Shown: in pieces, positions 1-64,000 of the stretch
Position numbering within the stretch: the first letter of the stretch is position 1
Layout: each line of letters opens with the position of its first letter
Assembly: GCF_000374645.1 (NCBI RefSeq)
Contig: NZ_KB894809.1
Span: forward strand, 43,628-107,627
Origin: Arhodomonas aquaeolei DSM 8974
GTDB taxonomy: Bacteria; Pseudomonadota; Gammaproteobacteria; Nitrococcales; Nitrococcaceae
Length of the DNA: 64,000 bases
Direction of reading: 5' to 3'
The notes under the pieces: generated by a model
What the model was told of the DNA's origin: nothing
Database searches by the model: none
Seen by the model: the letters and a program-made list of their open reading frames with translations, nothing else
Position numbers and translations under genes: made by a program

Positions 1-705
1 TTGGCTGCTCCTGGCAGCCAACATCCCGGTGCCGCTACACCGGGGCGAAAACGCCGGCTGCCTTGAGCAGCCGACCTACCGGAGCGCGCCGGGGGACCGG
101 TTCCAGCCCTGTTCGGTCGGGTAGGTTGGCGACTCCTGGCAGCCAACATTCCGGTGCCGCTACACCGGGGCGAAAACGCCGGCTGCCTTGAGCAGCCGAC
201 CTACCGGAGCGCGCCGGGGGACCGGTTCCGGCCCTGTTCGGTCGGGTAGGTTGGCTGCTCCTGGCAGCCAACATCCCGGTGCCGCTACACCGGGGCGAAA
301 ACGCCGGCTGCCATTGAGCAGCCGACCTACCGGAACGCGCCGCGGGACCGGTTCCGGCCCTGTTCGGTCGGGTAGGTTGGCTGCTCCTGGCAGCCAACAT
401 CCCGGTGCCGCTACACCGGGGCGAAAACGCCGGCTGCCTTGAGCAGCCGACCTACCGGAGCGCGCCGGGGGACCGGTTCCAGCCCTGTTCGGTCGGGTAG
501 GTTGGCGACTCCTGGCAGCCAACATTCCGGTGCCGCTACACCGGGGCGAAAACGCCGGCTGCCTTGAGCAGCCGACCTACCGGAGCGCGCCGGGGGACCG
601 GTTCCGGCCCTGTTCGGTCGGGTAGGTTGGCTGCTCCTGGCAGCCAACATTCCGGTGCCGTTAGACCGGGGGACAAACGTCGGCTGCCGGGAGCAGCCGA
701 CCTGC
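1..705. repeat. Tandem array of a 125-bp REP/BIME-like unit
   Basis: Units begin at 1, 126, 251, 377, 502 and 627. The third is 126 bp and the last diverges after about 660. Each unit holds two short hairpins facing each other: TTGGCTGC-tcctg-GCAGCCAA preceded by GTAGG, and CGGCTGC-cttga-GCAGCCG followed by ACCTAC. A GTAG tetranucleotide at the foot of a GC-rich hairpin is the hallmark of REP sequences mobilised by RAYT proteins, and inverted pairs of these are called BIMEs. Bases 1-250 are identical to 377-626, so a three-unit block was duplicated. The array is cut by the window edge and probably continues to the left. Reading frames through it are open only because of base composition. Confidence 0.9.
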
Positions 706-733
706 GCGTGGCTGGACCGTATGACACCCGGGC

Positions 734-774
734 GCAACGCCGGCCGGGCTACCGCCGGCCGGTCTGGGCGTTGC
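734..774 (-). terminator. Inverted repeat at the 3' end of minE
   Basis: GCAACGCC at 734-741 pairs with GGCGTTGC at 767-774, and CCGGCCGG inside each arm extends the stem. It spans the minE stop codon and would form a very stable hairpin at the end of the min transcript. There is no U-tract, so intrinsic termination is only possible. Confidence 0.4.
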
Positions 775-1030
775 CTTCGCCGCCTTCCGGCAGGGTGATG
801 TTGAGCTCGAGGACGTCGCAGTTGCCCTCGTGCTCGACCTCCATGCGAACGGCGTCGTCGCTCACCTGCACATACTTGCGGATGACCGAGAGCAGTTCCT
901 CCTGGAGCTTGGGCAGGTAATCCGGCCCGCCGCGCCCGGAGCGCTCGCGGGCAACGATGATCTGCAGCCGCTCCTTGGCCACGGAGGCCGAGCGGCGCTT
1001 CTCGGAGCGGAAATAGTCCAGGAAGCTCAT
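749..1030 (-). CDS. minE: Cell division topological specificity factor MinE
   Basis: This 93-aa protein drives pole-to-pole oscillation of MinCD by binding MinD on the membrane and stimulating its ATPase, so the Z-ring forms only at midcell. The N-terminus MSFLDYFR is the membrane-targeting helix. The segment around residues 13-30 ([15 protein letters not shown]) is the MinD-contact region, which refolds from strand to helix in known MinE proteins. The rest is the dimeric topological specificity domain. Length is normal for the family. It starts 4 bp after the minD stop and is the last gene of minC-minD-minE. Confidence 0.96.
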
Positions 1031-1034
1031 TGCC

Positions 1035-1841
1035 TCAACCCCCGAAAATCCGTCCGAACAGACCCTTCTTCTCCGTGAGGAAGCGGTGTTCGCGTTCCTC
1101 GCCCAGGAAGCGTGCCACCGCATCGTCGTACGCCTGGCCAGCATCGGTGCGGTCCTCGAGGATGACCGGCACGCCCGCGTTGGAGGCGTTGAGCACGGCG
1201 GTGGACTCGGGGATGACGCCAAGCAGGTCGATCGCCAGGATCTCGCGCACGTCCTCGACGCTGAGCATCTCGCCCTTGCCGACCCTGGAGGGGGCATAAC
1301 GGGTGATGAGCAGGTGCTCGCCCACCGGCTCCTTGCCCTGTTCCGCACGGCGGGTCTTGCTGGCAAGCAGCCCGAGCACCCGGTCGGAGTCGCGCACCGA
1401 GGAGACCTCGGGATTGGTCACCACCAGGGCCTCGTCGGCGAAGTACATCGCGAGGTTCGCCCCGCGCTCGATGCCCGCGGGCGAGTCGCAGACGATGTAG
1501 TCGAACTGCTCCGAGAGCGTGTCCAGCACCTGCTCCACGCCCTCCTGGGTCAGGGCGTCCTTGTCCCGCGTCTGGGAGGCGGGAAGGATGTAGAGATCCT
1601 CGACGCGCTTGTCGCGGATCAGTGCCTGGTTGAGGTTCGCCTCGCCGTTGATGACGTTGACGAAGTCATAGACCACGCGGCGCTCGCAGCCCATGATCAG
1701 GTCCAGATTGCGCAGGCCGACGTCGAAGTCGACGACCACGGTCTTGTAGCCGCGACGGGCGAGCCCCGCGGCGAAGGCGGCGCTGGTGGTGGTCTTGCCG
1801 ACCCCGCCCTTGCCGGATGTCACGACGAGAATCTTCGCCAC
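1035..1841 (-). CDS. minD: Septum site-determining ATPase MinD
   Basis: A 268-aa ParA/MinD-family ATPase. ATP-bound dimers sit on the inner membrane, recruit MinC and are released by MinE. The deviant Walker A motif KGGVGKTT is at residues 11-18 with the signature Lys11. The switch I region [11 protein letters not shown] and the Walker B-like DSPAGIE segment are clear. The C-terminal amphipathic helix [10 protein letters not shown] is the membrane-targeting sequence. Length and all motifs are canonical. It lies 47 bp after minC and 4 bp before minE. Confidence 0.97.
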
Positions 1842-1888
1842 GCTGAAACCTCCTGAGTCCTTGTCCGAATCGCAGGGTGTCCTGCCCG

Positions 1889-2626
1889 TTACTGGGCGCC
1901 CGCCAGCGGCTCGATGTGCAGTGTCTCACCCGCCAGGCGGATCTGAACACTGTGGCCGCGGCTGGCCTCGTCAATGTCCTCGCTGACCCGGTAACACCCG
2001 GCGATCGCGATGAGCTCCGCGTTGAGCTGCTGGCAGAAGATCCGCGCGTCGGCGTCGCCCTGCACACCTGCCAGGGCCCGCCCGCGCAGATTCGAGTAGA
2101 CGTGGATGTTGCCGTCCGCCAGCACCTCGGCGCCCGGGCTGACCGGCGCGAGCACGACGAGATCGCCGCCACGGGCGTAGATCTGCTGGCCGGAACGCAC
2201 CGGCTGGGTCACGAGCCGCGCCGTCGCCGACGCCGGCTCCGGCCGGGCGGGCGCCGGGCCGGTGTCCACCTCGCGGGTACTGCCGCCGCCGGGCTGGCGC
2301 ATCACGCCGAGGCCGGCGGCCTGGGCCGTATTCTCCACCCGAGGGTCACCGGCGGTCACCGCCACCGGGGCCAGCCCGCTCTGCCAGAGGTGATGGGCGA
2401 GCTCGCTCAGCCAGATGTCGTCGATGCCGCTGGCCGCCACCGGGGTGAGATCGAGGATGACCGGCATGCCGTCGAAGAAGGCCGGGGCCTCGGCGATGCG
2501 CGCCTCCAGGTCCGCAAGGAAGTGCTCCAGATCCGCGTCCAGCAGACGCAGGATGGTCAACGTCAGCATCCGGCCCTTGAGTTCGAATGCCGGCTCGCCC
2601 GCCGCGGTACTCGCCTGTGAGGTCAT
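1889..2626 (-). CDS. minC: Septum site-determining protein MinC
   Basis: A 245-aa FtsZ polymerisation inhibitor. The N-terminal domain (about 1-105) carries the FtsZ-binding fold, followed by a Pro/Ala/Thr-rich linker. The C-terminal beta-helix domain (about 140-240) contains the segments VRSGQQIYARGGDLVVL and GAEVLADGNIHVYSNLRGRALAG, typical of the region that dimerises and binds MinD. I chose the start at 2626 because a GGGGAG ribosome site sits just upstream; an in-frame ATG 14 codons earlier lacks one. First gene of the min operon, behind the promoter at 2875-2903. Confidence 0.95.
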   Translation of the reverse strand: MTSQASTAAGEPAFELKGRMLTLTILRLLDADLEHFLADLEARIAEAPAFFDGMPVILDLTPVAASGIDDIWLSELAHHLWQSGLAPVAVTAGDPRVENTAQAAGLGVMRQPGGGSTREVDTGPAPARPEPASATARLVTQPVRSGQQIYARGGDLVVLAPVSPGAEVLADGNIHVYSNLRGRALAGVQGDADARIFCQQLNAELIAIAGCYRVSEDIDEASRGHSVQIRLAGETLHIEPLAGAQ

Positions 2627-3091
2627 GCATCTCCCCGAGAGAACGTGTGCCCGACCCCGGAACGCCATGCGCCACGCCGTCCGACGCCCCGGGCGACAGG
2701 CCCGCCGGTGCCGCGGGGCGCGGCCCGGAAGCCGCTGCCGCCCGCTGACACCCCGGACCCGCGCCCGTTTCGGCGAGCCGCGGCCGCGCCATCGCGCGTG
2801 CCGGTCTCGTCCAGGGGCCGGACGGCGTGGCGCACCATGTCACGGGGACGCCTGCCGGTGTCTTATTGCCCGCCTTTATATCGTGCAGCCCCGGGGCGAT
2901 CAATAGCCGCATCATCACGGCGCGACCGGCGTCGCCACAGGCCCTGCCGGCGGGACTGTCGCAGCCGCCCGACACCCGTCGACAGACGGTGGTCCAGGCC
3001 CGATGACGCACTCGGCCGCGTAACGTTTCCGGGCACGCTCACCACCGCCGCGGCACTATCGGGTGATACGGCGCTCCCCTACACTGGCCCG
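2627..3091. other. Intergenic region between divergent minC and MFS gene
   Basis: This 465-bp stretch has no convincing gene. It holds the minC promoter at 2875-2903 and roughly 250 bp of untranslated leader for the min operon. Open frames through it are high-GC artefacts. A TACACT at 3080-3085 could be a -10 for the downstream transporter, but no fitting -35 was found. Confidence 0.6.
2875..2903 (-). promoter_or_regulatory. Sigma-70 promoter for minCDE
   Basis: On the minus strand TTGATC (2903-2898) and TATAAA (2880-2875) are separated by exactly 17 bp. This is the best sigma-70 match in the surrounding GC-rich DNA and points toward minC. Transcription would begin near 2868, giving a leader of about 240 nt. 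Confidence 0.6.
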
Positions 3092-4297
3092 ATGTCCGAC
3101 GAGAAGAACAATCCGCCCCTGTCCCGCCGCCTCGCCCTGCTCACCCTGCTCTGGCTCACGGGACTCTACCTGCGCGTGCCCATCCTCGTGGCCCCGCCGC
3201 TTGCCCCGGTGATTGGCGACGATCTCGCGTTGAGCCAGACGGTGATCGGCGCGCTCACCACCCTGCCCGTGCTCATGCTCGCGGTCGGCGCCCTGCCCGG
3301 CGCGCTCGCCATTGCCCGGCTCGGCGCCCGACGGACCCTGGCCCTGGCACTCGTGCTGGTCGCGGCGAGCTCGGCCGCCCGCGGTCTGGCGCCGCCGCCG
3401 GCGGTGCTGCTTGCCGCCACGGCGATACTGGGGCTCGGTGTGGCGGCGATGCAGCCGGCCCTGCCGGCGCTGGTACCGCTGTGGTGCCCGGGTTTCGTCG
3501 CGCTCGGCTCCGCGGTGTACATGAACGGTATGCTCATGGGCGAGTTCGTCGGCGCCGGCCTGACGCTGCCGGTGATCATGCCGCTCACCGGCGGAAGCTG
3601 GCGGCTGACCCTGCTTACGTGGTCTCTACCGGCGCTCGCCGTCGGCGTGGTGGTCATGCTCTGCCGCAGCCGCGGCGAGGCCGGCCCGGCGGCACCGCAC
3701 TGGCAGCCGGACTGGCACGACGGCACAGTCTGGCGCCTGGGGGCCCTGCTCGGCGCCGCGGCCACGGTGTTCTTCGGCACCAACGCGTACATGGGCAGCA
3801 TCCTCGCCGACCGCGGCGCCATGGACGCCCTGCCGGCGACGCTGTTCACGTTCAACGTCTGCCAGGTCGCGGCCTCGGTGCTGATGATGGCGATGTCCGG
3901 CCGCTGGCTCGGTCGGCGTGGCCCGCTGGTGATCACCGGCCTGGCCTGCGTCGCGGGCCTGGCCCTGTTCACCCTCACCGGCGGGCTGGCGGCACTGGCG
4001 GGCGCGCTGGTGGTGGGCTTCGCCTCGGCGGTACAGCTGATCCTGCTGGTCTCCCTGCCGCCGTGGCTGACCGACTCCAGCGGGGCCGGACGGCTGTCCG
4101 CGGGGATGTTCACCCTGGGCTACGCCGTGGCATTCACGGTACCCCTGATCGGCGGAATGATCGCGGACGCCACGGGCACGCCGCCCCTGGCGCTCGCGCC
4201 GGTGACCGCCTATGCCCTGCTCGCAGCGCCACTGGCACTCGGCCTGGACCTGCGATCGCGCGACGCGCGGGGGACTGGGGACGGGGACGAACGATGA
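3092..4297 (+). CDS. MFS transporter, CynX/NimT family
   Basis: A 401-aa inner-membrane carrier with about 12 hydrophobic segments in two halves and a hydrophilic central loop near residue 200. The N-terminal signature LRVPILVAPPLAPVIGDDL followed by TTLPVLML matches the CynX/NimT branch of the major facilitator superfamily, which includes cyanate and 2-nitroimidazole transporters. The substrate cannot be read from sequence. The ATG at 3092 fits the usual length; a longer N-terminal extension is compositional noise. It is divergent from minC and not obviously in an operon. Confidence 0.85.
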   Translation: MSDEKNNPPLSRRLALLTLLWLTGLYLRVPILVAPPLAPVIGDDLALSQTVIGALTTLPVLMLAVGALPGALAIARLGARRTLALALVLVAASSAARGLAPPPAVLLAATAILGLGVAAMQPALPALVPLWCPGFVALGSAVYMNGMLMGEFVGAGLTLPVIMPLTGGSWRLTLLTWSLPALAVGVVVMLCRSRGEAGPAAPHWQPDWHDGTVWRLGALLGAAATVFFGTNAYMGSILADRGAMDALPATLFTFNVCQVAASVLMMAMSGRWLGRRGPLVITGLACVAGLALFTLTGGLAALAGALVVGFASAVQLILLVSLPPWLTDSSGAGRLSAGMFTLGYAVAFTVPLIGGMIADATGTPPLALAPVTAYALLAAPLALGLDLRSRDARGTGDGDER

Positions 4298-4434
4298 CAC
4301 GCCGCCCCCCGGACACGAGACGGACGGCGGTGCGATACTTGCGCGGCAGCACGGCCAGTCGCGCGGATGACGGCGGAACGCCATGACCGGCGCATGGTCT
4401 GTGGGTAAGAAGAGCGGGCACCGACGGGAAGAGC

Positions 4435-4707
4435 ATGCTGGGCAAAACGCTGTACACGATCACCTTCGAGCCGGACGGCCCGGTCGTCACCCGGGGCACG
4501 CCGCCGCCGGGCTTCCTCTCGGGCTGCCGCGACATCGCCCGCCTCTACGGCGTACAGGCCGGCCAGGTCCGCTGCGTGCGCACCGCCGCCGGCCACCGCC
4601 TGCGCTTCTCCTCGAACGTCCCCGAGCGCTGCCGCCAGCCCCTGCGCAACGTCTGGGAACCGCCGCCCACCGGCGGCGGCAACGGCGGCACCCGCGCGAG
4701 GGGCTGA
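4435..4707 (+). CDS. Small DUF3634-like protein
   Basis: A 90-aa protein of unknown function. The core has TRGTPPPGFLSGCRDIARLYGV, then RCVRTAAGHRLRFSSNVPE and LRNVW. This order (G-x-x-P-x-x-F, CRDIAR, LRFS, RNVW) is what I recall for DUF3634, a family usually found as small proteins with an N-terminal membrane anchor. This copy lacks a clear transmembrane helix. The C-terminus is Gly/Arg-rich and disordered-looking. The family call is from memory of the motif pattern. Confidence 0.6.
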   Translation: MLGKTLYTITFEPDGPVVTRGTPPPGFLSGCRDIARLYGVQAGQVRCVRTAAGHRLRFSSNVPERCRQPLRNVWEPPPTGGGNGGTRARG

Positions 4708-4708
4708 C

Positions 4709-5131
4709 TCAGTCCGGTCGCAAGGCGCCCCGAACCGCCTCGACGTAACGCAGGAGATCTCCGAGGTGATTCGCCAGGATGTCCTCGACGATCGTCAGAT
4801 CGACCTCCTGGTAACCGTGCACGAGCACGTTGTGGAACCCGGCCATCGCGTACAGGGACTCGGCCAGCTCGTCACCGAGCATACCGGCCCGTCTCAGCAG
4901 ATCGAACAACGCTCGATTGGTGGCCGGCTCACCCAGCCTTCTGACCGAAACAATGTGTGAGGCCGCATCCAGTGACGCCTGAATCGCGATCTGCAGGGTG
5001 TGCTCGACGAACCGGGCCTCACGCGCATCGCTCCCTAGGTGCTCCGGCCGGGCCAGTTCACGGAGTTCGCAAACGCACGTTTCTATGAGCGCTAGTTTTT
5101 CTCGATCAGGGCCGAATCCGTCATGCCACAC
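4709..5131 (-). CDS. hepT: HepT-like HEPN toxin (DUF86)
   Basis: A 140-aa all-helical HEPN-domain protein. In MNT/HEPN toxin-antitoxin modules the toxin is a nuclease using an R-x4-6-H motif and is silenced by AMPylation of the nearby Tyr. Here the motif region reads GFHNVLVHGYQEVD: His105 and Tyr107 are kept but the position normally held by Arg (residue 100) is His. The GTG start overlaps the end of mntA by 11 bp, so the pair is translationally coupled with the antitoxin first. The start codon choice is inferred. The Arg-to-His change may lower nuclease activity or mark a subfamily. Confidence 0.85.
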   Translation of the reverse strand: MWHDGFGPDREKLALIETCVCELRELARPEHLGSDAREARFVEHTLQIAIQASLDAASHIVSVRRLGEPATNRALFDLLRRAGMLGDELAESLYAMAGFHNVLVHGYQEVDLTIVEDILANHLGDLLRYVEAVRGALRPD

Positions 5132-5510
5132 GCCCGCGACGGTATTCCCGGATATAGGGCAGGACGTCAAAATAGGCGTTTCTCGCCGCCACCTCGAAGG
5201 CGGCACGCAACTCCGGCGCCTCATCCATGACCAGGATCCCGTCACGCAGTATCCGGTGAACGAGATCCGGCGGCGCATCGCGGATGTCGACCAGGTCGAC
5301 ATCCCGTTCCAGCGCCCGCTCCAGAGCCCCGCGAATACGCTGCAGTGGCCCGAGCAGCCCGGCAGGGCGTGACTGATCCGGTTGCAGCAGCACGGCAACG
5401 TCGACGTCACTGCCCTCCCGCGGACACCCGCGTGCCCGGCTGCCGAACAGATAGACGCACGCTACCGGCGCCCCCGTCCGGGCAACCGCCTCGCGTATCG
5501 TCTCTTTCAT
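5121..5510 (-). CDS. mntA: MntA-like minimal nucleotidyltransferase antitoxin
   Basis: A 129-aa minimal nucleotidyltransferase. The catalytic motif GSRARG (23-28) followed by SDVDV with Asp35 and Asp37 defines the polymerase-beta-type metal site. Family members neutralise HepT by transferring AMP to its C-terminal tyrosine. The start at 5510 follows GAGGAA at a spacing of 6 nt; an ATG seven codons upstream has no such site. It is the first gene of the pair with hepT, and a TG-extended -10 lies at 5563-5571. Confidence 0.88.
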   Translation of the reverse strand: MKETIREAVARTGAPVACVYLFGSRARGCPREGSDVDVAVLLQPDQSRPAGLLGPLQRIRGALERALERDVDLVDIRDAPPDLVHRILRDGILVMDEAPELRAAFEVAARNAYFDVLPYIREYRRGRVA

Positions 5511-5562
5511 TCGGGATTCCTCGTGACCCATGGCGTTTCGCCTGCCGCGGACCCTGCACCGC

Positions 5563-5571
5563 AGAATACCA
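5563..5571 (-). promoter_or_regulatory. Extended -10 promoter for mntA-hepT
   Basis: TGGTATTCT on the minus strand is a TGn extended -10 element. Only a weak -35 (CTGATC) is visible about 16 bp upstream. It would give a leader of about 45 nt before mntA. Confidence 0.4.
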
Positions 5572-5586
5572 TCACGCGATCGCGGA

Positions 5587-6852
5587 TCAGGACACCAGCG
5601 CCTGGTAGGTCAGCACGCGGAGCTGCTGACGCAGGGGATAGCTCCACGAGGGCATGAGCTGGGTGAGGAAGATCACCGCCATGTCCTCCCGCGGATCGAC
5701 CCAGAAGGCCGTGCTCGCCACGCCGCCCCAGGCGAACTCCCCGGGGGAGCCCAGGATGCGGGCACGGACCGGGTCGAGGGTGACGGACACGCCCAGGCCG
5801 AAGCCGATGCCGTCGTAGCGGGTCTCGCTGAACACCGGCTGGCCCATGCTCGCCAGGTCCCCGGGGAGCTGGTTGGTGGTCATGAGCTCGACGGTCTTGC
5901 GCCCGAGAAGCCGTACGCCGTCGACCTCGCCGCCACCCAGCATCATCCGGCAGTAGCGCAGGTAGTCGGGGGCCGTGGAGATCAGCCCGCCGCCGCCGGA
6001 GTGCAGCGACACGGGGGCGCGGAAGGCGCTCGAGGCCGGCGCCTCGAGCAGCTCCAGGCCGCCGTCCGGCATCGGCATGTCGCCGCCGTCACCGGCGAGC
6101 AGCCCGTCGCTGCCCGGCGGGCCGTAGAGCGCGGCGAGGCGGTCGATGTCGCGGTCCGCCACCTCGAAGCCGGTGTCGTGCATGCCGAGCGGGGCGAGCA
6201 CGTGGCGCTGAAGGAAGACGTCGAAACGCTCGCCACTCAGCACCTCCACCAGCCGGCCGAGGACGTCCGTCGCCACACTGTAGTGCCAGCGCGCGCCGGG
6301 ATGGTCGATCAGCGGCTGGGCGGCCACCCGCTCGACCATCTCCGCGAGACCGCCCTCGCCGCGGACGAAATCGATGCCGGCATTGCGGTACATGCCGCTC
6401 ACCGGGCTGTCGCCCATGAACCAGTAGGTGAGCCCGGCGGTATGGGTGAGCAGGTGATGAATGGTGATGGGCCCGTCGGCGGGCTTGAGCCGGGGCGCCT
6501 GGGCGCTGCCGCCCACCAGGACCTGCATGTCCTCGAACTCCGGGAGGTAACGGGCCACGGGGTCGTCGAGCTGGAAGGCTCCCGCCTCGTAGAGCATCAT
6601 CAGCGCCACAGTGGTGAGCGGCTTGGTCATGGAGAACACGCGGAAGAGCGTGTCCCGCTGCACCGGAGCACCCGCCTCGATGTCCCGCTGACCCTCGCAC
6701 TCGAAGAACGCGACCCGCCCATGCCGGGCGATGAGCACGCTCGCCCCGGGCAGGCGCTCACGCTCGACCTGCTCGCGCATCCAGCGCCGCACCCGGCCGA
6801 GCCGTTCGCGGCTCAGCCCCACCTGCTCCGGTGCCACCGGTGTCTCCATCAT
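5587..6852 (-). CDS. Serine beta-lactamase-family hydrolase (class C-like, EstB type)
   Basis: A 421-aa serine hydrolase of the beta-lactamase/penicillin-binding fold. The catalytic tetrad S-M-T-K is in the context FRVFSMTKPLTT. The second motif is Y-S-V in WHYSVATDVLG, and a HSGGGGL segment lies near the third active-site edge. Relatives act as esterases, D-aminopeptidases or transesterases rather than true beta-lactamases. No signal peptide is visible, so it is probably cytoplasmic, which argues against a drug-resistance role. The start at 6852 follows AGGGAG at 6 nt. It stands alone. Confidence 0.88.
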   Translation of the reverse strand: MMETPVAPEQVGLSRERLGRVRRWMREQVERERLPGASVLIARHGRVAFFECEGQRDIEAGAPVQRDTLFRVFSMTKPLTTVALMMLYEAGAFQLDDPVARYLPEFEDMQVLVGGSAQAPRLKPADGPITIHHLLTHTAGLTYWFMGDSPVSGMYRNAGIDFVRGEGGLAEMVERVAAQPLIDHPGARWHYSVATDVLGRLVEVLSGERFDVFLQRHVLAPLGMHDTGFEVADRDIDRLAALYGPPGSDGLLAGDGGDMPMPDGGLELLEAPASSAFRAPVSLHSGGGGLISTAPDYLRYCRMMLGGGEVDGVRLLGRKTVELMTTNQLPGDLASMGQPVFSETRYDGIGFGLGVSVTLDPVRARILGSPGEFAWGGVASTAFWVDPREDMAVIFLTQLMPSWSYPLRQQLRVLTYQALVS

Positions 6853-7302
6853 GACCAACTCCCTGCGTGATCCACTGCACCCCCGGGACGCACGGGCTTC
6901 GGTGCGCCCGAGCCACCGGCCGCGCCCGCGACGGCGGTTCCAGGTGTGCCGCACCCAATCGTGCCCATCCCCCGGCCACGACGTCCAGAGCGGGCCCATA
7001 GCCTCACCGCCCCCTCGCGTGGCGACAAAGGAGATACGAGGGCGACGCGGCACGCTCGCTCCGATCAGCGACGACCACCGCACCCCCCACTACCGGCCCA
7101 ACACCGGTGAGCTCCGGTAGGTCGTGCACGGCCAAAGGCCGTGTGCGACATCCCCACCCGACGCCCCGGCAGAGACGTCGCACGCCTTCGGCGCACGACT
7201 TACGATTGCCACCCGGGGCATCACCCGCTCCCGGTACGGCAACGGCGCGCGCTGTCGCGTTACACTCGGGGCCGGATGCAGGCCCTGGGGGGATCGATCA
7301 TC
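6853..7302. other. Intergenic region with a REP pair
   Basis: A 450-bp gap between the divergent hydrolase and HlyU-like genes. The only clear structure is the paired hairpin element at 7117-7203. The rest is featureless GC-rich sequence with spurious open frames. Confidence 0.6.
7117..7203. repeat. BIME-like REP pair, second subfamily
   Basis: GTAGGTCG heads a near-perfect 13-bp hairpin (tcgtgcacggcc-aaa-ggccgtgtgcga). After 27 bp an inverted hairpin begins GTCGCACGCC and ends CGACTTAC. The layout of two hairpins with GTAG-type feet pointing outwards equals that of the 125-bp unit at the window start, but the stem sequence differs, so it is a second REP subfamily. A relative lies at 21296-21366. 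Confidence 0.75.
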
Positions 7303-7602
7303 ATGCTCAAGGGATTATGGCAACGCCTGCGCGGCGGGGACGGCGACGCCCCCGTGGCGGTGGGCGGCCGTGAGGAATACAACGGCTTCGAGATCGTGGC
7401 GATGCCGCGCAAGGACGGCAGCGCCTGGCGGGTTGCCGGGGAGATCCGCCGGCCCGGCGCCGGCGACGCACGACCGTACGTGTTCGTGCGCGCCGACAGC
7501 TACGGCGAGTACGAGGCGGCGGTCTCGGTGAGCCTCGCCAAGGGCCGCCGCCTGATCGACGAGAACGGCGAGTCGCTGTTCGACCCGCCGGCTACAGGCT
7601 GA
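7303..7602 (+). CDS. HlyU-family protein
   Basis: A 99-aa soluble protein. The segments YNGFEIVAMPRKDGSAWRVAGEI, YVFVRADSY and ASVSLAKGRRLIDENG match the HlyU domain, a small alpha/beta fold named for a Vibrio haemolysin regulator. Distant members are of unknown role, so regulation here is not shown. The ATG at 7303 is 10 nt after a GGGGGG run; an ATG nine codons upstream is an alternative. Its last 11 bp overlap the converging cyclodeaminase gene. Confidence 0.8.
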   Translation: MLKGLWQRLRGGDGDAPVAVGGREEYNGFEIVAMPRKDGSAWRVAGEIRRPGAGDARPYVFVRADSYGEYEAAVSVSLAKGRRLIDENGESLFDPPATG

Positions 7603-8572
7603 TGCCCAGCCCGGCGCTGCGCACGCGCTCCATCGCGTAACGGGCGATGGCGGTGTCCTGCACGCCCACACCGGTGAGGTCGCATACGGTGATGTCGTCG
7701 TCACCGGTGCGCCCACGGGCCCGGCCGTTGACCAGCGAACCCAGCTCGGTGACCGGCTCGGAGGCGGCGATCACCCCGGCGCGCTGGGCGTGGCGCAGCT
7801 CGCCGCGGGCCTCGCACTGGGCCTTGAGATCACACACGAGCACGTCCGCCGCACCGAGCACGGCCGGTGCGAGCTCGTTCTTGTGGGCGGCGTCAGAGCC
7901 CATTGCCGTGACGTGCACGCCGGGATGCAACCACTCCGCGCGGATCACGGGCTCGGTGGCCGGCGTAGTGGTGACGACGACGTCCGAGGCCTGCACCAGC
8001 GAGGCGGCGTCGCCGGCAACGCTCACGGGCACGTCCAGCTCGCTGCTCATCTGCTCGGCATAGGCCTCGGCGGCATCCATGTCCCGGCCGAAAACCAGCA
8101 CCCGGCGGAAATCACGCACCAGCGCAAGGGCGCTGAGCTGCCAGCGGGCCTGGCTGCCGGTGCCCACGACACCGACCGTATCGACCGCCTCCCGGGCCAG
8201 GTACTTCGCCGCCAGGGCCCCGGCCAGGGCGGTGCGAACCGTGGTGAGGTAGCCGTCGTCGAGGAGCAGCGCCCTCGGCCGGCCGGTGTCCGCGTCCAGC
8301 AGCGCCATCAGCCCGCTGCCGCTCGGCAGGCCGCGCTCGGGATTGTCGAAAAAGCGGGTGGAGAGCTTCACCGCGAAGCTGTCCCAGCCGGAGACATAGG
8401 CGGCCTTCACATCCGCGGCACCGTTCTTCTCCGGGATCTCCAGCCCCATGATCGGGGGGATGGTGACCTCGCCCCGGCCCAGACGGGCGAAACCGTCCTC
8501 CACCACCGCGAGGGCGTCGGCGTCCACGCCGACACAGCGGGTCAGCTCGTCTCTCGTAACCACCGTCGTCAT
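7592..8572 (-). CDS. Ornithine cyclodeaminase/mu-crystallin family protein (EutC-like)
   Basis: A 326-aa NAD(P)-dependent enzyme with a Rossmann motif VGVVGTGSQARWQL. The upstream stretch VEDGFARLGRGEVTIPPIMG, the DVKAAYVSGWDSFAVK block and FFDNPERGLPSGSGLM closely resemble EutC, a protein of ectoine-degradation clusters. No other ectoine gene is nearby, so ketimine reductase, pyrroline-2-carboxylate reductase or alanine dehydrogenase activity is equally possible. The start follows GAGGAG at 7 nt. A 48-bp upstream extension lacks a ribosome site. Confidence 0.88.
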   Translation of the reverse strand: MTTVVTRDELTRCVGVDADALAVVEDGFARLGRGEVTIPPIMGLEIPEKNGAADVKAAYVSGWDSFAVKLSTRFFDNPERGLPSGSGLMALLDADTGRPRALLLDDGYLTTVRTALAGALAAKYLAREAVDTVGVVGTGSQARWQLSALALVRDFRRVLVFGRDMDAAEAYAEQMSSELDVPVSVAGDAASLVQASDVVVTTTPATEPVIRAEWLHPGVHVTAMGSDAAHKNELAPAVLGAADVLVCDLKAQCEARGELRHAQRAGVIAASEPVTELGSLVNGRARGRTGDDDITVCDLTGVGVQDTAIARYAMERVRSAGLGISL

Positions 8573-8688
8573 GGCGTGACTCCTCTCATGGACCCATTCG
8601 GGGATATTCTCGTTTGCCATAGCGCCGGAGCGGTTTCAGGAACAGCGCCAGTCCGCCGGCCGGTCCTGTCCCGGCGGGGGCAATGGCG

Positions 8689-8720
8689 CCGCCGGCCTGC
8701 TCCGGCACACAGGCCGGCGG
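8689..8720. terminator. 11-bp inverted repeat downstream of the STAND regulator
   Basis: CCGCCGGCCTG (8689-8699) and CAGGCCGGCGG (8710-8720) pair perfectly around a 10-nt loop. It lies 26 bp past the stop codon of the regulator. No T-tract follows, so it may be a transcript-end stabiliser rather than a classical terminator. Confidence 0.45.
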
Positions 8721-8746
8721 ACGCGCGGGGCGATGCCCCGGGAAGA

Positions 8747-11700
8747 TCAGGATCCGGCGAGCTGCTGGTACAGCGCCGCCAGTGACGGCGATGGCGGCGC
8801 GTCCAGCTCGCGCTCGAAGCAGCGCTCGAGCTCGCGCCACGTCCGCTGCACCGCCGCGGTATTGCCCTGGGCCGCCTCGCTGCGCATGGCGCCGGACCAC
8901 AGCAGCTCGCTCAGGGGCACATGGACGAGGGCCGCGCGGTAATGGGCAGCGGCCTCGGCGGCGCTTCGCGCCTCCAGCAGCTCGCCCAGACGCACCGCGA
9001 GGCGCTCGTAGCTGCGCTCCAGCGCCGTCTCCCACACCTCCACCTCCATCGGGTCCACGCCCGGCAGGGTCGGGCTGCCGCTGTAGAGCGCCAGTGCGTC
9101 GGCAAGCCGCCGCTCCTCGTCGCCCGCTTCCGCCGCCTCGGCCTGGAAGGCCCAGGCGTCGACCCAGACACGGTCGCCATCCAGGCGAACGCGTCCACCC
9201 TCGCTGACCACCGCCTCCGAATCGTCGAGGATACGGTCGCGCAGGCGGTGCACCGTGACGTAAAGACTGTTCAGCGCCTTCTCACGACCGCTCTCCGGCC
9301 ATAGCGCCTCGGCGAGGCGTTCCTGCGACAGGCCCCGGGGGCCGGCAAAGACCAGCCAGGCGAGCAGCGCCCTGGGCAGCGGCCGGCCGCGCCCGCTCTC
9401 ACCCCGGGTCTCACCGTCGACGCTCACCCGGAAACCGTCGAAGACCACGATGCGGCAGCGCCACGGCCAGTGCCGGCGCAACGCGCCGTCCGCCGGCGGC
9501 GCCAGCGAACGGGTGCGAATCAGCCAGCGCGCATAATCCGGCGCGACGTCATTGGCCAGCGCGAGGGCGCAGAGGTAGGAAAGCTCGTCGGCGCGCACCA
9601 TCAGCGGGAAGAACATGCGCTGGCGCTCGCCGGCGGCGAACGCCCGCCGCAGGTACGGCAGGGCCCGCTCCGGGTGCCGTGTGTACAGCGGGATGCGCGC
9701 CAGCGCGAGGTACATGAACACCTCGAGGAAATCGCTGGGGAATCCCTGCGAGTGCCGCCGTGCCGCGGCGGCCATACGCACCGCGGCGCGCACGTCGCCG
9801 GCTTCCGCAAGCATCGCCGCGTGCAGCCCACGGAAGCCCGAGGAGATCACCACGGAGCCGTGGCGCTCGCCGACGGTGATGCTCTCGCCGGCGTGGGCGC
9901 AGGCCTCGTGCACATCCCCGCGAAGCCATGCCTGGCCGGAGAGGAAATGGGCCTGGAAGGTGTCGTAGAACGGCCGCGCCGCCTTGCAGTCGGTGCGCAT
10001 GAACCAGGCCATCCAGTCCGCCAGGGCCTCCGCGTCATCGAAGCACAGGGCGGCGTGCAACGGCGGCACGGCGCAATCCCAGGTGCCGATGCCGTACTCG
10101 CGGATCAGCGCCCGGCCCTCCTCCGCCTCGGCGAGGCAGCGCTCGCGATCGCCGTCGAAAAGCAGCGCACACAGCGCCGTGAAGGTCTTCCACAGACAGC
10201 GCGCGAGCGGCGAGGCCCGCTCGACCGCGTCCTGCTGCACGTCCATCACCGCCATGACCCGGTTCGCGCCGGCGCGACGGCCGAACTGCCAGGTATTGAG
10301 ATAGAGGAGCTGGCAGGCGAGCATCACCCGCTCGTTATCCGGCATGGGGCCGGACAGCGCACTCAGCGCCTCGCGCTCCCAGCGCTCCAGCGACGGGTCG
10401 AGCGGCCGCCCGTAGCACAGGGCGGCGACCATGCCGCGGAGCACCGTCAGCCACAGTGGCCGGGGCAGGTGCTCGCGGAAATCCGCCTCGAAGCGCAGGA
10501 ACTCGTCGATCCAGTACTCGTACTTGGAGACGTGCGCCCATTCCAGCCAGATGCTGTCGACGATGCCGCTCCAGGCGATGGCCATGTGGGCATAGTCCCG
10601 CGCCTCGCTCACCGCCTCCCAGGCCTCGGCGAGTAGCCCGCGGGCCATCGCCGTATCCTGCAGCAGCAGGCACATCCCCTCCCAGAGGGTGAGGATGGGA
10701 TCGGCGCGGCGGCGCTGCTCCGGCAAGGCCTGCAGCCATCCGAACAGGGTGTCCCCGCGGCCGCTCTGGAGCATCGCGCCGGCAACGCTCTTGACCCCGT
10801 TCGCGAGCGCCTCGTCGTCGCCGGCCGCGAGGAACAGCCGCGCCGCCTCGCTCCAATGGCCGCGCTGCCAGAGCACACGTCCCCACCGCGCATTGGCCTC
10901 GGCCAGCGCCGCGTCGCCGCAGCGCTGCTCCCCCTCGCGGCGGAGAAAGTCCCGGAACAGGTCGTGGAAGCGGCACAGGCTGCCACCGGCGTCGTCCGCC
11001 TCGGTGAATATGAAGGCATGCTCGCGCTGCAGCCGCGCCAGCCGCTCGGCGGCGTCGGCGACACCGGTGGCCTCCGCGGCGGCGTCCACCGGGAAGTACG
11101 CCGGCAGCGCACAGGCCCGCAGCAGGAGCTGGTCGTCCGGGTCCAGCGGGGCGAGGATCTCGTGGCCGAACCAGTCCGCCAGCGGCCGCCGGGCGTCGCG
11201 CTGGTCCGGCAGCGCGCCGGTACGGCGGTAGTGCTCGAGCAGCAGCATCACGCCCACCGGCCAGCCGCGGGTGGAGTCCAGCAGCTGCTCACCCACCGTT
11301 CCGCCCATGCCCTCGCTGTCCAGCAGGGTCTCGGTCTCGCACCGGTCGAAGGCGAGCATGCTCTCATCGATGACCCGCAGCTGCCCGCGCCCGCGCAGCG
11401 GCGCCCATGCCGGTGGCGGCTCGTGCCGGCTGGCGATGACGAGGCGGAGCCGCCCGTCGAGGGCTTCGGTGAGGATCGCGAGCACGGCGTGGATCGGGTG
11501 CTCGGCGTCGAGCCGGTGCAGGTCGTCGAGGAACAGCAGGGTCTGCGCGGGGAGATGACGGACGAGCTCTTCGGCGAAGCGGCGCGTGAACACCTCCGGG
11601 CTCGCCGAGTACTCCGGGTTGAGCACCGGCAGCGCCTCCGCGGCCTCGCCGAGCACGGAAACGGCCTGCTCGCGCAGACGGAAGAACAGTTCACCGGCGG

Positions 11701-11875
11701 TCAGCCCCGCGTCGCCAACCGCGAGGTGCAGCAACGCCGCCCCGCGCGCCTGTGCGTAGGAAACCGCCAGCGTCGTCTTGCCATAGCCGCCCGCTGCCAC
11801 AAGCCAGGGAACCCGGCCCGCCGGACAGTCGTCCAGCGCCGTAAACAGCCGAGGCCGGGCGATCGCATTGTTCAT
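8747..11875 (-). CDS. STAND ATPase transcriptional regulator with C-terminal winged-helix/BTAD
   Basis: A 1042-aa regulator. Residues 1-300 form a MalT-like STAND NTPase with P-loop AAGGYGKTT (28-35, Lys33) and Walker B LLFLDDLH (Asp117/118). Residues about 330-790 are helical TPR-like repeats. Residues about 800-890 form an OmpR-like winged helix (ALLAWLVFAGPRGLSQERL, LYVTVHRLRDRI) and about 895-1040 a bacterial transcriptional activator domain. In SARP/AfsR proteins the winged helix and BTAD come first; here they are at the C-terminus. It probably activates transcription on binding ATP and an unknown inducer. The start follows a GGGGGGAC site. It is divergent from an EamA exporter, a plausible target. 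Confidence 0.9.
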   Translation of the reverse strand: MNNAIARPRLFTALDDCPAGRVPWLVAAGGYGKTTLAVSYAQARGAALLHLAVGDAGLTAGELFFRLREQAVSVLGEAAEALPVLNPEYSASPEVFTRRFAEELVRHLPAQTLLFLDDLHRLDAEHPIHAVLAILTEALDGRLRLVIASRHEPPPAWAPLRGRGQLRVIDESMLAFDRCETETLLDSEGMGGTVGEQLLDSTRGWPVGVMLLLEHYRRTGALPDQRDARRPLADWFGHEILAPLDPDDQLLLRACALPAYFPVDAAAEATGVADAAERLARLQREHAFIFTEADDAGGSLCRFHDLFRDFLRREGEQRCGDAALAEANARWGRVLWQRGHWSEAARLFLAAGDDEALANGVKSVAGAMLQSGRGDTLFGWLQALPEQRRRADPILTLWEGMCLLLQDTAMARGLLAEAWEAVSEARDYAHMAIAWSGIVDSIWLEWAHVSKYEYWIDEFLRFEADFREHLPRPLWLTVLRGMVAALCYGRPLDPSLERWEREALSALSGPMPDNERVMLACQLLYLNTWQFGRRAGANRVMAVMDVQQDAVERASPLARCLWKTFTALCALLFDGDRERCLAEAEEGRALIREYGIGTWDCAVPPLHAALCFDDAEALADWMAWFMRTDCKAARPFYDTFQAHFLSGQAWLRGDVHEACAHAGESITVGERHGSVVISSGFRGLHAAMLAEAGDVRAAVRMAAAARRHSQGFPSDFLEVFMYLALARIPLYTRHPERALPYLRRAFAAGERQRMFFPLMVRADELSYLCALALANDVAPDYARWLIRTRSLAPPADGALRRHWPWRCRIVVFDGFRVSVDGETRGESGRGRPLPRALLAWLVFAGPRGLSQERLAEALWPESGREKALNSLYVTVHRLRDRILDDSEAVVSEGGRVRLDGDRVWVDAWAFQAEAAEAGDEERRLADALALYSGSPTLPGVDPMEVEVWETALERSYERLAVRLGELLEARSAAEAAAHYRAALVHVPLSELLWSGAMRSEAAQGNTAAVQRTWRELERCFERELDAPPSPSLAALYQQLAGS

Positions 11876-11948
11876 TGTTGAGTTGTCCCCCCTCAGGTTC
11901 GCGTCGCCTGCGTCATCCGTGATTTTTCAGTTTAGTGCCTGTCAGCCC

Positions 11949-11975
11949 GGATACGAAATGCCCTGCAACGGATAC
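11949..11975. promoter_or_regulatory. Direct repeats in a divergent promoter region
   Basis: GGATAC occurs at 11949-11954 and again at 11970-11975, exactly 21 bp apart, or two helical turns. BTAD/SARP-type winged helices bind direct repeats on one face of DNA, so this could be the operator of the adjacent regulator. A weak minus-strand promoter (TTCGTA, 17 bp, TAAACT) overlaps the first repeat. Confidence 0.3.
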
Positions 11976-12114
11976 CATACGCTTTCGCGCATCGTCGCAT
12001 CGATTCGCACCACCCCACCGGCGGCACACGCAGCCGCCCCGGGGCGGCGCGGTGGCGTTCGACAGCATGGCATCAGTATGCTGTCGCATCGTCCGGATAA
12101 GGAGTAACGGCAAA

Positions 12115-13044
12115 GTGGTCGACCAGGGGGAGAGGCAGGCGGTCTGGCGCGTGGCCATGCCGGCGCTGTTCGTCGTGCTCTGGAGCACGGGTTTCATCGG
12201 TGCCCGCCTGGGGCTGCCGCACGCGGAGCCGTTCACCTTCCTGACCACACGCATGCTCGCCGCCAGCGTGCTGCTCGCCGCCGTCGCGGTGATCACCCGC
12301 GCCCCCTGGCCGGACACGGCACGCGGCACCGGCCACATCGTGGTCGCCGGGCTGCTCGTCCACGGCGGCTATCTCGGCGGCGTTTTCTGGGCCATCGGCC
12401 ACGGCCTGGCCGCCGGGGTGACCGCGATCATCGTCTCGCTGCAGCCCGTGCTCACGGCGGCCCTCGCCGGCCTGGTGCTGGGCGAGCGGGTCACCGCCCG
12501 GCAATGGGCCGGCCTGCTCCTGGGCCTGGCCGGGGTGGTACTGGTGGTGTCCAGCCGCATCGAGGGGGCGACGGCCTCGGCGGTCAGCCTGGGCGGCGCG
12601 GTACTGGCACTGCTGTCGATCACCTTCGGCACGCTCTACCAGAAGCGTTTCTGCCCGGCCACGGACCTGCGCACCGGCGGGGCGATTCAGTTCGGCGCCT
12701 GCGCGGTGGCCCTGTTCCTGCCGGCGCTGGCCCTGGAGACCCGCGCCATCGACTGGACCGGCGAGTTCGTCTTCGCCCTGGCCTGGCTGGTGCTGGTGCT
12801 CTCGGTGGGCGCGGTGGGGCTGCTGTTCGCGCTGATCCGTCATGGCGCCGCGGCGAAGGTGGCCAGCCTGTTCTACCTCGCCCCGCCGTTCACCGTGATC
12901 CTCGGCTACCTGCTCTTCGACGAGCGCCTGGCCCCGCGGGCCATCGCCGGGCTCGCGGTGGTGATGGCCGGCGTGGCACTCGTGAACACCGGTGGTCGCC
13001 GGCTCAGCCGCCGCCGAGGAGCCAGCGCGAAAGAATCCCGGTGA
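12115..13044 (+). CDS. EamA/DMT-family transporter
   Basis: A 309-aa inner-membrane protein with about ten hydrophobic helices arranged as two EamA repeats. The opening PALFVVLWSTGFIGARLGLP and the end of repeat one (LTAALAGLVLGERVTARQWAG) are typical of drug/metabolite transporters. Substrates of the family include amino acids and metabolites, and the one here is unknown. A GTG start at 12115 is chosen because AAGGAG lies 10 nt upstream. It is divergent from the STAND regulator and its 3' end overlaps the converging VIT1 gene by 41 bp. Confidence 0.86.
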   Translation: MVDQGERQAVWRVAMPALFVVLWSTGFIGARLGLPHAEPFTFLTTRMLAASVLLAAVAVITRAPWPDTARGTGHIVVAGLLVHGGYLGGVFWAIGHGLAAGVTAIIVSLQPVLTAALAGLVLGERVTARQWAGLLLGLAGVVLVVSSRIEGATASAVSLGGAVLALLSITFGTLYQKRFCPATDLRTGGAIQFGACAVALFLPALALETRAIDWTGEFVFALAWLVLVLSVGAVGLLFALIRHGAAAKVASLFYLAPPFTVILGYLLFDERLAPRAIAGLAVVMAGVALVNTGGRRLSRRRGASAKESR

Positions 13045-13759
13045 GGTAGGCGAGTACGGCGGCACTCCCCCCCGTCGCCAGCGTGAGCAGGGCGGCACGC
13101 AGTACGGGGCGGCCGAGCACGAGGCTCTTGACCATACCGATGGCGAAGAACGTCGCCGCGGCGATCACGGCGCTGGCGGCGAAACGGGCGATCTCGCCCC
13201 CGGGTAAAAGCAGCGGCAGGAGGGGCAGCGCGCCCACGAGCACGAACGCGGTAAATGTCGCCGCGGCGGCCCGGCCCGGGTGCGGCTGGGCCGCAGCGAG
13301 GCCGTGCTCCTCGGTAATCATCGTCTCCACCCAGCGGCCGCGGTCGGCACAGATGGTTTCGACGATGTCGGCCAGGGTCTCGCCACGAAACCCCTTGGCG
13401 GCGAAGATCTGGCGAACCTCTTCGCGCTCCCCCTCCGGAACCCGGGCGATGTGATCGAGCTCCTCCCGCCGGGTGGCCGCCACCACCTCGCGCTGGGCGC
13501 GGATGGACTCGTAACGGCTGACCGCCATGCTGAAGCCATCCGCCACCAGGTTGGCGAATCCCAGCACCAACGCCACCAGGGGCGTGAATCCGCCACCGAG
13601 GGCGCCGCAGACCACGGCGAACGTCGTGATGCAGCCGTCTATCCCGCCGAGCACGGCGTCCGAGACGTGTTCCTGACGCCGCGCACCGGCAAGCCGCCGC
13701 GCGATCGCCTCCGGATCATGGGCACGACGCAGCACGTCCGTACGATCGCCGTCGCGCAT
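13004..13759 (-). CDS. VIT1/CCC1-family iron/manganese transporter
   Basis: A 251-aa membrane protein. The first helix carries EHVSDAVLGGIDGCITTFAVV, the VIT1 signature (usually ending in DGLVTTFALV). A long charged segment (about 85-150, rich in Glu and Arg) forms the cytosolic metal-binding domain, and three further helices follow. Eukaryotic members load Fe2+ or Mn2+ into vacuoles; bacterial ones probably export these metals. The start follows a GGGAGG site. The gene converges on and overlaps the EamA gene. Confidence 0.87.
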   Translation of the reverse strand: MRDGDRTDVLRRAHDPEAIARRLAGARRQEHVSDAVLGGIDGCITTFAVVCGALGGGFTPLVALVLGFANLVADGFSMAVSRYESIRAQREVVAATRREELDHIARVPEGEREEVRQIFAAKGFRGETLADIVETICADRGRWVETMITEEHGLAAAQPHPGRAAAATFTAFVLVGALPLLPLLLPGGEIARFAASAVIAAATFFAIGMVKSLVLGRPVLRAALLTLATGGSAAVLAYLTGILSRWLLGGG

Positions 13760-13928
13760 GGCCCTGGCCTCCCGTGATACTGCGCACCACCACAGATAAT
13801 GCCACGCCGCGGTCCCGGATCCGTGTGCCACTGGAAAACGGGCGTCGCCGCCACCACTGTCCCCTGTCATCGGGGCGGCCGGTCTCCGCCCCACGGAACA
13901 CCCATTTCGCAAAGGAACGCACACAGCC

Positions 13929-15365
13929 ATGGCACACAAGGCGAAGCTCGCGATCATCGGCGCCGGTACGGCGGGGCTGACGGCCCTCAAGGAGGCCCGC
14001 CGGCACACCGACGACGTCATACTCATCAACAACGGCCCCTACGGCACCACCTGCGCGCGGGTCGGCTGCATGCCCTCCAAGGCCCTGCTGGCCGCGGCCC
14101 ACGGCTACCACCGCCGCGGCTTCCTGGCGGAGGCGGGGATCCGCGGCACGGAGGGGCTCAGTGCCGACATCCCCTCGCTGATGGAGCATGTGCGCGAGCT
14201 GCGGGACCGTTTCGTCGCCGGCCCGACCCGGCTGGCACGTTCGCTCGGCGAGCGCAGCCTCCGTGGCCGGCCGCGGTTCCTGGACGCCAACACCCTGGCC
14301 GTCGGCGACGAGCGCGTGGAGGCGGACGCCATCGTGATCGCCACGGGCAGCCGCCCCGTGATGCCGGCACCCTGGCGCGACCTCGGCCACCGGGTGCTCA
14401 CCACGGACGACTTCTTCGAGCAGCCGGACCTCGGCCACCGCGTCGCGGTGGTGGGACTCGGCGCCATCGGCGCGGAGCTCGGCCAGGGCCTCGGCCAGCT
14501 CGGCCTGGAGGTCCACGGCTATACCCGCTCGGTGTTCGTCGGCGGTCTCTCGGACCCGGCCGTCAACGAGGCCCTGATCGCGGGGCTGGAGCGCTCGATG
14601 TCCGTCACCACGGGTGCGGACGTCGCCCTCGAGGCGGGGGACGGGGACACCGTGCGCGTGCTCGCCAACGGCGACAGCCGCGAGGTGGACTGGGTGCTCG
14701 CCGCCCTCGGCCGCCGGCCCAACATCGACGGCCTCGGGCTGGAGGCGTTGGACGTGCCCCTCGACGACCACGGGATGCCGCAGTTCGATCCCCTGACCCT
14801 CCGCCTCGGCGAACTGCCGGTCTACATCGCCGGCGACGTCAACGCCGCCCAGCCGCTCATGCACGAGGCCGCGGACGAGGGCCGCATCGCCGCCTATCAC
14901 GCCCTCAACCCCGATGCCGGGTGCGTCGGCCGGCGCACGCCGCTGGCGATCGTGTTCAGCGAGCCCCAGGCCGCACGGGTCGGCCTCGGCTATGCCCAGC
15001 TCCCCGCCGAGCGGTTCGTCACCGGCGACGCCGACTTCTCCGGCCAGGGCCGCGCCGTGATGATGGGGCGCAACGCCGGTCGCCTGCGCGTCTACGCCGA
15101 CCGCCACGACGGCCGTCTGCTCGGCGCAGAGATGGCGATCCCGGACGGCGAGCACGTCGCCCATCTGCTCGCCTGGGCGGTGGAACAGCGCCTGAGCGTG
15201 GACGATGCCCTGCAGATGCCCTTCTACCACCCGGTGATCGAGGAAGGCGTACGCAGTGCCCTGCACGCCGCCCGGCGCAGCGTCGAGACCGCACGTCCGG
15301 CCCTGGAGCTGCCCCTGTGCGACACCCCGGCGGCGTGGGCGCTCGGCGGCGAGGATCCCGCCTGA
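13929..15365 (+). CDS. Pyridine nucleotide-disulfide oxidoreductase (dihydrolipoyl dehydrogenase-like)
   Basis: A 478-aa class I flavoprotein disulfide reductase. The FAD motif GAGTAG is at 11-16. The redox-active disulfide is Cys42/Cys47 in TTCARVGCMPSK. A second Rossmann motif GLGAIGAELG binds NAD(P)H. The C-terminal dimerisation domain ends with FYHPVIEEG, supplying the active-site His-Glu pair. It could be a lipoamide dehydrogenase, but no 2-oxoacid dehydrogenase genes are near, and the ARVGCMPSK variant is seen in orphan family members of unknown substrate. AAGGAAC precedes the ATG. The hlyD-like gene begins 99 bp later. Confidence 0.9.
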   Translation: MAHKAKLAIIGAGTAGLTALKEARRHTDDVILINNGPYGTTCARVGCMPSKALLAAAHGYHRRGFLAEAGIRGTEGLSADIPSLMEHVRELRDRFVAGPTRLARSLGERSLRGRPRFLDANTLAVGDERVEADAIVIATGSRPVMPAPWRDLGHRVLTTDDFFEQPDLGHRVAVVGLGAIGAELGQGLGQLGLEVHGYTRSVFVGGLSDPAVNEALIAGLERSMSVTTGADVALEAGDGDTVRVLANGDSREVDWVLAALGRRPNIDGLGLEALDVPLDDHGMPQFDPLTLRLGELPVYIAGDVNAAQPLMHEAADEGRIAAYHALNPDAGCVGRRTPLAIVFSEPQAARVGLGYAQLPAERFVTGDADFSGQGRAVMMGRNAGRLRVYADRHDGRLLGAEMAIPDGEHVAHLLAWAVEQRLSVDDALQMPFYHPVIEEGVRSALHAARRSVETARPALELPLCDTPAAWALGGEDPA

Positions 15366-15464
15366 CGGCGGGCGCGTTGACGCACTGCAGCGCCGTCAGC
15401 GTATCCTTGTGACCAGCCGCGCGGCGCCGTCGCGCGCCCTGATCACGTTCCCGAGGAGTGGGGA

Positions 15465-16463
15465 ATGAAACGTCGCCTTGCACTGCTCGCCGCGCTCGTC
15501 GTCATCGCCGGCGCGGCCGGCGCCGCCTACTACTATTTCTGGCTCCGCCCGACCCCCCTTCCGGCCGGAATCGCCGCGGCCAACGGCCGCGTCGAGGCGG
15601 AACGGGTGGACATCGCCACGAAGTACGCCGGCCGGCTGGCGGCGATCACCGTGGAGGAAGGCGACTGGGTCGATGCCGGCGAGGTCGTTGCACGGCTGGA
15701 TACCGAGGAGCTGGACGCCCAGATCCGCCAGGCCGAGGCCAACGTCAACCAGGCCAGGCAGCAGCTCGCCGAGGCCCGGGCCAACCGGGCCGCGAAGCAG
15801 ACCGAGCTCACCCTCGCGCAGCGCGAGCTCGAACGCACGCAGACCCTCTACGAGCGCGGCCACGTCTCGGAGGACCTGCTCGACCAGCGCACCGCCGCCC
15901 GTGACAACGCCCGCGCGGCGGTCGCGGCCGCCCGGGCCGCCATCGACACCCGGCAGGGCGGCGTGGACGCCGCCCAGGCACAGCTGGAGCGTCTCCAGGC
16001 CCAGCGCCGCGACTACACCCTCAAGGCCCCGGTGGCCGGCCGCATCCAGTACCGCCTGGCCCAGCCCGGCGAGGTACTGGCCTCCGGCGGGCGGGTGCTC
16101 ACGCTGCTCAACCTCCAGGACGTCTACATGACGATCTTCCTGCCCACCCGCCAGGCGGGCCGCCTGGCCCTGGGGGGCGAGGCACGGATCATCCTGGACG
16201 CCGCCGAGGAATACGTGATCCCGGCGCGGGTGAGCTTCGTCGCCTCGGACGCCCAGTTCACCCCCAAGCACGTCGAGACCGACGCGCAGCGTGCCCGGCT
16301 GATGTTCCGGGTCAAGCTGCGGGTGCCGGAGGACGTGCTCACCGAGTACGCCGACCTGGTCAAGACGGGCCTGCCCGGCATGGGCTACGTGCGCCTGGGC
16401 CGCGAGACGCCGTGGCCCGAGTGGCTGACGACACGGCTGCCCGAGCCGGCCCCGGAGCAGTGA
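15465..16463 (+). CDS. yhiI: HlyD-type membrane fusion protein of the RbbA exporter
   Basis: A 332-aa periplasmic adaptor anchored by an N-terminal helix (residues 5-27). The lipoyl-like half-motif [23 protein letters not shown] comes first. A long Ala/Gln/Arg-rich coiled-coil hairpin (about 85-180) follows, then the second half-motif [22 protein letters not shown] and beta-barrel domains. It is the first gene of an adaptor-ATPase-permease set in the order of E. coli yhiI-rbbA-yhhJ. Cargo is unknown. GAGGAGTGGGGA precedes the ATG. Confidence 0.85.
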
Positions 16464-16542
16464 CCGTGGCCGACCGGGGCGTGCCACGCGATCCCGTCGC
16501 GGACCGGCGGACGCCGCCCCGCCACCCCCGGGGGTACCGGCG

Positions 16543-19254
16543 ATGAACGTCGCGAGCCTGCACGGCATCACCCACCACTACGGCGATACCACCGCGCTGG
16601 AGGCCGTGGACCTGGACGTCCCCGCCGGCGGGCTGGTGGGCCTGATCGGACCGGACGGGGTGGGCAAGTCCACCCTGCTCGGCCTGCTCGCCGGCGTGCG
16701 CCGGCTGCAGGCCGGCACGCTCCATGCGCTGGACGGGGACATGGCGAGCGCGGCCCACCGCCGGGCGGTGTGCGAGCGCATCGCCTACATGCCCCAGGGG
16801 CTCGGTGGCAACCTCTACCCCACCCTGAGCGTGGCGGAGAACGTGGACTTCTTCGGCCGGCTGTTCGCCCAGCCCCCGGCGGAACGGCGCGCCCGCGCCC
16901 AACGGCTGCTGGACGCCACCGGACTGCTGCCCTTCGCCGACCGCCCGGCCGGCAAGCTCTCCGGCGGCATGAAGCAGAAGCTCGGGCTGTGCTGCGCACT
17001 CATCCACGACCCGGACCTGCTCATCCTCGATGAGCCCACCACCGGCGTCGACCCGCTCTCGCGCCGCCAGTTCTGGGCCCTGCTTGATGGCATCCGCGAA
17101 CGCCGCCCGGGCATGAGCGTGGTGGTGGCGACCGCCTACATGGAGGAGGCCGAGCGCTTCGACCACCTCGTGGCCATGCACGGCGGCCGGGTCCTTGCCA
17201 CCGGCACGCCGGCGGCGCTGCGCGGACACACGGGCACGCAGGACCTGGAGTCCGCCTTCGTCGCGCTGATGCCGGACGCCGCCGACGGCGAGACCGCCGG
17301 CGTCACCGTCCCGCCGCCCCCGGCGGACGACACGCCGGTGGTCATCGAGGCCGAGCACCTCACCCGCCGGTTCGGCAGCTTCACCGCCGTGGACGATGTG
17401 AGCTTCCGCATCCGCCGCGGCGAGATCTTCGGCTTCCTCGGCTCCAACGGCTGTGGCAAGACCACCACCATGAAGATGCTCACCGGGCTGCTGCCGGCGA
17501 GCGCGGGTGAGGCGCGGGTCCTGGGCGAGCCCGTGGGCACGGGGCTGCGCGCCCGCGAGCGCGTGGGCTACATGTCCCAGTCGTTCTCGCTCTACGAGGA
17601 GCTCACCGTGCGCCAGAACCTGGCGCTGCACGCGCGGCTGTTCCACCTGCCGGCCGCCGCCGTCGGCGAGCGGGTCGCGGAGAGCCTGCGCCGGTTCCGC
17701 CTGGAGAACGTCGCGGACACCCTGCCCGGCGCCCTGCCCCTGGGGGTGCGCCAGCGCCTGTCGCTGGCGGTGGCACTCATCCACGGCCCGGAGCTGCTGA
17801 TCCTCGACGAGCCCACCTCCGGTGTCGACCCGGTCGCCCGCGACGCCTTCTGGCGCGAGCTCATCCGGCTCGCCCGCGAGGACGGCGTGACGATCTTCCT
17901 GTCCACCCACTTCATGAACGAGGCGGCACGGTGCGACCGCATCTCGCTGATGCACGCCGGCCGCGTGCTCGCCGTGGACACGCCGCAGCGCCTGCGCGAA
18001 ACCCACAACGCCGACGACCTCGAGACGGCATTCATCGCCTATCTCGAAGAGGCCGAACCACCGGGGGAACAGCCGGACGCCGGCGAGGCCGCCGCACCGG
18101 CCGCCAGGCGCAGCCACACGAGGCTGCCCGCCGGGCTCCGCCGGCTCGCCGCCTTCACCTGGCGCGAGGCACTGGAGCTGCGGCGCGACCCGATACGGCT
18201 GGCCTTCGCGCTGTTCGGCCCGCTGCTGCTGATGATCGCCTTCGGCTACGGCATCTCCTTCGACGTGGACAACATGCCCTTCGCCGTGCTCGACCACGAC
18301 CGCTCCACCGAGAGCCGGCAACTGCTGGAGCACTTCCGGGGCTCGCGCTACTTCGAGGAGCGCGCCCCGATCGCCGACGACGCGGACATGGAGCGGCGGC
18401 TCGCCAGCGGGGAGCTGCTGGTCGCGCTGGTAATCCCGCCGGAGTACGGCCACGACCTGCTGGCCGGCAATCGCCCGGAGCTGGGCATCTGGATCGACGG
18501 GGCCATGCCGTTCCGCGCCGAGACCACCCGCGGCTACGTCAGCGGCGTACTCCAGGAGTACGTCGAGGACCTCTACCGGGCGCATCCGGAGGCCCTGGCC
18601 GCCGCCTCGCCGGCGACGACGATCACCCGGCTGCGCTACAACCAGGCCTTCGAGAGCGCCAACGCGATCACCCCCGGCGTGATCATGCTGCTGCTCATGA
18701 TCGTACCCGCGATGCTCACCGCCGTGGGCGTGGTCCGGGAGAAGGAGATGGGCTCGATCACCAACGTCTACGCCACGCCGACCCGGCGGCCCGAATTCCT
18801 GATCGGCAAACAGCTGCCCTACGTTGCGGTGGCACTGATGAGCTTTGTCACCCTGGTGGCACTGGCGCTCACACTCTTCGGTGTGCCGTTCACGGGCAGC
18901 CCGCTGGCGCTGATTCTCGGTGCCGTGCTGTACGTGTTCGCCAGCACCGGGCTGGGGCTGCTGATATCGAGCTTCGTGCGCAGCCAGGTGGCCGCGCTGT
19001 TCGCCGCGGCGATCATCACCGTGATTCCCTCGATCAACTTCTCCGGGTTCATGTCCCCGGTATCCGGGCTTGACGCGGCGCCCCACACCATCGGCGTGTC
19101 GTTCCCGGCATCCTGGTTCCAGACCATCAGCGTGGGTACCTTCGCCAAGGGCCTCGGGGCCGGCGCCATGCTCCCGGAGTATCTCGCCCTGGCGGCCTTC
19201 GCGAGCGGCTTCATGCTGGTGGCGACGGCACTGCTGCCGAAGCAGGAGCGCTGA
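16543..19254 (+). CDS. rbbA: ABC exporter with two fused NBDs and a permease, RbbA/YhiH type
   Basis: A 903-aa fusion. NBD1 has Walker A GPDGVGKST (36-44), signature LSGGMKQKL and Walker B LLILDEPT. NBD2 has Walker A GSNGCGKTT from residue 300. Its signature is replaced by LPLGVRQRL, as I recall for RbbA, followed by LLILDEPTSGVD. From about 530 an ABC-2 permease has one helix, a large external domain and five more helices. E. coli RbbA is described as a ribosome-associated ATPase, while the domain makeup indicates export. Length equals the family norm. It lies between its adaptor and the second permease. Confidence 0.9.
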   Translation: MNVASLHGITHHYGDTTALEAVDLDVPAGGLVGLIGPDGVGKSTLLGLLAGVRRLQAGTLHALDGDMASAAHRRAVCERIAYMPQGLGGNLYPTLSVAENVDFFGRLFAQPPAERRARAQRLLDATGLLPFADRPAGKLSGGMKQKLGLCCALIHDPDLLILDEPTTGVDPLSRRQFWALLDGIRERRPGMSVVVATAYMEEAERFDHLVAMHGGRVLATGTPAALRGHTGTQDLESAFVALMPDAADGETAGVTVPPPPADDTPVVIEAEHLTRRFGSFTAVDDVSFRIRRGEIFGFLGSNGCGKTTTMKMLTGLLPASAGEARVLGEPVGTGLRARERVGYMSQSFSLYEELTVRQNLALHARLFHLPAAAVGERVAESLRRFRLENVADTLPGALPLGVRQRLSLAVALIHGPELLILDEPTSGVDPVARDAFWRELIRLAREDGVTIFLSTHFMNEAARCDRISLMHAGRVLAVDTPQRLRETHNADDLETAFIAYLEEAEPPGEQPDAGEAAAPAARRSHTRLPAGLRRLAAFTWREALELRRDPIRLAFALFGPLLLMIAFGYGISFDVDNMPFAVLDHDRSTESRQLLEHFRGSRYFEERAPIADDADMERRLASGELLVALVIPPEYGHDLLAGNRPELGIWIDGAMPFRAETTRGYVSGVLQEYVEDLYRAHPEALAAASPATTITRLRYNQAFESANAITPGVIMLLLMIVPAMLTAVGVVREKEMGSITNVYATPTRRPEFLIGKQLPYVAVALMSFVTLVALALTLFGVPFTGSPLALILGAVLYVFASTGLGLLISSFVRSQVAALFAAAIITVIPSINFSGFMSPVSGLDAAPHTIGVSFPASWFQTISVGTFAKGLGAGAMLPEYLALAAFASGFMLVATALLPKQER

Positions 19255-19258
19255 GGCG

Positions 19259-20383
19259 ATGCGGCGGCTGCAGAATATCTTCTGGCTGGGTCTGAAGGAG
19301 CTGGCGAGCCTCGGCCGGGATCCGGTGATGCTGGTGCTCATCGTCTACGCATTCACGGCCGCGGTCTACGCGGTGGCGAACGGGCTCAAGATGGGCGTGG
19401 ACAACGCCTCCATCGCGGTGGTGGACGAGGACCACTCGTCGCTGTCGCGCTCGATCACGGACGCCTTCCTGCCGCCCTACTTCCAGCCGGCAGAGGAGAT
19501 CGCACCGCGATCGATCGACCGCACCATGGACAACGGCCACTACACCTTCGTGGTCGACATTCCGCCGGATTTCGAGACCGACGTGCTCTCCGGCAGGCAG
19601 CCCGCGGTGCAGATACTGGTGGACGCCACCGCCATGAGCCAGGCCGGGATAGGCGCCGCCTACGTCCAGGAGATCGTCTCCCAGGAGACGCGCCGCTTCG
19701 TCAGCCGCGAGGACGCCTCGACGAGCCTGCCGGTGGACTGGGTGACCCGCGCACGCTTCAACCCGAACCTGGAGGTGAAATGGTTCACCGCGGTGATGCA
19801 GATCAGCAACAGCATCACCATCCTCTCCATCGTCCTGGTGGGGGCGGCGGTGATCCGTGAACGCGAGCACGGGACCCTGGAACACCTGCTGGTGATGCCG
19901 CTGAGCGCGGCGGAGATCATGCTCGCCAAGGTCTGGGCCAACGCCCTGGTGATCCTGATCGCGGCGACCGTCTCGCTCAACGTTGTGGTTCGATGGTGGC
20001 TGGGCGTGCCCGTGGCCGGCTCGATCCCGCTGTTCCTCTGTGGTGCGGCACTGTACCTGTTCGCCACCACCGCACTGGGGATCCTGCTGGCGACGCTGGC
20101 ACGCTCGATGCCGCAGTTCGGGCTGCTCGCGATCCCGGTATTCATCGTAATGATCCTGCTCTCCGGGGCCACGACCCCGATGGAGAGCATGCCCGAGATC
20201 CTGCAGGCACTGATGCAGGCCCTGCCCGCGGCGCACTTCGTGCGCTTCGCCCAGGCCGTGCTCTATCGCGGCGCGGGCATCGACCTCGTATGGCCGGACC
20301 TGCTGGCGATAACCGGGCTGGCGCTGGTGTTCTTCAGCTTCGCCCTGTACCGCTTCCGCGCGAGCCTGGCCGCGGCCGGCTAG
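19259..20383 (+). CDS. yhhJ: ABC-2 permease, YhhJ type
   Basis: A 374-aa inner-membrane protein with one N-terminal helix (about 22-42), a large extracytoplasmic domain (about 45-195) and five C-terminal helices. The cytosolic coupling segment REREHGTLEHLLVMPLSAAEIMLAK is typical of ABC-2 permeases. It probably pairs with the permease half of RbbA. The ATG lies 4 bp after the rbbA stop, so the genes are co-transcribed. The 3' end abuts a transposase remnant. Confidence 0.9.
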   Translation: MRRLQNIFWLGLKELASLGRDPVMLVLIVYAFTAAVYAVANGLKMGVDNASIAVVDEDHSSLSRSITDAFLPPYFQPAEEIAPRSIDRTMDNGHYTFVVDIPPDFETDVLSGRQPAVQILVDATAMSQAGIGAAYVQEIVSQETRRFVSREDASTSLPVDWVTRARFNPNLEVKWFTAVMQISNSITILSIVLVGAAVIREREHGTLEHLLVMPLSAAEIMLAKVWANALVILIAATVSLNVVVRWWLGVPVAGSIPLFLCGAALYLFATTALGILLATLARSMPQFGLLAIPVFIVMILLSGATTPMESMPEILQALMQALPAAHFVRFAQAVLYRGAGIDLVWPDLLAITGLALVFFSFALYRFRASLAAAG

Positions 20384-20470
20384 TGTGAAGGCCCCCCGGC
20401 TGCACTTATGTATCAGTGCCTCATCGAGGTGGCACAGGTCGCTGCGCCACGGGCCGGCATCGAATGAGCC

Positions 20471-20668
20471 CGCGTAGTGGCCGGCTCGGTAGCCCTCGCG
20501 CGCATCGGTACGCTCGCCAGGCGCGGCCTTGAGACACTCCTGCATCTGCGCCTCCAGCGCCTGCTGCACCGTCTCGTGCACCAGCGCCCGCAGCAGATCC
20601 CGATCCTCGCCAAGTAATGCTTCCAGCGCCTCGCCGCTCGCAGTAGCCTTTCGAGTGTGAGTGGCCAT
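20471..20668 (-). pseudogene. 5' fragment of an IS256-family transposase
   Basis: The first 66 codons from the ATG at 20668 (MATHTRKATASGEALEALLG, then DRDLLRALVHETVQQALEA and PGERTDAREGYRAGHY) match the N-terminus of IS256/Mutator transposases. Beyond residue 66 the sequence no longer resembles the family and the whole DDE catalytic region is missing. The ribosome site GGGAGGG is still present. A nonfunctional remnant. Confidence 0.8.
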
Positions 20669-20972
20669 GGCTTCGCCCTCCCAAGGGGATTCAGGTGGTC
20701 GGTCAACCAACCCGAATACCATGGCCGCTCACCTCGCTCTAGCTTGTGCACATCATTCCGCACACTACTCCGGCGGGACGACGTCTAGGGCCTGTCGGCC
20801 GTGCACGATCCTGGATCTTGTCCGGGAGGTTTTTGCCAGTTTGCTTGCGGGTTACCGGGAAAACCTGACGACCTGCCGGCCGTTGTCTGCCCTGACCTCG
20901 TCTGTCGGGCAGTGCCGTGCCTCATTGCCGGCGCCGGTGTCGCTCCGCCACGTGAGCGACATCATCGCGGCT

Positions 20973-20999
20973 GTCGGTTGCCAAGAGCAGCCGATCTAC
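20973..20999. repeat. Solitary REP half-element
   Basis: GTCGGTTGCC-aaga-GCAGCCGATCTAC is the right-hand hairpin of the 125-bp unit with a few changes. It directly abuts the IS110-type transposase fragment. Confidence 0.65.
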
Positions 21000-21000
21000 C

Positions 21001-21132
21001 CGAGCTGCGGTGCTCGCACACGCGCTGCGCCGGCAACAACCGCACCTCCACCCCCTGAGCATGCAGACGCCGTGCCCAGTAGCGCACCCGCGAGCCCGTC
21101 TCCAGTACCACCTCCAGCGGCCCCGCCGGTTC
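21001..21132 (-). pseudogene. IS110-family transposase fragment
   Basis: A 44-codon stretch on the minus strand reads LEVVLETGSRVRYWARRL followed by HAQGVEVRLLPAQRV. This matches the N-terminal DEDD-domain region of IS110 transposases (pattern E-x-G-x-x-x-YWARxL-x-x-x-G-x-x-VRLxPAQ). No start codon or downstream catalytic part remains. It is bordered by a half REP on one side and a BIME on the other. Confidence 0.65.
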
Positions 21133-21156
21133 CGGCCGGGATATACCATGCCACCC

Positions 21157-21271
21157 GCAGGTTGGCTGCTCCTGGCAGCCAACAGCTTCGAGGCCTGTGC
21201 CGGTTACCGGCGCATGGCCGGTCCACGGCGGGTATGGCAGGACGTCGGCTGCCTGCGGGCAGCCGACCTAC
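21157..21271. repeat. BIME-like REP pair, first subfamily
   Basis: GCAGGTTGGCTGCTCCTGGC begins a hairpin equal to the left hairpin of the 125-bp unit except for the GTAG foot, which is GCAG. The right hairpin GTCGGCTGCCTGCGGGCAGC ends in CGACCTAC. The spacer between the two hairpins is unrelated to that of the array. Confidence 0.75.
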
Positions 21272-21295
21272 CGGCGTCAACATACAAGGCCATGC

Positions 21296-21366
21296 GTGGT
21301 CGCAGCCCGTGTGCGACGCTGCCGGGACCGGTCCGGAATGTCGCACGCCTGCGGCGCGCGACCTAC
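21296..21366. repeat. BIME-like REP pair, second subfamily
   Basis: A degenerate left hairpin (GTGGTCGcagcccgtgtgCGAC) is followed by GTCGCACGCCTGCGGCGCGC ending in CGACCTAC. The right half matches the element at 7177-7203 at most positions. Confidence 0.65.
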
Positions 21367-21413
21367 CCGAGCCTCGTCCTGCGCCGTTGCCGCGCCGGTC
21401 CGGCCGCAGCCGG

Positions 21414-22952
21414 CTAGCCCGGACCGGCCAGCAGCGACTCTGCCTCGCGCCTGAGCGCCTCCACGGGCCGCGTGGCGTCCAGCTGCCGCCAGTCCGGTTC
21501 ACCGGCGCCGCGGGCAAGCTGGCGGTCGAGCACGGCGACCGTGGCATCGGAGGCATCGTCACTACGCCGGCGCACCCGTTCGACGAGGACATCCCTCGGG
21601 GCGGTCAGCCAGAACCCCGTGAACGGCACACCGTGGGTCGCGGCCACGGCCTCGGCTGCGGCCCGGTCCTCCGGCCGGTCGAAGACCATGTCCAGCACCA
21701 CGCTGTGGCCGTCGGCGAGCAGCTCGCCCGCGCGCTCTAGCACCCCGGCGTACACCGCCTCAGACACCTCGGGCCGGTACGCCTCGTCCGGCAGGGCCGC
21801 CTCGGGCGCGCGGCCGAAACGGCGCTTGCGGAAGACGTCGCTGCGCAGCACCCGCGCCCCGGGCGCGACGCCCAGCCCGGGCGCAAGGGCGTAGGCGAGG
21901 CTCGACTTGCCTGTGCCACTAAAGCCCCCCACCGCCACCAGCCGCGGGGGCACGGCCTCCAGCGCCCGGGCGGCGAGGGCCAGGTACGCCCGCGCCTCGT
22001 CGGCCTGGGCCTCGCCCGCCGCTCGCTCGCGCTGCACCCCGGCCGCGCGGGCCCCCACGTGGGCACGGATGGCGGCACGCATGGCCATGAACAGCGGCAG
22101 CGCGGCGACGCCGTCGGCCTCGTCACGCCGGTCCAGGTAGCGGTTGAACACCGCGTTGGCGAGCCCGGGGAGGTCCCGGTGCCAGAGGTCCATGAGCAGG
22201 AAGGCGAGATCGTAGAGGACATCGATGTCCGAGAGCGAGCGGTTGAACTCGATGCAGTCGAACACCGTGGGTTCGCCCTCGAACAGGCAGATATTGCGCA
22301 GGTGGAGATCGCCGTGGCAGCGGCGCACGCGGCCATCCCGGGCACGCCGGTCGAGGCACCCGCCCAGCCGGCCCACGGCCGCCAGGCAATCCCGTGTGAG
22401 GGTCTCCGCGGTATCGGCATCGAGGATCCCGGCGGGCAGCGCGGCGAAGCTCCCGCGGTTGCCCTCGACGGTGGCGCGCACGGCGTCGGCGCCCGCCGCG
22501 TCCGCAACCACGGCGGCCTCGCCGTGAAAGGCGGCGATGCGGTCGGCGAGGCGGATCATCAGCGGCACGTCGAGCTCGCCGCGCGCCGCCATGCGGTCGA
22601 AGAGCGTGTCCTGGTCGAAGCGCCGGAGCACGACCACGTACTCCACGACGTTACCCGGGCCGTCCAGGGCGAGGCGGCCCCCGGCGTCACGGTTGACGGT
22701 GGACACCCCGAGGTAGAGCGCCGGCGCGGTGCGGCGGTTGAGCTCGACCTCGGCGCGGCAGAAACGCTCACGCGCGGCGAGCGTGGAGAAGTCCAGGAAA
22801 CCGAGGTCGATGGCGCGCTTGATCTTGTAGACGCGCTCGCCGGCGAGGAAGACCACCGCACTGTGGGTGTCGATACGGGTGACCTCGCCCGCCCCCAGGC
22901 CGTGCGTTCCCGGGTCTGCCAGGAAATCGATGACCGCTCGCTGATCCGTCAA
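21414..22952 (-). CDS. Fused APH-like kinase and P-loop kinase/ATPase
   Basis: A 512-aa two-domain protein. Residues about 1-300 resemble aminoglycoside phosphotransferase/Fructosamine-kinase folds: Brenner-type catalytic motif CHGDLHLRN (212-220) and metal motif FDCIEFN. Residues 335-512 form a zeta-toxin/AAA_33-like P-loop kinase with Walker A GFSGTGKS (343-350). Such fusions are common in proteobacteria and uncharacterised; small-molecule phosphorylation is an inference. I chose a TTG start at 22952 (AGGGAG 8 nt upstream), which gives the usual N-terminus TDQRAVIDFLADP; upstream codons look non-coding. Resistance is not implied. Confidence 0.85.
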   Translation of the reverse strand: MTDQRAVIDFLADPGTHGLGAGEVTRIDTHSAVVFLAGERVYKIKRAIDLGFLDFSTLAARERFCRAEVELNRRTAPALYLGVSTVNRDAGGRLALDGPGNVVEYVVVLRRFDQDTLFDRMAARGELDVPLMIRLADRIAAFHGEAAVVADAAGADAVRATVEGNRGSFAALPAGILDADTAETLTRDCLAAVGRLGGCLDRRARDGRVRRCHGDLHLRNICLFEGEPTVFDCIEFNRSLSDIDVLYDLAFLLMDLWHRDLPGLANAVFNRYLDRRDEADGVAALPLFMAMRAAIRAHVGARAAGVQRERAAGEAQADEARAYLALAARALEAVPPRLVAVGGFSGTGKSSLAYALAPGLGVAPGARVLRSDVFRKRRFGRAPEAALPDEAYRPEVSEAVYAGVLERAGELLADGHSVVLDMVFDRPEDRAAAEAVAATHGVPFTGFWLTAPRDVLVERVRRRSDDASDATVAVLDRQLARGAGEPDWRQLDATRPVEALRREAESLLAGPG

Positions 22953-23082
22953 TGCGCTCGCTCCCTGTGGCCGTATCGTGCAGCGGCGCGGCCGCGCCGC
23001 CGGGGTCCATTGTTGCAGCGCCGTGTTGCGAATGCTAAGACACGGCTGAAACGACACGCCTGCCATCGACAGGGACCGCCCG

Positions 23083-24705
23083 ATGCCGGAAACCGACGGC
23101 CTCTACGCCTTCCAGTTCTTCTTTCAGAAGACCGACCTGCTGATCAACTTCCTGGTGATCCTGGTCGGCATCGCCTTCGGTAACCTGCGGATCAAGGGCG
23201 TGGGCTTCGGCTCCAGCGGGGTGCTGATCGCCGCCATGGTCGCCGGCTACTTCTGGCAGTTCGAGCCGGTCACCATCCTCCAGGACCTGGGCATCGTGCT
23301 GTTCCTGCTCTCGGTGGGGCTGGAGGCCGGACCGAGCTTCTTCCGCGCCTTCCGCCAGCATGCGCGGGAATACATCGTGAACGTGCTCGCGCTGCTCGCC
23401 ATCGCGGGCGTCACGGTGGTCGCGATCGTGGTGGCCACCGGCGTACCCATGGGCATCGGCCTGGGGCTGTTCGCCGGGTCCTTCACCTCCAGTCCGGCGC
23501 TCATCAGCGCGCTGCAGTTCAGCCCCGACGAGCAGGTGATCTTCGGCTACGGCGTGGCCTATCCCTTCGGCCTGCTCGGCGTGATCCTGTTCATCACGGT
23601 CGCCGTGAAGCTGCTCCGCCGTCAGGTCGCCGAGGAGCTCAACGCCCATTCCGACGTCCACACCGCGGTCTACAAGGTGAACAACGCAGACTACAACGGC
23701 CGCCTGATCCGCGACCTCGACGTGCTCACCGAGAACGACGTCGTCGTCTCCGGGGTGTTACGCGACCTCTCGATGCTGCCCGCCGGCGGCAACACCCCGA
23801 TCCTCGTCGGCGACGTGATCCGGCTGGAGGGCCGGGCCGAGGACGTCGAACGGGTCGGGCCGGCCCTCGGCGAGGAGATCCAGGAGAGCTTCGACGAGAA
23901 CGCCGAGCTCGACACCCGTTCCATCGCGGTGGAGAACCTCTCGGTGGTCAACCGCTCGCTCAGCGACCTGGGCATCCGTCTGCGCTACAACGTCTCGCTC
24001 ACCCGGGTGGTGCGCTCCAACGTGGAGTTCGTCCCGCGCCACGACCTCACCCTGGAATACGGGGACGTGGTCGTGGCCGTGGGCACGCCCTACCAGCTCG
24101 ATCAGCTCGAGCTCTTCCTCGGCCACGAGCACCACACCGTGCAGCGCCGGGTGGACATCGGCTCACTGGCGGCGACGCTGTTCCTGGCCTTCGCCATCGG
24201 CGGGGTGATCATCCCGATCCCCACCCTGGGCCAGTTCTCCCTGGGACTCGCGGGCGGCGCACTGGTCTCCGGGCTGATCTTCGGGCACTTCGGCCACATC
24301 GGCAATTTCATCGGCCGCTTCCCGCGCAACGCCACCGCCGTGCTCAAGGAGTTCGGCCTGGCCCTGTTCTTCGTGCAGGTCGGTCTGGAGACGGGCCAGA
24401 GCTTCGTCGACGCCCTCGACGCACAGGCCATCTATTACGCGTTCTACGCCGTGGCCTTCGCCGTGGTCCCCATGGCCGGGAGCTTCCTGGTGGGCCACTA
24501 CCTGCTCCGCATCCCCATCAGCGAGTGCTTCGGTGTGATCTGCGGCGGCATGACCTTCACGCCGGGCCTCGACATCATCCGCCAGGTGGACAGCTCCGAG
24601 CGCCCGGTGGTCGCCTATTCCTCGGTCTATCCGGTATCCCTGATCCTGGTCATCGTGCTCGTGCAGGGCATGCACCTGGCCATCGCCAGTCTCAGGGCGT
24701 TCTAG
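23083..24705 (+). CDS. AspT/YidE-type transporter (aspartate:alanine exchanger family)
   Basis: A 540-aa inner-membrane protein with five or six helices at each end and a central cytosolic region (about 190-355) holding two TrkA-C/RCK-C domains (for example VVSGVLRDLSMLPAGG and LTLEYGDVVVAVG). Conserved membrane motifs include GLGLFAGSFTSSPAL and CGGMTFTPGLD, the paired G-x-x-T-x-x-P elements of the family. AspT exchanges aspartate for alanine; most relatives have unknown anionic substrates. It is divergent from the fused kinase. Confidence 0.88.
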   Translation: MPETDGLYAFQFFFQKTDLLINFLVILVGIAFGNLRIKGVGFGSSGVLIAAMVAGYFWQFEPVTILQDLGIVLFLLSVGLEAGPSFFRAFRQHAREYIVNVLALLAIAGVTVVAIVVATGVPMGIGLGLFAGSFTSSPALISALQFSPDEQVIFGYGVAYPFGLLGVILFITVAVKLLRRQVAEELNAHSDVHTAVYKVNNADYNGRLIRDLDVLTENDVVVSGVLRDLSMLPAGGNTPILVGDVIRLEGRAEDVERVGPALGEEIQESFDENAELDTRSIAVENLSVVNRSLSDLGIRLRYNVSLTRVVRSNVEFVPRHDLTLEYGDVVVAVGTPYQLDQLELFLGHEHHTVQRRVDIGSLAATLFLAFAIGGVIIPIPTLGQFSLGLAGGALVSGLIFGHFGHIGNFIGRFPRNATAVLKEFGLALFFVQVGLETGQSFVDALDAQAIYYAFYAVAFAVVPMAGSFLVGHYLLRIPISECFGVICGGMTFTPGLDIIRQVDSSERPVVAYSSVYPVSLILVIVLVQGMHLAIASLRAF

Positions 24706-24780
24706 CCCCCGGGCACAACCGGGCTGAATGGGCTGCGGCCGCGGTACCACCCGCTCGCCCGAGTCCACCGCACTCCGCTG

Positions 24781-24813
24781 GCCCGTCCGGGTCATGACAT
24801 GACCCAGGCGGGC
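24781..24813. promoter_or_regulatory. Long dyad: operator or bidirectional terminator
   Basis: GGGTCATG-a-CATGACCC (24789-24805) is a perfect 17-bp palindrome. Flanking GCCCGTC/GGCGGGC extends the dyad to 33 bp with one mismatch and one wobble. It lies 76 bp after the transporter gene and 130 bp before the GGDEF gene. The 1-bp centre and odd length are typical of dimeric regulator operators; a hairpin role at the transcript end is also possible. Confidence 0.45.
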
Positions 24814-24942
24814 ACGGGCGTTATGCTCCCGGGCAGAGCGACGGTACCAATACCGGCGTATGGGCATCGCCCGTACCTCTTCGCTCGGGGTTATCCGACA
24901 CTGCCGGACCTTTGCGACGACGCCCATGGCAGCGACACGCCT

Positions 24943-26418
24943 ATGAGTTCGACGGAAGAAGACGAACAAACCGGATACGTACACCGCCTGCGCGAACTCT
25001 ATCGCCTGCAGATCAGCCGTTACCCGGACTATCCGAGCCGCTACACCGCCCACCTCACCGCCGGTCTCAGGCTCATGGGCATGGACATCGGCATCGTCAG
25101 TCACATCGACGACTGCCGCTACACGGTCCGCGCGGTCCAGCCGGCCGAGCACGGCATCGCGAAAGACGACGTCTTCGAGCTCGGCGACACCTACTGCGCC
25201 CGGGTCGTTGGCACCGGCGCGGCGATAACCTACAACCACGTCGGCAGCGACCCGGCAATGAGGGAGCACCCGGTCTACCGGGAGATGCACCTGGAGAGCT
25301 ACATCGGCGCACCGATCCGGGTAAACGGCCGGATCTGGGGCACGATCAACTTCTCCGCCATCGCGCCACGCACCATTCCCTTCAGCAAGGCGGACACCGA
25401 GTTCGTGGAACTGATGGCGCAGGGTCTCGGTCAGGTCATCGAGAGAGACGTCCTGCAACAGCAGCGAGAGGAGGCGATCACGCACCTGGAACAGAGTAAC
25501 GAGCTCTTCGAAAGCGCCTTCGAGTTCGCCCCGGTCGGCATGCTGCTCGTGGACACGGAGGGACACATACTCCGTGCCAACCGTGCCCTGCTGGAGATGT
25601 TCGGCTACCGCGAGGACGAACTGTTCGGCCGCGATACCCGGGAATTCGCACACCCGGAGGACGTCGACCTGGGCCAGGACCTGCTGGCGGAGATGCGCGC
25701 CGGCCAGAGGCGGTCCTACCGGTTGGAGAAACGCTACGTCAACGCGATGGGCGAGACGCTGTGGTGTCTGGTCAGCGCGTCGCTGGTCCGCGGCAACGAA
25801 GGCGAGGCACGGTACTTCATCGCCCAGCTCCTGGACATCACCGAGGTCAAACACAACCGCATGGAGCTGGAACGCCAGCGCGCGGAGCTGGAGCTGGCCA
25901 ACCACAAGCTCACCGCGTTCGCCCTGGCCGATTCACTCACGGGCCTGCCCAACCGGCGCGCCTTCCAGCAGCGCCTCACCGAGGCCCTGGCGGCCAGCCG
26001 GCGCGGCGGCCACGCGGTGTCGGTGGCGCTCATCGACGTCGACCTGTTCAAGCAGTACAACGACCGTTTCGGCCATCCGGCCGGTGACGATGCCCTGCAG
26101 GCCGTCGCCGACGCCATGAACGGCTTCACCCGCGACTCGGATTTCCTGGCCCGCTACGGCGGCGAGGAGTTCGTGCTGATCATGCCGGAGACGGGCAACG
26201 ACGCCTCCGCGACCGCCTGTGAACGGCTGCGCTCAGCCGTGGAAGCGATCTCCGGGCTGAAGCGGGCAATGAGCGTGAGCATCGGCGCCGCAACCTATCT
26301 CCCCGGCGAGACCACCGGCCCCCCGGACGAGGAGACACTGATCGCCGCCGCGGACGACGCCCTCTACCGGGCAAAGCGCGACGGCCGCAACCGCGTGCGC
26401 TACGGCACGCTCCACTAG
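24943..26418 (+). CDS. GAF-PAS-GGDEF diguanylate cyclase
   Basis: A 491-aa cytosolic protein. A GAF domain spans about 20-170 (LTAGLRLMGMDIGIVSHI, SYIGAPIRVNGRIWGTINF), a PAS domain about 185-310 (FEFAPVGMLLVDTEGHILRA) and GGDEF about 325-485. The active-site loop is an intact GGEEF at 406-410. Product-inhibition I-site RDSD lies at 397-400, five residues before it. It should therefore make cyclic di-GMP under feedback control in response to a GAF/PAS ligand. The start at 24943 gives a complete GAF domain but has a weak ribosome site. Confidence 0.9.
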   Translation: MSSTEEDEQTGYVHRLRELYRLQISRYPDYPSRYTAHLTAGLRLMGMDIGIVSHIDDCRYTVRAVQPAEHGIAKDDVFELGDTYCARVVGTGAAITYNHVGSDPAMREHPVYREMHLESYIGAPIRVNGRIWGTINFSAIAPRTIPFSKADTEFVELMAQGLGQVIERDVLQQQREEAITHLEQSNELFESAFEFAPVGMLLVDTEGHILRANRALLEMFGYREDELFGRDTREFAHPEDVDLGQDLLAEMRAGQRRSYRLEKRYVNAMGETLWCLVSASLVRGNEGEARYFIAQLLDITEVKHNRMELERQRAELELANHKLTAFALADSLTGLPNRRAFQQRLTEALAASRRGGHAVSVALIDVDLFKQYNDRFGHPAGDDALQAVADAMNGFTRDSDFLARYGGEEFVLIMPETGNDASATACERLRSAVEAISGLKRAMSVSIGAATYLPGETTGPPDEETLIAAADDALYRAKRDGRNRVRYGTLH

Positions 26419-26644
26419 CGGCACCGACGCAGACGCCGGATCCCGCACCGGACGCACCGTTGCCGGTCTGGCCCCGATCCCACCCCCCTGGTGGCCGTCC
26501 GGCGTCATCAAATCGCAAGACGCCCGCCGTAACCTCCTGCCTCGAAACGTTCCAGTCCCGCCCGGTCACGGCGCTCCACCCGGGCGCGGGCGCAGGGATC
26601 GTGGCCAAGAGCACAACGACGCTACCCGCCGGCAGGAGGCACCT

Positions 26645-28855
26645 ATGGCATTCGACGACACGCAACGCATCACGCGCACGTCGCTGACCGACAGCGACGC
26701 CCCCCGCGGCAATAACGGCAACGACGTGGACCGTCCGCTGGAGAGCCGGACACGTCCGGAGACACCGTTTGCCGACGTCCTCCAGCAGCGGGTGAGCCGC
26801 CGGTCCGTGCTCCGCGGCGCCCTCGGCGCGGCACCGATCCTGGCCGCCCCGAACCTGATGATGATCGCGTCCGACGCCCGCGCCGCCGCCGGCGACGACG
26901 CCTTCCTCGCCGACACCCTGAGCTTCACCCCCATCGCGCAGTCCAGCGCCGACACGGTCGTGGTGCCCGAGGGCTACACGGTCGACATCATCGCGCGCTG
27001 GGGCGACAGCCTGACCCCGGACGTCGAGGACCTCGACACCACCACCATCGCCGAGGGCGGGCTCTACCAGCCCGGCGCCGCCGACGCGCAGGCACAGCGC
27101 TTCGGCTACAACTGCGACGCCGCGCACTTCTTCACCCTCGACGGGCGCAGCGACCGCGGCCTGCTGTGCATCAACCACGAGTACACCAACGACGACCTGC
27201 TATTCCCCGGCTTCGGCAACCCGGACGCCTTCTTCGACGGACTGAGTGAGGATCAGCGCGGCGAGGCCGTCGGCGTCATGCAGAACGCCCACGGCATCAG
27301 CGTGGTCGAGGTGGAGCGCACCACCGGGGGCTGGCGCTACCGCAGGGACTCCCGTTACAACCGCCGGGTGACCGCGCAGACCCCGATCGAGATCTCCGGC
27401 CCGGCCCGCGGCCACGATCTGCTTCGCGCCCGTCTCGCCGCCGGGACCGGCCAGATCGGCCAGGACGGCACCCGCGTGATGGGCACGCTCAACAACTGCG
27501 CCGGCGGCCAGACCCCGTGGCGCACCTACCTCGCGGCGGAGGAGAACATCGACCAGTACTTCGCCAACTTCAACGACGACGTGCTCGCCGATATCGCCGC
27601 CCGTGACCCGTACCTGGCGCGGGCCGTGCGCAGCGTCGCCGGCTACATCAGCGACGGGCCCTCCTTCCGCCGCTGGGAGCGTTCCGGGCGGGCGAGCGAC
27701 GCCCGCTTCGACCTGGCCCGGGAGCCCAACGAGATCCTCCGCTTCGGCTGGATCGTGGAGACCGATCCGTTCAACCCGGACGACGTGCCGAAGAAACGCA
27801 CCGCCATGGGCCGGTTCAAGCACGAGTGCGCGGCCGCGACACTGACCAACGACCGCCGCGTGGCCGTCTACTCCGGCGACGACTCCCGCCTGGAGTTCGT
27901 CTACAAGTTCGTCTCCGACGATGCCGTCGGCACGGACACCGGCAAGGACGACGACATCCTCGACCGCGGCACGCTCTACGCCGCCCGCTTCGACAGCGAC
28001 GGCAATGGCGAGTGGCTGGCCCTCGTGCACGGCCGCAACGGGCTCACCGAGGCGAACGGCTTCCGCAACCAGGCGGACGTGCTCGCCATGGCCCGCGAGG
28101 CCGCGAGCCAGGCCGGCGCCACCCCCATGGACCGGCCCGAGGACATCGAGCCTTTCAATGGCCGTGTCTACATCGCGATGACCAAGAACGCCAAGGACGC
28201 GGACAACCCGGTCGCCCGCGACGCCACCAACGCCGACGCCGCCAACCCGCGCCTGCACAACACCCTCGGCCACGTCGTCGAGATCCGCGAGGACGGCCCC
28301 GACCACGGCGCCACGACCTTCACCTGGGAGATATTCCTGCTCGCCGGCGACCCGGCCAGGGGTCGTTTCATCGACAGCGAGGGCACCATGCGCCACTTCA
28401 GCGAGGCGGTGGGCGAGGCGCCGGTGGGCGGCCTCGCGGACACCACGACCTACTTCGGCGGCTACGGCCGTGCCGAGGAGGTCGACGCCTTCGGCTGCCC
28501 GGACAACCTCACCCACGACAGCCGGCACAATCTCTGGATCATCACCGACGGCAATCCCTTCGGCCACGACGGCACCTTCGCCGTGCCCACCACCGGCGCC
28601 GCGCGCGGAAAACTACGCCGCTTCATGGCCGGTCCGGTGGACTGCGAGGTCTGCGGCTGCGAGTTCAACCCGGACGAAACGGCGCTGTTCCTCGACATCC
28701 AGCACCCGGGCGACGGCGGCGACCTCACCGGCCCGACCAGCAGCTGGCCGGACGGCGAGCTCGGCAACGCGCCGAAGGACCGCAACGGCGTCATCCAGCC
28801 CCGGCCCAGCCTGATCGCGGTGCGCCGCACCGACGGCGGCCGCGTCGGCAGCTGA
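26645..28855 (+). CDS. phoX: PhoX-family alkaline phosphatase (DUF839), Tat-exported
   Basis: A 736-aa periplasmic phosphatase. A long n-region is followed by a twin-arginine signal SRRSVLRG (51-58) and a hydrophobic stretch ending ARAAA near 82. The mature part is the PhoX beta-propeller with conserved CINHEYTNDDLLFPG, AAEENIDQYFANF, GRFKHECAAA and PDNLTHDSRHNLWI segments, consistent with the Fe-Ca active site of this family. It hydrolyses phosphate esters to release phosphate. No convincing Pho box was found upstream. An AGGAGG-like site precedes the ATG. Confidence 0.92.
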   Translation: MAFDDTQRITRTSLTDSDAPRGNNGNDVDRPLESRTRPETPFADVLQQRVSRRSVLRGALGAAPILAAPNLMMIASDARAAAGDDAFLADTLSFTPIAQSSADTVVVPEGYTVDIIARWGDSLTPDVEDLDTTTIAEGGLYQPGAADAQAQRFGYNCDAAHFFTLDGRSDRGLLCINHEYTNDDLLFPGFGNPDAFFDGLSEDQRGEAVGVMQNAHGISVVEVERTTGGWRYRRDSRYNRRVTAQTPIEISGPARGHDLLRARLAAGTGQIGQDGTRVMGTLNNCAGGQTPWRTYLAAEENIDQYFANFNDDVLADIAARDPYLARAVRSVAGYISDGPSFRRWERSGRASDARFDLAREPNEILRFGWIVETDPFNPDDVPKKRTAMGRFKHECAAATLTNDRRVAVYSGDDSRLEFVYKFVSDDAVGTDTGKDDDILDRGTLYAARFDSDGNGEWLALVHGRNGLTEANGFRNQADVLAMAREAASQAGATPMDRPEDIEPFNGRVYIAMTKNAKDADNPVARDATNADAANPRLHNTLGHVVEIREDGPDHGATTFTWEIFLLAGDPARGRFIDSEGTMRHFSEAVGEAPVGGLADTTTYFGGYGRAEEVDAFGCPDNLTHDSRHNLWIITDGNPFGHDGTFAVPTTGAARGKLRRFMAGPVDCEVCGCEFNPDETALFLDIQHPGDGGDLTGPTSSWPDGELGNAPKDRNGVIQPRPSLIAVRRTDGGRVGS

Positions 28856-28876
28856 GCCCCGCCGCCGGAGGCGATC

Positions 28877-28903
28877 ACGGGCCCGGCCGCGCGCCGGGCC
28901 CGT
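28877..28903. terminator. Bidirectional hairpin between convergent genes
   Basis: ACGGGCCCGG (28877-28886) and CCGGGCCCGT (28894-28903) form a perfect 10-bp stem with a 7-nt loop. It lies between the stop codons of phoX and the cytochrome gene. It lacks T-runs but is well placed to end both transcripts. Confidence 0.55.
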
Positions 28904-28916
28904 ACCGTTGCCGGGC

Positions 28917-29501
28917 TCAGTCGCCACAGTCCTCCATGCAGGCGGTGTTGTCGGTGTCCGGCCTCGGGTCGGGCGAGACGAAGCCGTCGCGGTTCGGCAT
29001 CTTCACCTCGGGCAGGGATTCCCGGTCGAGGGTCGCATCCGCGGGCACGATGCCGTTGAGGTGCAGCAGGTAGGCGGTCACCGCGTACACCTGGTGCGCG
29101 GACAACGACTCCGGCGCCGTGAACGGCATGGCGCGGTGGACATAGTCGAACACCGTTGTCGCGTCGGGCCAGTAGCTGCCCACCGTCTTTACGGGGCTAT
29201 CGGAGGCCAGCGTGCCCCGGCCGCCCACCAGGCGGTTCATCGGGCCGCCCTCGCCCTTCTCGCCGTGGCAGCTCGCGCAGTTCTTGGCATAGACCTCGCG
29301 CCCCTGGGCGACGCTGCCGCTGCCCTCGGGCAGGCCCTTGCCGCTCGGCGGCACGTCGATATCCCATTTGGCGATGGTTTCGTGTGTCACCGGCGTGCCG
29401 AGATCATAGGTGCGCCCGTTGTCCGCGGCCCCTGCCGCGCCGGCGAGGGCGAGCCCGGCGAGTACGGCGAATGCCGCGATCGCATGCTTACGCGTGAACA
29501 T
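28917..29501 (-). CDS. Monoheme cytochrome c subunit of sulfite dehydrogenase
   Basis: A 194-aa periplasmic c-type cytochrome. A Sec signal peptide covers residues 1-26 (FAVLAGLALAGAAGA). The heme motif is CASCH at 75-79. A distal ligand Met is likely in RAMPFTAPESL. It would take electrons from the SoxC-like molybdenum subunit and pass them to the respiratory chain. Only one CxxCH is present, so it is shorter than diheme SoxD of Paracoccus. Its ATG overlaps the end of soxC by 14 bp. GGAGG precedes the start. Confidence 0.87.
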   Translation of the reverse strand: MFTRKHAIAAFAVLAGLALAGAAGAADNGRTYDLGTPVTHETIAKWDIDVPPSGKGLPEGSGSVAQGREVYAKNCASCHGEKGEGGPMNRLVGGRGTLASDSPVKTVGSYWPDATTVFDYVHRAMPFTAPESLSAHQVYAVTAYLLHLNGIVPADATLDRESLPEVKMPNRDGFVSPDPRPDTDNTACMEDCGD

Positions 29502-30786
29502 TGGTGACCTCCCCGTCCGGCGCGACGTGCCAGGACTGGATGCCGTTGTAGTGATACACGTAGTCCAGCCCGCGGGCGTCGATGAGCTGCTCCCGCGTGG
29601 GCTGGACGTAGCCCGTCTCGTCGATGGCGCGGCTCTGCAGCACCGCCTCGGCGCCGCTCCAGCGCCACGGCAGGCGGAACCGGGTCACGCAGCGCGGCAG
29701 CACCGGGTCGTCGAGCTCCGCGGTCTCCCAGTTGCGGCCGCCGTCGACGGAGACATCCACACGGGTGATACGGCCGCGCCCGGACCAGGCCAGCCCGCGG
29801 ATCTCGTGGAAGCCCTTGCCCCCGACACGCTGGCCACCGGACGGCGAGGTGATGACGGACTTGGCCTCCATGATGTAGGTGAACTGCCGGGCCGTGCCGT
29901 CGGGCATGAGATCCGTGTACTTGGAAGTCTCCTCGCGGGTCATGTACGGCTCGCTGCCGACCTCCAGCCGCCGCAGCCACTTGATCTGGGTGTTGCCCTC
30001 GTAGCCCGGCAGGATCAGGCGCAGGGGATAGCCCTGCTCCGGGCGCAGCGCCTCGCCGTTCTGCGCGTAGCACAGCAGCGCGTCGTCCATCGCCTTGTCC
30101 ATGGGGATGCTGCGGGTCATGGCGGCGGCGTCCGCGCCCTCGGCCAGGATCCACTTGCCCTCAGGCTGCACGCCCGCCTCCTTCAGGACCGTGGACAGCG
30201 GCACGCCGGTCCACTCGCAGCAGCTCAGCAGACCGTGGGTGTCCTGGACCGTGGTGCCGGTCGCGGACTTCCACTCCGTCAGCGTATTCCCGGAACACTC
30301 GAGGAAACGGATCATCGAGACCTGCGGGAAGCGCATCAGCTCGTCGATGGTGAACATCAGCGGCTGCTCCACCAGCCCGTGGACCACCAGCCGGTGCTCG
30401 GAGGGGTGGATGGCCGGCACGCCACCGTGGTGACGCTCGTAGACCAGACCGTTGGGCGTGATCATCCCGTTGAGGTCCTGCAGTGGCGTGAAGCTCCAGG
30501 AGGACAGGTCCGTGGGGGTCAGATCGGTGGGCCGGCGCACCACGTCCTTCTCGAACTTCGAGGGCATCCCGTAGGCCGGGGTGAGTATCGGGCTGCCCTG
30601 CTGCGTGGTCCACGAGGGCACCGCCAGCGGCTCGGGCTTGCCCGCGGCGAGCGCGGAGCCCACGGCACCCGGTGCCGCAGCGGCGCCTGCCAGCATCGCC
30701 GCGTCCCGCATGAAGCGCCGACGCCTGGGATCCGCCGGGGCCGTGTCGGTGCCGGTGTCTCCCTCGTCACGTGTCTTCTTTGTCAT
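29488..30786 (-). CDS. soxC: Sulfite dehydrogenase molybdenum subunit, SoxC-like
   Basis: A 432-aa molybdopterin enzyme of the sulfite oxidase family. A twin-arginine signal (RRRRFMRDAAMLAGAA, 21-36) exports it folded. The oxidoreductase domain has MIRFLECSGN with the molybdenum-ligating Cys164. The Mo-co dimerisation domain (about 310-430) contains SGRGRITRVDVSVDGGRNWE. It oxidises sulfite or the sulfur atom of SoxY-bound intermediates. No soxXYZAB genes are nearby, so direct sulfite oxidation with its paired cytochrome is the simpler reading. GGGGAGGAG precedes the ATG. Confidence 0.9.
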   Translation of the reverse strand: MTKKTRDEGDTGTDTAPADPRRRRFMRDAAMLAGAAAAPGAVGSALAAGKPEPLAVPSWTTQQGSPILTPAYGMPSKFEKDVVRRPTDLTPTDLSSWSFTPLQDLNGMITPNGLVYERHHGGVPAIHPSEHRLVVHGLVEQPLMFTIDELMRFPQVSMIRFLECSGNTLTEWKSATGTTVQDTHGLLSCCEWTGVPLSTVLKEAGVQPEGKWILAEGADAAAMTRSIPMDKAMDDALLCYAQNGEALRPEQGYPLRLILPGYEGNTQIKWLRRLEVGSEPYMTREETSKYTDLMPDGTARQFTYIMEAKSVITSPSGGQRVGGKGFHEIRGLAWSGRGRITRVDVSVDGGRNWETAELDDPVLPRCVTRFRLPWRWSGAEAVLQSRAIDETGYVQPTREQLIDARGLDYVYHYNGIQSWHVAPDGEVTNVHA

Positions 30787-31430
30787 GCCTTCTCCTCCCC
30801 TGTCAGCCCTGCGACGCCTTCGAAGGCGGGACGGGCCGGAACTGTACCGACCAGTCCATACACTCCACTTTAGACTGCGTGGGCGGCGCTGTCAGCCCCG
30901 GCATGGACAGGGGAAAGGGATCTGTCCGGCCGTTTCAGCCGCAGGCGGGTTGCTCGAAGGCAACCAACAGTCACAGGGAAAGGCATGGCGAAGGCCGGGA
31001 GACGCCCGCCCACGGGAGGGGCGCGGAATCGGCCTTTCGCGGGGATCGTGTGCCGGGGCCGTACGACACCCTCGCACCACCGACAGGTACCCTGCGCACG
31101 ATTCCGCCCCGGCCGTGTGGTTGTGGCTTGACCGCTCCTGGCAGCCACTATCCGGTCCTGCCGTGCTGGCGACGCCGACTGCCTTGGGCCGCCGACCCTG
31201 TGGCCCCGATACGCGCGCGTTCCGCGAGCGCCTGCGCAGGCAGGCAAAGCCAGGATGGCCACCCTGGGGGCGGCCATGCGCAAGGGCGTCCACGCCTGTT
31301 TCCGTGTCATCAAAAACCGGACACCCGACCCCGCAAATCGCTCGATCCGGGCAACGGTATCCACCCGGGCTCACGGCTGCCGTGAGACCGGCGCTTCCCG
31401 CCACCTTGCGATAGTGGGGTAAACGGGGAG
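30787..31430. other. Intergenic region with decayed REP elements
   Basis: A 644-bp gap upstream of soxC and downstream of the TetR gene. It contains a hairpin (GGTTGCtcgaagGCAACC, 30948-30965) and a degenerate BIME at 31123-31200. No gene is credible here. A GACTGGTC/GACCAGTC-like palindromic motif near 30852 could be an operator for soxC, but this is weak. Confidence 0.55.
31123..31200. repeat. Decayed BIME copy
   Basis: GTGGCTTGACCGCTCCTGGC and GCCGACTGCCTTGGGCCGCC align with the left and right hairpins of the 125-bp unit, in the same order, with several substitutions that break the stems. It shows that the family is old enough to have eroded copies. Confidence 0.6.
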
Positions 31431-32036
31431 TCAGTCGCCGCTGGCGAGGCCGTCGAGGACGAGGTCGACGAACTCGTCGGCGATCTCCCGCGGGGTGCGG
31501 CTGCCATCGGGCCGGAGCCAGAGGTAGCTGTAGTGGTGAAGACCGAGCAGGGCCTTGACGGTGAACGGCCCGCCGCGGCGGAAGCTGCCGTCGTCGACGC
31601 CGCGCTGGAGCACCGCCGCCCACACCGCCTCGTAGTCGCGGTGCAGGGCCTGAACCGCCTCGTGCCGCTCCGCACCGATGGCGTGCTGCTCGCGGAAACA
31701 CACCGTGAGCTCCGGGCGATGGTGGGCGATGGTTTCCATGACCCGGCGCGAGAGCGCACGCAGCCGCTCCTCGGCGGTCATGGGCTCGGCGAGCAGGCCG
31801 TTGCCGTACGCGATGAGCGCGCGCAGGTAGCGGGTGAGGATCTCGAAGAGGATCTCTTCCTTGCTGGAGAACTGGTAGTAGAGCGAGCTGCGGCCAAGCC
31901 CGGTCTCGCGCTCCAGCTCCTTCATACCCGTGGCATGAAAGCCGTGCTCGGCGAACAGCCGCGCAGCCGCCTGGAGGATCCGCTCCCTCGGGGTATCCGC
32001 GCCGTCCCCGGCGCCGGGTGCATCCTGCATGACCAT
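31431..32036 (-). CDS. TetR-family transcriptional regulator
   Basis: A 201-aa regulator. The N-terminal helix-turn-helix is clear: RILQAAARLFAEHGFHATGM, then ELERETGLGRSSLYYQFSSK. The C-terminal ligand domain resembles fatty acyl/CoA-responsive TetR members, but the ligand is unknown. The start is uncertain: ATG codons at 32036 and 32030 are both possible and neither has a strong ribosome site. The glycosyltransferase gene lies 75 bp upstream on the same strand. Confidence 0.87.
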   Translation of the reverse strand: MVMQDAPGAGDGADTPRERILQAAARLFAEHGFHATGMKELERETGLGRSSLYYQFSSKEEILFEILTRYLRALIAYGNGLLAEPMTAEERLRALSRRVMETIAHHRPELTVCFREQHAIGAERHEAVQALHRDYEAVWAAVLQRGVDDGSFRRGGPFTVKALLGLHHYSYLWLRPDGSRTPREIADEFVDLVLDGLASGD

Positions 32037-32111
32037 AGAACCACTAACGATGAAAGGCTGCCGCAGTATACCCACGCCGCCCCGGCGCGAGGAAAGCGCC
32101 GGGCACGCCTG

Positions 32112-33206
32112 TCAGCCGTTGCGGCGCACCCGGGTCGCACCGTCGCGCAGCCCGGCCGCGGTGTGGATACGTTCCGCCCATCGGGCGCGCAGGTGCTCGC
32201 CATGCCAGGCGGAGACGTCCGGCACAGGCGGCAGGCCACGCTCCAGCCACTCCTCCAGCCGCTCGGTCAGCGCGTTGGCGTCGTTCCAGGCATAGCGATA
32301 GATCTCCGGGTACTGCTCCGGGTAGCACAGCGCGTCGGGCACCAGCGGGCAGGCGCCGGCGCTCGCGGCCTCGATCACCCCCAGGCCCTGGAACTCGTGG
32401 TGGGCCGTACTCACCACGATACCGGCCTGGCCGAGCAACGAGCGGTAACGTTGCCGCTCGACCCGACCGTCGGCAACGATGCGCTCGCCCAGCGCCTCGC
32501 GCAGCCGGGTCAGCGGCGTCGGCACATGGCGCGGGCGGGGTCCGAGCAGCGCGAGCCGGAAGTCGTTGCCCCGCTCGGCGAGGGTGATCATGGCCTCCGC
32601 GAAGACCTCCGGGGCCTTGTCGTACTCCCAGCGATGGTTCCACAGGATCAGCCGCGGGTCGCGCTCCGGCGCCGGCGGAATCGGTTTCACCGGCACGGGC
32701 AGCACCTCGCAGGCCGGCCGCAGACGCTCGGCGATGCCCTCCGGGACGGCGTCCGGCATCCGGTCGAGCAGCGCCGCCACGCCCTCCAGGAAGCTCTCGC
32801 GGTTGAACGCGGAGTTGAACAACAGCCGATCGGCAGCGAGCGCGGCATACAGCTGCACCATCTGCGGCTCCACCGAGCGCACCTGCTGCGGGCTCACCGG
32901 GTAGGCGAACTGGTTCTCGTGGAAATACAGCAACGCCGGAACGCCCGCGAGCGCCGGGAACAGCCCGCGCAGGGTGGCGAGGTCGACCATCGAGGTCGCG
33001 ACGATCAGCGCCGGCGGCTCGGCGGGCAGCGTATCGAGCCAGGACAGCGGGTTGCCGCGGATGCGCCATCGGAAATGCCGGCCGGGCAGCTCGAAGCGGC
33101 TCCACTGGACATCATCGATGGTCCGCACGAGCCAGTCCGCCCAGGCACGATGACTGTCCGCACGGTAAGCGGAGAGCAGCCACGCCGTCGGCCTTTGCGT
33201 GTTCAT
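32112..33206 (-). CDS. GTDC1-like glycosyltransferase (DUF3524)
   Basis: A 364-aa GT-B glycosyltransferase. The N-terminal domain has WLLSAYRADSHRAWADWL, SMVDLATLRGLFP and YFHENQFAYP, signatures of DUF3524/GTDC1. The C-terminal half has the GT4-type block HEFQGLGVIEAASAGACPLV, which binds the nucleotide-sugar. Human GTDC1 (QTMAN) mannosylates queuosine in tRNA-Asp. Whether bacterial members act on tRNA is an inference. AGGG lies 6 nt before the ATG. No queuosine genes are in the window. Confidence 0.82.
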   Translation of the reverse strand: MNTQRPTAWLLSAYRADSHRAWADWLVRTIDDVQWSRFELPGRHFRWRIRGNPLSWLDTLPAEPPALIVATSMVDLATLRGLFPALAGVPALLYFHENQFAYPVSPQQVRSVEPQMVQLYAALAADRLLFNSAFNRESFLEGVAALLDRMPDAVPEGIAERLRPACEVLPVPVKPIPPAPERDPRLILWNHRWEYDKAPEVFAEAMITLAERGNDFRLALLGPRPRHVPTPLTRLREALGERIVADGRVERQRYRSLLGQAGIVVSTAHHEFQGLGVIEAASAGACPLVPDALCYPEQYPEIYRYAWNDANALTERLEEWLERGLPPVPDVSAWHGEHLRARWAERIHTAAGLRDGATRVRRNG

Positions 33207-33429
33207 GGATATCCCTGATCGGTATTTTCGTTCGTGATCGATGCGCCATTCTCCCACGAGGCGGCGCAATGGTGATCCCCTCTGGGGCAGACAGCCTCCT
33301 CCGCCGACGGTTCCGGCTTTTACACTACCGCCGCGACTCGACTAGGCTTCAGGGGCGGGTCGGGTCGAGGGGGCCGCCACCGCCGCCACAGAACGGATAA
33401 CGCTAATAAAGAAGGACTGCGCGATACCG

Positions 33430-36400
33430 ATGCGTTGGGACCGCCGAAAGTGCCTGCGCGGCGCCGAGGACGCCCGGCCCGCACGCCGGCGGCATACCGG
33501 GTTGCCGGCACTGCTGCTGTCGGTGCTCGCGCTGTTGCTCTGTGCATCCGTCGCCGCCCAGGCGCGCACCGTGCGCGTGGGTATCTACGACAATCCGCCG
33601 CGGCTGTTCACCGGCAGCGACGGCGAGCCCCAGGGCTTCTGGGCAGAGCTGCTGAAGACCATCGCCGAGCGGGAGGACTGGCAGCTGGAATGGGTACCCG
33701 GCACCTGGTCCGAGGGCCTCGCACGGCTGCAGGCGGGCGAGATCGACGTCATGCCCGACGTCGCGCGTACCGCGGAGCGCGCCGAGCGCATGCGCTTCTG
33801 CGAGGAGACCGTCCTGACGAGCTGGTCGCGGGTGTACGTGCGCCCGCACGGCGGTATCGAGTCCCTCCTGGACCTGGACGGCCGCCGGGTCGGCACCCTC
33901 GAAGGCAGCGTCAACGTCTCCGGCAGCGGCGGGCTGCACGAGCTCCTGGAGAGCTTCGGCATCGACGCCGAGCTCGTTGCCCTGGCCAGCTACCGGGACG
34001 CCTTCAACGCGCTCGCCACCGGGCGCGTCGATGCGGTGGCGAGCAACAAGGACATCGGCAACCGGCTCTATCCCACCTACGGCGCGGTGCCGGCACCCAT
34101 CGTCTTCCAGCCGGTGGAGCTGCACTTCGCCGTTTCCCTGGAGGCCGCCAGCGGCGCGGCGCTGCGCGAGCAGCTCGACACGGCGGTCCGCACCCTCAAG
34201 TCCGACCCTGATTCCGTCTACTACCGTCTCCAGTCCCGGTGGCTCGGTGTCCGCGACGAACCGGAATGGATCCTGCCCTTCTGGGTCTTCTGGATCCTGG
34301 GCTTCTTCGGTATCGCCGTCATCGTCCTGCTGGCGGGCAACTTCGTGCTCGACGCCCGCGTGCGCCGGCGTACCCGCGACCTGCGCGAGAGCGAGGAGCG
34401 CATCCAGGCCATCCTCGATAACCTCCCCGGCGTGGCCCTGCGCATGCACTGGGTCAGCGGCAGCGCGCCCGAGCTGCTTGCCACCGAGGGCGCCACCTTC
34501 TTCGGCCAGGGGGCCTGGCGGCTGCGCACCGGCCATGACCACTGGGACACGCTCATTCACCCGGACGACCGCGCCATGCTGACCCGCGCCATCGACCGCG
34601 CAGTGAGCCGCGGCCGGCCGTACGACGTGGAGCACCGTATCCGGCTGGGCGACGACAGCGTCCGCTGGGTCCTGCACCTGGGTACTCCCACGATCCGCGA
34701 CGGCGACGGCATGCGCATCGACGCCTTTCTGTTCGACATTACCGAGCGCAAGGAGACCGAGGCGGCGCTGCGCCACTCGATGGCGGAACTGGCGGCGATC
34801 CACGACGCCTCGCTGGACCTGATCCTGCTGGTGGGGCCGGACGGGCGCATTCAGTCGGCGAACCGGCAGTTCTTCGAGGCCACGGGCTACAGCCGCGGAG
34901 AGGTCATCGGCGAGGAGCCGGGCGGGATCGCCGGCGGCGCCCTGCGCGCCGGCGCCCATCTCCTGGATCAGGTCCGCCAGGGCACCCCGCACCGCTACGA
35001 GACACAGCTCACCACCGCCAGGGGCGCCACCATCCCGGTGGAGGTGCGCCTGCGCACGCTGCCTGGCGGCGACCGCCCCGGGCGGGTGCTGGTGGTCATG
35101 CGCGACCTATCGTCCCTGCGCGCCATCGAGGCGGAACTGCGCCACCAGTCGACCCACGACCCCCTCACCGGCCTGCCCAACCGCACCGCATTCGAAACGG
35201 CGCTGGAGCAGGCGGTGCTCGACTGCCGCACCGGCTCGGAGCAGCACGCTCTGTGCTACCTCGACGTCGACCAGTTCCGGGTGATCAACGACACCGCCGG
35301 CCACAGCGCGGGCGACGCCCTGCTGCGTCAGGTCGCCCAGCTGCTGCACGAGCGTGTCCACCACGGGGATGTGCTCGCGCGCTTCGGCGGCGACGAGTTC
35401 ACGCTGCTGCTGCGCGACTGCGACCTGAGCCGGGCACTGGAGATCGCCGACGGCCACCGGAGCGCGATCGAGGCCATGCACTTCGTCTCCGACGGGCGCT
35501 CGTTCCAGATCACCGCGAGCATCGGCGTCGTCCCCGTTGATGCCTACGCCGGCGACGCCGCGATGGTGCTCGGCGCCGCCGACGCCGCCTGCCACCTGGC
35601 GAAGGATGGTGGACGCAACCGTGTACAGGTCTACGACACCGAGGACACGGCGCTGCAGCTCTACCGCAGCGGTATGGAATGGGCCCAGGAGCTGCACGAC
35701 GCGCTGCGCGGCGACCGCTTCCGGCTGCTCTGCCAGCCCATCGTCCCGGCCTCCGGGGAGATCGACGGCCGGGCCCACTACGAGATACTGCTGCGCATGC
35801 TCGACCAGTCGGGCAGCACAATCTCGCCGGGGGTGTTCCTGCCCATCGCCGAGCGCTACGGCCTGGTGCCACGGGTTGACCAGTGGGTGGTGGAGCACGC
35901 GCTAGGCACCATCGGCGCCGCCTCGGACTCCGATGCCCACTGGTCGATCAACCTGTCCGGGCAGTCGCTGGCCTCCACCGAGCTGCTCACCGTGATCGAG
36001 AACGCGATTCACAGCAACGGCATCGACCCGAGACGGCTGACCTTCGAGGTCACCGAGACGGCGGTGGTGCGCAACTTCACGGAGGCGCTGGCATTCATCG
36101 AGCGGCTACGCGAGCTCGGCTGCACCTTCGCACTGGACGACTTCGGTTCCGGGCTCAGCTCGTTCGGTTATCTCAAACACCTCAACGTCGACGTGCTCAA
36201 GCTTGACGGGGTGTTCATTCGCGATCTGCTCGACGACCCGCGCAACGAGGCGATGGTGACCGCGTTCACCCGCCTGGCCCAGGCCTACGAGCTGCACACT
36301 GTCGCCGAGTTCGTCAGCAACGACGCCCTGCGCGAGCGCCTCGTGCAGCTCGGCGTGGATTACGTCCAGGGCTTTGCCGTGGGGCGGCCGCAGCCGCTGG

Positions 36401-36438
36401 ACGACGTCCTCGCCGGCCGGCCGCCGATAATCGGATAG
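33430..36438 (+). CDS. Periplasmic-sensor PAS-PAS-GGDEF-EAL protein
   Basis: A 1002-aa inner-membrane signalling protein. A signal anchor (24-45) is followed by a solute-binding (SBP_bac_3) sensor (about 47-270) and one transmembrane helix (about 278-305). Two PAS domains (about 320-440, 455-570), GGDEF (about 585-740) and EAL (about 760-995) follow. The cyclase loop is intact (GGDEF, 653-657), but the I-site is HHGD instead of RxxD. The phosphodiesterase motif is EIL (785-787) with the Asn, Glu, DD, Lys and Gln ligands kept. Both activities are possible, steered by a periplasmic amino-acid-like ligand. Confidence 0.9.
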   Translation: MRWDRRKCLRGAEDARPARRRHTGLPALLLSVLALLLCASVAAQARTVRVGIYDNPPRLFTGSDGEPQGFWAELLKTIAEREDWQLEWVPGTWSEGLARLQAGEIDVMPDVARTAERAERMRFCEETVLTSWSRVYVRPHGGIESLLDLDGRRVGTLEGSVNVSGSGGLHELLESFGIDAELVALASYRDAFNALATGRVDAVASNKDIGNRLYPTYGAVPAPIVFQPVELHFAVSLEAASGAALREQLDTAVRTLKSDPDSVYYRLQSRWLGVRDEPEWILPFWVFWILGFFGIAVIVLLAGNFVLDARVRRRTRDLRESEERIQAILDNLPGVALRMHWVSGSAPELLATEGATFFGQGAWRLRTGHDHWDTLIHPDDRAMLTRAIDRAVSRGRPYDVEHRIRLGDDSVRWVLHLGTPTIRDGDGMRIDAFLFDITERKETEAALRHSMAELAAIHDASLDLILLVGPDGRIQSANRQFFEATGYSRGEVIGEEPGGIAGGALRAGAHLLDQVRQGTPHRYETQLTTARGATIPVEVRLRTLPGGDRPGRVLVVMRDLSSLRAIEAELRHQSTHDPLTGLPNRTAFETALEQAVLDCRTGSEQHALCYLDVDQFRVINDTAGHSAGDALLRQVAQLLHERVHHGDVLARFGGDEFTLLLRDCDLSRALEIADGHRSAIEAMHFVSDGRSFQITASIGVVPVDAYAGDAAMVLGAADAACHLAKDGGRNRVQVYDTEDTALQLYRSGMEWAQELHDALRGDRFRLLCQPIVPASGEIDGRAHYEILLRMLDQSGSTISPGVFLPIAERYGLVPRVDQWVVEHALGTIGAASDSDAHWSINLSGQSLASTELLTVIENAIHSNGIDPRRLTFEVTETAVVRNFTEALAFIERLRELGCTFALDDFGSGLSSFGYLKHLNVDVLKLDGVFIRDLLDDPRNEAMVTAFTRLAQAYELHTVAEFVSNDALRERLVQLGVDYVQGFAVGRPQPLDDVLAGRPPIIG

Positions 36439-36517
36439 GGAGGCGGCCCGCCGGCGGACCGGTCAGGCGGGGCCTTGCGGCCGCGGCGGGGATCGCCGCA
36501 ACCGCGCCCGGCGCGGA

Positions 36518-36997
36518 TCAGCCGCGCTCGTAGGTGCCCATCAGGCGGTTCATGCCGATGATGTGGGGTTCCAGGCGCTCGAGCAGCTGCCACATCGTCA
36601 GCCCCTCGGGCAGCTCCGTGGCCTGGTCCAGGGCCAGCACCCAGAAATAGTAGCGGTGCACGCCGTGCCCCTCGGGCGGCATGGGGCCGTTGTAGCCGAC
36701 CTTGTCCATGTTATTCCGCCCGGCGGTGTAGTCCGTCATCCCCTCGGAGAGGCTCGTCACCGAGCCGGGGATGTTGTAGAGCACCCAGTGCACGAACCCG
36801 TAGGTGCCGTTGGGCGAGACCAGCGGCGCGTCCGGGTCGTGACAGATGACCGCGAAGCCCCGGGTGCCCTCCGGCGCGCCCGACCAGGCCAGCGGCGGGG
36901 AGACGTCGTCGCCCTCACCCGTGTGACGGGTCGGGATCGCCCCGCCATTCTCGAAAGCGGCACTGGTCAGCGTCATGTCCGATAGCGCGAAACCCAT
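36518..36997 (-). CDS. PEBP-family protein (YbhB/YbcL type)
   Basis: A 159-aa cytosolic protein of the phosphatidylethanolamine-binding/Raf kinase inhibitor fold. Conserved segments are SPPLAWSGAPEGTRGFAVIC, DPDAP, FVHWVLYNIP and GPMPPEGHGVHRYYFWVLAL, which line the anion-binding pocket. Bacterial members have no settled function. GGAGGT lies 5 nt before the ATG. It converges on the GGDEF/EAL gene and is divergent from the efflux operon. Confidence 0.92.
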   Translation of the reverse strand: MGFALSDMTLTSAAFENGGAIPTRHTGEGDDVSPPLAWSGAPEGTRGFAVICHDPDAPLVSPNGTYGFVHWVLYNIPGSVTSLSEGMTDYTAGRNNMDKVGYNGPMPPEGHGVHRYYFWVLALDQATELPEGLTMWQLLERLEPHIIGMNRLMGTYERG

Positions 36998-37150
36998 GCT
37001 GAACCTCCGTTCTTCTCGGTTGATGTGACGATCACGCCGCCGGGCCCGGCCCGCCGCGCAGGCCCCGATTATGGGCCCCCGCCGTTGTAACGCGCCAGCA
37101 GCGCCCGCCCGGTGCGGTGTGGGGGCGACCCGGCGCCGGGACAAGGCCGC

Positions 37151-37167
37151 GTTAACTCGGCATTAAC
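37151..37167 (+). promoter_or_regulatory. PmrA/QseB-box-like direct repeat upstream of the RND operon
   Basis: GTTAAC-tcggc-ATTAAC is a hexamer repeat with a 5-bp spacer and an 11-bp period. It matches the architecture of PmrA/QseB boxes (CTTAAT-N5-CTTAAT), bound by head-to-tail OmpR-type dimers. It lies 79 bp before the outer membrane factor gene, whose operon ends with an OmpR-type regulator and kinase. Autoregulation is inferred. Confidence 0.55.
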
Positions 37168-37245
37168 CGCAACGGCGTCAGGCTGTGCCGCAACGGTGCC
37201 GCCCCGACCACCGGCGCGGCCGGCAACCTTCTGGACCCGCGACCC

Positions 37246-38604
37246 ATGCGACGACTGCTGACACTCACCGGGCTGGTGCTGGCGGCGACACTGCTCGGCG
37301 GCTGCGCCGTCACCGCCCCGGAGACTGACTACCCCGACAGGGCCCGCGAGGCGATCGGAGACGTCACGTCCTGGCCGGCGCTCGATGGCGGCGAACCCAC
37401 CGCCTACCTCAACCAGCTCGTGGGCTCGTCCCGGCTGGACGCCCTTATCCAGGAGGCGCTGGCCGCCAATCCCAACCTGCAGCAGACACTGCTCACTCTG
37501 CGAATCCGGCGCAGCGAGCGCCGCCAGACCGGTGCGGACCGGCTGCCCGACCTCGACACGGAACTCACGGGCAGCCGGGAGGAGGACAGCGATACCCGCT
37601 ACACCGGCTCCGTGACCGTGAGCTGGGAAGCGGACGTCTGGGGCCGGATCGCCGACACATACCGCGCCGCCGACCTGGACGTCGCCGAGCAGCGGGCCCT
37701 CTACCAGTCCACGCGGGACACCCTGGCCTCCGAGGTCATGGACTCGTGGCTCCAGCTCATCGCCGACAGGCGCGCCGTCGACATCCAGACACAACGGCTG
37801 GGGACGCTCCAGGACAACCTCACCTTCGTGCGCGAACGCTACCGCAAGGGTATCGGCGACATAGACGATCTGGACACCGCAAGGACGGACCTGGCGAGTG
37901 CCCGCGCGACACTGGCCGAATACCGCGAGGACCTGGCCTCAGAGCGGCGCTCGCTGCGGGAAATGCTCGGGCGCAGCGACGACGCGGAAATACCGGTGCC
38001 GTCGGACTACCCGGGCGTGCGCGTCCCCCTCGTCGATCTACCCGTCCAGACCCTGGGCCGCCGTCCCGACCTCCGCGCGGACTATATCGCCATCCAGGCG
38101 CAGGCGGCGCGCACCCGCGCGGCCTACAAGGACATGCTGCCGAGCCTCGACCTGCAGGCGAGCCTGGAGGATGTCGCGACCACGCCGCGGCAGGCGCTGC
38201 TCACCGCCCCGGTCTGGTCGCTGCTCGCCGACCTGACCGCGCCGCTGTACCGCGGCGGCGAGCTGAAGGCGGCGGCGGAGCAGGCGGAGCTGGAGGCGGC
38301 CAAGGCCTATCAGGCCTACCGCGAGACCCTGCTGACCGCGGTGACCGAGGTGGGCGACGCCATCGGCCAGGAACAGGCCCTGAAGACGCGCCTCGCCCAC
38401 ACCCGCGACGCGCTCGCCAGCGCCCGCCGAAGCCTGGCGAACTACCGCCGGCGCTACCGCGCCGGGCTGGTCACCATTCTCGACCTCCTCGACGTCCAGG
38501 AGCAGACCTACGACCTCGAGGCCCAGCTCAACGAGCTCACCCGAAGCCGCCTGGCCAACCGCGTGGACCTCGGCCTGGCACTCGGTCTGGGAGTACACCG
38601 ATGA
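37246..38604 (+). CDS. TolC-family outer membrane efflux lipoprotein
   Basis: A 452-aa outer membrane factor. The lipobox LLGGC ends in Cys20, which would be lipidated. Two outer-membrane-efflux repeats of long helices follow, each with a beta hairpin segment (for example YTGSVTVSWEADVWGRIADT and APVWSLLADLTAPLYRGGEL). It is the exit duct for the following adaptor and pump. First gene of a five-gene operon; its stop overlaps the next start as ATGA. Confidence 0.92.
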   Translation: MRRLLTLTGLVLAATLLGGCAVTAPETDYPDRAREAIGDVTSWPALDGGEPTAYLNQLVGSSRLDALIQEALAANPNLQQTLLTLRIRRSERRQTGADRLPDLDTELTGSREEDSDTRYTGSVTVSWEADVWGRIADTYRAADLDVAEQRALYQSTRDTLASEVMDSWLQLIADRRAVDIQTQRLGTLQDNLTFVRERYRKGIGDIDDLDTARTDLASARATLAEYREDLASERRSLREMLGRSDDAEIPVPSDYPGVRVPLVDLPVQTLGRRPDLRADYIAIQAQAARTRAAYKDMLPSLDLQASLEDVATTPRQALLTAPVWSLLADLTAPLYRGGELKAAAEQAELEAAKAYQAYRETLLTAVTEVGDAIGQEQALKTRLAHTRDALASARRSLANYRRRYRAGLVTILDLLDVQEQTYDLEAQLNELTRSRLANRVDLGLALGLGVHR

Positions 38605-39800
38605 TCCGTCACTACGCACAGTGGTTCATGCTCCTGGCGGCCCTTACCGTGCTCGTCGCCGTGGTGCTCTACAGCGGGCACGGCATGGAGGAGGCGGCGC
38701 GGAAACCCGCGACGGCCGCCGCGGGCACCGCACCGGAGGAACGGCCGGACGTCTCGGTGGTCACCGTCCGCACCGGCACCTACACCGCCCACGCCCAGGG
38801 CTATGCCGCCGCCCGGCCGCACTACGAGCTCACGCTCACCGCCGCCGTGTCCGGCCGGGTGGCGTCACTCGGCGGGGACTTCGAGACCGGCCGGCAGGTC
38901 CGGAAGGGGGACGTGCTGGCACGGCTCGAGGATGCCGAGTACCAGGCAGGCGTGGCCTCGGCACAACACGACCTTGCCAGCGCCCGCCAGGACCTTCTGG
39001 AGGCGGAGCGCGAACGCGACCAGGCCCGGGAGGAATGGGACGCCTCCGGCATGGACGGCGAGCCCGACTCGGCGCTGGTCCTCCACGAGCCCCAGGTCCG
39101 CACCGCACGCTCCGCGGTCGTGGATGCCGGGGCCGCGCTGGCCGACGCCCGGCAGGACCTCGCCCACACCCGCATCGACGCCCCCTTCGACGCCCTGGTC
39201 GTGAGCCGTGCAATCGCCCCCGGAAGCTACGTACAGGCCGGCGGCGAGATCGCGACCCTCTACAGCACCGACCGCGTGGAGATCGGGGTCCCGCTCGCCG
39301 ACCGCGACTGGGCCAACCTGCCGGACACCGACACCCTCGCCGACGGCGAATGGCCCGTCACCCTGACCGACGTCGCCGGGGGACACGAATGGTCCGGCCA
39401 CGTCCTGCGCATCGCCCGCCACCGCGACGACACCACCCGGCAGCGCTCGGTGATCGTTGCCGTGGACCTCCCGCTGTCACGCACACCGCCACTGCTGCCG
39501 GGCACGTTCGTGCAGGCACGCATCAGCGGCCGGCGGATCGACGGCCTGTGGCGCCTGCCGCCCGCCGCACTCAGCCAGCGCAGCGAGATCTGGTACGTCA
39601 CCGGCGACGGCGCGCTCGCGAGCTTCTCCGCCGAACCGGTGTTCAGCGACAGCGACGCCATCTACGTCCGACCGCCGGAGACACTCGCCGGCGCGGCGCA
39701 GCAGGTGGTCACCCACCCGCTGGGCTCGTATCTGGCGGGCATGGCGGTCAATCCGGTGGAGACGGAGGCCGCCGGGTCCGGGGGCGGTGCCGATGAGTGA
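38601..39800 (+). CDS. RND efflux periplasmic adaptor (membrane fusion protein)
   Basis: A 399-aa adaptor with an N-terminal membrane anchor (about 8-25). The lipoyl half-motifs are VSGRVASLGGDFETGRQVRK and IDAPFDALVVSRAIAPGSYV, separated by a coiled-coil hairpin (about 115-185). Beta-barrel and membrane-proximal domains follow. It links the pump to the TolC-type duct. Overlaps both neighbours (4 bp upstream, 8 bp downstream), indicating coupled translation. Confidence 0.9.
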   Translation: MIRHYAQWFMLLAALTVLVAVVLYSGHGMEEAARKPATAAAGTAPEERPDVSVVTVRTGTYTAHAQGYAAARPHYELTLTAAVSGRVASLGGDFETGRQVRKGDVLARLEDAEYQAGVASAQHDLASARQDLLEAERERDQAREEWDASGMDGEPDSALVLHEPQVRTARSAVVDAGAALADARQDLAHTRIDAPFDALVVSRAIAPGSYVQAGGEIATLYSTDRVEIGVPLADRDWANLPDTDTLADGEWPVTLTDVAGGHEWSGHVLRIARHRDDTTRQRSVIVAVDLPLSRTPPLLPGTFVQARISGRRIDGLWRLPPAALSQRSEIWYVTGDGALASFSAEPVFSDSDAIYVRPPETLAGAAQQVVTHPLGSYLAGMAVNPVETEAAGSGGGADE

Positions 39801-42800
39801 TGACCACGCGCGCTTCCCGGGCCTGATCCCGTGGTTCGCCGCCAACCCCGTCGCCGCCAACCTGCTGATGGTGCTCGTCATCGCCCTGGGCGTGGGCTCG
39901 GCGTTCACGCTGCGCAAGGAGGCCTTCCCCAGCATGGAGCCGGACAGCGTCACGGTCTCAGTGACCTACGACAGCGGCTCCGCGCGCCAGTCCGAGGAGG
40001 GCCTCGCGATCAAGATCGAGGACGCCCTCCAGGACGTCTCCGGCATCGATTCGATGACCAGCACCTCCACGGGCAGCGGCACGACGGTGACGGTGGAGAA
40101 ACGCAACGACTACGACCTCGACACCCTGCTCACCGACGTGCGCACCCAGGTCGACGCGATCTCCACCTTTCCCGCCGACGCGGAGAACCCGGTGGTGGAG
40201 AAGGGCGAGCGCGAGGACCACGCCCTGTGGCTCCAGCTCCACGGTGATACCGACCGCCATACCCTCCAGCAGCTCGCCGACGAGCTCAAGACGGCCCTGC
40301 TCGGACGCGCCCAGATCAGCCGGGTCAGCCTCTCGGGGGAGCGCGACCCGATCATGGCGGTGGAGATCGACGAGGGCCGCCTGCAGGCCTACGGCCTGTC
40401 GCTCTCGGACGTCGAGGACGCCGTCAATAACGGCTCCACCAGCACCATGACACCGGTGCTGCGCAGCGACACCCTCTACCTCCAGCTCAAGGCTTCGGAG
40501 CAGGCCTACGAGCGCGGCGAGTTCGCGGCCATCCCGCTGATCACCACCGCCGACGGCCACCGGGTGCGTCTGGGCGACGTGGCCGACGTCCACGATACCT
40601 ACGACGAGGACACCCCGGTCCTGTCGCGCTTCAACGGCGAGCCTAGCGTCGCGCTGGAGGTCGTCAGCACCGGCGGGGACGACATCACCGAGTCGGTGGA
40701 GGCCGCCCGGGAGGTCGTCGATCAGTGGCGTACCGACGGCCACCTGCCCCGGGGCGTGTCCCTGGACACCTGGCACGACCGCAGCACCTCCATCAACGGG
40801 CGGCTGCAGCTGCTGGTGAAGAACGCAATCACCGGTATCGCCCTGGTGTTCGTCCTGCTGGCGCTGTTCCTCAACCTGACGGTGGCCTTCTGGGTGGCGA
40901 TGGGCCTGCCGTTCATCTTCTTCGGCACACTGTTCTTCATGGGCGACGCCTTAGCGGGGCTGACGCTCAACGAATTCACCACCTTCGGGTTCATCATTGC
41001 CCTGGGCATCGTCGTCGACGACGCCGTGGTCGTGGGCGAGAGCGTCTACACGGTGCGCGAGCAGCACGGCGACACGGTCGCCAATACGGTCCTCGGCACC
41101 CGCCGGGTGGCGGTGCCCACGCTGTTCGGCGTGTTCACCACGGTCGCCGCCTTCTATGCCCTCTCGCAGACCAGCGGCGGGCTGGGCGAGCTCTATGCCC
41201 AGTTCGCGATGGTCGTGGCGATCTGCCTGGTGCTCTCCATCATCGAGTCCAAGCTTATCCTGCCGGCCCACCTCGCCCACCTGAATACCCATCGCGGGCG
41301 CAGCCGCAACCCGCTGATGCGGGGCTGGCAGTCCATCCAGAACGGGGCGGACGCCGGCCTCGCGGCCTTTACCGAGCGCTGCTACCGCCCGGTGATCCGC
41401 TGGGCGCTGCACTACCGCTACGCGGTGGTGGTGCTGTTCCTGGCGCTGTTCGTGCTGGTGATCAGCATGCCGCTGACGGGGACCGTGCCGATCAGCTTCT
41501 TTCCGGCCGTCACCGGCGACACCGTCTCGGCAGAGCTGACCATGCGCAACGACGCCAGCTACGGCCAGACCCATGCAGCCCTGCGGCTGCTGGAGGATCG
41601 CGCCCACGATGCCGACCGCGCCCTGCGCGGTGGCGGCGACACCGGCATCGCCCACCTGCAGGTCCTCTCCGAGGCGGATCAGAGCGGCACCGTGGACGTG
41701 GAGCTGAGCGACGACGCCCCCTACGACCTGCCGGCCTTCACCCGTCGCTGGCGCGAGCTTGCCGGGCTGCCGGAGGGGGCGCAGTCGCTGAGCGTCCGCA
41801 GCACCCGGCAGATGGTCGACGACGTGCGCATCGAGCTGCGCGCCAGCGACGATACGGTCCTCACCCAGGCAGGCGAGCGCTTCAGGGCCGCCCTGAACGC
41901 CTATCCGGCGGTCAGCGGCGTCGAGGACAATCTCTCCCCCGGCCAGCCGCAGCTGCACCTGGCGCTGACGCCCAGGGGGCGCGCCCTGGGGCTGACCACC
42001 GGGGAGCTTGCCGCACAGGTCCTGCGCACGTTCAACGGCGAGGTGGTCCAGCGCTACCAGCGCGGCCGCGACGAGGTGGAGGTCACCGTCCGCTACCCGG
42101 AGGGCCAGCGTCAGAGCGCCACGGACGTGCTCAACGCCCGCGTGCGCACCGACGACGGCGACGTCCTCGCCCTCTCGGACGTCGCCACCGCCACCTACGG
42201 CTACACCCGCGAGAGCATCACCCGGATCGACGGCAAGCGCGCGGTCTACCTCTCCGGCGACGTGGACAAGGACGTGATGTCCACCACCGGGCTCGTGGCC
42301 GAGCTGCAGGCGAACGTGGTCCCGAACCTCGAACGTCAGTACCCCTCGCTGGACGTGCACTTCGCCGGCGAGGCCGAGGAGCAGGCGGAGACGCAGAGCT
42401 CCATGACCCGGATGTTCCTGCTCGCGCTGCTGATGATCTACATCCTGCTCGCCGTGCCGCTGGGCTCGTACCTGCAGCCGGCGGTGATCATGACCGCCAT
42501 CCCCTTCGGCATCGTCGGTGCCATTCTCGGTCACTGGATCAACGGCCTGGCGCTCAGCATCCTGTCGCTCAACGGGATCGTCGCCCTGAGCGGCGTGGTG
42601 GTGAACGACAGTCTCCTGCTCGTGGCGCGCTTCAATGAGCTTCGGGCGGACGCCACCCACCTGCGCGGCGCCATCGCCGAGGCCTGCACCAGCCGGCTGC
42701 GGGCGGTTCTGCTCACGTCACTGACCACCTTCGCCGGGCTGATGCCCCTGCTCACGGAGACCTCCACGCAGGCGCAGTTCCTCATCCCGGCGGCGGTCTC

Positions 42801-42945
42801 GCTCGCCTACGGCATCATGTTCGCCACGGTCATCACGCTGGTGCTCATCCCTGCGCTGCTGCTGATCCGCTACGATGTCGGGACACTGCTGGAGGGGCTG
42901 CGCGAGAGGCTGACCGCCGGGGGCGAGGACGCACGGACATGCTGA
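39793..42945 (+). CDS. RND-family efflux permease
   Basis: A 1050-aa proton-driven pump of the AcrB/MdtB superfamily. Twelve transmembrane helices and two large periplasmic loops are evident. Helix 4 has GIVVDDAVVVGE with the paired Asp of the proton relay. Helices 10-11 carry SLNGIVALSGVVVNDSLLLV. The divergent sequence and TAARPHYELT-type partner place it with less-studied HAE-like pumps rather than AcrB itself; substrates are unknown. It overlaps the response-regulator start by 7 bp. Confidence 0.92.
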   Translation: MSDDHARFPGLIPWFAANPVAANLLMVLVIALGVGSAFTLRKEAFPSMEPDSVTVSVTYDSGSARQSEEGLAIKIEDALQDVSGIDSMTSTSTGSGTTVTVEKRNDYDLDTLLTDVRTQVDAISTFPADAENPVVEKGEREDHALWLQLHGDTDRHTLQQLADELKTALLGRAQISRVSLSGERDPIMAVEIDEGRLQAYGLSLSDVEDAVNNGSTSTMTPVLRSDTLYLQLKASEQAYERGEFAAIPLITTADGHRVRLGDVADVHDTYDEDTPVLSRFNGEPSVALEVVSTGGDDITESVEAAREVVDQWRTDGHLPRGVSLDTWHDRSTSINGRLQLLVKNAITGIALVFVLLALFLNLTVAFWVAMGLPFIFFGTLFFMGDALAGLTLNEFTTFGFIIALGIVVDDAVVVGESVYTVREQHGDTVANTVLGTRRVAVPTLFGVFTTVAAFYALSQTSGGLGELYAQFAMVVAICLVLSIIESKLILPAHLAHLNTHRGRSRNPLMRGWQSIQNGADAGLAAFTERCYRPVIRWALHYRYAVVVLFLALFVLVISMPLTGTVPISFFPAVTGDTVSAELTMRNDASYGQTHAALRLLEDRAHDADRALRGGGDTGIAHLQVLSEADQSGTVDVELSDDAPYDLPAFTRRWRELAGLPEGAQSLSVRSTRQMVDDVRIELRASDDTVLTQAGERFRAALNAYPAVSGVEDNLSPGQPQLHLALTPRGRALGLTTGELAAQVLRTFNGEVVQRYQRGRDEVEVTVRYPEGQRQSATDVLNARVRTDDGDVLALSDVATATYGYTRESITRIDGKRAVYLSGDVDKDVMSTTGLVAELQANVVPNLERQYPSLDVHFAGEAEEQAETQSSMTRMFLLALLMIYILLAVPLGSYLQPAVIMTAIPFGIVGAILGHWINGLALSILSLNGIVALSGVVVNDSLLLVARFNELRADATHLRGAIAEACTSRLRAVLLTSLTTFAGLMPLLTETSTQAQFLIPAAVSLAYGIMFATVITLVLIPALLLIRYDVGTLLEGLRERLTAGGEDARTC

Positions 42946-43631
42946 GCACACTGCTGATCGAGGACGACCTGGACCTGGCCGGCACCGTCGTGCAGTACCT
43001 CGACATCGAGGATATCCGCTGCGACCACGCCAGCAACGGTCCCGCCGGTCTCACGCTCATGGAGGCCGGCAGCTACGACGTGCTGCTCCTCGACCTCAAC
43101 CTCCCGCGCATGGACGGGCTGGGCGTGTGCCAGCGCCTGCGCACCCGCGGCGACGACACGCCGGTGCTCATGCTCACCGCCCGGGACACCCTGGACGACA
43201 AGCTCGAGGGCTTCCGCGCCGGCACCGACGACTACCTGGTCAAGCCCTTCGAGCTCCAGGAGCTGGTGGCGCGCATCCACGCCCTCGCCCACCGGCGCAG
43301 CGGCCAGGCACGCCAGCTCCGGTACGCGGACCTGGTGATGAATCTGAGCGAACACACCGTCACCCGCGCGGGCCGGACACTGCGCCTCTCACCCACGGGC
43401 TGGCGGCTGCTGGAGACACTGCTTCGCGCCGCCCCGGCGGCGGTCTCACGCCGGGCCCTGGAAGAGGCGGTATGGGGCGACGAGCCGCCGGACAGCAACA
43501 GCCTGAAGGTCCATCTTCACAACCTGCGACGCGCGGTGGACGCCCCCTTCGATACCGCGCTGGTACACACGGTCAGCGGCTACGGCTTCGCCCTGAGGAC
43601 CCCGGCGGATGAAACGCCCGATCAGTCTTAA
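42939..43631 (+). CDS. OmpR-family response regulator (PmrA/QseB type)
   Basis: A 230-aa DNA-binding regulator. The receiver domain (1-115) has the acidic pocket EDD (8-10), phospho-acceptor Asp52, Thr80 and Lys102 in VKPFE. The winged-helix effector (about 130-225) contains SPTGWRLLETLLRAAPAAVS and LKVHLHNLRRAVD. It is phosphorylated by the kinase encoded next and probably regulates its own efflux operon through the repeat at 37151-37167. Overlaps the pump gene by 7 bp and the kinase gene by 23 bp. Confidence 0.93.
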   Translation: MLSTLLIEDDLDLAGTVVQYLDIEDIRCDHASNGPAGLTLMEAGSYDVLLLDLNLPRMDGLGVCQRLRTRGDDTPVLMLTARDTLDDKLEGFRAGTDDYLVKPFELQELVARIHALAHRRSGQARQLRYADLVMNLSEHTVTRAGRTLRLSPTGWRLLETLLRAAPAAVSRRALEEAVWGDEPPDSNSLKVHLHNLRRAVDAPFDTALVHTVSGYGFALRTPADETPDQS

Positions 43632-44916
43632 GTGGTTCGTCGCCATTGTCTTTCTCGGGCTGGGGGGCCTGCTCGTCATCGGCTACTCGCTGCTGAGCGC
43701 CCAGTTCTTCAAGCGCGGCATGGACAACATGGTGGCCGCCCAGATGGAGCGGGTCGCCCGGGACTACGTCACCGGGGACGCCACGGCGCCGGGCGAGATC
43801 GCCGGCTACCGCATCGCGCGGCGCTGGGACGACGTGCCGGCCGCGACCCGGGCCACCTTCGGCCATCCCCCCGCCGAAGCGGACGTGCTGCACATCCACG
43901 ACGACGCGCGCTGGTTCCAGCCCCCGCAGTTCGTCCGCTTCCTCATGCGCGTGCGCGCCGGCAGGGAAACGGTGTTCGTCAGCCACACCGTCTCCCCGGA
44001 AACGGCGTCCGCGCTGGTGGCCCGCAACGCGAAAGCCAACCTGCGGCTGCTGTTCGGCATCAGCGTGGCCAGTGCGCTGGTCCTCGCCGGGGTGATCCTG
44101 CTCGTGCTGCGCCGGGTCTCCCGGCCGGTGGCCGCCCTCGGCGCCTGGGCCAGGGACCTGGACGCCCGGCGCCTGCGCGAACCGCCGCCGGACTTCGCCT
44201 ACCCGGAGCTTAACGAGCTCGCGGCGCTGATCCGGGGCAGCCTCTCCTCGGTGCACGAGGCGCTGGAGCGTGAGCACCGCTTCCTGCGCCACACCAGTCA
44301 TGAGCTGCGCACGCCGATCAGCGTAATCCGCAGCAACATCGAGCTCATGCACCGGCTGCAGGAGCAGCTCGGCGGGCCGGCGGACCCCCGTCAGGCCCAG
44401 GTGATCGAGCGCATCGACCGGGCCAGCCAGACCATGAAGCAGCTCACCGAGGTCCTGCTGTGGCTGAGCCGGGTGGACGAATCGCCGCCGACGGCCCGGC
44501 ACCTGCGCCTGGATGAGCTCCTGCGCCAAATCACCGGCGAACTGGCGTATCTGCTCACCGACAAGCCCGTGACCGTGGCGCTCGACACCGAACCGTACAC
44601 GGTTCACGTCCCCGAGGGCCCGGCGCGAATCGTCCTCGGCAACCTCGTCCGCAACGCCTTCCAGCACACCTGGGACGGTCAGGTAAGCATCCGCCAGCGC
44701 GGCGACCGGGTGCTGATCGTCAACCCGCGCCCTGTCGACGGCGAGGGCGGCAACGACGGCGACGACCTCGGTTTCGGACTCGGGCTGCGCCTCACGGCCC
44801 GGCTCACCGGGCGCCTGGGATGGGCCTACCGCAACCGGGCGCGCCGCCGCCACCGCGTCGTGCGCCTGTGCTTCGGCACGGCAGGGAACGCCACCGACCG
44901 ACCGCGGTCACGTTGA
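43609..44916 (+). CDS. Sensor histidine kinase of the efflux operon
   Basis: A 435-aa membrane kinase. Two transmembrane helices (about 9-31 and 147-168) enclose a 115-residue periplasmic sensor. A short HAMP-like linker leads to the HisKA helix with phospho-acceptor His231 in HTSHELRTPISVIR. The ATPase domain has an N-box NLVRNAFQHT, but the G1 box reads IVNPRPVDGEGG rather than the common D-x-G-x-G, then GFGLGLRL. Activity is still likely, since such short ATPase domains occur in the QseC-like group. Last gene of the operon. Confidence 0.88.
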   Translation: MKRPISLKWFVAIVFLGLGGLLVIGYSLLSAQFFKRGMDNMVAAQMERVARDYVTGDATAPGEIAGYRIARRWDDVPAATRATFGHPPAEADVLHIHDDARWFQPPQFVRFLMRVRAGRETVFVSHTVSPETASALVARNAKANLRLLFGISVASALVLAGVILLVLRRVSRPVAALGAWARDLDARRLREPPPDFAYPELNELAALIRGSLSSVHEALEREHRFLRHTSHELRTPISVIRSNIELMHRLQEQLGGPADPRQAQVIERIDRASQTMKQLTEVLLWLSRVDESPPTARHLRLDELLRQITGELAYLLTDKPVTVALDTEPYTVHVPEGPARIVLGNLVRNAFQHTWDGQVSIRQRGDRVLIVNPRPVDGEGGNDGDDLGFGLGLRLTARLTGRLGWAYRNRARRRHRVVRLCFGTAGNATDRPRSR

Positions 44917-44940
44917 ACGCCACTATCCCGAACATCGTTG

Positions 44941-44969
44941 TTGCGAATAATTATCGTTTGGTCTATGGT
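44941..44969 (+). promoter_or_regulatory. Fur-box-controlled promoter of ftrABCD
   Basis: TTGCGA (44941-44946) and TATGGT (44964-44969) are 17 bp apart. The 15-mer TGCGAATAATTATCG (44942-44956) agrees at 11 of 14 defined positions with the 7-1-7 Fur consensus TGATAATNATTATCA. It overlaps the -35 element, so iron-loaded Fur should block transcription. It lies 25 bp after the kinase stop and 36 bp before ftrA. Confidence 0.75.
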
Positions 44970-45004
44970 GAACGCCATTCCAACGACGTGAAGGAGAAGG
45001 CACT

Positions 45005-45550
45005 ATGAAGTACGCTCTCACCGCCGCTGTCGCCGCTGCGGCCCTGGTCCCCGGGCTGGCCTCGGCAGTGGAGTACCCGGCGGGCAAGCCGACGACCATG
45101 CACGGACTGGAAATCGCCGCGGTATACCTGCAGCCCGTGGAGATGGAGCCCGCCGGACAGATGTCCACGTCGAAGGCGGACGTTCATCTCGAGGCCGACA
45201 TCCACGCGGTCGAGGACAACCCCAACGGCTTCGCGGTCGGCGCCTGGATGCCCTACCTCACGATCGAGTACAAGCTGACCAAGGAAGGCGGTGCCACCAC
45301 CAGCGGCGTGTTCGACGCGATGGTCGCCAATGACGGCCCGCACTACGGCAAGAACGTCAAGCTCGACGGCCCCGGTGAGTACCACCTGACCTACACCATC
45401 TATCCCCCGGGACATGCGCCGGAGGGTGTCGATGCGCCGATGTTCATGCGGCACGTGGACGACGAGACCGGTGTCGGCGAGTGGTTCAAGCCCTTCAAGG
45501 TGGATTTCGACTTCACCTATGCCGGCATCGGCAAGAAGGGCAGCTACTAG
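45005..45550 (+). CDS. ftrA: Periplasmic iron-binding protein FtrA (P19/FetP/Tp34 family)
   Basis: A 181-aa secreted protein with a signal peptide cleaved near ASA (20-22). The core has GLEIAAVYLQPVEMEPAGQM, ADVHLEADIHA and GAWMPYLTIEYKL, the P19 fold signatures; His and Met residues in these blocks bind Cu and Fe. It captures periplasmic iron for the FTR1 permease encoded two genes on. AAGGAGAAGG precedes the ATG. First gene of ftrABCD, behind the Fur box. Confidence 0.92.
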   Translation: MKYALTAAVAAAALVPGLASAVEYPAGKPTTMHGLEIAAVYLQPVEMEPAGQMSTSKADVHLEADIHAVEDNPNGFAVGAWMPYLTIEYKLTKEGGATTSGVFDAMVANDGPHYGKNVKLDGPGEYHLTYTIYPPGHAPEGVDAPMFMRHVDDETGVGEWFKPFKVDFDFTYAGIGKKGSY

Positions 45551-45559
45551 GAGACACCC

Positions 45560-45892
45560 ATGGTGAAGACACTGAGCCGCTGGCTCGGTCTCGCCCTGCT
45601 CCTGGCCGCCGCCACGGCGGCGGCCGAGCTGCCGACCTATCGCCTCGAGCTGCATAACGGCGAGCTGCGGCCCGCCCGCCTCGAGGTCAAGGCCGGGGAG
45701 CGGTTCAAGATCGAGCTGCACAATACCGGTAACACTCCGGTAGAATTCGAGAGCACGCGGTTACGCAAAGAGAAGGTCATGGCGCCCGGCGTTCAGTCGT
45801 TCGTCGTGGTGCACCCGCTCAAGCCCGGCGAGTACGAGTTCTTCGACGAGTTCCACCTCCCCGATGCCCGAGGCGTAATCGTCGCCAAGTAG
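45560..45892 (+). CDS. ftrB: Cupredoxin-like protein FtrB
   Basis: A 110-aa secreted protein (signal peptide about 1-22) with a cupredoxin-like beta sandwich: RLEVKAGERFKIELHNTGNT and PVEFESTRLRKEKVM. In Bordetella and Brucella Ftr systems FtrB is proposed to oxidise Fe2+ for uptake through FtrC. A full type-1 copper set (Cys, two His, Met) is not evident here, so oxidase activity is uncertain. It lies 9 bp after ftrA. Confidence 0.85.
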   Translation: MVKTLSRWLGLALLLAAATAAAELPTYRLELHNGELRPARLEVKAGERFKIELHNTGNTPVEFESTRLRKEKVMAPGVQSFVVVHPLKPGEYEFFDEFHLPDARGVIVAK

Positions 45893-45915
45893 TAGCCACA
45901 GACCGGAGTTCCGTC

Positions 45916-46791
45916 ATGGAAATGGGACAGGTGTTCTTCGTCGTCTGGCGCGAAAGCGTCGAGGCGATTCTTGTCGTTGGGATCGTCTATGCGTGGCTCC
46001 GGCATCACCCGAGCGGGCGTATCGGGCTGCGCTATCTGTGGTCCGGCGTGGCCGCGGGCCTGCTGATCGCGACGGGACTCGCCGCCGGGCTGATGGGCAT
46101 GGGCAGCCTGCTCAGCGGCAGCGCCCAGGAGACCTTCCAGACCATTATGGTCCTCGTCGCCTCGGGGCTCATCGTGCAGATGGTCATCTGGATGCGGCGC
46201 CATGGCGCGGGACTGTCACGGGAGCTGCGCGAGAGCGTCGACCAGTCCATCGCGACCTCGCAGTACACCGGGATCGCCGTGCTGGTCGCCATCGCCGTCG
46301 CCCGCGAGGGCGCTGAGACCGTGGTCTTCCTCTACGGCATCGGTGCGGCGAGTATCAGCATGGGTAACGGCGGGACCTTCGCGCTCTACGCCCTCGCCGG
46401 ATTCGGCGTCGCGCTGGTCACCTTCTACATCCTGCAGCTGGGTTCCCGGGTGTTCTCCTGGCGCCATTTCTTCCGTGTCAGCGAAGCGCTGCTGCTGCTG
46501 CTCGCCGGCTCGCTGCTGGTCAGCGGCGTGGACCGTCTGATCGGCATGGGCTGGCTGCCGGCGGGCATGGACCCGGTCTGGAGCACCCCGGGGCTGCTCG
46601 ACGACGCCACGCGCTTCGGCGGTCTGGTGGCGGCGCTCACCGGCTACCGGGCCTATCCGGCGCTCACGGACGTCATCGCCCTCGCGGCCTTCTGGGTGAT
46701 CGTCGTCGCCCTGCTGCGCTGGAGCGGGCGCCGACCGCCGCGCAGGACGGCCACAGCCAGGGAGCAGCAGCCCAGCACCGCCGCATCATGA
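45916..46791 (+). CDS. ftrC: FTR1-family iron permease FtrC
   Basis: A 291-aa inner-membrane permease with seven hydrophobic helices. The two Fe-binding R-E-x-x-E motifs are RESVE (12-16) and REGAE (130-134); the first deviates from the usual REGLE in its middle positions. It takes iron delivered by FtrA/FtrB into the cytoplasm. Its stop overlaps the ftrD start as ATGA. Confidence 0.92.
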   Translation: MEMGQVFFVVWRESVEAILVVGIVYAWLRHHPSGRIGLRYLWSGVAAGLLIATGLAAGLMGMGSLLSGSAQETFQTIMVLVASGLIVQMVIWMRRHGAGLSRELRESVDQSIATSQYTGIAVLVAIAVAREGAETVVFLYGIGAASISMGNGGTFALYALAGFGVALVTFYILQLGSRVFSWRHFFRVSEALLLLLAGSLLVSGVDRLIGMGWLPAGMDPVWSTPGLLDDATRFGGLVAALTGYRAYPALTDVIALAAFWVIVVALLRWSGRRPPRRTATAREQQPSTAAS

Positions 46792-48194
46792 GCTGTGCGG
46801 CCGGCATGATGCAGGGCGCCGCCCCGGGCGGCCGACTGGCCGCCTGGGGCGAGTGGATGCGCCGTCATCGCGGCGTGATCCAGGGTATTCAGTGGGGCGT
46901 GGTCGGCGTCTACGCCTTCCTGCTGATCGTTCCCACGCTGTTGCCCCTGCCGCCGTACACCGCCGGCATCCTGGACAACCTCACCGTCTTCGCGCAGTTC
47001 GTCTTCTGGGGCATCTGGTGGCCGTTCGTGCTGCTGAGCATCGTGCTCATGGGGCGCGTGTGGTGCGGTGTCTTCTGCCCGGAGGGTACGCTCACCGAGT
47101 TCGCCAGCCGCCACGGCCGCGGTGGCGCCATCCCGCGCTGGGTGCGCTGGGGTGGCTGGCCTTTCGTGGCCTTCGTGGGCACGACGCTCTACGGCCAGAT
47201 GGCAAGCGTCTACGACTATCCCGGGCCGGCGCTGATCGTACTCGGCGGCTCCACCGTGGCCGCCATGATCGTCGGCTTCCTCTACGGCCGGGACAAGCGA
47301 GTCTGGTGCCGCTACCTCTGCCCGGTCAACGGCGTCTTCCGACTGCTCTCGCGGCTCTCGCCGCTGCACTATCGTACGCACGAGGACGCCTGGCAGGCGG
47401 CACGGCGCAGCGTCCGCCCGGAACGCGTCAACTGCCCCACCCTTCTGGCCCTGCGCGAGCTCGACGAGGCCGGCGGCTGCCACATGTGCGGGCGCTGCAG
47501 CGGCTACCGCGGGGCCATCGCGCTGGAACCGCGGCTGCCGGGATCGGAGATCACCCGTATCGGGGCCCGGAACGCCAGCGGCTGGGAGTACGTGCTGCTG
47601 GTCTTCGGTCTCATCGGCACGGCGATCGGGGCCTTTCACTGGAGCGCGAGCCCGTGGTTCGTGACTGCCAAGCAGGCGATCGCCACGTGGCTGGTTCACC
47701 ACGACTGGATGTGGCCGCTGACGATGCACGCACCGTGGTGGGTGTTCACCAACTACCCGGGCGAGAACGACGTGTTCAACCTGCTCGACGGCGCGCTGCT
47801 GATCGTCTACATCGCCACCACCGCCGTGATCGTGGGTAGCGCGGTCACCGCCGCACTGGCCCTGGGCACCCGGGCGATGGGGCAGTGGCGGCCCCAACGG
47901 CTCTACCACCTCGCCCATTCCCTGATACCGCTCGGCGGCATAGGGGCGTTCCTCGGCCTGTCCATGACCACCGTGTCACTGCTGCGCGCCGACGGCGTGC
48001 CGGTGTTCTGGGTCGGCGAGACACGGGCGCTGCTCCTTGCCGCCGCGACGGCATGGAGCCTCGGCCTCGCCTGGCGAATCACCGCGGTACACGTGCCCGG
48101 GCAATGGCTGCGCCGTCTCGGCGGCTTCGCCGGGGGCGCCGCCGCGGCAGGCGTCGTCGCCGCGGCCTGGTGGCTCCTCTTCTGGGGCTGGTGA
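46788..48194 (+). CDS. ftrD: Polyferredoxin-like membrane protein FtrD
   Basis: A 468-aa membrane protein with about nine hydrophobic segments. Cys motifs WCGVFCPEG and WCRYLCP are NapH/CcoG-like, and a further cluster CHMCGRCSGYRG suggests 4Fe-4S binding. FtrD is thought to complete the electron transfer needed for FTR1-type import. A SoxR-reducing or NosR-like role is less likely given the operon. It ends 16 bp from a converging gene. Confidence 0.88.
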   Translation: MSCAAGMMQGAAPGGRLAAWGEWMRRHRGVIQGIQWGVVGVYAFLLIVPTLLPLPPYTAGILDNLTVFAQFVFWGIWWPFVLLSIVLMGRVWCGVFCPEGTLTEFASRHGRGGAIPRWVRWGGWPFVAFVGTTLYGQMASVYDYPGPALIVLGGSTVAAMIVGFLYGRDKRVWCRYLCPVNGVFRLLSRLSPLHYRTHEDAWQAARRSVRPERVNCPTLLALRELDEAGGCHMCGRCSGYRGAIALEPRLPGSEITRIGARNASGWEYVLLVFGLIGTAIGAFHWSASPWFVTAKQAIATWLVHHDWMWPLTMHAPWWVFTNYPGENDVFNLLDGALLIVYIATTAVIVGSAVTAALALGTRAMGQWRPQRLYHLAHSLIPLGGIGAFLGLSMTTVSLLRADGVPVFWVGETRALLLAAATAWSLGLAWRITAVHVPGQWLRRLGGFAGGAAAAGVVAAAWWLLFWGW

Positions 48195-48210
48195 GACGGG
48201 CCCGGGGCGT

Positions 48211-48795
48211 TCAGACCCCGGCACGCCCCATCCGCTGCATGCGTGCCAGCCAGCGGTGCCGGCGCTCGGCGCTGGCGTTTCCCACCCCGCCGATCAGGTA
48301 CTCCCCGACCGGCGAGATCCCGCAAAAGCGCAGAATGTTGCGCTCCAGGCTCTTCAGGCTGTGCGCGCCGAAATACCAGCGGTAGGCGAACGCGGGCATG
48401 CCCATGGTCACCACGACCCGTGCCGATCGCCCCTGCAGGCGTTTGCGTGGGAGGCCGTCCGGGCGGTAATCGAAGGCGAAACCCGGGCGCAGGGTCTGCT
48501 CCAGGAAGGCCTTGAGCAGCGCCGGCATGGTACCGAGCCATAAGGGATAGACGATGACCACGTGCTCCGCCCAGGCAATGGCCTCCTGGGCGGCGGCGAT
48601 GTCCGGCGGTGGCGGTTCGCCCGTAAACGCCCGTTCGTTGCGGAGCAGCCCGAAATCGAGACCCGCGACGTCGATACGGCGCACACTGCGCCCCGTCTCG
48701 CCGGCCCCCGCCGCGTAGGCATCCGCCAGGGCGTGACACAGGTGCCCGCCCGCCGGATCCGGGTGCCCCTGCACGATCGCGATACGCGTTGCCAT
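48211..48795 (-). CDS. Flavodoxin-like NAD(P)H oxidoreductase
   Basis: A 194-aa FMN-binding enzyme of the NQO1/MdaB/KefF fold. The phosphate-binding N-terminus RIAIVQGHPDPAGGHLCHAL and the AEHVVIVYPLWLGTMPALLKAFLEQ block (flavin loop with PLWLGTMPA) define the family. It probably reduces quinones or serves as an ancillary electron donor. The start at 48795 follows GGGAGGG. Confidence 0.88.
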   Translation of the reverse strand: MATRIAIVQGHPDPAGGHLCHALADAYAAGAGETGRSVRRIDVAGLDFGLLRNERAFTGEPPPPDIAAAQEAIAWAEHVVIVYPLWLGTMPALLKAFLEQTLRPGFAFDYRPDGLPRKRLQGRSARVVVTMGMPAFAYRWYFGAHSLKSLERNILRFCGISPVGEYLIGGVGNASAERRHRWLARMQRMGRAGV

Positions 48796-48947
48796 ACGCC
48801 CTCCCACCGTCCCTGTTCGACGCCATTATCACGATCATACCGCCGCGGGGGAACGCCCGCCGGGCGGCGTTGAGGACGACGGCGGCGGTGCGTTATAAGG
48901 GCCCCGGCGGGGGCTACCATGATCGTCCCCCATCAGGAGGTAATCCC

Positions 48948-49214
48948 ATGGCCAACGGCTGGACACACGACGGCGCGGTGCAGGAGCAGATCGACAGCTC
49001 CGTGGCCGACGCGCTCGAGCGCATCCGCAGCCGGCTCCCGAGCGGTGAGAGCCTGACCCACTGCGAGGAGTGCGACGCGGAGATCCCGGCGGGCCGCCGC
49101 GAGGCTATTCCGGGTGTGCGCCTGTGCGTGAACTGCCAGGCGGCCCGGGACGAGGAAGAGCGCGGATTCAGCAGCTACAACCGACGGGGCAGCAAGGACA
49201 GTCAGCTCCGCTGA
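48948..49214 (+). CDS. ybiI: DksA/TraR-type zinc finger protein YbiI
   Basis: An 88-aa protein, the same length as E. coli YbiI and alike over its whole length (for example GESLTHCEECDAEIPAGRRE and YNRRGSKDSQLR). The C4 zinc finger uses Cys39, Cys42, Cys60 and Cys63. The N-terminal coiled coil of DksA with its DxxDxA tip is absent, so direct action in the RNA polymerase secondary channel is doubtful. AGGAGG lies 7 nt before the ATG. A possible promoter (TTGAGG, TATAAG at 48891, 15-bp spacer) lies upstream. Confidence 0.93.
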   Translation: MANGWTHDGAVQEQIDSSVADALERIRSRLPSGESLTHCEECDAEIPAGRREAIPGVRLCVNCQAARDEEERGFSSYNRRGSKDSQLR

Positions 49215-49272
49215 GCGCGGCACCCGGCGAGTGGATGCAACGCGCGGCAGGGGCGGTCGACCGCTCACTAAA

Positions 49273-49301
49273 TTGACTTCGCGTGCGTTCTGTCACAGAT
49301 T
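49273..49301 (+). promoter_or_regulatory. Possible sigma-70 promoter of the GGDEF/EAL gene
   Basis: TTGACT (49273-49278) is followed 17 bp later by CAGATT (49296-49301). The -35 is good and the -10 is weak. It would give a leader of about 60 nt. Confidence 0.35.
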
Positions 49302-49367
49302 GCTGGGCAAAACATCCTGACTACATACCGCCACCGGGCACCGGGTAACCCAGGACCCAGGACCCCC

Positions 49368-52300
49368 ATGCTGTCTCTCACCGATCCCGTCAGCCGGACC
49401 CGACGATGGCTTCCCGTCGCACTGCTCGGCGCCCTGGTCATCGGCGCGGTGTTCCTGCTCCAGCGGATCTACATGGAATTCCGCGCGGACACGGTGGCGC
49501 AGGCCGGCCGACAGGTCGAACTGGCAGCCGCCATCAAGGCGGACGCCCTGCAGCGCTCGCTGGGCGAGTATCACGAAACCCTGCAGGTGATCGCCGCGGA
49601 CGAGCGCGTCCGGCAGACCGTCAGGGACGGCCCCGATGCCGCACGTCTGCGCGCCGTTCAGGGGTTGCTGACCACCGTGGACCGTGTCCACGGCCGACTG
49701 CTGTGCGCCGTCACCCTGGCGGACGCCTCGGGTGTCATGGTCAGCCGGCCGGGGCCGGGCTGGTGTAACGGACCGTTCCTGCCGGCGCGGGCGGTACGCA
49801 CGGGCACCCCGGAGCGAAGTGGTCACCTCCACGACGTCAACGGCCGCTGGCTGCTCCACCTCGTCACCCCGATCCGCGACGAAGGCCCCGCACTGGGCCG
49901 CGTCGAGGGGTGGCTCGACCTGCATGCGATGCTGGAACGCCTGCTCGGTGACGTGCACCCCTATCGCGGCGGCCATGCCTACGCGGTGCGCCCGGACGGC
50001 ACCGTGCTCTGGCACCCCATCGAGCTCGCCGCGGGCGATCCGGAGATGCACGGCGCGGCGGCCGCCGTGGCCCGGCTGTCCGCGCAGACCGGCACCGCCA
50101 CACCCGCCGGCAGCGGCGAACTCATCCGGGGCGATCACGCCGTCGTCGACGGCCAGGTGATCGCCTACGCGCCGGTCCAGTGGTTCGACGAACGTTTCTA
50201 CGTCACCGTGACCGCCCCGCTCTCGGCGGTACTGGAGCCGACGGTGTCGTTCGTCTCGGATATCGTGGTGCTCGGCGGGACCCTGCTGGGACTGATCATC
50301 GTGGGCTCAGCCATCGGTGCCTTCCTGCACCGTCGCCATCTCGCCGCGCTCTCGGAGCTGCGTAATATCCTCCGCATCAGCCCTGCGGTGATCTACCGCG
50401 CCCGTGTCGTGGGCGACCGGCTGGTACCGACGTTCGTCAGTGATACGGTCCAGGGGATTCTGGGCTATGCGCCGGGGCAGATCGGCGACTCCGAGTGGTG
50501 GCTGGAACGGATCGACCCACGGGACCGCAAGGCGGTGCGGGACGGCCACGACCGTCTGCTCGGCGACGGCCGCCTGGCGCAGACCTTCCGCGTCCACACG
50601 GCAGACGGCGACGTGCGCTGGCTGCAGGAAAACGTGGCGGTGATCCGCGACGACCGGGGCACGACGGGCGAGGTCGTCGGTGCGCTGCTGGACGTCACCG
50701 CCCACAGCGAGGCGGCGGCGTCGCGGCGGCTCGCGGACAGCTTCTTCGAGCACTCCGAGGAGCTGTGCATGGTGCTCGACGCGGATCGGCGCATCCTGCG
50801 GGTGAACCGCGCGTTCACCCGCATCACGGGTTACGCCGCGCACGAGATCCTCGGCGCACCGGTCGCGGACGGACGCTACGGCGACGAGGATGTCTTCGCC
50901 GACGAGGCCGTCTGGCGTCAGCTCGAGTCGACGGGGAGCTGGCAGGGCGAGGCGCGCCGGCGTCGCCGCACGGGCGAGTCCTACCGGCTGTGGGTGACAC
51001 TGACGGCGATACGGGGCGACGACGGCCACGTCACGCACTACACGCTCAGCGGTCTCGAGGTCAGCCGCGGCGACGCCCTGGAGGCCCGGCTCTACCGCAT
51101 GACCAATTACGACGACGTCACCGGCCTGCCCAACCGGAACGTGATCCTGGACCGCCTGCAGCATATGCTCACCACCGATTCGGCGCGGGGCGGGGGCGGC
51201 ATCGCGGTGCTGTTCGCCGACATCCGCCGCTTCAGCCGGATCCATGAAACACTCGGTCCCCATCTCTCCGAGCAGGTCCTGCGCGCGATCGGAGAACGGC
51301 TTGACCGGGTGGTACGCCCCGCCGGCGGACTGGTCGGGCGCTATGGCAACGACACCTTCCTGGTGCTCCTGCGGGCGGGTCCGGGGCACCTCCCCTGCGC
51401 CGCCGAGACCGTCGCCGAGGGCATGGTCGCCTCGGTCGAGGCACCGATCCCCCTCGGCGAGCAGACGATCTTCACGGATCTCAACATCGGCGTGGCCATC
51501 GCCCCCGACGACGGCCATGACGTGGAACGGCTCGTCATCGCCGCGATGACCGCGACCCGCCGGGCGCAGCAGTCCGCGGTGATCCGCTACAGCTTCTTCC
51601 AGGCGGATTTCGCCGCCCACGGCCAGCGCCGGCTGACCCTGGAGAACCGCCTGCGCACGGCACTGGACGACAGCGCCCTCTCCCTCCACTACCAGCCGCA
51701 GATCCGTCTGGAAGACGGCGAGGTCGTCGGTGCGGAGGCGCTGCTTCGCTGGCACGACGCGGAGCTCGGGCCGGTGAGCCCCGCCGAGTTCATTCCAGTG
51801 GCCGAAGAAAGCGGCCTGATCGAGGACATCGGCGCCTGGGTGCTGGAACAGGCCTGCCACGAGGCCGCGGCCTGGCCGGCGGCCGGGCTCGGCACGCTGC
51901 GCGTGGGCGTGAACCTGTCGCTGCGCCAGTTCCGCAGCGACACCCTCGTCGAAACCGTGGACCGCGCGCTGGCCGCCTCCGGCCTGCCCGCCGACCGGCT
52001 GGAGCTGGAGATCACCGAGGGCACGGCCATATCGGACGCCGAAGCCACCGCCGCGGCCCTCACGGCGCTGCGCGAGCGCGGGATCACGGTGGCCGTGGAC
52101 GACTTCGGCACTGGCTATGCGTCGCTGTCGTACCTCCACAGCCTGCCGGTGGATACCATGAAGATCGACCGCTCCTTCGTGCAGAGCCTGGACTCGGAAC
52201 CGCGCAGCGCGGAGATCGCCCGCGCGATCATCTCGCTGTCGCACACGCTGGGGCTGCGCGTGATCGCCGAGGGCGCCGAGATGCCGGAGCACGTGACGTT

Positions 52301-52403
52301 CCTGCGGCGCGAGGGCTGCGACGAGGTGCAGGGCTTCCATTTCTCCCGCCCCCTCCCGGCGGCGGCCTTCCGGGCGTGGGTAATCGCGCGGGATCGCGCC
52401 TGA
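49368..52403 (+). CDS. Membrane PAS-GGDEF-EAL phosphodiesterase with degenerate GGDEF
   Basis: A 1011-aa inner-membrane protein. Two transmembrane helices (about 15-33, 300-323) frame a periplasmic dCache-like sensor. Two PAS domains (about 330-445, 460-565) precede a GGDEF domain whose active loop is GNDTF (660-664) and whose metal site reads FADIRRFSRIHETLG. This cyclase must be inactive. The EAL domain is intact: EALLRW (from 790), VNLSLRQF, LELEITEG, AVDDFGTG, KIDRSF, and E/Q ligands. It should therefore degrade cyclic di-GMP, with GNDTF perhaps as a GTP sensor. Confidence 0.92.
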   Translation: MLSLTDPVSRTRRWLPVALLGALVIGAVFLLQRIYMEFRADTVAQAGRQVELAAAIKADALQRSLGEYHETLQVIAADERVRQTVRDGPDAARLRAVQGLLTTVDRVHGRLLCAVTLADASGVMVSRPGPGWCNGPFLPARAVRTGTPERSGHLHDVNGRWLLHLVTPIRDEGPALGRVEGWLDLHAMLERLLGDVHPYRGGHAYAVRPDGTVLWHPIELAAGDPEMHGAAAAVARLSAQTGTATPAGSGELIRGDHAVVDGQVIAYAPVQWFDERFYVTVTAPLSAVLEPTVSFVSDIVVLGGTLLGLIIVGSAIGAFLHRRHLAALSELRNILRISPAVIYRARVVGDRLVPTFVSDTVQGILGYAPGQIGDSEWWLERIDPRDRKAVRDGHDRLLGDGRLAQTFRVHTADGDVRWLQENVAVIRDDRGTTGEVVGALLDVTAHSEAAASRRLADSFFEHSEELCMVLDADRRILRVNRAFTRITGYAAHEILGAPVADGRYGDEDVFADEAVWRQLESTGSWQGEARRRRRTGESYRLWVTLTAIRGDDGHVTHYTLSGLEVSRGDALEARLYRMTNYDDVTGLPNRNVILDRLQHMLTTDSARGGGGIAVLFADIRRFSRIHETLGPHLSEQVLRAIGERLDRVVRPAGGLVGRYGNDTFLVLLRAGPGHLPCAAETVAEGMVASVEAPIPLGEQTIFTDLNIGVAIAPDDGHDVERLVIAAMTATRRAQQSAVIRYSFFQADFAAHGQRRLTLENRLRTALDDSALSLHYQPQIRLEDGEVVGAEALLRWHDAELGPVSPAEFIPVAEESGLIEDIGAWVLEQACHEAAAWPAAGLGTLRVGVNLSLRQFRSDTLVETVDRALAASGLPADRLELEITEGTAISDAEATAAALTALRERGITVAVDDFGTGYASLSYLHSLPVDTMKIDRSFVQSLDSEPRSAEIARAIISLSHTLGLRVIAEGAEMPEHVTFLRREGCDEVQGFHFSRPLPAAAFRAWVIARDRA

Positions 52404-52467
52404 TCCGTGCACGCCGGTGCGTCCTGATCCATGATCGGGGGGTGGAACCATCTCCAGGGAGGGCACC

Positions 52468-53031
52468 ATGCGCACGCTCATACCGACCCTGGTCGCCGCC
52501 GCCGTTGCGCTCGCCAGCGGCGACGCCCTGGCGCTTCGCTGCGGCAATCACCTGATCCAGCAGGGCGACAGCACCCAGCGGGTGGCGCGCCACTGCGGCG
52601 AACCCGACTACATCGAGCACCGTGCGGAGGCCTTCGTGCCCGGAACCGGCTATGTCAGCGACGTGGAGGCGTGGTACTACAACCGTGGCCCCCAGCAGTT
52701 TCTGCGCGTCCTGACCTTCCGTAACGGCGACCTGGTCCGGGAGGAAACCGGCAGCTACGGCTTCTCCCCGAGCGTGGCGGGTCACTGCTCGCCCAACCGC
52801 ATCCGCACCGGCATGTCCAAGCTCGAGCTCTACCGCCGCTGCGGCCCGCCCGTGCACCGGCGCACCCGCTTTCGCACCGGCGTGTCCGACGGCCGCCGAC
52901 ACTCGCTGAGCGCGGTGGAACAGGTGGACGAGTGGGTCTATTCGTTCGGTCCCACGCGCTTCAACCGGATCGTGGAGATCGTCAACGGCGAGGTGCGCTC
53001 GGTCACCGTGAGCGAGGAGCGCGGCGAGTGA
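52468..53031 (+). CDS. DUF2845 secreted protein
   Basis: A 187-aa protein with a signal peptide (about 1-22, ending LALA). Two similar halves each carry a Cys-Gly and Arg-Cys-Gly pattern: LRCGNHLIQQGDSTQRVARH-CGEPDY and then RTGMSKLELYRRCGPPVHRR. Two WYYNRG/WVYSFGP segments follow in each half. This matches DUF2845, whose function is unknown; related SmpA/OmlA-like folds sit in the envelope. Its stop overlaps the next start as GTGA. Confidence 0.82.
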   Translation: MRTLIPTLVAAAVALASGDALALRCGNHLIQQGDSTQRVARHCGEPDYIEHRAEAFVPGTGYVSDVEAWYYNRGPQQFLRVLTFRNGDLVREETGSYGFSPSVAGHCSPNRIRTGMSKLELYRRCGPPVHRRTRFRTGVSDGRRHSLSAVEQVDEWVYSFGPTRFNRIVEIVNGEVRSVTVSEERGE

Positions 53032-53831
53032 CCGGCGCCGACAGCGCACGGCTGTGCTTCCACGACTCGCTCAACGAGTTCCTCGCACCGGTGCACAGAC
53101 AGCGGCCATTCGACTATCCCCTCACGCGGCGGGCCTCGGTGAAGGACGTCGTCGAGGCCCTGGGCGTGCCGCATCCCGAGGTCGGCCTGATCCGCGTCGA
53201 CGGCACCGCCGTCGGCTTCGCTCACATCGTCGCCGCCGGCGAGCGGATCGACGTCTACCCGGTCCCCACCACGCAGGCGCCGGACGGCGCGTCACTGCTG
53301 CGGCCACCGCCGGCGCTGCCGCCCCGCTTCGTGGCGGACACGCACCTGGGCACGCTGGCCCGCTATCTTCGCCTGCTCGGCTTCGACACACGCTACCGCA
53401 ACGACCACGACGACCCCACGCTGGCGGCGATCGCCGCCGCCGACGGCCGCATCCTGCTGACCCGCGACCGGGGACTGCTCAAGCGCCGCATGGTCACCCA
53501 CGCCTGCTTCCTGCGGGCCGACGCGCCCCGGGATCAGCTCCACGAGGTCGCGGTGCGCTATCCGCTGGCGGCGTGGATGGACCCGCTCAGCCGCTGCGCA
53601 CGCTGCAACGGCGTCCTCCGCGCGGTGGACAAGGCCGCCATCGCCCACCGCCTGGCACCGAAGACCCACCGCTACTACCGGCGCTTCCGTGAATGCGACG
53701 GCTGCGGCCAGCTCTACTGGGCGGGCAGTCACGTGCGCCACCTGGAGGCGCTGGTCGCGGAGGTCCGCGACGGTGCCGGCGGGGGCGCGCCTCCCGGGAC
53801 ACGGGAGATCGCGCACGTCCCGCCCCACTGA
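53028..53831 (+). CDS. Ubiquitin-like/Mut7-C RNase domain protein
   Basis: A 267-aa cytosolic protein starting with GTG. Residues 1-85 form a beta-grasp (Ub-Mut7C) domain (ASVKDVVEALGVPHPEVGLI, HIVAAGERIDVYPV). Residues 95-190 are a Mut7-C PIN-like nuclease with RFVADTHLGTLARYLRLLGF and ILLTRDRGLL, carrying the acidic residues. The C-terminus is a zinc ribbon (CARC, CDGC). The family is predicted to process RNA. Coupling to a secreted DUF2845 protein by a GTGA overlap is curious. Confidence 0.88.
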   Translation: MTGADSARLCFHDSLNEFLAPVHRQRPFDYPLTRRASVKDVVEALGVPHPEVGLIRVDGTAVGFAHIVAAGERIDVYPVPTTQAPDGASLLRPPPALPPRFVADTHLGTLARYLRLLGFDTRYRNDHDDPTLAAIAAADGRILLTRDRGLLKRRMVTHACFLRADAPRDQLHEVAVRYPLAAWMDPLSRCARCNGVLRAVDKAAIAHRLAPKTHRYYRRFRECDGCGQLYWAGSHVRHLEALVAEVRDGAGGGAPPGTREIAHVPPH

Positions 53832-53844
53832 CCGGGGACAGGGT

Positions 53845-54558
53845 TCAACGCGTACCCGCCGCGGCCGGCGCCGCTTGATGGAGGAACGCCAGCACGTCGC
53901 CCATGAGCGCATTGATCGCCTCGTAGCGGGCAGCCGGCGCCGCCAGGATCTCCGCCGCGCTCTGCACGTAGGTGGCAGGCACGAGCTCGTCGCCGCAGTG
54001 CGCCACCAGCGCCTGCGCGGAGGCCGGCGTCGTCTCCAGGTGGAACTGCAGGCCGAGCACGGTGCGCCCGAGCTGGAATGCCTGGTTGGGGCAGACCGGA
54101 CTGCTCGCCAGGCGCACGGCCCCCGGCGGCAGCGCCAGGGCCTCGCCATGCCAGTGGAAGACCTCCACCGACGGCGGGAAACGGAACAGCGACGGATCGT
54201 CGCCGCCCTCGCCCCGGATCGGGAACCAGCCGATCTCCTTCTCCGGGCCCGGGCCGACGGCGGCCCCCATGGCACTGGCGATCAGCTGCGCCCCGAGGCA
54301 GACGCCGAGCACCGGCGTCCCCGCCTCTATCACCTCGCGCACGAACGCCTTCTCCGCCCTCAGCCAGGGGCGGTCCGTCTCGTCGTTGACGCTCATCGGC
54401 CCGCCCATGACCACGAGGAAGTCCACCTCGCGGGGCGCCGGCAGTGCCGCCGTGCGATAGAGCGGCGTGCCGGTGACGGTGTAGCCGGCATCCTCCAGCC
54501 ACTCGGCGATACGCTCCGGCCCCTCGAAGGGCACATGCTGTAGGTAGTGCGCGCGCAT
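53845..54558 (-). CDS. Class I glutamine amidotransferase-like protein
   Basis: A 237-aa stand-alone GATase1 of the GuaA-like subgroup. The nucleophile is Cys87 in LGVCLGAQL, and the rest of the triad is His173 and Glu175 in QFHLET. The flanking MGGPMSVND and EVFHWHGEAL blocks are typical of YfeJ-like proteins annotated as GMP synthase-like. No synthetase domain or partner is adjacent, so the acceptor is unknown; gamma-glutamyl hydrolysis is possible. AGGGAG precedes the ATG. Confidence 0.87.
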   Translation of the reverse strand: MRAHYLQHVPFEGPERIAEWLEDAGYTVTGTPLYRTAALPAPREVDFLVVMGGPMSVNDETDRPWLRAEKAFVREVIEAGTPVLGVCLGAQLIASAMGAAVGPGPEKEIGWFPIRGEGGDDPSLFRFPPSVEVFHWHGEALALPPGAVRLASSPVCPNQAFQLGRTVLGLQFHLETTPASAQALVAHCGDELVPATYVQSAAEILAAPAARYEAINALMGDVLAFLHQAAPAAAGTR

Positions 54559-54806
54559 GATCGGCTCCCTGCAATGCGTGATCCGTACCGGCGGCCGGGA
54601 CCGCCCCGACGCCGATTGTGAGCGCTCCGGGAACGTCGTTCCACCTGCGGTCACGCACGGTGACGCACCGCCGTACACGACAGGGCGCCCGGGCCGCCAC
54701 CTCGCCCGCTCGGCGGCCCGTGCTACTGTGTAGCCACGGCCACGCCCGCCGCCCCGGCGGGATACACGGGCCGGCTCGTATCGACACGGTGACGGGGTCC
54801 GAACCC

Positions 54807-55541
54807 ATGGAGTGCCCGAAGTGCGGCACATCGCGGCGCCCGGAGCAGGTCACCTGCACGCACTGCGGCATCGTCTTCCACAAGTACGCGACCTACCTCG
54901 CGCGGCTGGAGGCCTATGAGGCCCGGCGCGCCGAGCGGCGTACGCCGTTGCGCGAACGCCTGGCCGGCCGGGCGGCGGCGCTGGCGGTGCCCCCGGCAGC
55001 CATGGCGACGCTGTGGTGGGGCTATCTCGCGCTGTGGCTGGCCTTCCTGGTCTGGGGCGGCAGCTACATGATCCAGGATATCGCCACCCTGGGGCGGGAC
55101 GCCGGGTTCCTGCACAACGTCAACCTGCCCTTCCACGAGTTCGGACACCTGCTCTTCCGGCCCTTCGGCGAATGGGTCACTTCCCTCGGCGGCACCCTGG
55201 GCCAGCTCCTGATGCCCGTCATCTGCGGCATCGCCCTGCTGCGCGGGCGCGGCGACACCTTCGGCGCCAGCCTGTGCCTGTGGTGGTTCGGCGAAAACCT
55301 CCTGGACATCGCCCCCTACATGGCCGACGCCCGCGCCGGCCAGCTCCCGCTGCTCGGCGGCAACACCGGGCACACCGCCCCCTACGGCTTCCACGACTGG
55401 GAGTTCATCCTCGGCGAGACGGGCCTGCTGGCCTACGACCGGGTCCTCGCCGCGCTCACCCTCAACGCCGGCCGGCTGATCATGGCCGGCGCGCTACTCT
55501 GGAGCGCGGTGCTCCTCCTGCGCGCCCGCGCCGCGCGCTGA
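54807..55541 (+). CDS. Zinc-ribbon membrane protein with HEFGH motif
   Basis: A 244-aa protein. An N-terminal C4 zinc ribbon (Cys3, Cys6, Cys17, Cys20) is followed by a charged linker and about five hydrophobic helices. The sequence HEFGH at 110-114 lies in a membrane segment and matches the HExxH zinc site of M50-type site-2 proteases; a later [12 protein letters not shown] could hold the third ligand. The function is unknown. An intramembrane protease or a non-catalytic relative are both open. Dodecin follows 77 bp later. Confidence 0.7.
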
Positions 55542-55618
55542 CACCGGCCCCGGTGGGTGGGCTACGCTTGGGACAGGAAACACGCGGGCACCCGCCCGCC
55601 GGCACTGAGGAGGAGACC

Positions 55619-55828
55619 ATGAGCGCTCACGTCTACAAGGTCACCGAGCTCTGCGGCTCGTCGCCCAAGGGCATCGAGGCCGCCGTCGAGAACGCCATCT
55701 CCCGCGCCTCGGAGACCCTGCACAACATCCGCTGGTTCGAGGTCACCGAGACGCGGGGCGAGGTCGAGGACGGGCGCGTCGCCCACTGGCAGGTCACGGT
55801 GAAGCTCGGCTTCACCCTCGACGACTGA
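55619..55828 (+). CDS. Dodecin
   Basis: A 69-aa flavin-binding protein that assembles as a hollow dodecamer storing riboflavin, FMN or CoA. The fold signature is visible: [36 protein letters not shown] with the stacking Trp, and [14 protein letters not shown]. Length is normal. A GAGGAGGAG ribosome site lies just before the ATG. Confidence 0.94.
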
Positions 55829-55888
55829 CCCCGACACCGGGGCGGACGCCGGTGGCCCCGGCGTCACGCCCCGCGGGGCATTCGACCA

Positions 55889-56722
55889 TCAGCCCTCGTC
55901 GAGCGGCGGCACGTTGGCGATCCGTCCCCAAGTGGACTTGTTGCCCCAGATGTTCTGGCGCAGGCCCTCGAGCTGGAGGATCTGGGAATGGTCGACGAAC
56001 AGGTTCACCTCGTTGCCGTAGTTCTTCACGTACCACTCGAACACCAGGGGGTCGGCGGCCTCGAACATCACGTTCTCCAGCCCGAGACCGTTGATGATCG
56101 CGGCGACCGCACCGGTGTTCCAGGGCGCCACGTTCTCGGTGATGCCCTCGGACTCGATCATGATGATGTCCGCCCCGGCATCCAGCGCCTGGCGGCCGCG
56201 GTTCACCAGGTCACCGACGTCCTTCTTGCCCTCGGCGGCGAGTTCCGCCTCGGTGGAGTCGCCCCCGGAGCCGAACTGGATGCCGAGCTCGGGCTTGGCC
56301 TTGAGCCCCGCACGCCGGACGCGCTCGACCAGCCGTACCAGCGATGACGTGGGCATGGACAGGAACCCCGTGGAGATCTCGATGACGTCGAAGCCCACCG
56401 CCTTCGCCTCGGCGAGATAGCGGTCCACCGCCTCCGGCCCGTAACGCAGCACGGTCTCGATCCAGCCGCCGGAGGAGACGTAGGCGTCGTGCTCGTGGGC
56501 GAGATCGCTGATCGCACGAACCTGCTCCCGGGGCAGCAGCGCGAACGAGCCGCCGGCCCACTTCACGCCGTCCACCCACTGGCCGGCGACGTCGAGCACG
56601 TCGGCCAGATGCCGGGTGCCATAGGTGGCGTAGTAGGGGCCGCGGATCTCGGTCACGCCCACGGAGCGGGGCTTGTCGGGACGGTACGCACGGGGAATGA
56701 AGTCGAAGCTGGTTTCGGCCAT
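55889..56722 (-). CDS. Phosphosulfolactate synthase-like protein (ComA/HSA32 family)
   Basis: A 277-aa TIM-barrel protein. Key blocks are GVTEIRGPYY, WVDGVKWAGGSFALLPRE, SSGGWIETVL, EISTGFLSMP and GADIIMIESEGI, the ComA pattern. ComA joins sulfite and phosphoenolpyruvate for coenzyme M synthesis; bacterial and plant (HSA32) members have unsettled roles. No other coenzyme M genes are near. AGGAGG lies 7 nt before the ATG. It may be co-transcribed with the GNAT and TetR genes upstream on the same strand. Confidence 0.87.
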   Translation of the reverse strand: MAETSFDFIPRAYRPDKPRSVGVTEIRGPYYATYGTRHLADVLDVAGQWVDGVKWAGGSFALLPREQVRAISDLAHEHDAYVSSGGWIETVLRYGPEAVDRYLAEAKAVGFDVIEISTGFLSMPTSSLVRLVERVRRAGLKAKPELGIQFGSGGDSTEAELAAEGKKDVGDLVNRGRQALDAGADIIMIESEGITENVAPWNTGAVAAIINGLGLENVMFEAADPLVFEWYVKNYGNEVNLFVDHSQILQLEGLRQNIWGNKSTWGRIANVPPLDEG

Positions 56723-56856
56723 GACTGCACCTCCTGGACCATGTCCGGAAAAGGCCGATGTGTGAGTCTGTCCCCCGGCTATACCCCTGTATGTTGCTGC
56801 GAATGATTGCTGTTTCAATGGCTGAATGACGGGATACACGACCGCGGGAATCCGCC

Positions 56857-57372
56857 TCAGCTGCCGGCCGGCACGTGCCCGTCGTCACGCTCGAAGCGCT
56901 GGAGGCCGACGTGCCCGGCCCAGGGGTCCTGCGCCTCCTCGCCGGCGAGCCGGAAGCCGTAACGCTCGTAGAGCCGCCGCGCGGCGTCGAGGCCGCGGAA
57001 GGTGGTGAGGTAGGCACGCGGATACGGGATGGCACGCAGAAAGGCGTCGGCACGGCGCATCAGGGCGCCGCCGATCCCCTGCCCGGCCATGCCGGGCGCG
57101 ACGATGAACCAGCGCAGGTGCGCGCCGCCGGGGTCGTCCTCGCCACCGTCCACGGTGATCGTGCCGAGGAGCGCGCCGTCCCCGCCCCTGGCCGTGACAA
57201 AGAGGTCGCGGCGGGGATCGTAGCGGGCGTGGAACGCGCCGAGCTCCCGGGCGAGCTTGGCCTCGAACGGCGCACCGAAGCCCCACGCCGGCGCATAGTA
57301 GTCCATGTGCAGGCCAATCACCTCCGCGATGACACCGGGGCAGTAGCCCTCGACCAGGCGCACCGCGCTCAC
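56857..57372 (-). CDS. GNAT-family N-acetyltransferase
   Basis: A 171-aa enzyme. The acetyl-CoA pyrophosphate loop is GMAGQGIGGALM, preceded by LRWFIVAP and followed by YLTTFRGLDAARRLYERYGF, the conserved motif B region. The acceptor substrate is unknown. A GTG start overlaps the TetR stop as GTGA, so the two genes are translated together and the TetR protein probably controls this enzyme. Confidence 0.9.
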   Translation of the reverse strand: MSAVRLVEGYCPGVIAEVIGLHMDYYAPAWGFGAPFEAKLARELGAFHARYDPRRDLFVTARGGDGALLGTITVDGGEDDPGGAHLRWFIVAPGMAGQGIGGALMRRADAFLRAIPYPRAYLTTFRGLDAARRLYERYGFRLAGEEAQDPWAGHVGLQRFERDDGHVPAGS

Positions 57373-57935
57373 GAGCGTACTCCGGCCGCGCCGAGCGCCG
57401 TTCGCACCAGGTGCGCGGCGAAGGCGTCGTCCAGGCTGCCCGGGTCGGTGACGAGCCGCTTCCAGACCGTCGCCACGATGACCTCGTTAACCACCTCCGC
57501 GGCCTGCGGCGATGTGGCGGCGACGTCCCGGACGATCTCCGAGCGCCCGGTCACCAGCCCTCCGCACACGGCGACGCGGGCATCCTCGTCCGCCGCGGCG
57601 TCGGCCACCAGGCCGGCGAGTATCCGCCCTGCCGGGGTATCGCGGTAGATCCGGAACAGCCGCCGCAACAGTTCGACGAGGGCCGCCTCACCGGTGCCGA
57701 TCCCCGTCACCAGCGCCTCCCGGCTCACCAGTCCCGCATAGACCTCCACGTACAGCGCGGCCTTCGACGGCCACCAGCGGTAGATCGTCTGCTTGCCCAC
57801 GCCGGCGGCAGCGGCGACGCCCTCGATGGTGGCCGCGGGGTAGCCCACCCGCGCGACCTGGGCCGCCGCGGCATCGAGTATCCGCCGGTGCTTCTCCCGG
57901 GACCGTCCCGGCCCGCGTGCTTCCTGGGTGCTCAT
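57369..57935 (-). CDS. TetR-family transcriptional regulator
   Basis: A 188-aa repressor-type protein. The helix-turn-helix is RILDAAAAQVARVGYPAATI and GVAAAAGVGKQTIYRWWPSK. The C-terminal domain (TetR_C_11-like) is helical. I chose the ATG at 57935; an ATG six codons upstream is possible but would put the start on the promoter. The operator-like dyad at 57955-57968 lies just upstream, suggesting autoregulation together with the GNAT gene. Confidence 0.9.
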   Translation of the reverse strand: MSTQEARGPGRSREKHRRILDAAAAQVARVGYPAATIEGVAAAAGVGKQTIYRWWPSKAALYVEVYAGLVSREALVTGIGTGEAALVELLRRLFRIYRDTPAGRILAGLVADAAADEDARVAVCGGLVTGRSEIVRDVAATSPQAAEVVNEVIVATVWKRLVTDPGSLDDAFAAHLVRTALGAAGVRS

Positions 57936-57954
57936 GAGTGAGAGCATATACAAT

Positions 57955-57968
57955 ACGATACGTCTCGT
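57955..57968. promoter_or_regulatory. TetR-type operator dyad
   Basis: ACGATACGTCTCGT is a 14-bp dyad with six of seven base pairs symmetric, 19 bp upstream of the TetR start. It resembles the ATACGATACGTATCGTAT-type operators of several TetR proteins. A TATATG at 57945-57950 on the minus strand may be the -10, which would leave an almost leaderless transcript. Confidence 0.5.
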
Positions 57969-58022
57969 CTAGAAAAGGGCCTGCTGTCCACCGGTGCCGC
58001 CCCCCCGGAGCGGGCCCGGACC

Positions 58023-61000
58023 TCAGAGCTCGATGGCGACGCGGTTACGGCCGTCGCGCTTGGCGCGGTACAGCGCCTGGTCCGCGCGCTGGAGCACGAC
58101 CTCGTGGCTGGTGTCGGCATGCCGAAGGTAGGCCACCCCGACACTGACGGTGAAGGTAATGGAGTGGCCGTCGGTCCACACCGGGGTCTGCGCCATCTGT
58201 CGACACAGCCGCTCGGCGACGATATCGGCCTGCTCGCCTTCGCCAAGAAGCACCGCGAACTCCTCGCCGCCGATCCGTGCGGGGATATCGATCGCGCGCA
58301 GGGCCGTGCGGAAACGCCCGGCGAGCTGGCGCAGCACCTCGTCGCCGGCGGCATGACCGTGGTGGTCGTTGATGTCCTTGAAGTGGTCGATGTCGATCAT
58401 GAGCACCGCCAGTGGGGCCTCCGCGTCTCTGGCCTGACGCCATGCCAGCTCCAGGGCCTCGATGAACATCCGCCGGTTGGCGAGCTCGGTGAGTGCGTCC
58501 GTGTTGGCCAGGTGCTTGAGCCGTTCCTCCATGACCCGCCGCGCGGAAATCTCCGCATCCGCGGACTGCATGCGCCGCTCGGCGTCCCGGCGGGCGCGGC
58601 CCTCCTCGGCGAGTCGGTCGATGAGCTCGATGTTGCGCACCGAGATCGCCGCCTGGGCGGCGAGAAACTCGATCAGCGGCCGCTGGCGTTCGTCGAAGGC
58701 CTCCGCGGTGAGCGCGTGTTCCAGGTAGAGCACGCCGATGAGCTCGCCGAGATAGGTCAGCGGCACGCACCAGGCGGTACTGGTGAAGCCGTCGCCGCGG
58801 TCGTCCGGCGGGTTGATATAGCGGTCGTTGGCGAGCATGAGGTTGTGCTCGACCTCGCCGCGGCCGAAGCGCTGCATCCGCTGGGTGCGCGCGACGTAAC
58901 GGATCACCGAACGCGGCAGGGACTCGACGTTATCCACCAGCGGCGGCGTATAGTAGTAGTGCGCCCCGTGAACGCCGCTGTCCATGGCGACGCGGAGATC
59001 GTCGTCCCTCGCCAGCAGCAGCACGACACGCTGGGCACCGGTCTGCAGGGCGACGTTGCGGATGATCTCGGGCACGAGCTCGTCGAGCTCGGTGTGCAGT
59101 GACAGCGCCTGGGCGATCTGGATGACCGCATCCATCTGCGGTCCCCGCCCCGCCGGCTCTTCCGCGCGGGCGCCGCCGTCGAGCCGTGCCAGCGCCGCCG
59201 AGGCCCGACCCTGCCGGAACGCCTGGGCGAGCTGGTCTTCGTAGATACCGGCGAAGGCGTTGCGGCCGCGCTCGCGCCAGTAAAGGGCGGCACGCCTGGC
59301 GATCAGGGCCGCCGCCGGCCAGCAGGACTGCCGCTGGGCGGCCTGGAGGGCATCGTCGTAGGCGTCGATGAGTGCGGTGACGTCACCGTCCCGGCGCGCC
59401 TGCTCGGCCTGCATCAGCCGGTACCAGTGCTCGAAGTTGTCGGGGGCGTGGCGGCGCCAGCGCCCGTAGCGCGCGACCGCGTCCTCCAGGGCGGCCGCCA
59501 CCGTCCCGTCGTCGGCGTCCAGGGCCTCGGGCGCCTGCACCAGCACCAGTGCCCTGAGCGCCGGGAACTGGGTGACCGGCAGCAGTCCCTGCACGGAGAC
59601 GCTGTCGAGCCGCGTCTCCGCCTCGCCTATGCTGTGCGCCGCGGCGCTGACCTCTCCGAGCTGCAGCAGCGCCATGGCGCGCATGATGTGGTAGATGCAC
59701 AGAACCTGGAGGTTCTCGTGCGCCTCGCAGCGTGCGAGGTAATCCGTCTCGCTCTCGTGCTTGTGCAGCCAGTCGGGCTCGTCCCGTCCGCCGTGGAGCA
59801 GGGAGAAGACACGCAGCGCCCCGGTGATGAGATCGATGCCCCAAAGGTTGCGCCGCCGCTCGGTGTACTCCAGGTAGCTCAGGACATCCGGGATAAGCTC
59901 GTCCAGCGGCTCACCGCGGAAATAGCGGCAGTAGGTATCGTGGCCGAAGCCGTAAACGGCGTACTGGAGGTTCCCCGAGGCCTGGCCGGTACGGTAGGCC
60001 TCCAGGTAGTCCTCGCTTGCTGCCTGCAGCGGTGCGAACCAGTGGGTCAGCGAGCTACCCATCATCAGGTGCGCCATGCTGTTCTCCGCGCGGTCCGTGA
60101 ACTGCGCCATCAGCTCCCGGGTCGCACGATAGAGCGCCGCGCAGTCGCCCCCGTCACCCTGCCCCACGTGGGTCAGCAGGCCGCCGTAGGCGGGGTAACT
60201 GTATGCCGCCCCGGTAACGTTGCCGCTCTCCAGGCACAGCCGCACCTCGCGGGCCACGATCACCGACCACAGCCCCGGGTGGGCGCGGTAACACGGCGGC
60301 CCGAGCGCGATCAGCAGCTTCATCACCGCGCGCCGGCGCCGGTCGGTCATGGCCGGCATGCCACCGAGCGACTCCAGCGGGCGCCCCTCCAGCAGGGAAC
60401 GCACCGCGGCGAGCTCGCGGTCGCGGACGTCCTCCAGGTCCGCCTCCGGCAGGACCTCGCCGAACTGAGCCAGCGCCTCGCGCCCCACCGCCACGGCCTC
60501 GGTGTAGTGCGCCCGGAGCGTGCACTGGACAACGCGCATGTAGTAAAGGTCGGCGCGACGGAAGATGTCCGTCTCGCGCGCGATCGCCTCGCTGACGTAG
60601 CGCTCCGCCGCCTCGAAGTCGCTGTTGAGGTATTCGAGCTCGCCGCGTTCGCGGTAAAGCGCGTAGGCGAGCGCCGGGTCCCGTTCCCAGATGTCTCCAG
60701 GCAGGCGTGACATGCCGGCGCGCATGTGCTCCACCGCGGCGGCGAAGGCGGCCGCCGCCTTGGCCCGGCGGGCGGCGTCCAGGTTCACCCGCGCCAGGTC
60801 CGTACCCGCCTCCGCGCCGCTCACCAGGGAACGGGCGAGGTTGAGGTGACCAGCGATCTCGATCACCCGCTCGGCACGGCGCGCCGCCGGCAGGCGCTCG
60901 CGCAGCAGGTGGGCGATCCTCAGGTGCAACGGCTCCACCGCCTCCTCGGGGAGGGCACGGTAGGCGACCTCCTGCATGCGGTCGTGGGCGAAACGAAAGC

Positions 61001-63071
61001 TGCGGGAGACGACCCGGTCTCCGACCAGGGCGGGATCCCCCACGGGCAGTATGAACTCCTCGTCGAGCACCGGCCGCAGCAAATCGTAGACATCCGTCAT
61101 CTCGCGCCCCGCCAGCCAGGCGAGGATATCGAGATCGAAAGACGTCCCGAGGCACGCCGCCCAGGAGAGTAGCTGCTGGCTCTCCCGCGGCAGCCCGTGC
61201 AGGCGGTGAAGCATCAGGTCGACGACCTGATCCGGCACCCCGGCACCGCGCACGGCGTCCAGGTCCCAGCACCACTGGCCGGCGTCGTCCATGAACAGCC
61301 AGCCCCTGTCCCGCATCGTGCGCAGCAGCTGCCAGATGAAGAACGGATTGCCGCCGCTGCGGTGCAGCACCTCCTTTGCCAGCTCCGCGACCTCACCGGC
61401 GGAGCGCCGGGCGCCCTCAGTCAGCAGCGTCGTCACGTCCGCCTCGGTCAACGGCGAGAGCTCCAGCGCACTGAGGGTAAACCGCCCCCGCTCCTGGAGC
61501 GTGCGCCGGGCCAGCATCAGTGGGTGGGTGGCGGGGACCTCGTCGTCCCGATAGGCGGCGATGATCAGCAGCGGCAGCTGCTCGAGCCGCTGCACCAGCG
61601 TCTCCAGAAGCTCCAGGGAGGCATCGTCGATCCACTGCAGGTCATCGAGGAAGACCACCAGCGGCCGGTCCGCCTCGCTGAACACGCGGAACAGACGCAG
61701 CACCGTGTCCCGGAACCGCTCCTTGGCCTCCGCCGGCGGCAGGTCCCCTGGCGGCGGCTGCTCGCCGAGCAGGGCCTGCATCGACGGGCTCAGGGCCGTG
61801 AGCAGACCCGCCTGCGCGCCCAGCGCCTCGCACAGACGGCCACGCCACCACTCCAGTGTCTCCGCCGGCTCGGCGATGATGAAGGCGACGAGGTCCTCCA
61901 GCGCGTCCAGCCAGGCGCCATAGGGACGGGCCCGCTTGAGCTGGTCGAACTTGCCGGAGACGAAGAACGCCCGCTGCCGTGTCACCGGCAGATAGGTCTC
62001 GCGGATGAGGGTCGTCTTGCCGATCCCCGAGGCACCGGCGATGAGCACGAGCTGGGGACGGTGCTCGAAGGCACGCTCCAGGCTGTCCATGAGGCGCCGG
62101 CGCTCGGTCTCACGGCCGTAGAGACGGTGGGGGATGTCCAGCGGCCGCTGGCCCTCGCGACCGCTCAGCAGACCGTGATCGTCCGCACGCCGGCCATCGA
62201 TCACGTCCGCCACCAGGCGCAGGTCTGCGAGCAGTTTCTCACCGTGCTGGTAGCGGCCGTCAGGGTCCTTTTCCATCAGGCGCAGCACCACCCGGGAGAC
62301 GACCTCCGGGACATCGTCCCGCCGTGCCCGCGGCGGGACCGGCTCCACCGCGAGGTGCTGGTAAATCAGCTCATGGGCGTCATCGGCGGAGAACGGCGGC
62401 TGACCCACGAGCAGCGTGTAGAGCACCGCGCCCAGGCTGTAGTAATCCGCGCGGTAGTCCACCGGCCGGTTGAACCGGCCGGTGAGCTCCGGCGCCATAT
62501 AGCGCAGGCGGTGGGTGTTCGAGTCCGGGACATCCAGATCGCGGTGCTCGCGGCGAATGCGCACCGCCCGAGAGAAATCGGTGATGTAAATCCGCTCACC
62601 GTTCCAGATAAAGGTCTCGGGACGGAGGTCACGATGGACGAGGCCGGCGGCATGCACCTCGATCAGCGCCTCGGCCGCGGCGGTGGCAATCACCAGCCAT
62701 TGCCGCAGCCCCGGCAGCGCGATGTCGTCCAGCAGCTCGCCCCCGGGGTCGTCGAAAAACAGACAGGCATCCTGTCCGCTGCCCTCGAGACGCTCCAGCG
62801 TCAACGCACAGGCGAGATCGTGACGGCTCACCACCTCGTGATCCGAGTGCAGGCAGACCGCTTTGGCCGATGACCCCATCCCCGAGCGCAGCTTCACGAG
62901 CCGGCGCCGCGTCCCGTCCTGCCCCGGCTCGACACGGAGCAGCCGGGTCGAGCCGTCGTCGCGAAGGACCTCGAGAATGCACAGACTCTCGTTCCACCCC
63001 AAGGGCTGCCCCGTCTCCCCCAACTGCGACCCCGCTGTTTCCGCCGTGCGGACGGCACGCGCGGTGCGCAT
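58023..63071 (-). CDS. Kinase-like/STAND ATPase/GAF/GGDEF giant sensor
   Basis: A 1682-aa cytosolic protein. Residues about 30-290 are a Hanks-type kinase-like domain: HRD 146-148, DFS 165-167, MAPELTGR. Residues 315-640 are an AAA_16/STAND ATPase with Walker A GASGIGKTT (346-354) and Walker B VVFLDDLQW. Residues 650-1300 are TPR-like helices. A GAF domain (about 1330-1480), a short coiled coil and GGDEF (about 1520-1682) follow, with GGEEF at 1601-1605 and I-site RAID at 1592-1595. The cyclase looks active. The kinase loop Asn is Thr153 and DFG is DFS, so kinase activity is doubtful. Confidence 0.92.
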   Translation of the reverse strand: MRTARAVRTAETAGSQLGETGQPLGWNESLCILEVLRDDGSTRLLRVEPGQDGTRRRLVKLRSGMGSSAKAVCLHSDHEVVSRHDLACALTLERLEGSGQDACLFFDDPGGELLDDIALPGLRQWLVIATAAAEALIEVHAAGLVHRDLRPETFIWNGERIYITDFSRAVRIRREHRDLDVPDSNTHRLRYMAPELTGRFNRPVDYRADYYSLGAVLYTLLVGQPPFSADDAHELIYQHLAVEPVPPRARRDDVPEVVSRVVLRLMEKDPDGRYQHGEKLLADLRLVADVIDGRRADDHGLLSGREGQRPLDIPHRLYGRETERRRLMDSLERAFEHRPQLVLIAGASGIGKTTLIRETYLPVTRQRAFFVSGKFDQLKRARPYGAWLDALEDLVAFIIAEPAETLEWWRGRLCEALGAQAGLLTALSPSMQALLGEQPPPGDLPPAEAKERFRDTVLRLFRVFSEADRPLVVFLDDLQWIDDASLELLETLVQRLEQLPLLIIAAYRDDEVPATHPLMLARRTLQERGRFTLSALELSPLTEADVTTLLTEGARRSAGEVAELAKEVLHRSGGNPFFIWQLLRTMRDRGWLFMDDAGQWCWDLDAVRGAGVPDQVVDLMLHRLHGLPRESQQLLSWAACLGTSFDLDILAWLAGREMTDVYDLLRPVLDEEFILPVGDPALVGDRVVSRSFRFAHDRMQEVAYRALPEEAVEPLHLRIAHLLRERLPAARRAERVIEIAGHLNLARSLVSGAEAGTDLARVNLDAARRAKAAAAFAAAVEHMRAGMSRLPGDIWERDPALAYALYRERGELEYLNSDFEAAERYVSEAIARETDIFRRADLYYMRVVQCTLRAHYTEAVAVGREALAQFGEVLPEADLEDVRDRELAAVRSLLEGRPLESLGGMPAMTDRRRRAVMKLLIALGPPCYRAHPGLWSVIVAREVRLCLESGNVTGAAYSYPAYGGLLTHVGQGDGGDCAALYRATRELMAQFTDRAENSMAHLMMGSSLTHWFAPLQAASEDYLEAYRTGQASGNLQYAVYGFGHDTYCRYFRGEPLDELIPDVLSYLEYTERRRNLWGIDLITGALRVFSLLHGGRDEPDWLHKHESETDYLARCEAHENLQVLCIYHIMRAMALLQLGEVSAAAHSIGEAETRLDSVSVQGLLPVTQFPALRALVLVQAPEALDADDGTVAAALEDAVARYGRWRRHAPDNFEHWYRLMQAEQARRDGDVTALIDAYDDALQAAQRQSCWPAAALIARRAALYWRERGRNAFAGIYEDQLAQAFRQGRASAALARLDGGARAEEPAGRGPQMDAVIQIAQALSLHTELDELVPEIIRNVALQTGAQRVVLLLARDDDLRVAMDSGVHGAHYYYTPPLVDNVESLPRSVIRYVARTQRMQRFGRGEVEHNLMLANDRYINPPDDRGDGFTSTAWCVPLTYLGELIGVLYLEHALTAEAFDERQRPLIEFLAAQAAISVRNIELIDRLAEEGRARRDAERRMQSADAEISARRVMEERLKHLANTDALTELANRRMFIEALELAWRQARDAEAPLAVLMIDIDHFKDINDHHGHAAGDEVLRQLAGRFRTALRAIDIPARIGGEEFAVLLGEGEQADIVAERLCRQMAQTPVWTDGHSITFTVSVGVAYLRHADTSHEVVLQRADQALYRAKRDGRNRVAIEL

Positions 63072-63216
63072 GCCCCGTCAACCCCGTGTGTACGCGTGTC
63101 CCGCCGCCGGACCCGTCACGTGCTGCACGGCCCGGCCAGTATTTTCTCAGCGTATATCGGGTCCGCCAGCCGTGTGTCAATCGTTCAGCGGCGCCGTTCA
63201 CACCTTTTCATGGCCG

Positions 63217-64000
63217 TCAGGTCCGTTCCGTCGCCAGCGCCTCCCGCCGCCGGCACATCGCGACAAAGTAGAGCGCGGCCCCGAGCACCGCACCGATGAC
63301 CCAGCTGTAACCGGCGAGCACCTGCAGGGCCGGCACCCACACGGAGGCGACGGAGAACGCCGCTGCGGGCAGCCAGGCGGCAAGCGCCCGGACATTCCAG
63401 CCATTGTCGTACCAGTAGGCACCGTCCGCGCTGGCGGAGAAGAGATCCTGGACGTCGAAACGCCCGCGTTTGATGAGGTAGTAGTCCAGCACCATGATCC
63501 CGTAGACAGGCGCGAGCACGGCCCCGAGGGTGTTCACGAAGCCGGTAATCCCGAGCTGGCTGATCAGCGACACCCACAGGCCGCCAATGAAGAACGCCGC
63601 CACGGCGGTAATCACGCCGCCGATGCGGAAGCTGATCCGGCTCGGCCAGAGGTTGGCGAGGTCGAAGGCCGGCGGGATGAAGTTGGCCACCAGATTGATG
63701 CCCACCGTCGCGGTGAAGAAGACCACCGCCGCCACCACCGTGAGCGCGACGTTGTCCACGCGCTCGACGATGTCCGTGGGGTTCGTGAGGTGTTCGCCGA
63801 ACAGCTCCACCGTGCCCGCCGTGATCACCAGCGCGATCAGCGAGAAGAACACCAGATTGAGCGGCAGGCCCAGCAGGTTGCCGAGCTTCATCTCCCGCTC
63901 GCTGCGCACGAATCGCGAGAAGTCGCCGAAATTGATCACCACCGCGGCGAAATAGGCGATCATCGTACCCGTCACCGCAAAGAACGCGCCCAGCGTACCG
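63217..64000 (-). CDS. NCS1-family permease, C-terminal part (cut by window edge)
   Basis: The last 260 residues of an inner-membrane transporter of the nucleobase:cation symporter-1 family (cytosine, allantoin, hydantoin, thiamine). Markers are VVINFGDFSRFVRSEREMKL, INLVANFIPPAFDLANLWP and GIMVLDYYLIKRGRFDVQDL. About seven hydrophobic helices are present. The frame stays open through the window edge, and the start lies beyond it. Neighbours that could name the substrate are out of view. Confidence 0.92.
   Translation of the reverse strand, partial: GTLGAFFAVTGTMIAYFAAVVINFGDFSRFVRSEREMKLGNLLGLPLNLVFFSLIALVITAGTVELFGEHLTNPTDIVERVDNVALTVVAAVVFFTATVGINLVANFIPPAFDLANLWPSRISFRIGGVITAVAAFFIGGLWVSLISQLGITGFVNTLGAVLAPVYGIMVLDYYLIKRGRFDVQDLFSASADGAYWYDNGWNVRALAAWLPAAAFSVASVWVPALQVLAGYSWVIGAVLGAALYFVAMCRRREALATERT

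Follow-up and report, generated by a model that had tools for sequence, protein, structure and literature searches.

A RAYT gene and an adjacent tandem array of REPINs beside minE in Arhodomonas aquaeolei

The 64,000-nucleotide stretch of the Arhodomonas aquaeolei DSM 8974 genome analyzed here (the window; positions 43628–107627 of contig NZ_KB894809.1, hereafter C10) opens directly within a tandem array of hairpin-bearing units located near minE, and this raises the question as to what kind of element the array is and what gave rise to its reiteration. An initial annotation, made from the sequence of the window alone, read the units as REP sequences arranged in BIMEs, and predicted that a RAYT (TnpA-REP) gene would be found elsewhere in the genome, which is 3.96 Mb in 48 contigs. 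This reading is upheld, in that a RAYT gene adjoins the array and REP copies are present genome-wide. The locus is very probably a REPtron, with a RAYT gene and a tandem array of cognate REPINs directly downstream of it and before minE, and it is a further case of a known RAYT/REPIN arrangement, not a new system.

Organization of the array

A tandem repeat with a period of 125, 5.6 copies and a 95% match is reported by TRF at window positions 1–703. The units begin at positions 1, 126, 251, 377, 502 and 627, with lengths of 125, 125, 126, 125 and 125 bp followed by a partial unit of about 77–79 bp, such that the 125-bp repeat initially described is correct but the six units are five full units plus one truncated. 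The array extends leftwards past the window edge, with the right-hand segment occupying window 1–705 and the left-hand segment C10:43132–43527, beginning about 496 bp to the left of the window. The two are separated by exactly 100 N (C10:43528–43627), the last of which is the base preceding window position 1. About 10 REPINs are assembled, in addition to the gap, and because the gap cuts the array its assembled length should not be taken as the real length.

Numbered across the whole array, the units in the window, all on the + strand, are unit 5 (1–125, type A, the GTAGG head of which is lost in the assembly gap), unit 6 (126–250, type B, carrying a stem-breaking TTGGCGAC), unit 7 (251–376, type X, 126 bp), unit 8 (377–501, the same as unit 5), unit 9 (502–626, the same as unit 6) and unit 10 (627–705), a diverged and truncated edge unit that is a REPIN without a linker. 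A unit is composed of a REPIN of 84–85 bp and a linker of about 41 bp (e.g. 331–371, + strand), and in a search of the genome the linker was seen in the rayt–minE array only. Interior units differ from one another by 0–6 bases, and edge units by 7–19.

Each unit contains two outward-facing GTAG-type hairpins, as had been described, with heads of the form GTAGG...CCTAC. Intact forward REPs, GTAGGTTGGCTGCTCCTGGCAGCCAAC, are located at 246–272 (+ strand) and at 372 and 622, with mutated versions at 121 and 497; intact inverted REPs, with a GTAGGTCGGCTGC head, are at 303–330 (− strand) and at positions ending at 79, 204, 455 and 580, with GCAG in this location at 705. Two complete REPINs with perfect ends result, at 246–330 (85 bp) and 372–455. 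The REPs have the form GTAGG followed by TYGGCTGC-loop-GCAGCCRA, with the arms matched in 49 of 51 and stems of 9–10 bp, closing pairs counted. Covariation is seen at the stem position that follows GTAGGT, where the pairs are C-G in 25, T-A in 24 and C-A in two (Fisher p=1.5e-12). As in REPINs and BIMEs generally, the two REPs are inverted (GTAG...CTAC), span 84–85 bp and are predicted to fold back together; the complete REPIN at C10:43999–44086 folds at −34.2 kcal/mol, whereas shuffled versions average −15.9 (z = −8.0, with 0 of 300 shuffles as low). With the TTGGCGAC change the forward hairpin is predicted to be less stable, at −6.4 kcal/mol instead of −11.2. A search of the array region against Rfam gave nothing above the gathering thresholds.

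Open frames of 84–121 codons cross the array, and the units might be viewed as a protein-coding repeat, or as an unrelated satellite with chance hairpins. We regard this as extremely improbable, as the open frames are on both strands, as GC-rich DNA would give, and the frame shifts from copy to copy with the 125-bp units; covarying stems, genome-wide hairpins and the adjacent RAYT gene also contradict it. Because 125 is not a multiple of three and the stem pairs covary the unit is not coding, and a repeat with conserved codons, which the initial annotation had named as grounds for abandoning the REP reading, is rejected, with no common frame across the 125/126-bp units.

The RAYT gene beside the array

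The RAYT gene predicted by the REP reading lies just outside the window, at C10:42611–43105 (RAYT1; + strand, 164 aa), flanked by the same hairpins as those of the array, which begins 26 bp past its stop codon. RAYT1 scores 173.7 bits on the NCBI RAYT model NF047646 (cut-off 80) and aligns with E. coli TnpA-REP (4er8) across residues 2–153 (E=3.8e-48). Its HxH motif (H59-L-H61) and tyrosine (Y115) both align with those of 4er8, and together with the model score these identify it as a Y1 HUH protein of the RAYT/TnpA-REP type. The genome holds two RAYT genes according to the NCBI model; a search of the genome with PF01797 returned no RAYT, which is a false negative because RAYT1 falls just under the cut-off (19.2 bits versus 23).

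Cognate REPs flank RAYT1 on both sides, with REPs of the same family (REP-A) at C10:42149–42233 and the array from 43132; a GGATG-headed pair at approximately C10:42475–42506 lies between this REP-A copy and the gene. The rayt and minE genes converge on the array, which separates their 3′ ends; minE is at window 749–1030 (− strand) with its 3′ end towards the array. To the left of the window there is also a segmental duplication containing REPINs (C10:40835–41014, 41161–41341 and 42149–42507), in which fragments from the 3′ end of a LysM-domain gene, together with the REPIN downstream of it, are repeated at about 84–89% identity between that gene and rayt.

Flanking of rayt genes by inverted GTAG REPs, with about one third of RAYTs directly associated with a BIME, has been described previously (Nunvar et al. 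2010, PMC2817692). RAYT1 resembles E. coli yafM and S. maltophilia Smal4, where inverted GTAG REPs flank the rayt gene and the downstream REP can be that of a BIME (PMC2817692), and differs from these cases in that its partner is a long tandem array, broken by an assembly gap. GTAG dimers can also be tandemly reiterated together with flanking DNA (PMC3733652). In Pseudomonas fluorescens SBW25, tandem REPIN clusters lie beside each of the three RAYTs (Bertels and Rainey 2011, PMC3116915), and like the array here these consist of near-identical tandem REPINs, including their flanks, beside the cognate RAYT. The array described here is of another sequence family, and contains about 10 REPINs plus the gap whereas the largest ordered cluster in SBW25 has four (PMC3116915). 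Tandem REPIN clusters beside RAYTs were thus already published in 2010–2011, and the C10 locus is a new example.

The E. coli TnpA-REP (4er8) is homologous to RAYT1 over 152 residues, and the two systems share HxH, Y115 and GTAG heads (PMC8266576). In the E. coli-type group 2, however, REPs depend on a stem bulge (PMC8266576). The REP-A stems are unbroken and lack the mismatch, and for this reason RAYT1 is given no formal group assignment. An E. coli-like RAYT that is paired with unbroken REP stems deviates slightly, as judged from the sequences, from the rules for E. coli substrates. By analogy with E. coli TnpA-REP, RAYT1 would bind single-stranded GTAG-headed hairpins, and would cut and rejoin DNA beside them through Y115 such that REPINs spread; with stems that have no bulge, recognition of these REPs by RAYT1 is putative.

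REP copies across the genome

Pattern searches show that REP sequences are not confined to the array. In the window, GTAGGTYGGCTGC with up to two mismatches occurs 28 times versus 4.1 expected (0 of 100 shuffles), and with up to one mismatch this REP head occurs 146 times in the genome, versus 33 for a reversed-pattern control. The heads are spread over many contigs, with their intergenic placement examined around C10 only. The REP hairpins are therefore dispersed genome-wide, and an absence of copies outside the locus, which would have counted against the REP reading, is not seen. By contrast, the complete unit of 125 bp, linker included, is restricted to the rayt–minE array, and was not found in the 58 relatives searched, none of which is a congener.

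All 11 exact-ended REPINs fall within C10:26301–44082, corresponding to 0.45% of the genome and no more than 18 kb from RAYT1, and a genome-wide pattern search found no exact copies outside of this segment; the contrast with the rest of the genome is inflated in that the pattern was derived from the local subfamily, and the 11 include several duplicates with common flanks. This resembles the Marinomonas REPtrons Ma and Mb, in which REPs are concentrated near the RAYT (PMC8266576), a pattern interpreted by the authors of that study as recent arrival. Unlike Ma and Mb (PMC8266576), degenerate REP copies are also found genome-wide here.

Several other REP-containing segments were noted. One further REP-A cluster in the window (20987–21271, with heads at 20987, 21157, 21240 and 21259) is more degenerate than the array. 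Other tandem REP arrays are located at C3:210823–211363, C3:164167–164664, C26:9243–9581 and C4:182609–183264, with periods of 101, 196, 165 and 350 respectively, and the genome thus has more than the one array near minE. Sequences of 290–323 bp that share 97–99% identity lie next to REPs at contig ends (starts of C10 and C7; C1, C24 and end of C32); Rfam searches at three contig starts (C7, C16 and C24) gave no RNA above the gathering thresholds.

Order of the units

The initial annotation proposed duplication of a three-unit block. Window positions 1–250 are exactly the same as 377–626, and TTGGCGAC is limited to window units 2 and 5 (positions 126 and 502), both as reported; the identity continues to base 274. 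Two identical units and a 376-bp spacing are the basis for the block duplication, which fits the assembly, although just A and B of the three units are fully seen twice, and beside the gap. The left piece of the array contributes 62 bases of unit 4, and these match type X and type A equally; should it belong to type X, the order is X-A-B-X-A-B followed by the diverged edge unit.

It is possible, albeit on the doubtful side, that the REPIN array is real but that its A-B-X-A-B order is an artefact of assembly, with the true copy number and order being different. The 100-N gap lies inside the array and ends exactly where the window starts, and the left piece stops at the base where types X and A/B first diverge, the kind of place at which short-read assemblers typically meet a branch. 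A second N gap, at C10:36196–36700, likewise falls within a REPIN duplication. Against this, the X-A-B-X-A-B reading is internally consistent, and similar tandem REPIN arrays are present in the assemblies of other genomes. The pattern of the array itself suggests that copy number changes through slippage, or through unequal exchange among units that are almost identical, and that this would yield a homogeneous middle with diverged edge units; the repeated A-B pair would then be a multi-unit block duplicated by the same means. We note that both of the assembly gaps seen on C10 fall in REPIN repeats, and that the two sides of the 505-N gap at C10:36196–36700 share 212 bp at 92%.

Tandem arrays beside RAYT genes in other genomes

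A survey of 108 distinct related RAYT loci, in which tandem arrays were defined as having a period of at least 50 bp and control tiles were drawn from the same loci, revealed an array within 500 bp 3′ of the RAYT in 19 of 101 cases, compared to 6 of 102 on the 5′ side and 13 of 733 control tiles. Relative to the rest of these loci, tandem arrays are thus about 10 times more common in the 500 bp following a RAYT (Fisher p=7e-11 for 3′ versus control, p=0.005 for 3′ versus 5′), with the p-values being optimistic because the loci are phylogenetically uneven and many are from the Halomonadaceae. Most of the RAYT-adjacent arrays contain GTAG/CTAC-ended foldback units.

The bias of tandem arrays to the 3′ side of RAYTs offers a testable lead on the origin of REPIN arrays. 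One rather unlikely proposal is that RAYT activity itself drives tandem amplification in cis, with REPINs multiplying preferentially beside the 3′ end of the gene. If this were so, intact and homogenized copies would last only near the RAYT while distant copies decay, and the 3′ bias across unrelated RAYTs would be a mechanistic signature and not a product of chance.

In none of 109 related RAYT loci was minE present in the flank examined, and the place of the array beside minE looks incidental; the remark on tandem BIMEs beside minE is one of the weaker points of the initial annotation. The same observation bears on the view that the array is kept because it is of use to the host, be it in bounding transcription from both directions, in stabilizing mRNA 3′ ends or in relieving supercoils, instead of being a mere by-product of amplification. 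Its position between convergent rayt and minE and the strong predicted REPIN fold (z = −8.0) are in keeping with such roles, which have been ascribed to REP/BIME elements (PMC8266576). Nonetheless, we consider this unlikely, given the missing minE neighborhood in the related loci and the presence in two units of a stem-breaking change that was duplicated, not removed.

A second RAYT and its REP family

The second RAYT gene (RAYT2) is located at C3:201503–201994 (− strand), and has a different family of GTAGG hairpins, GTAGGTCGTGCACGGCC..., on both sides, with a tandem array of 5.4 copies about 9 kb away. RAYT1 and RAYT2 are each paired by position with their own REP family, as are the RAYTs of SBW25 (PMC3116915), and the two RAYT–REP pairs in one genome constitute a natural test of specificity. 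In a family-level relative, a third GTAGG family lies on both sides of the closest RAYT. A tree unites RAYT1, RAYT2 and the RAYT of this relative (100/90), and because RAYT2 groups nearer to the relative's RAYT, RAYT1 and RAYT2 probably diverged before the split from the relative, with transfer between lineages as an alternative.
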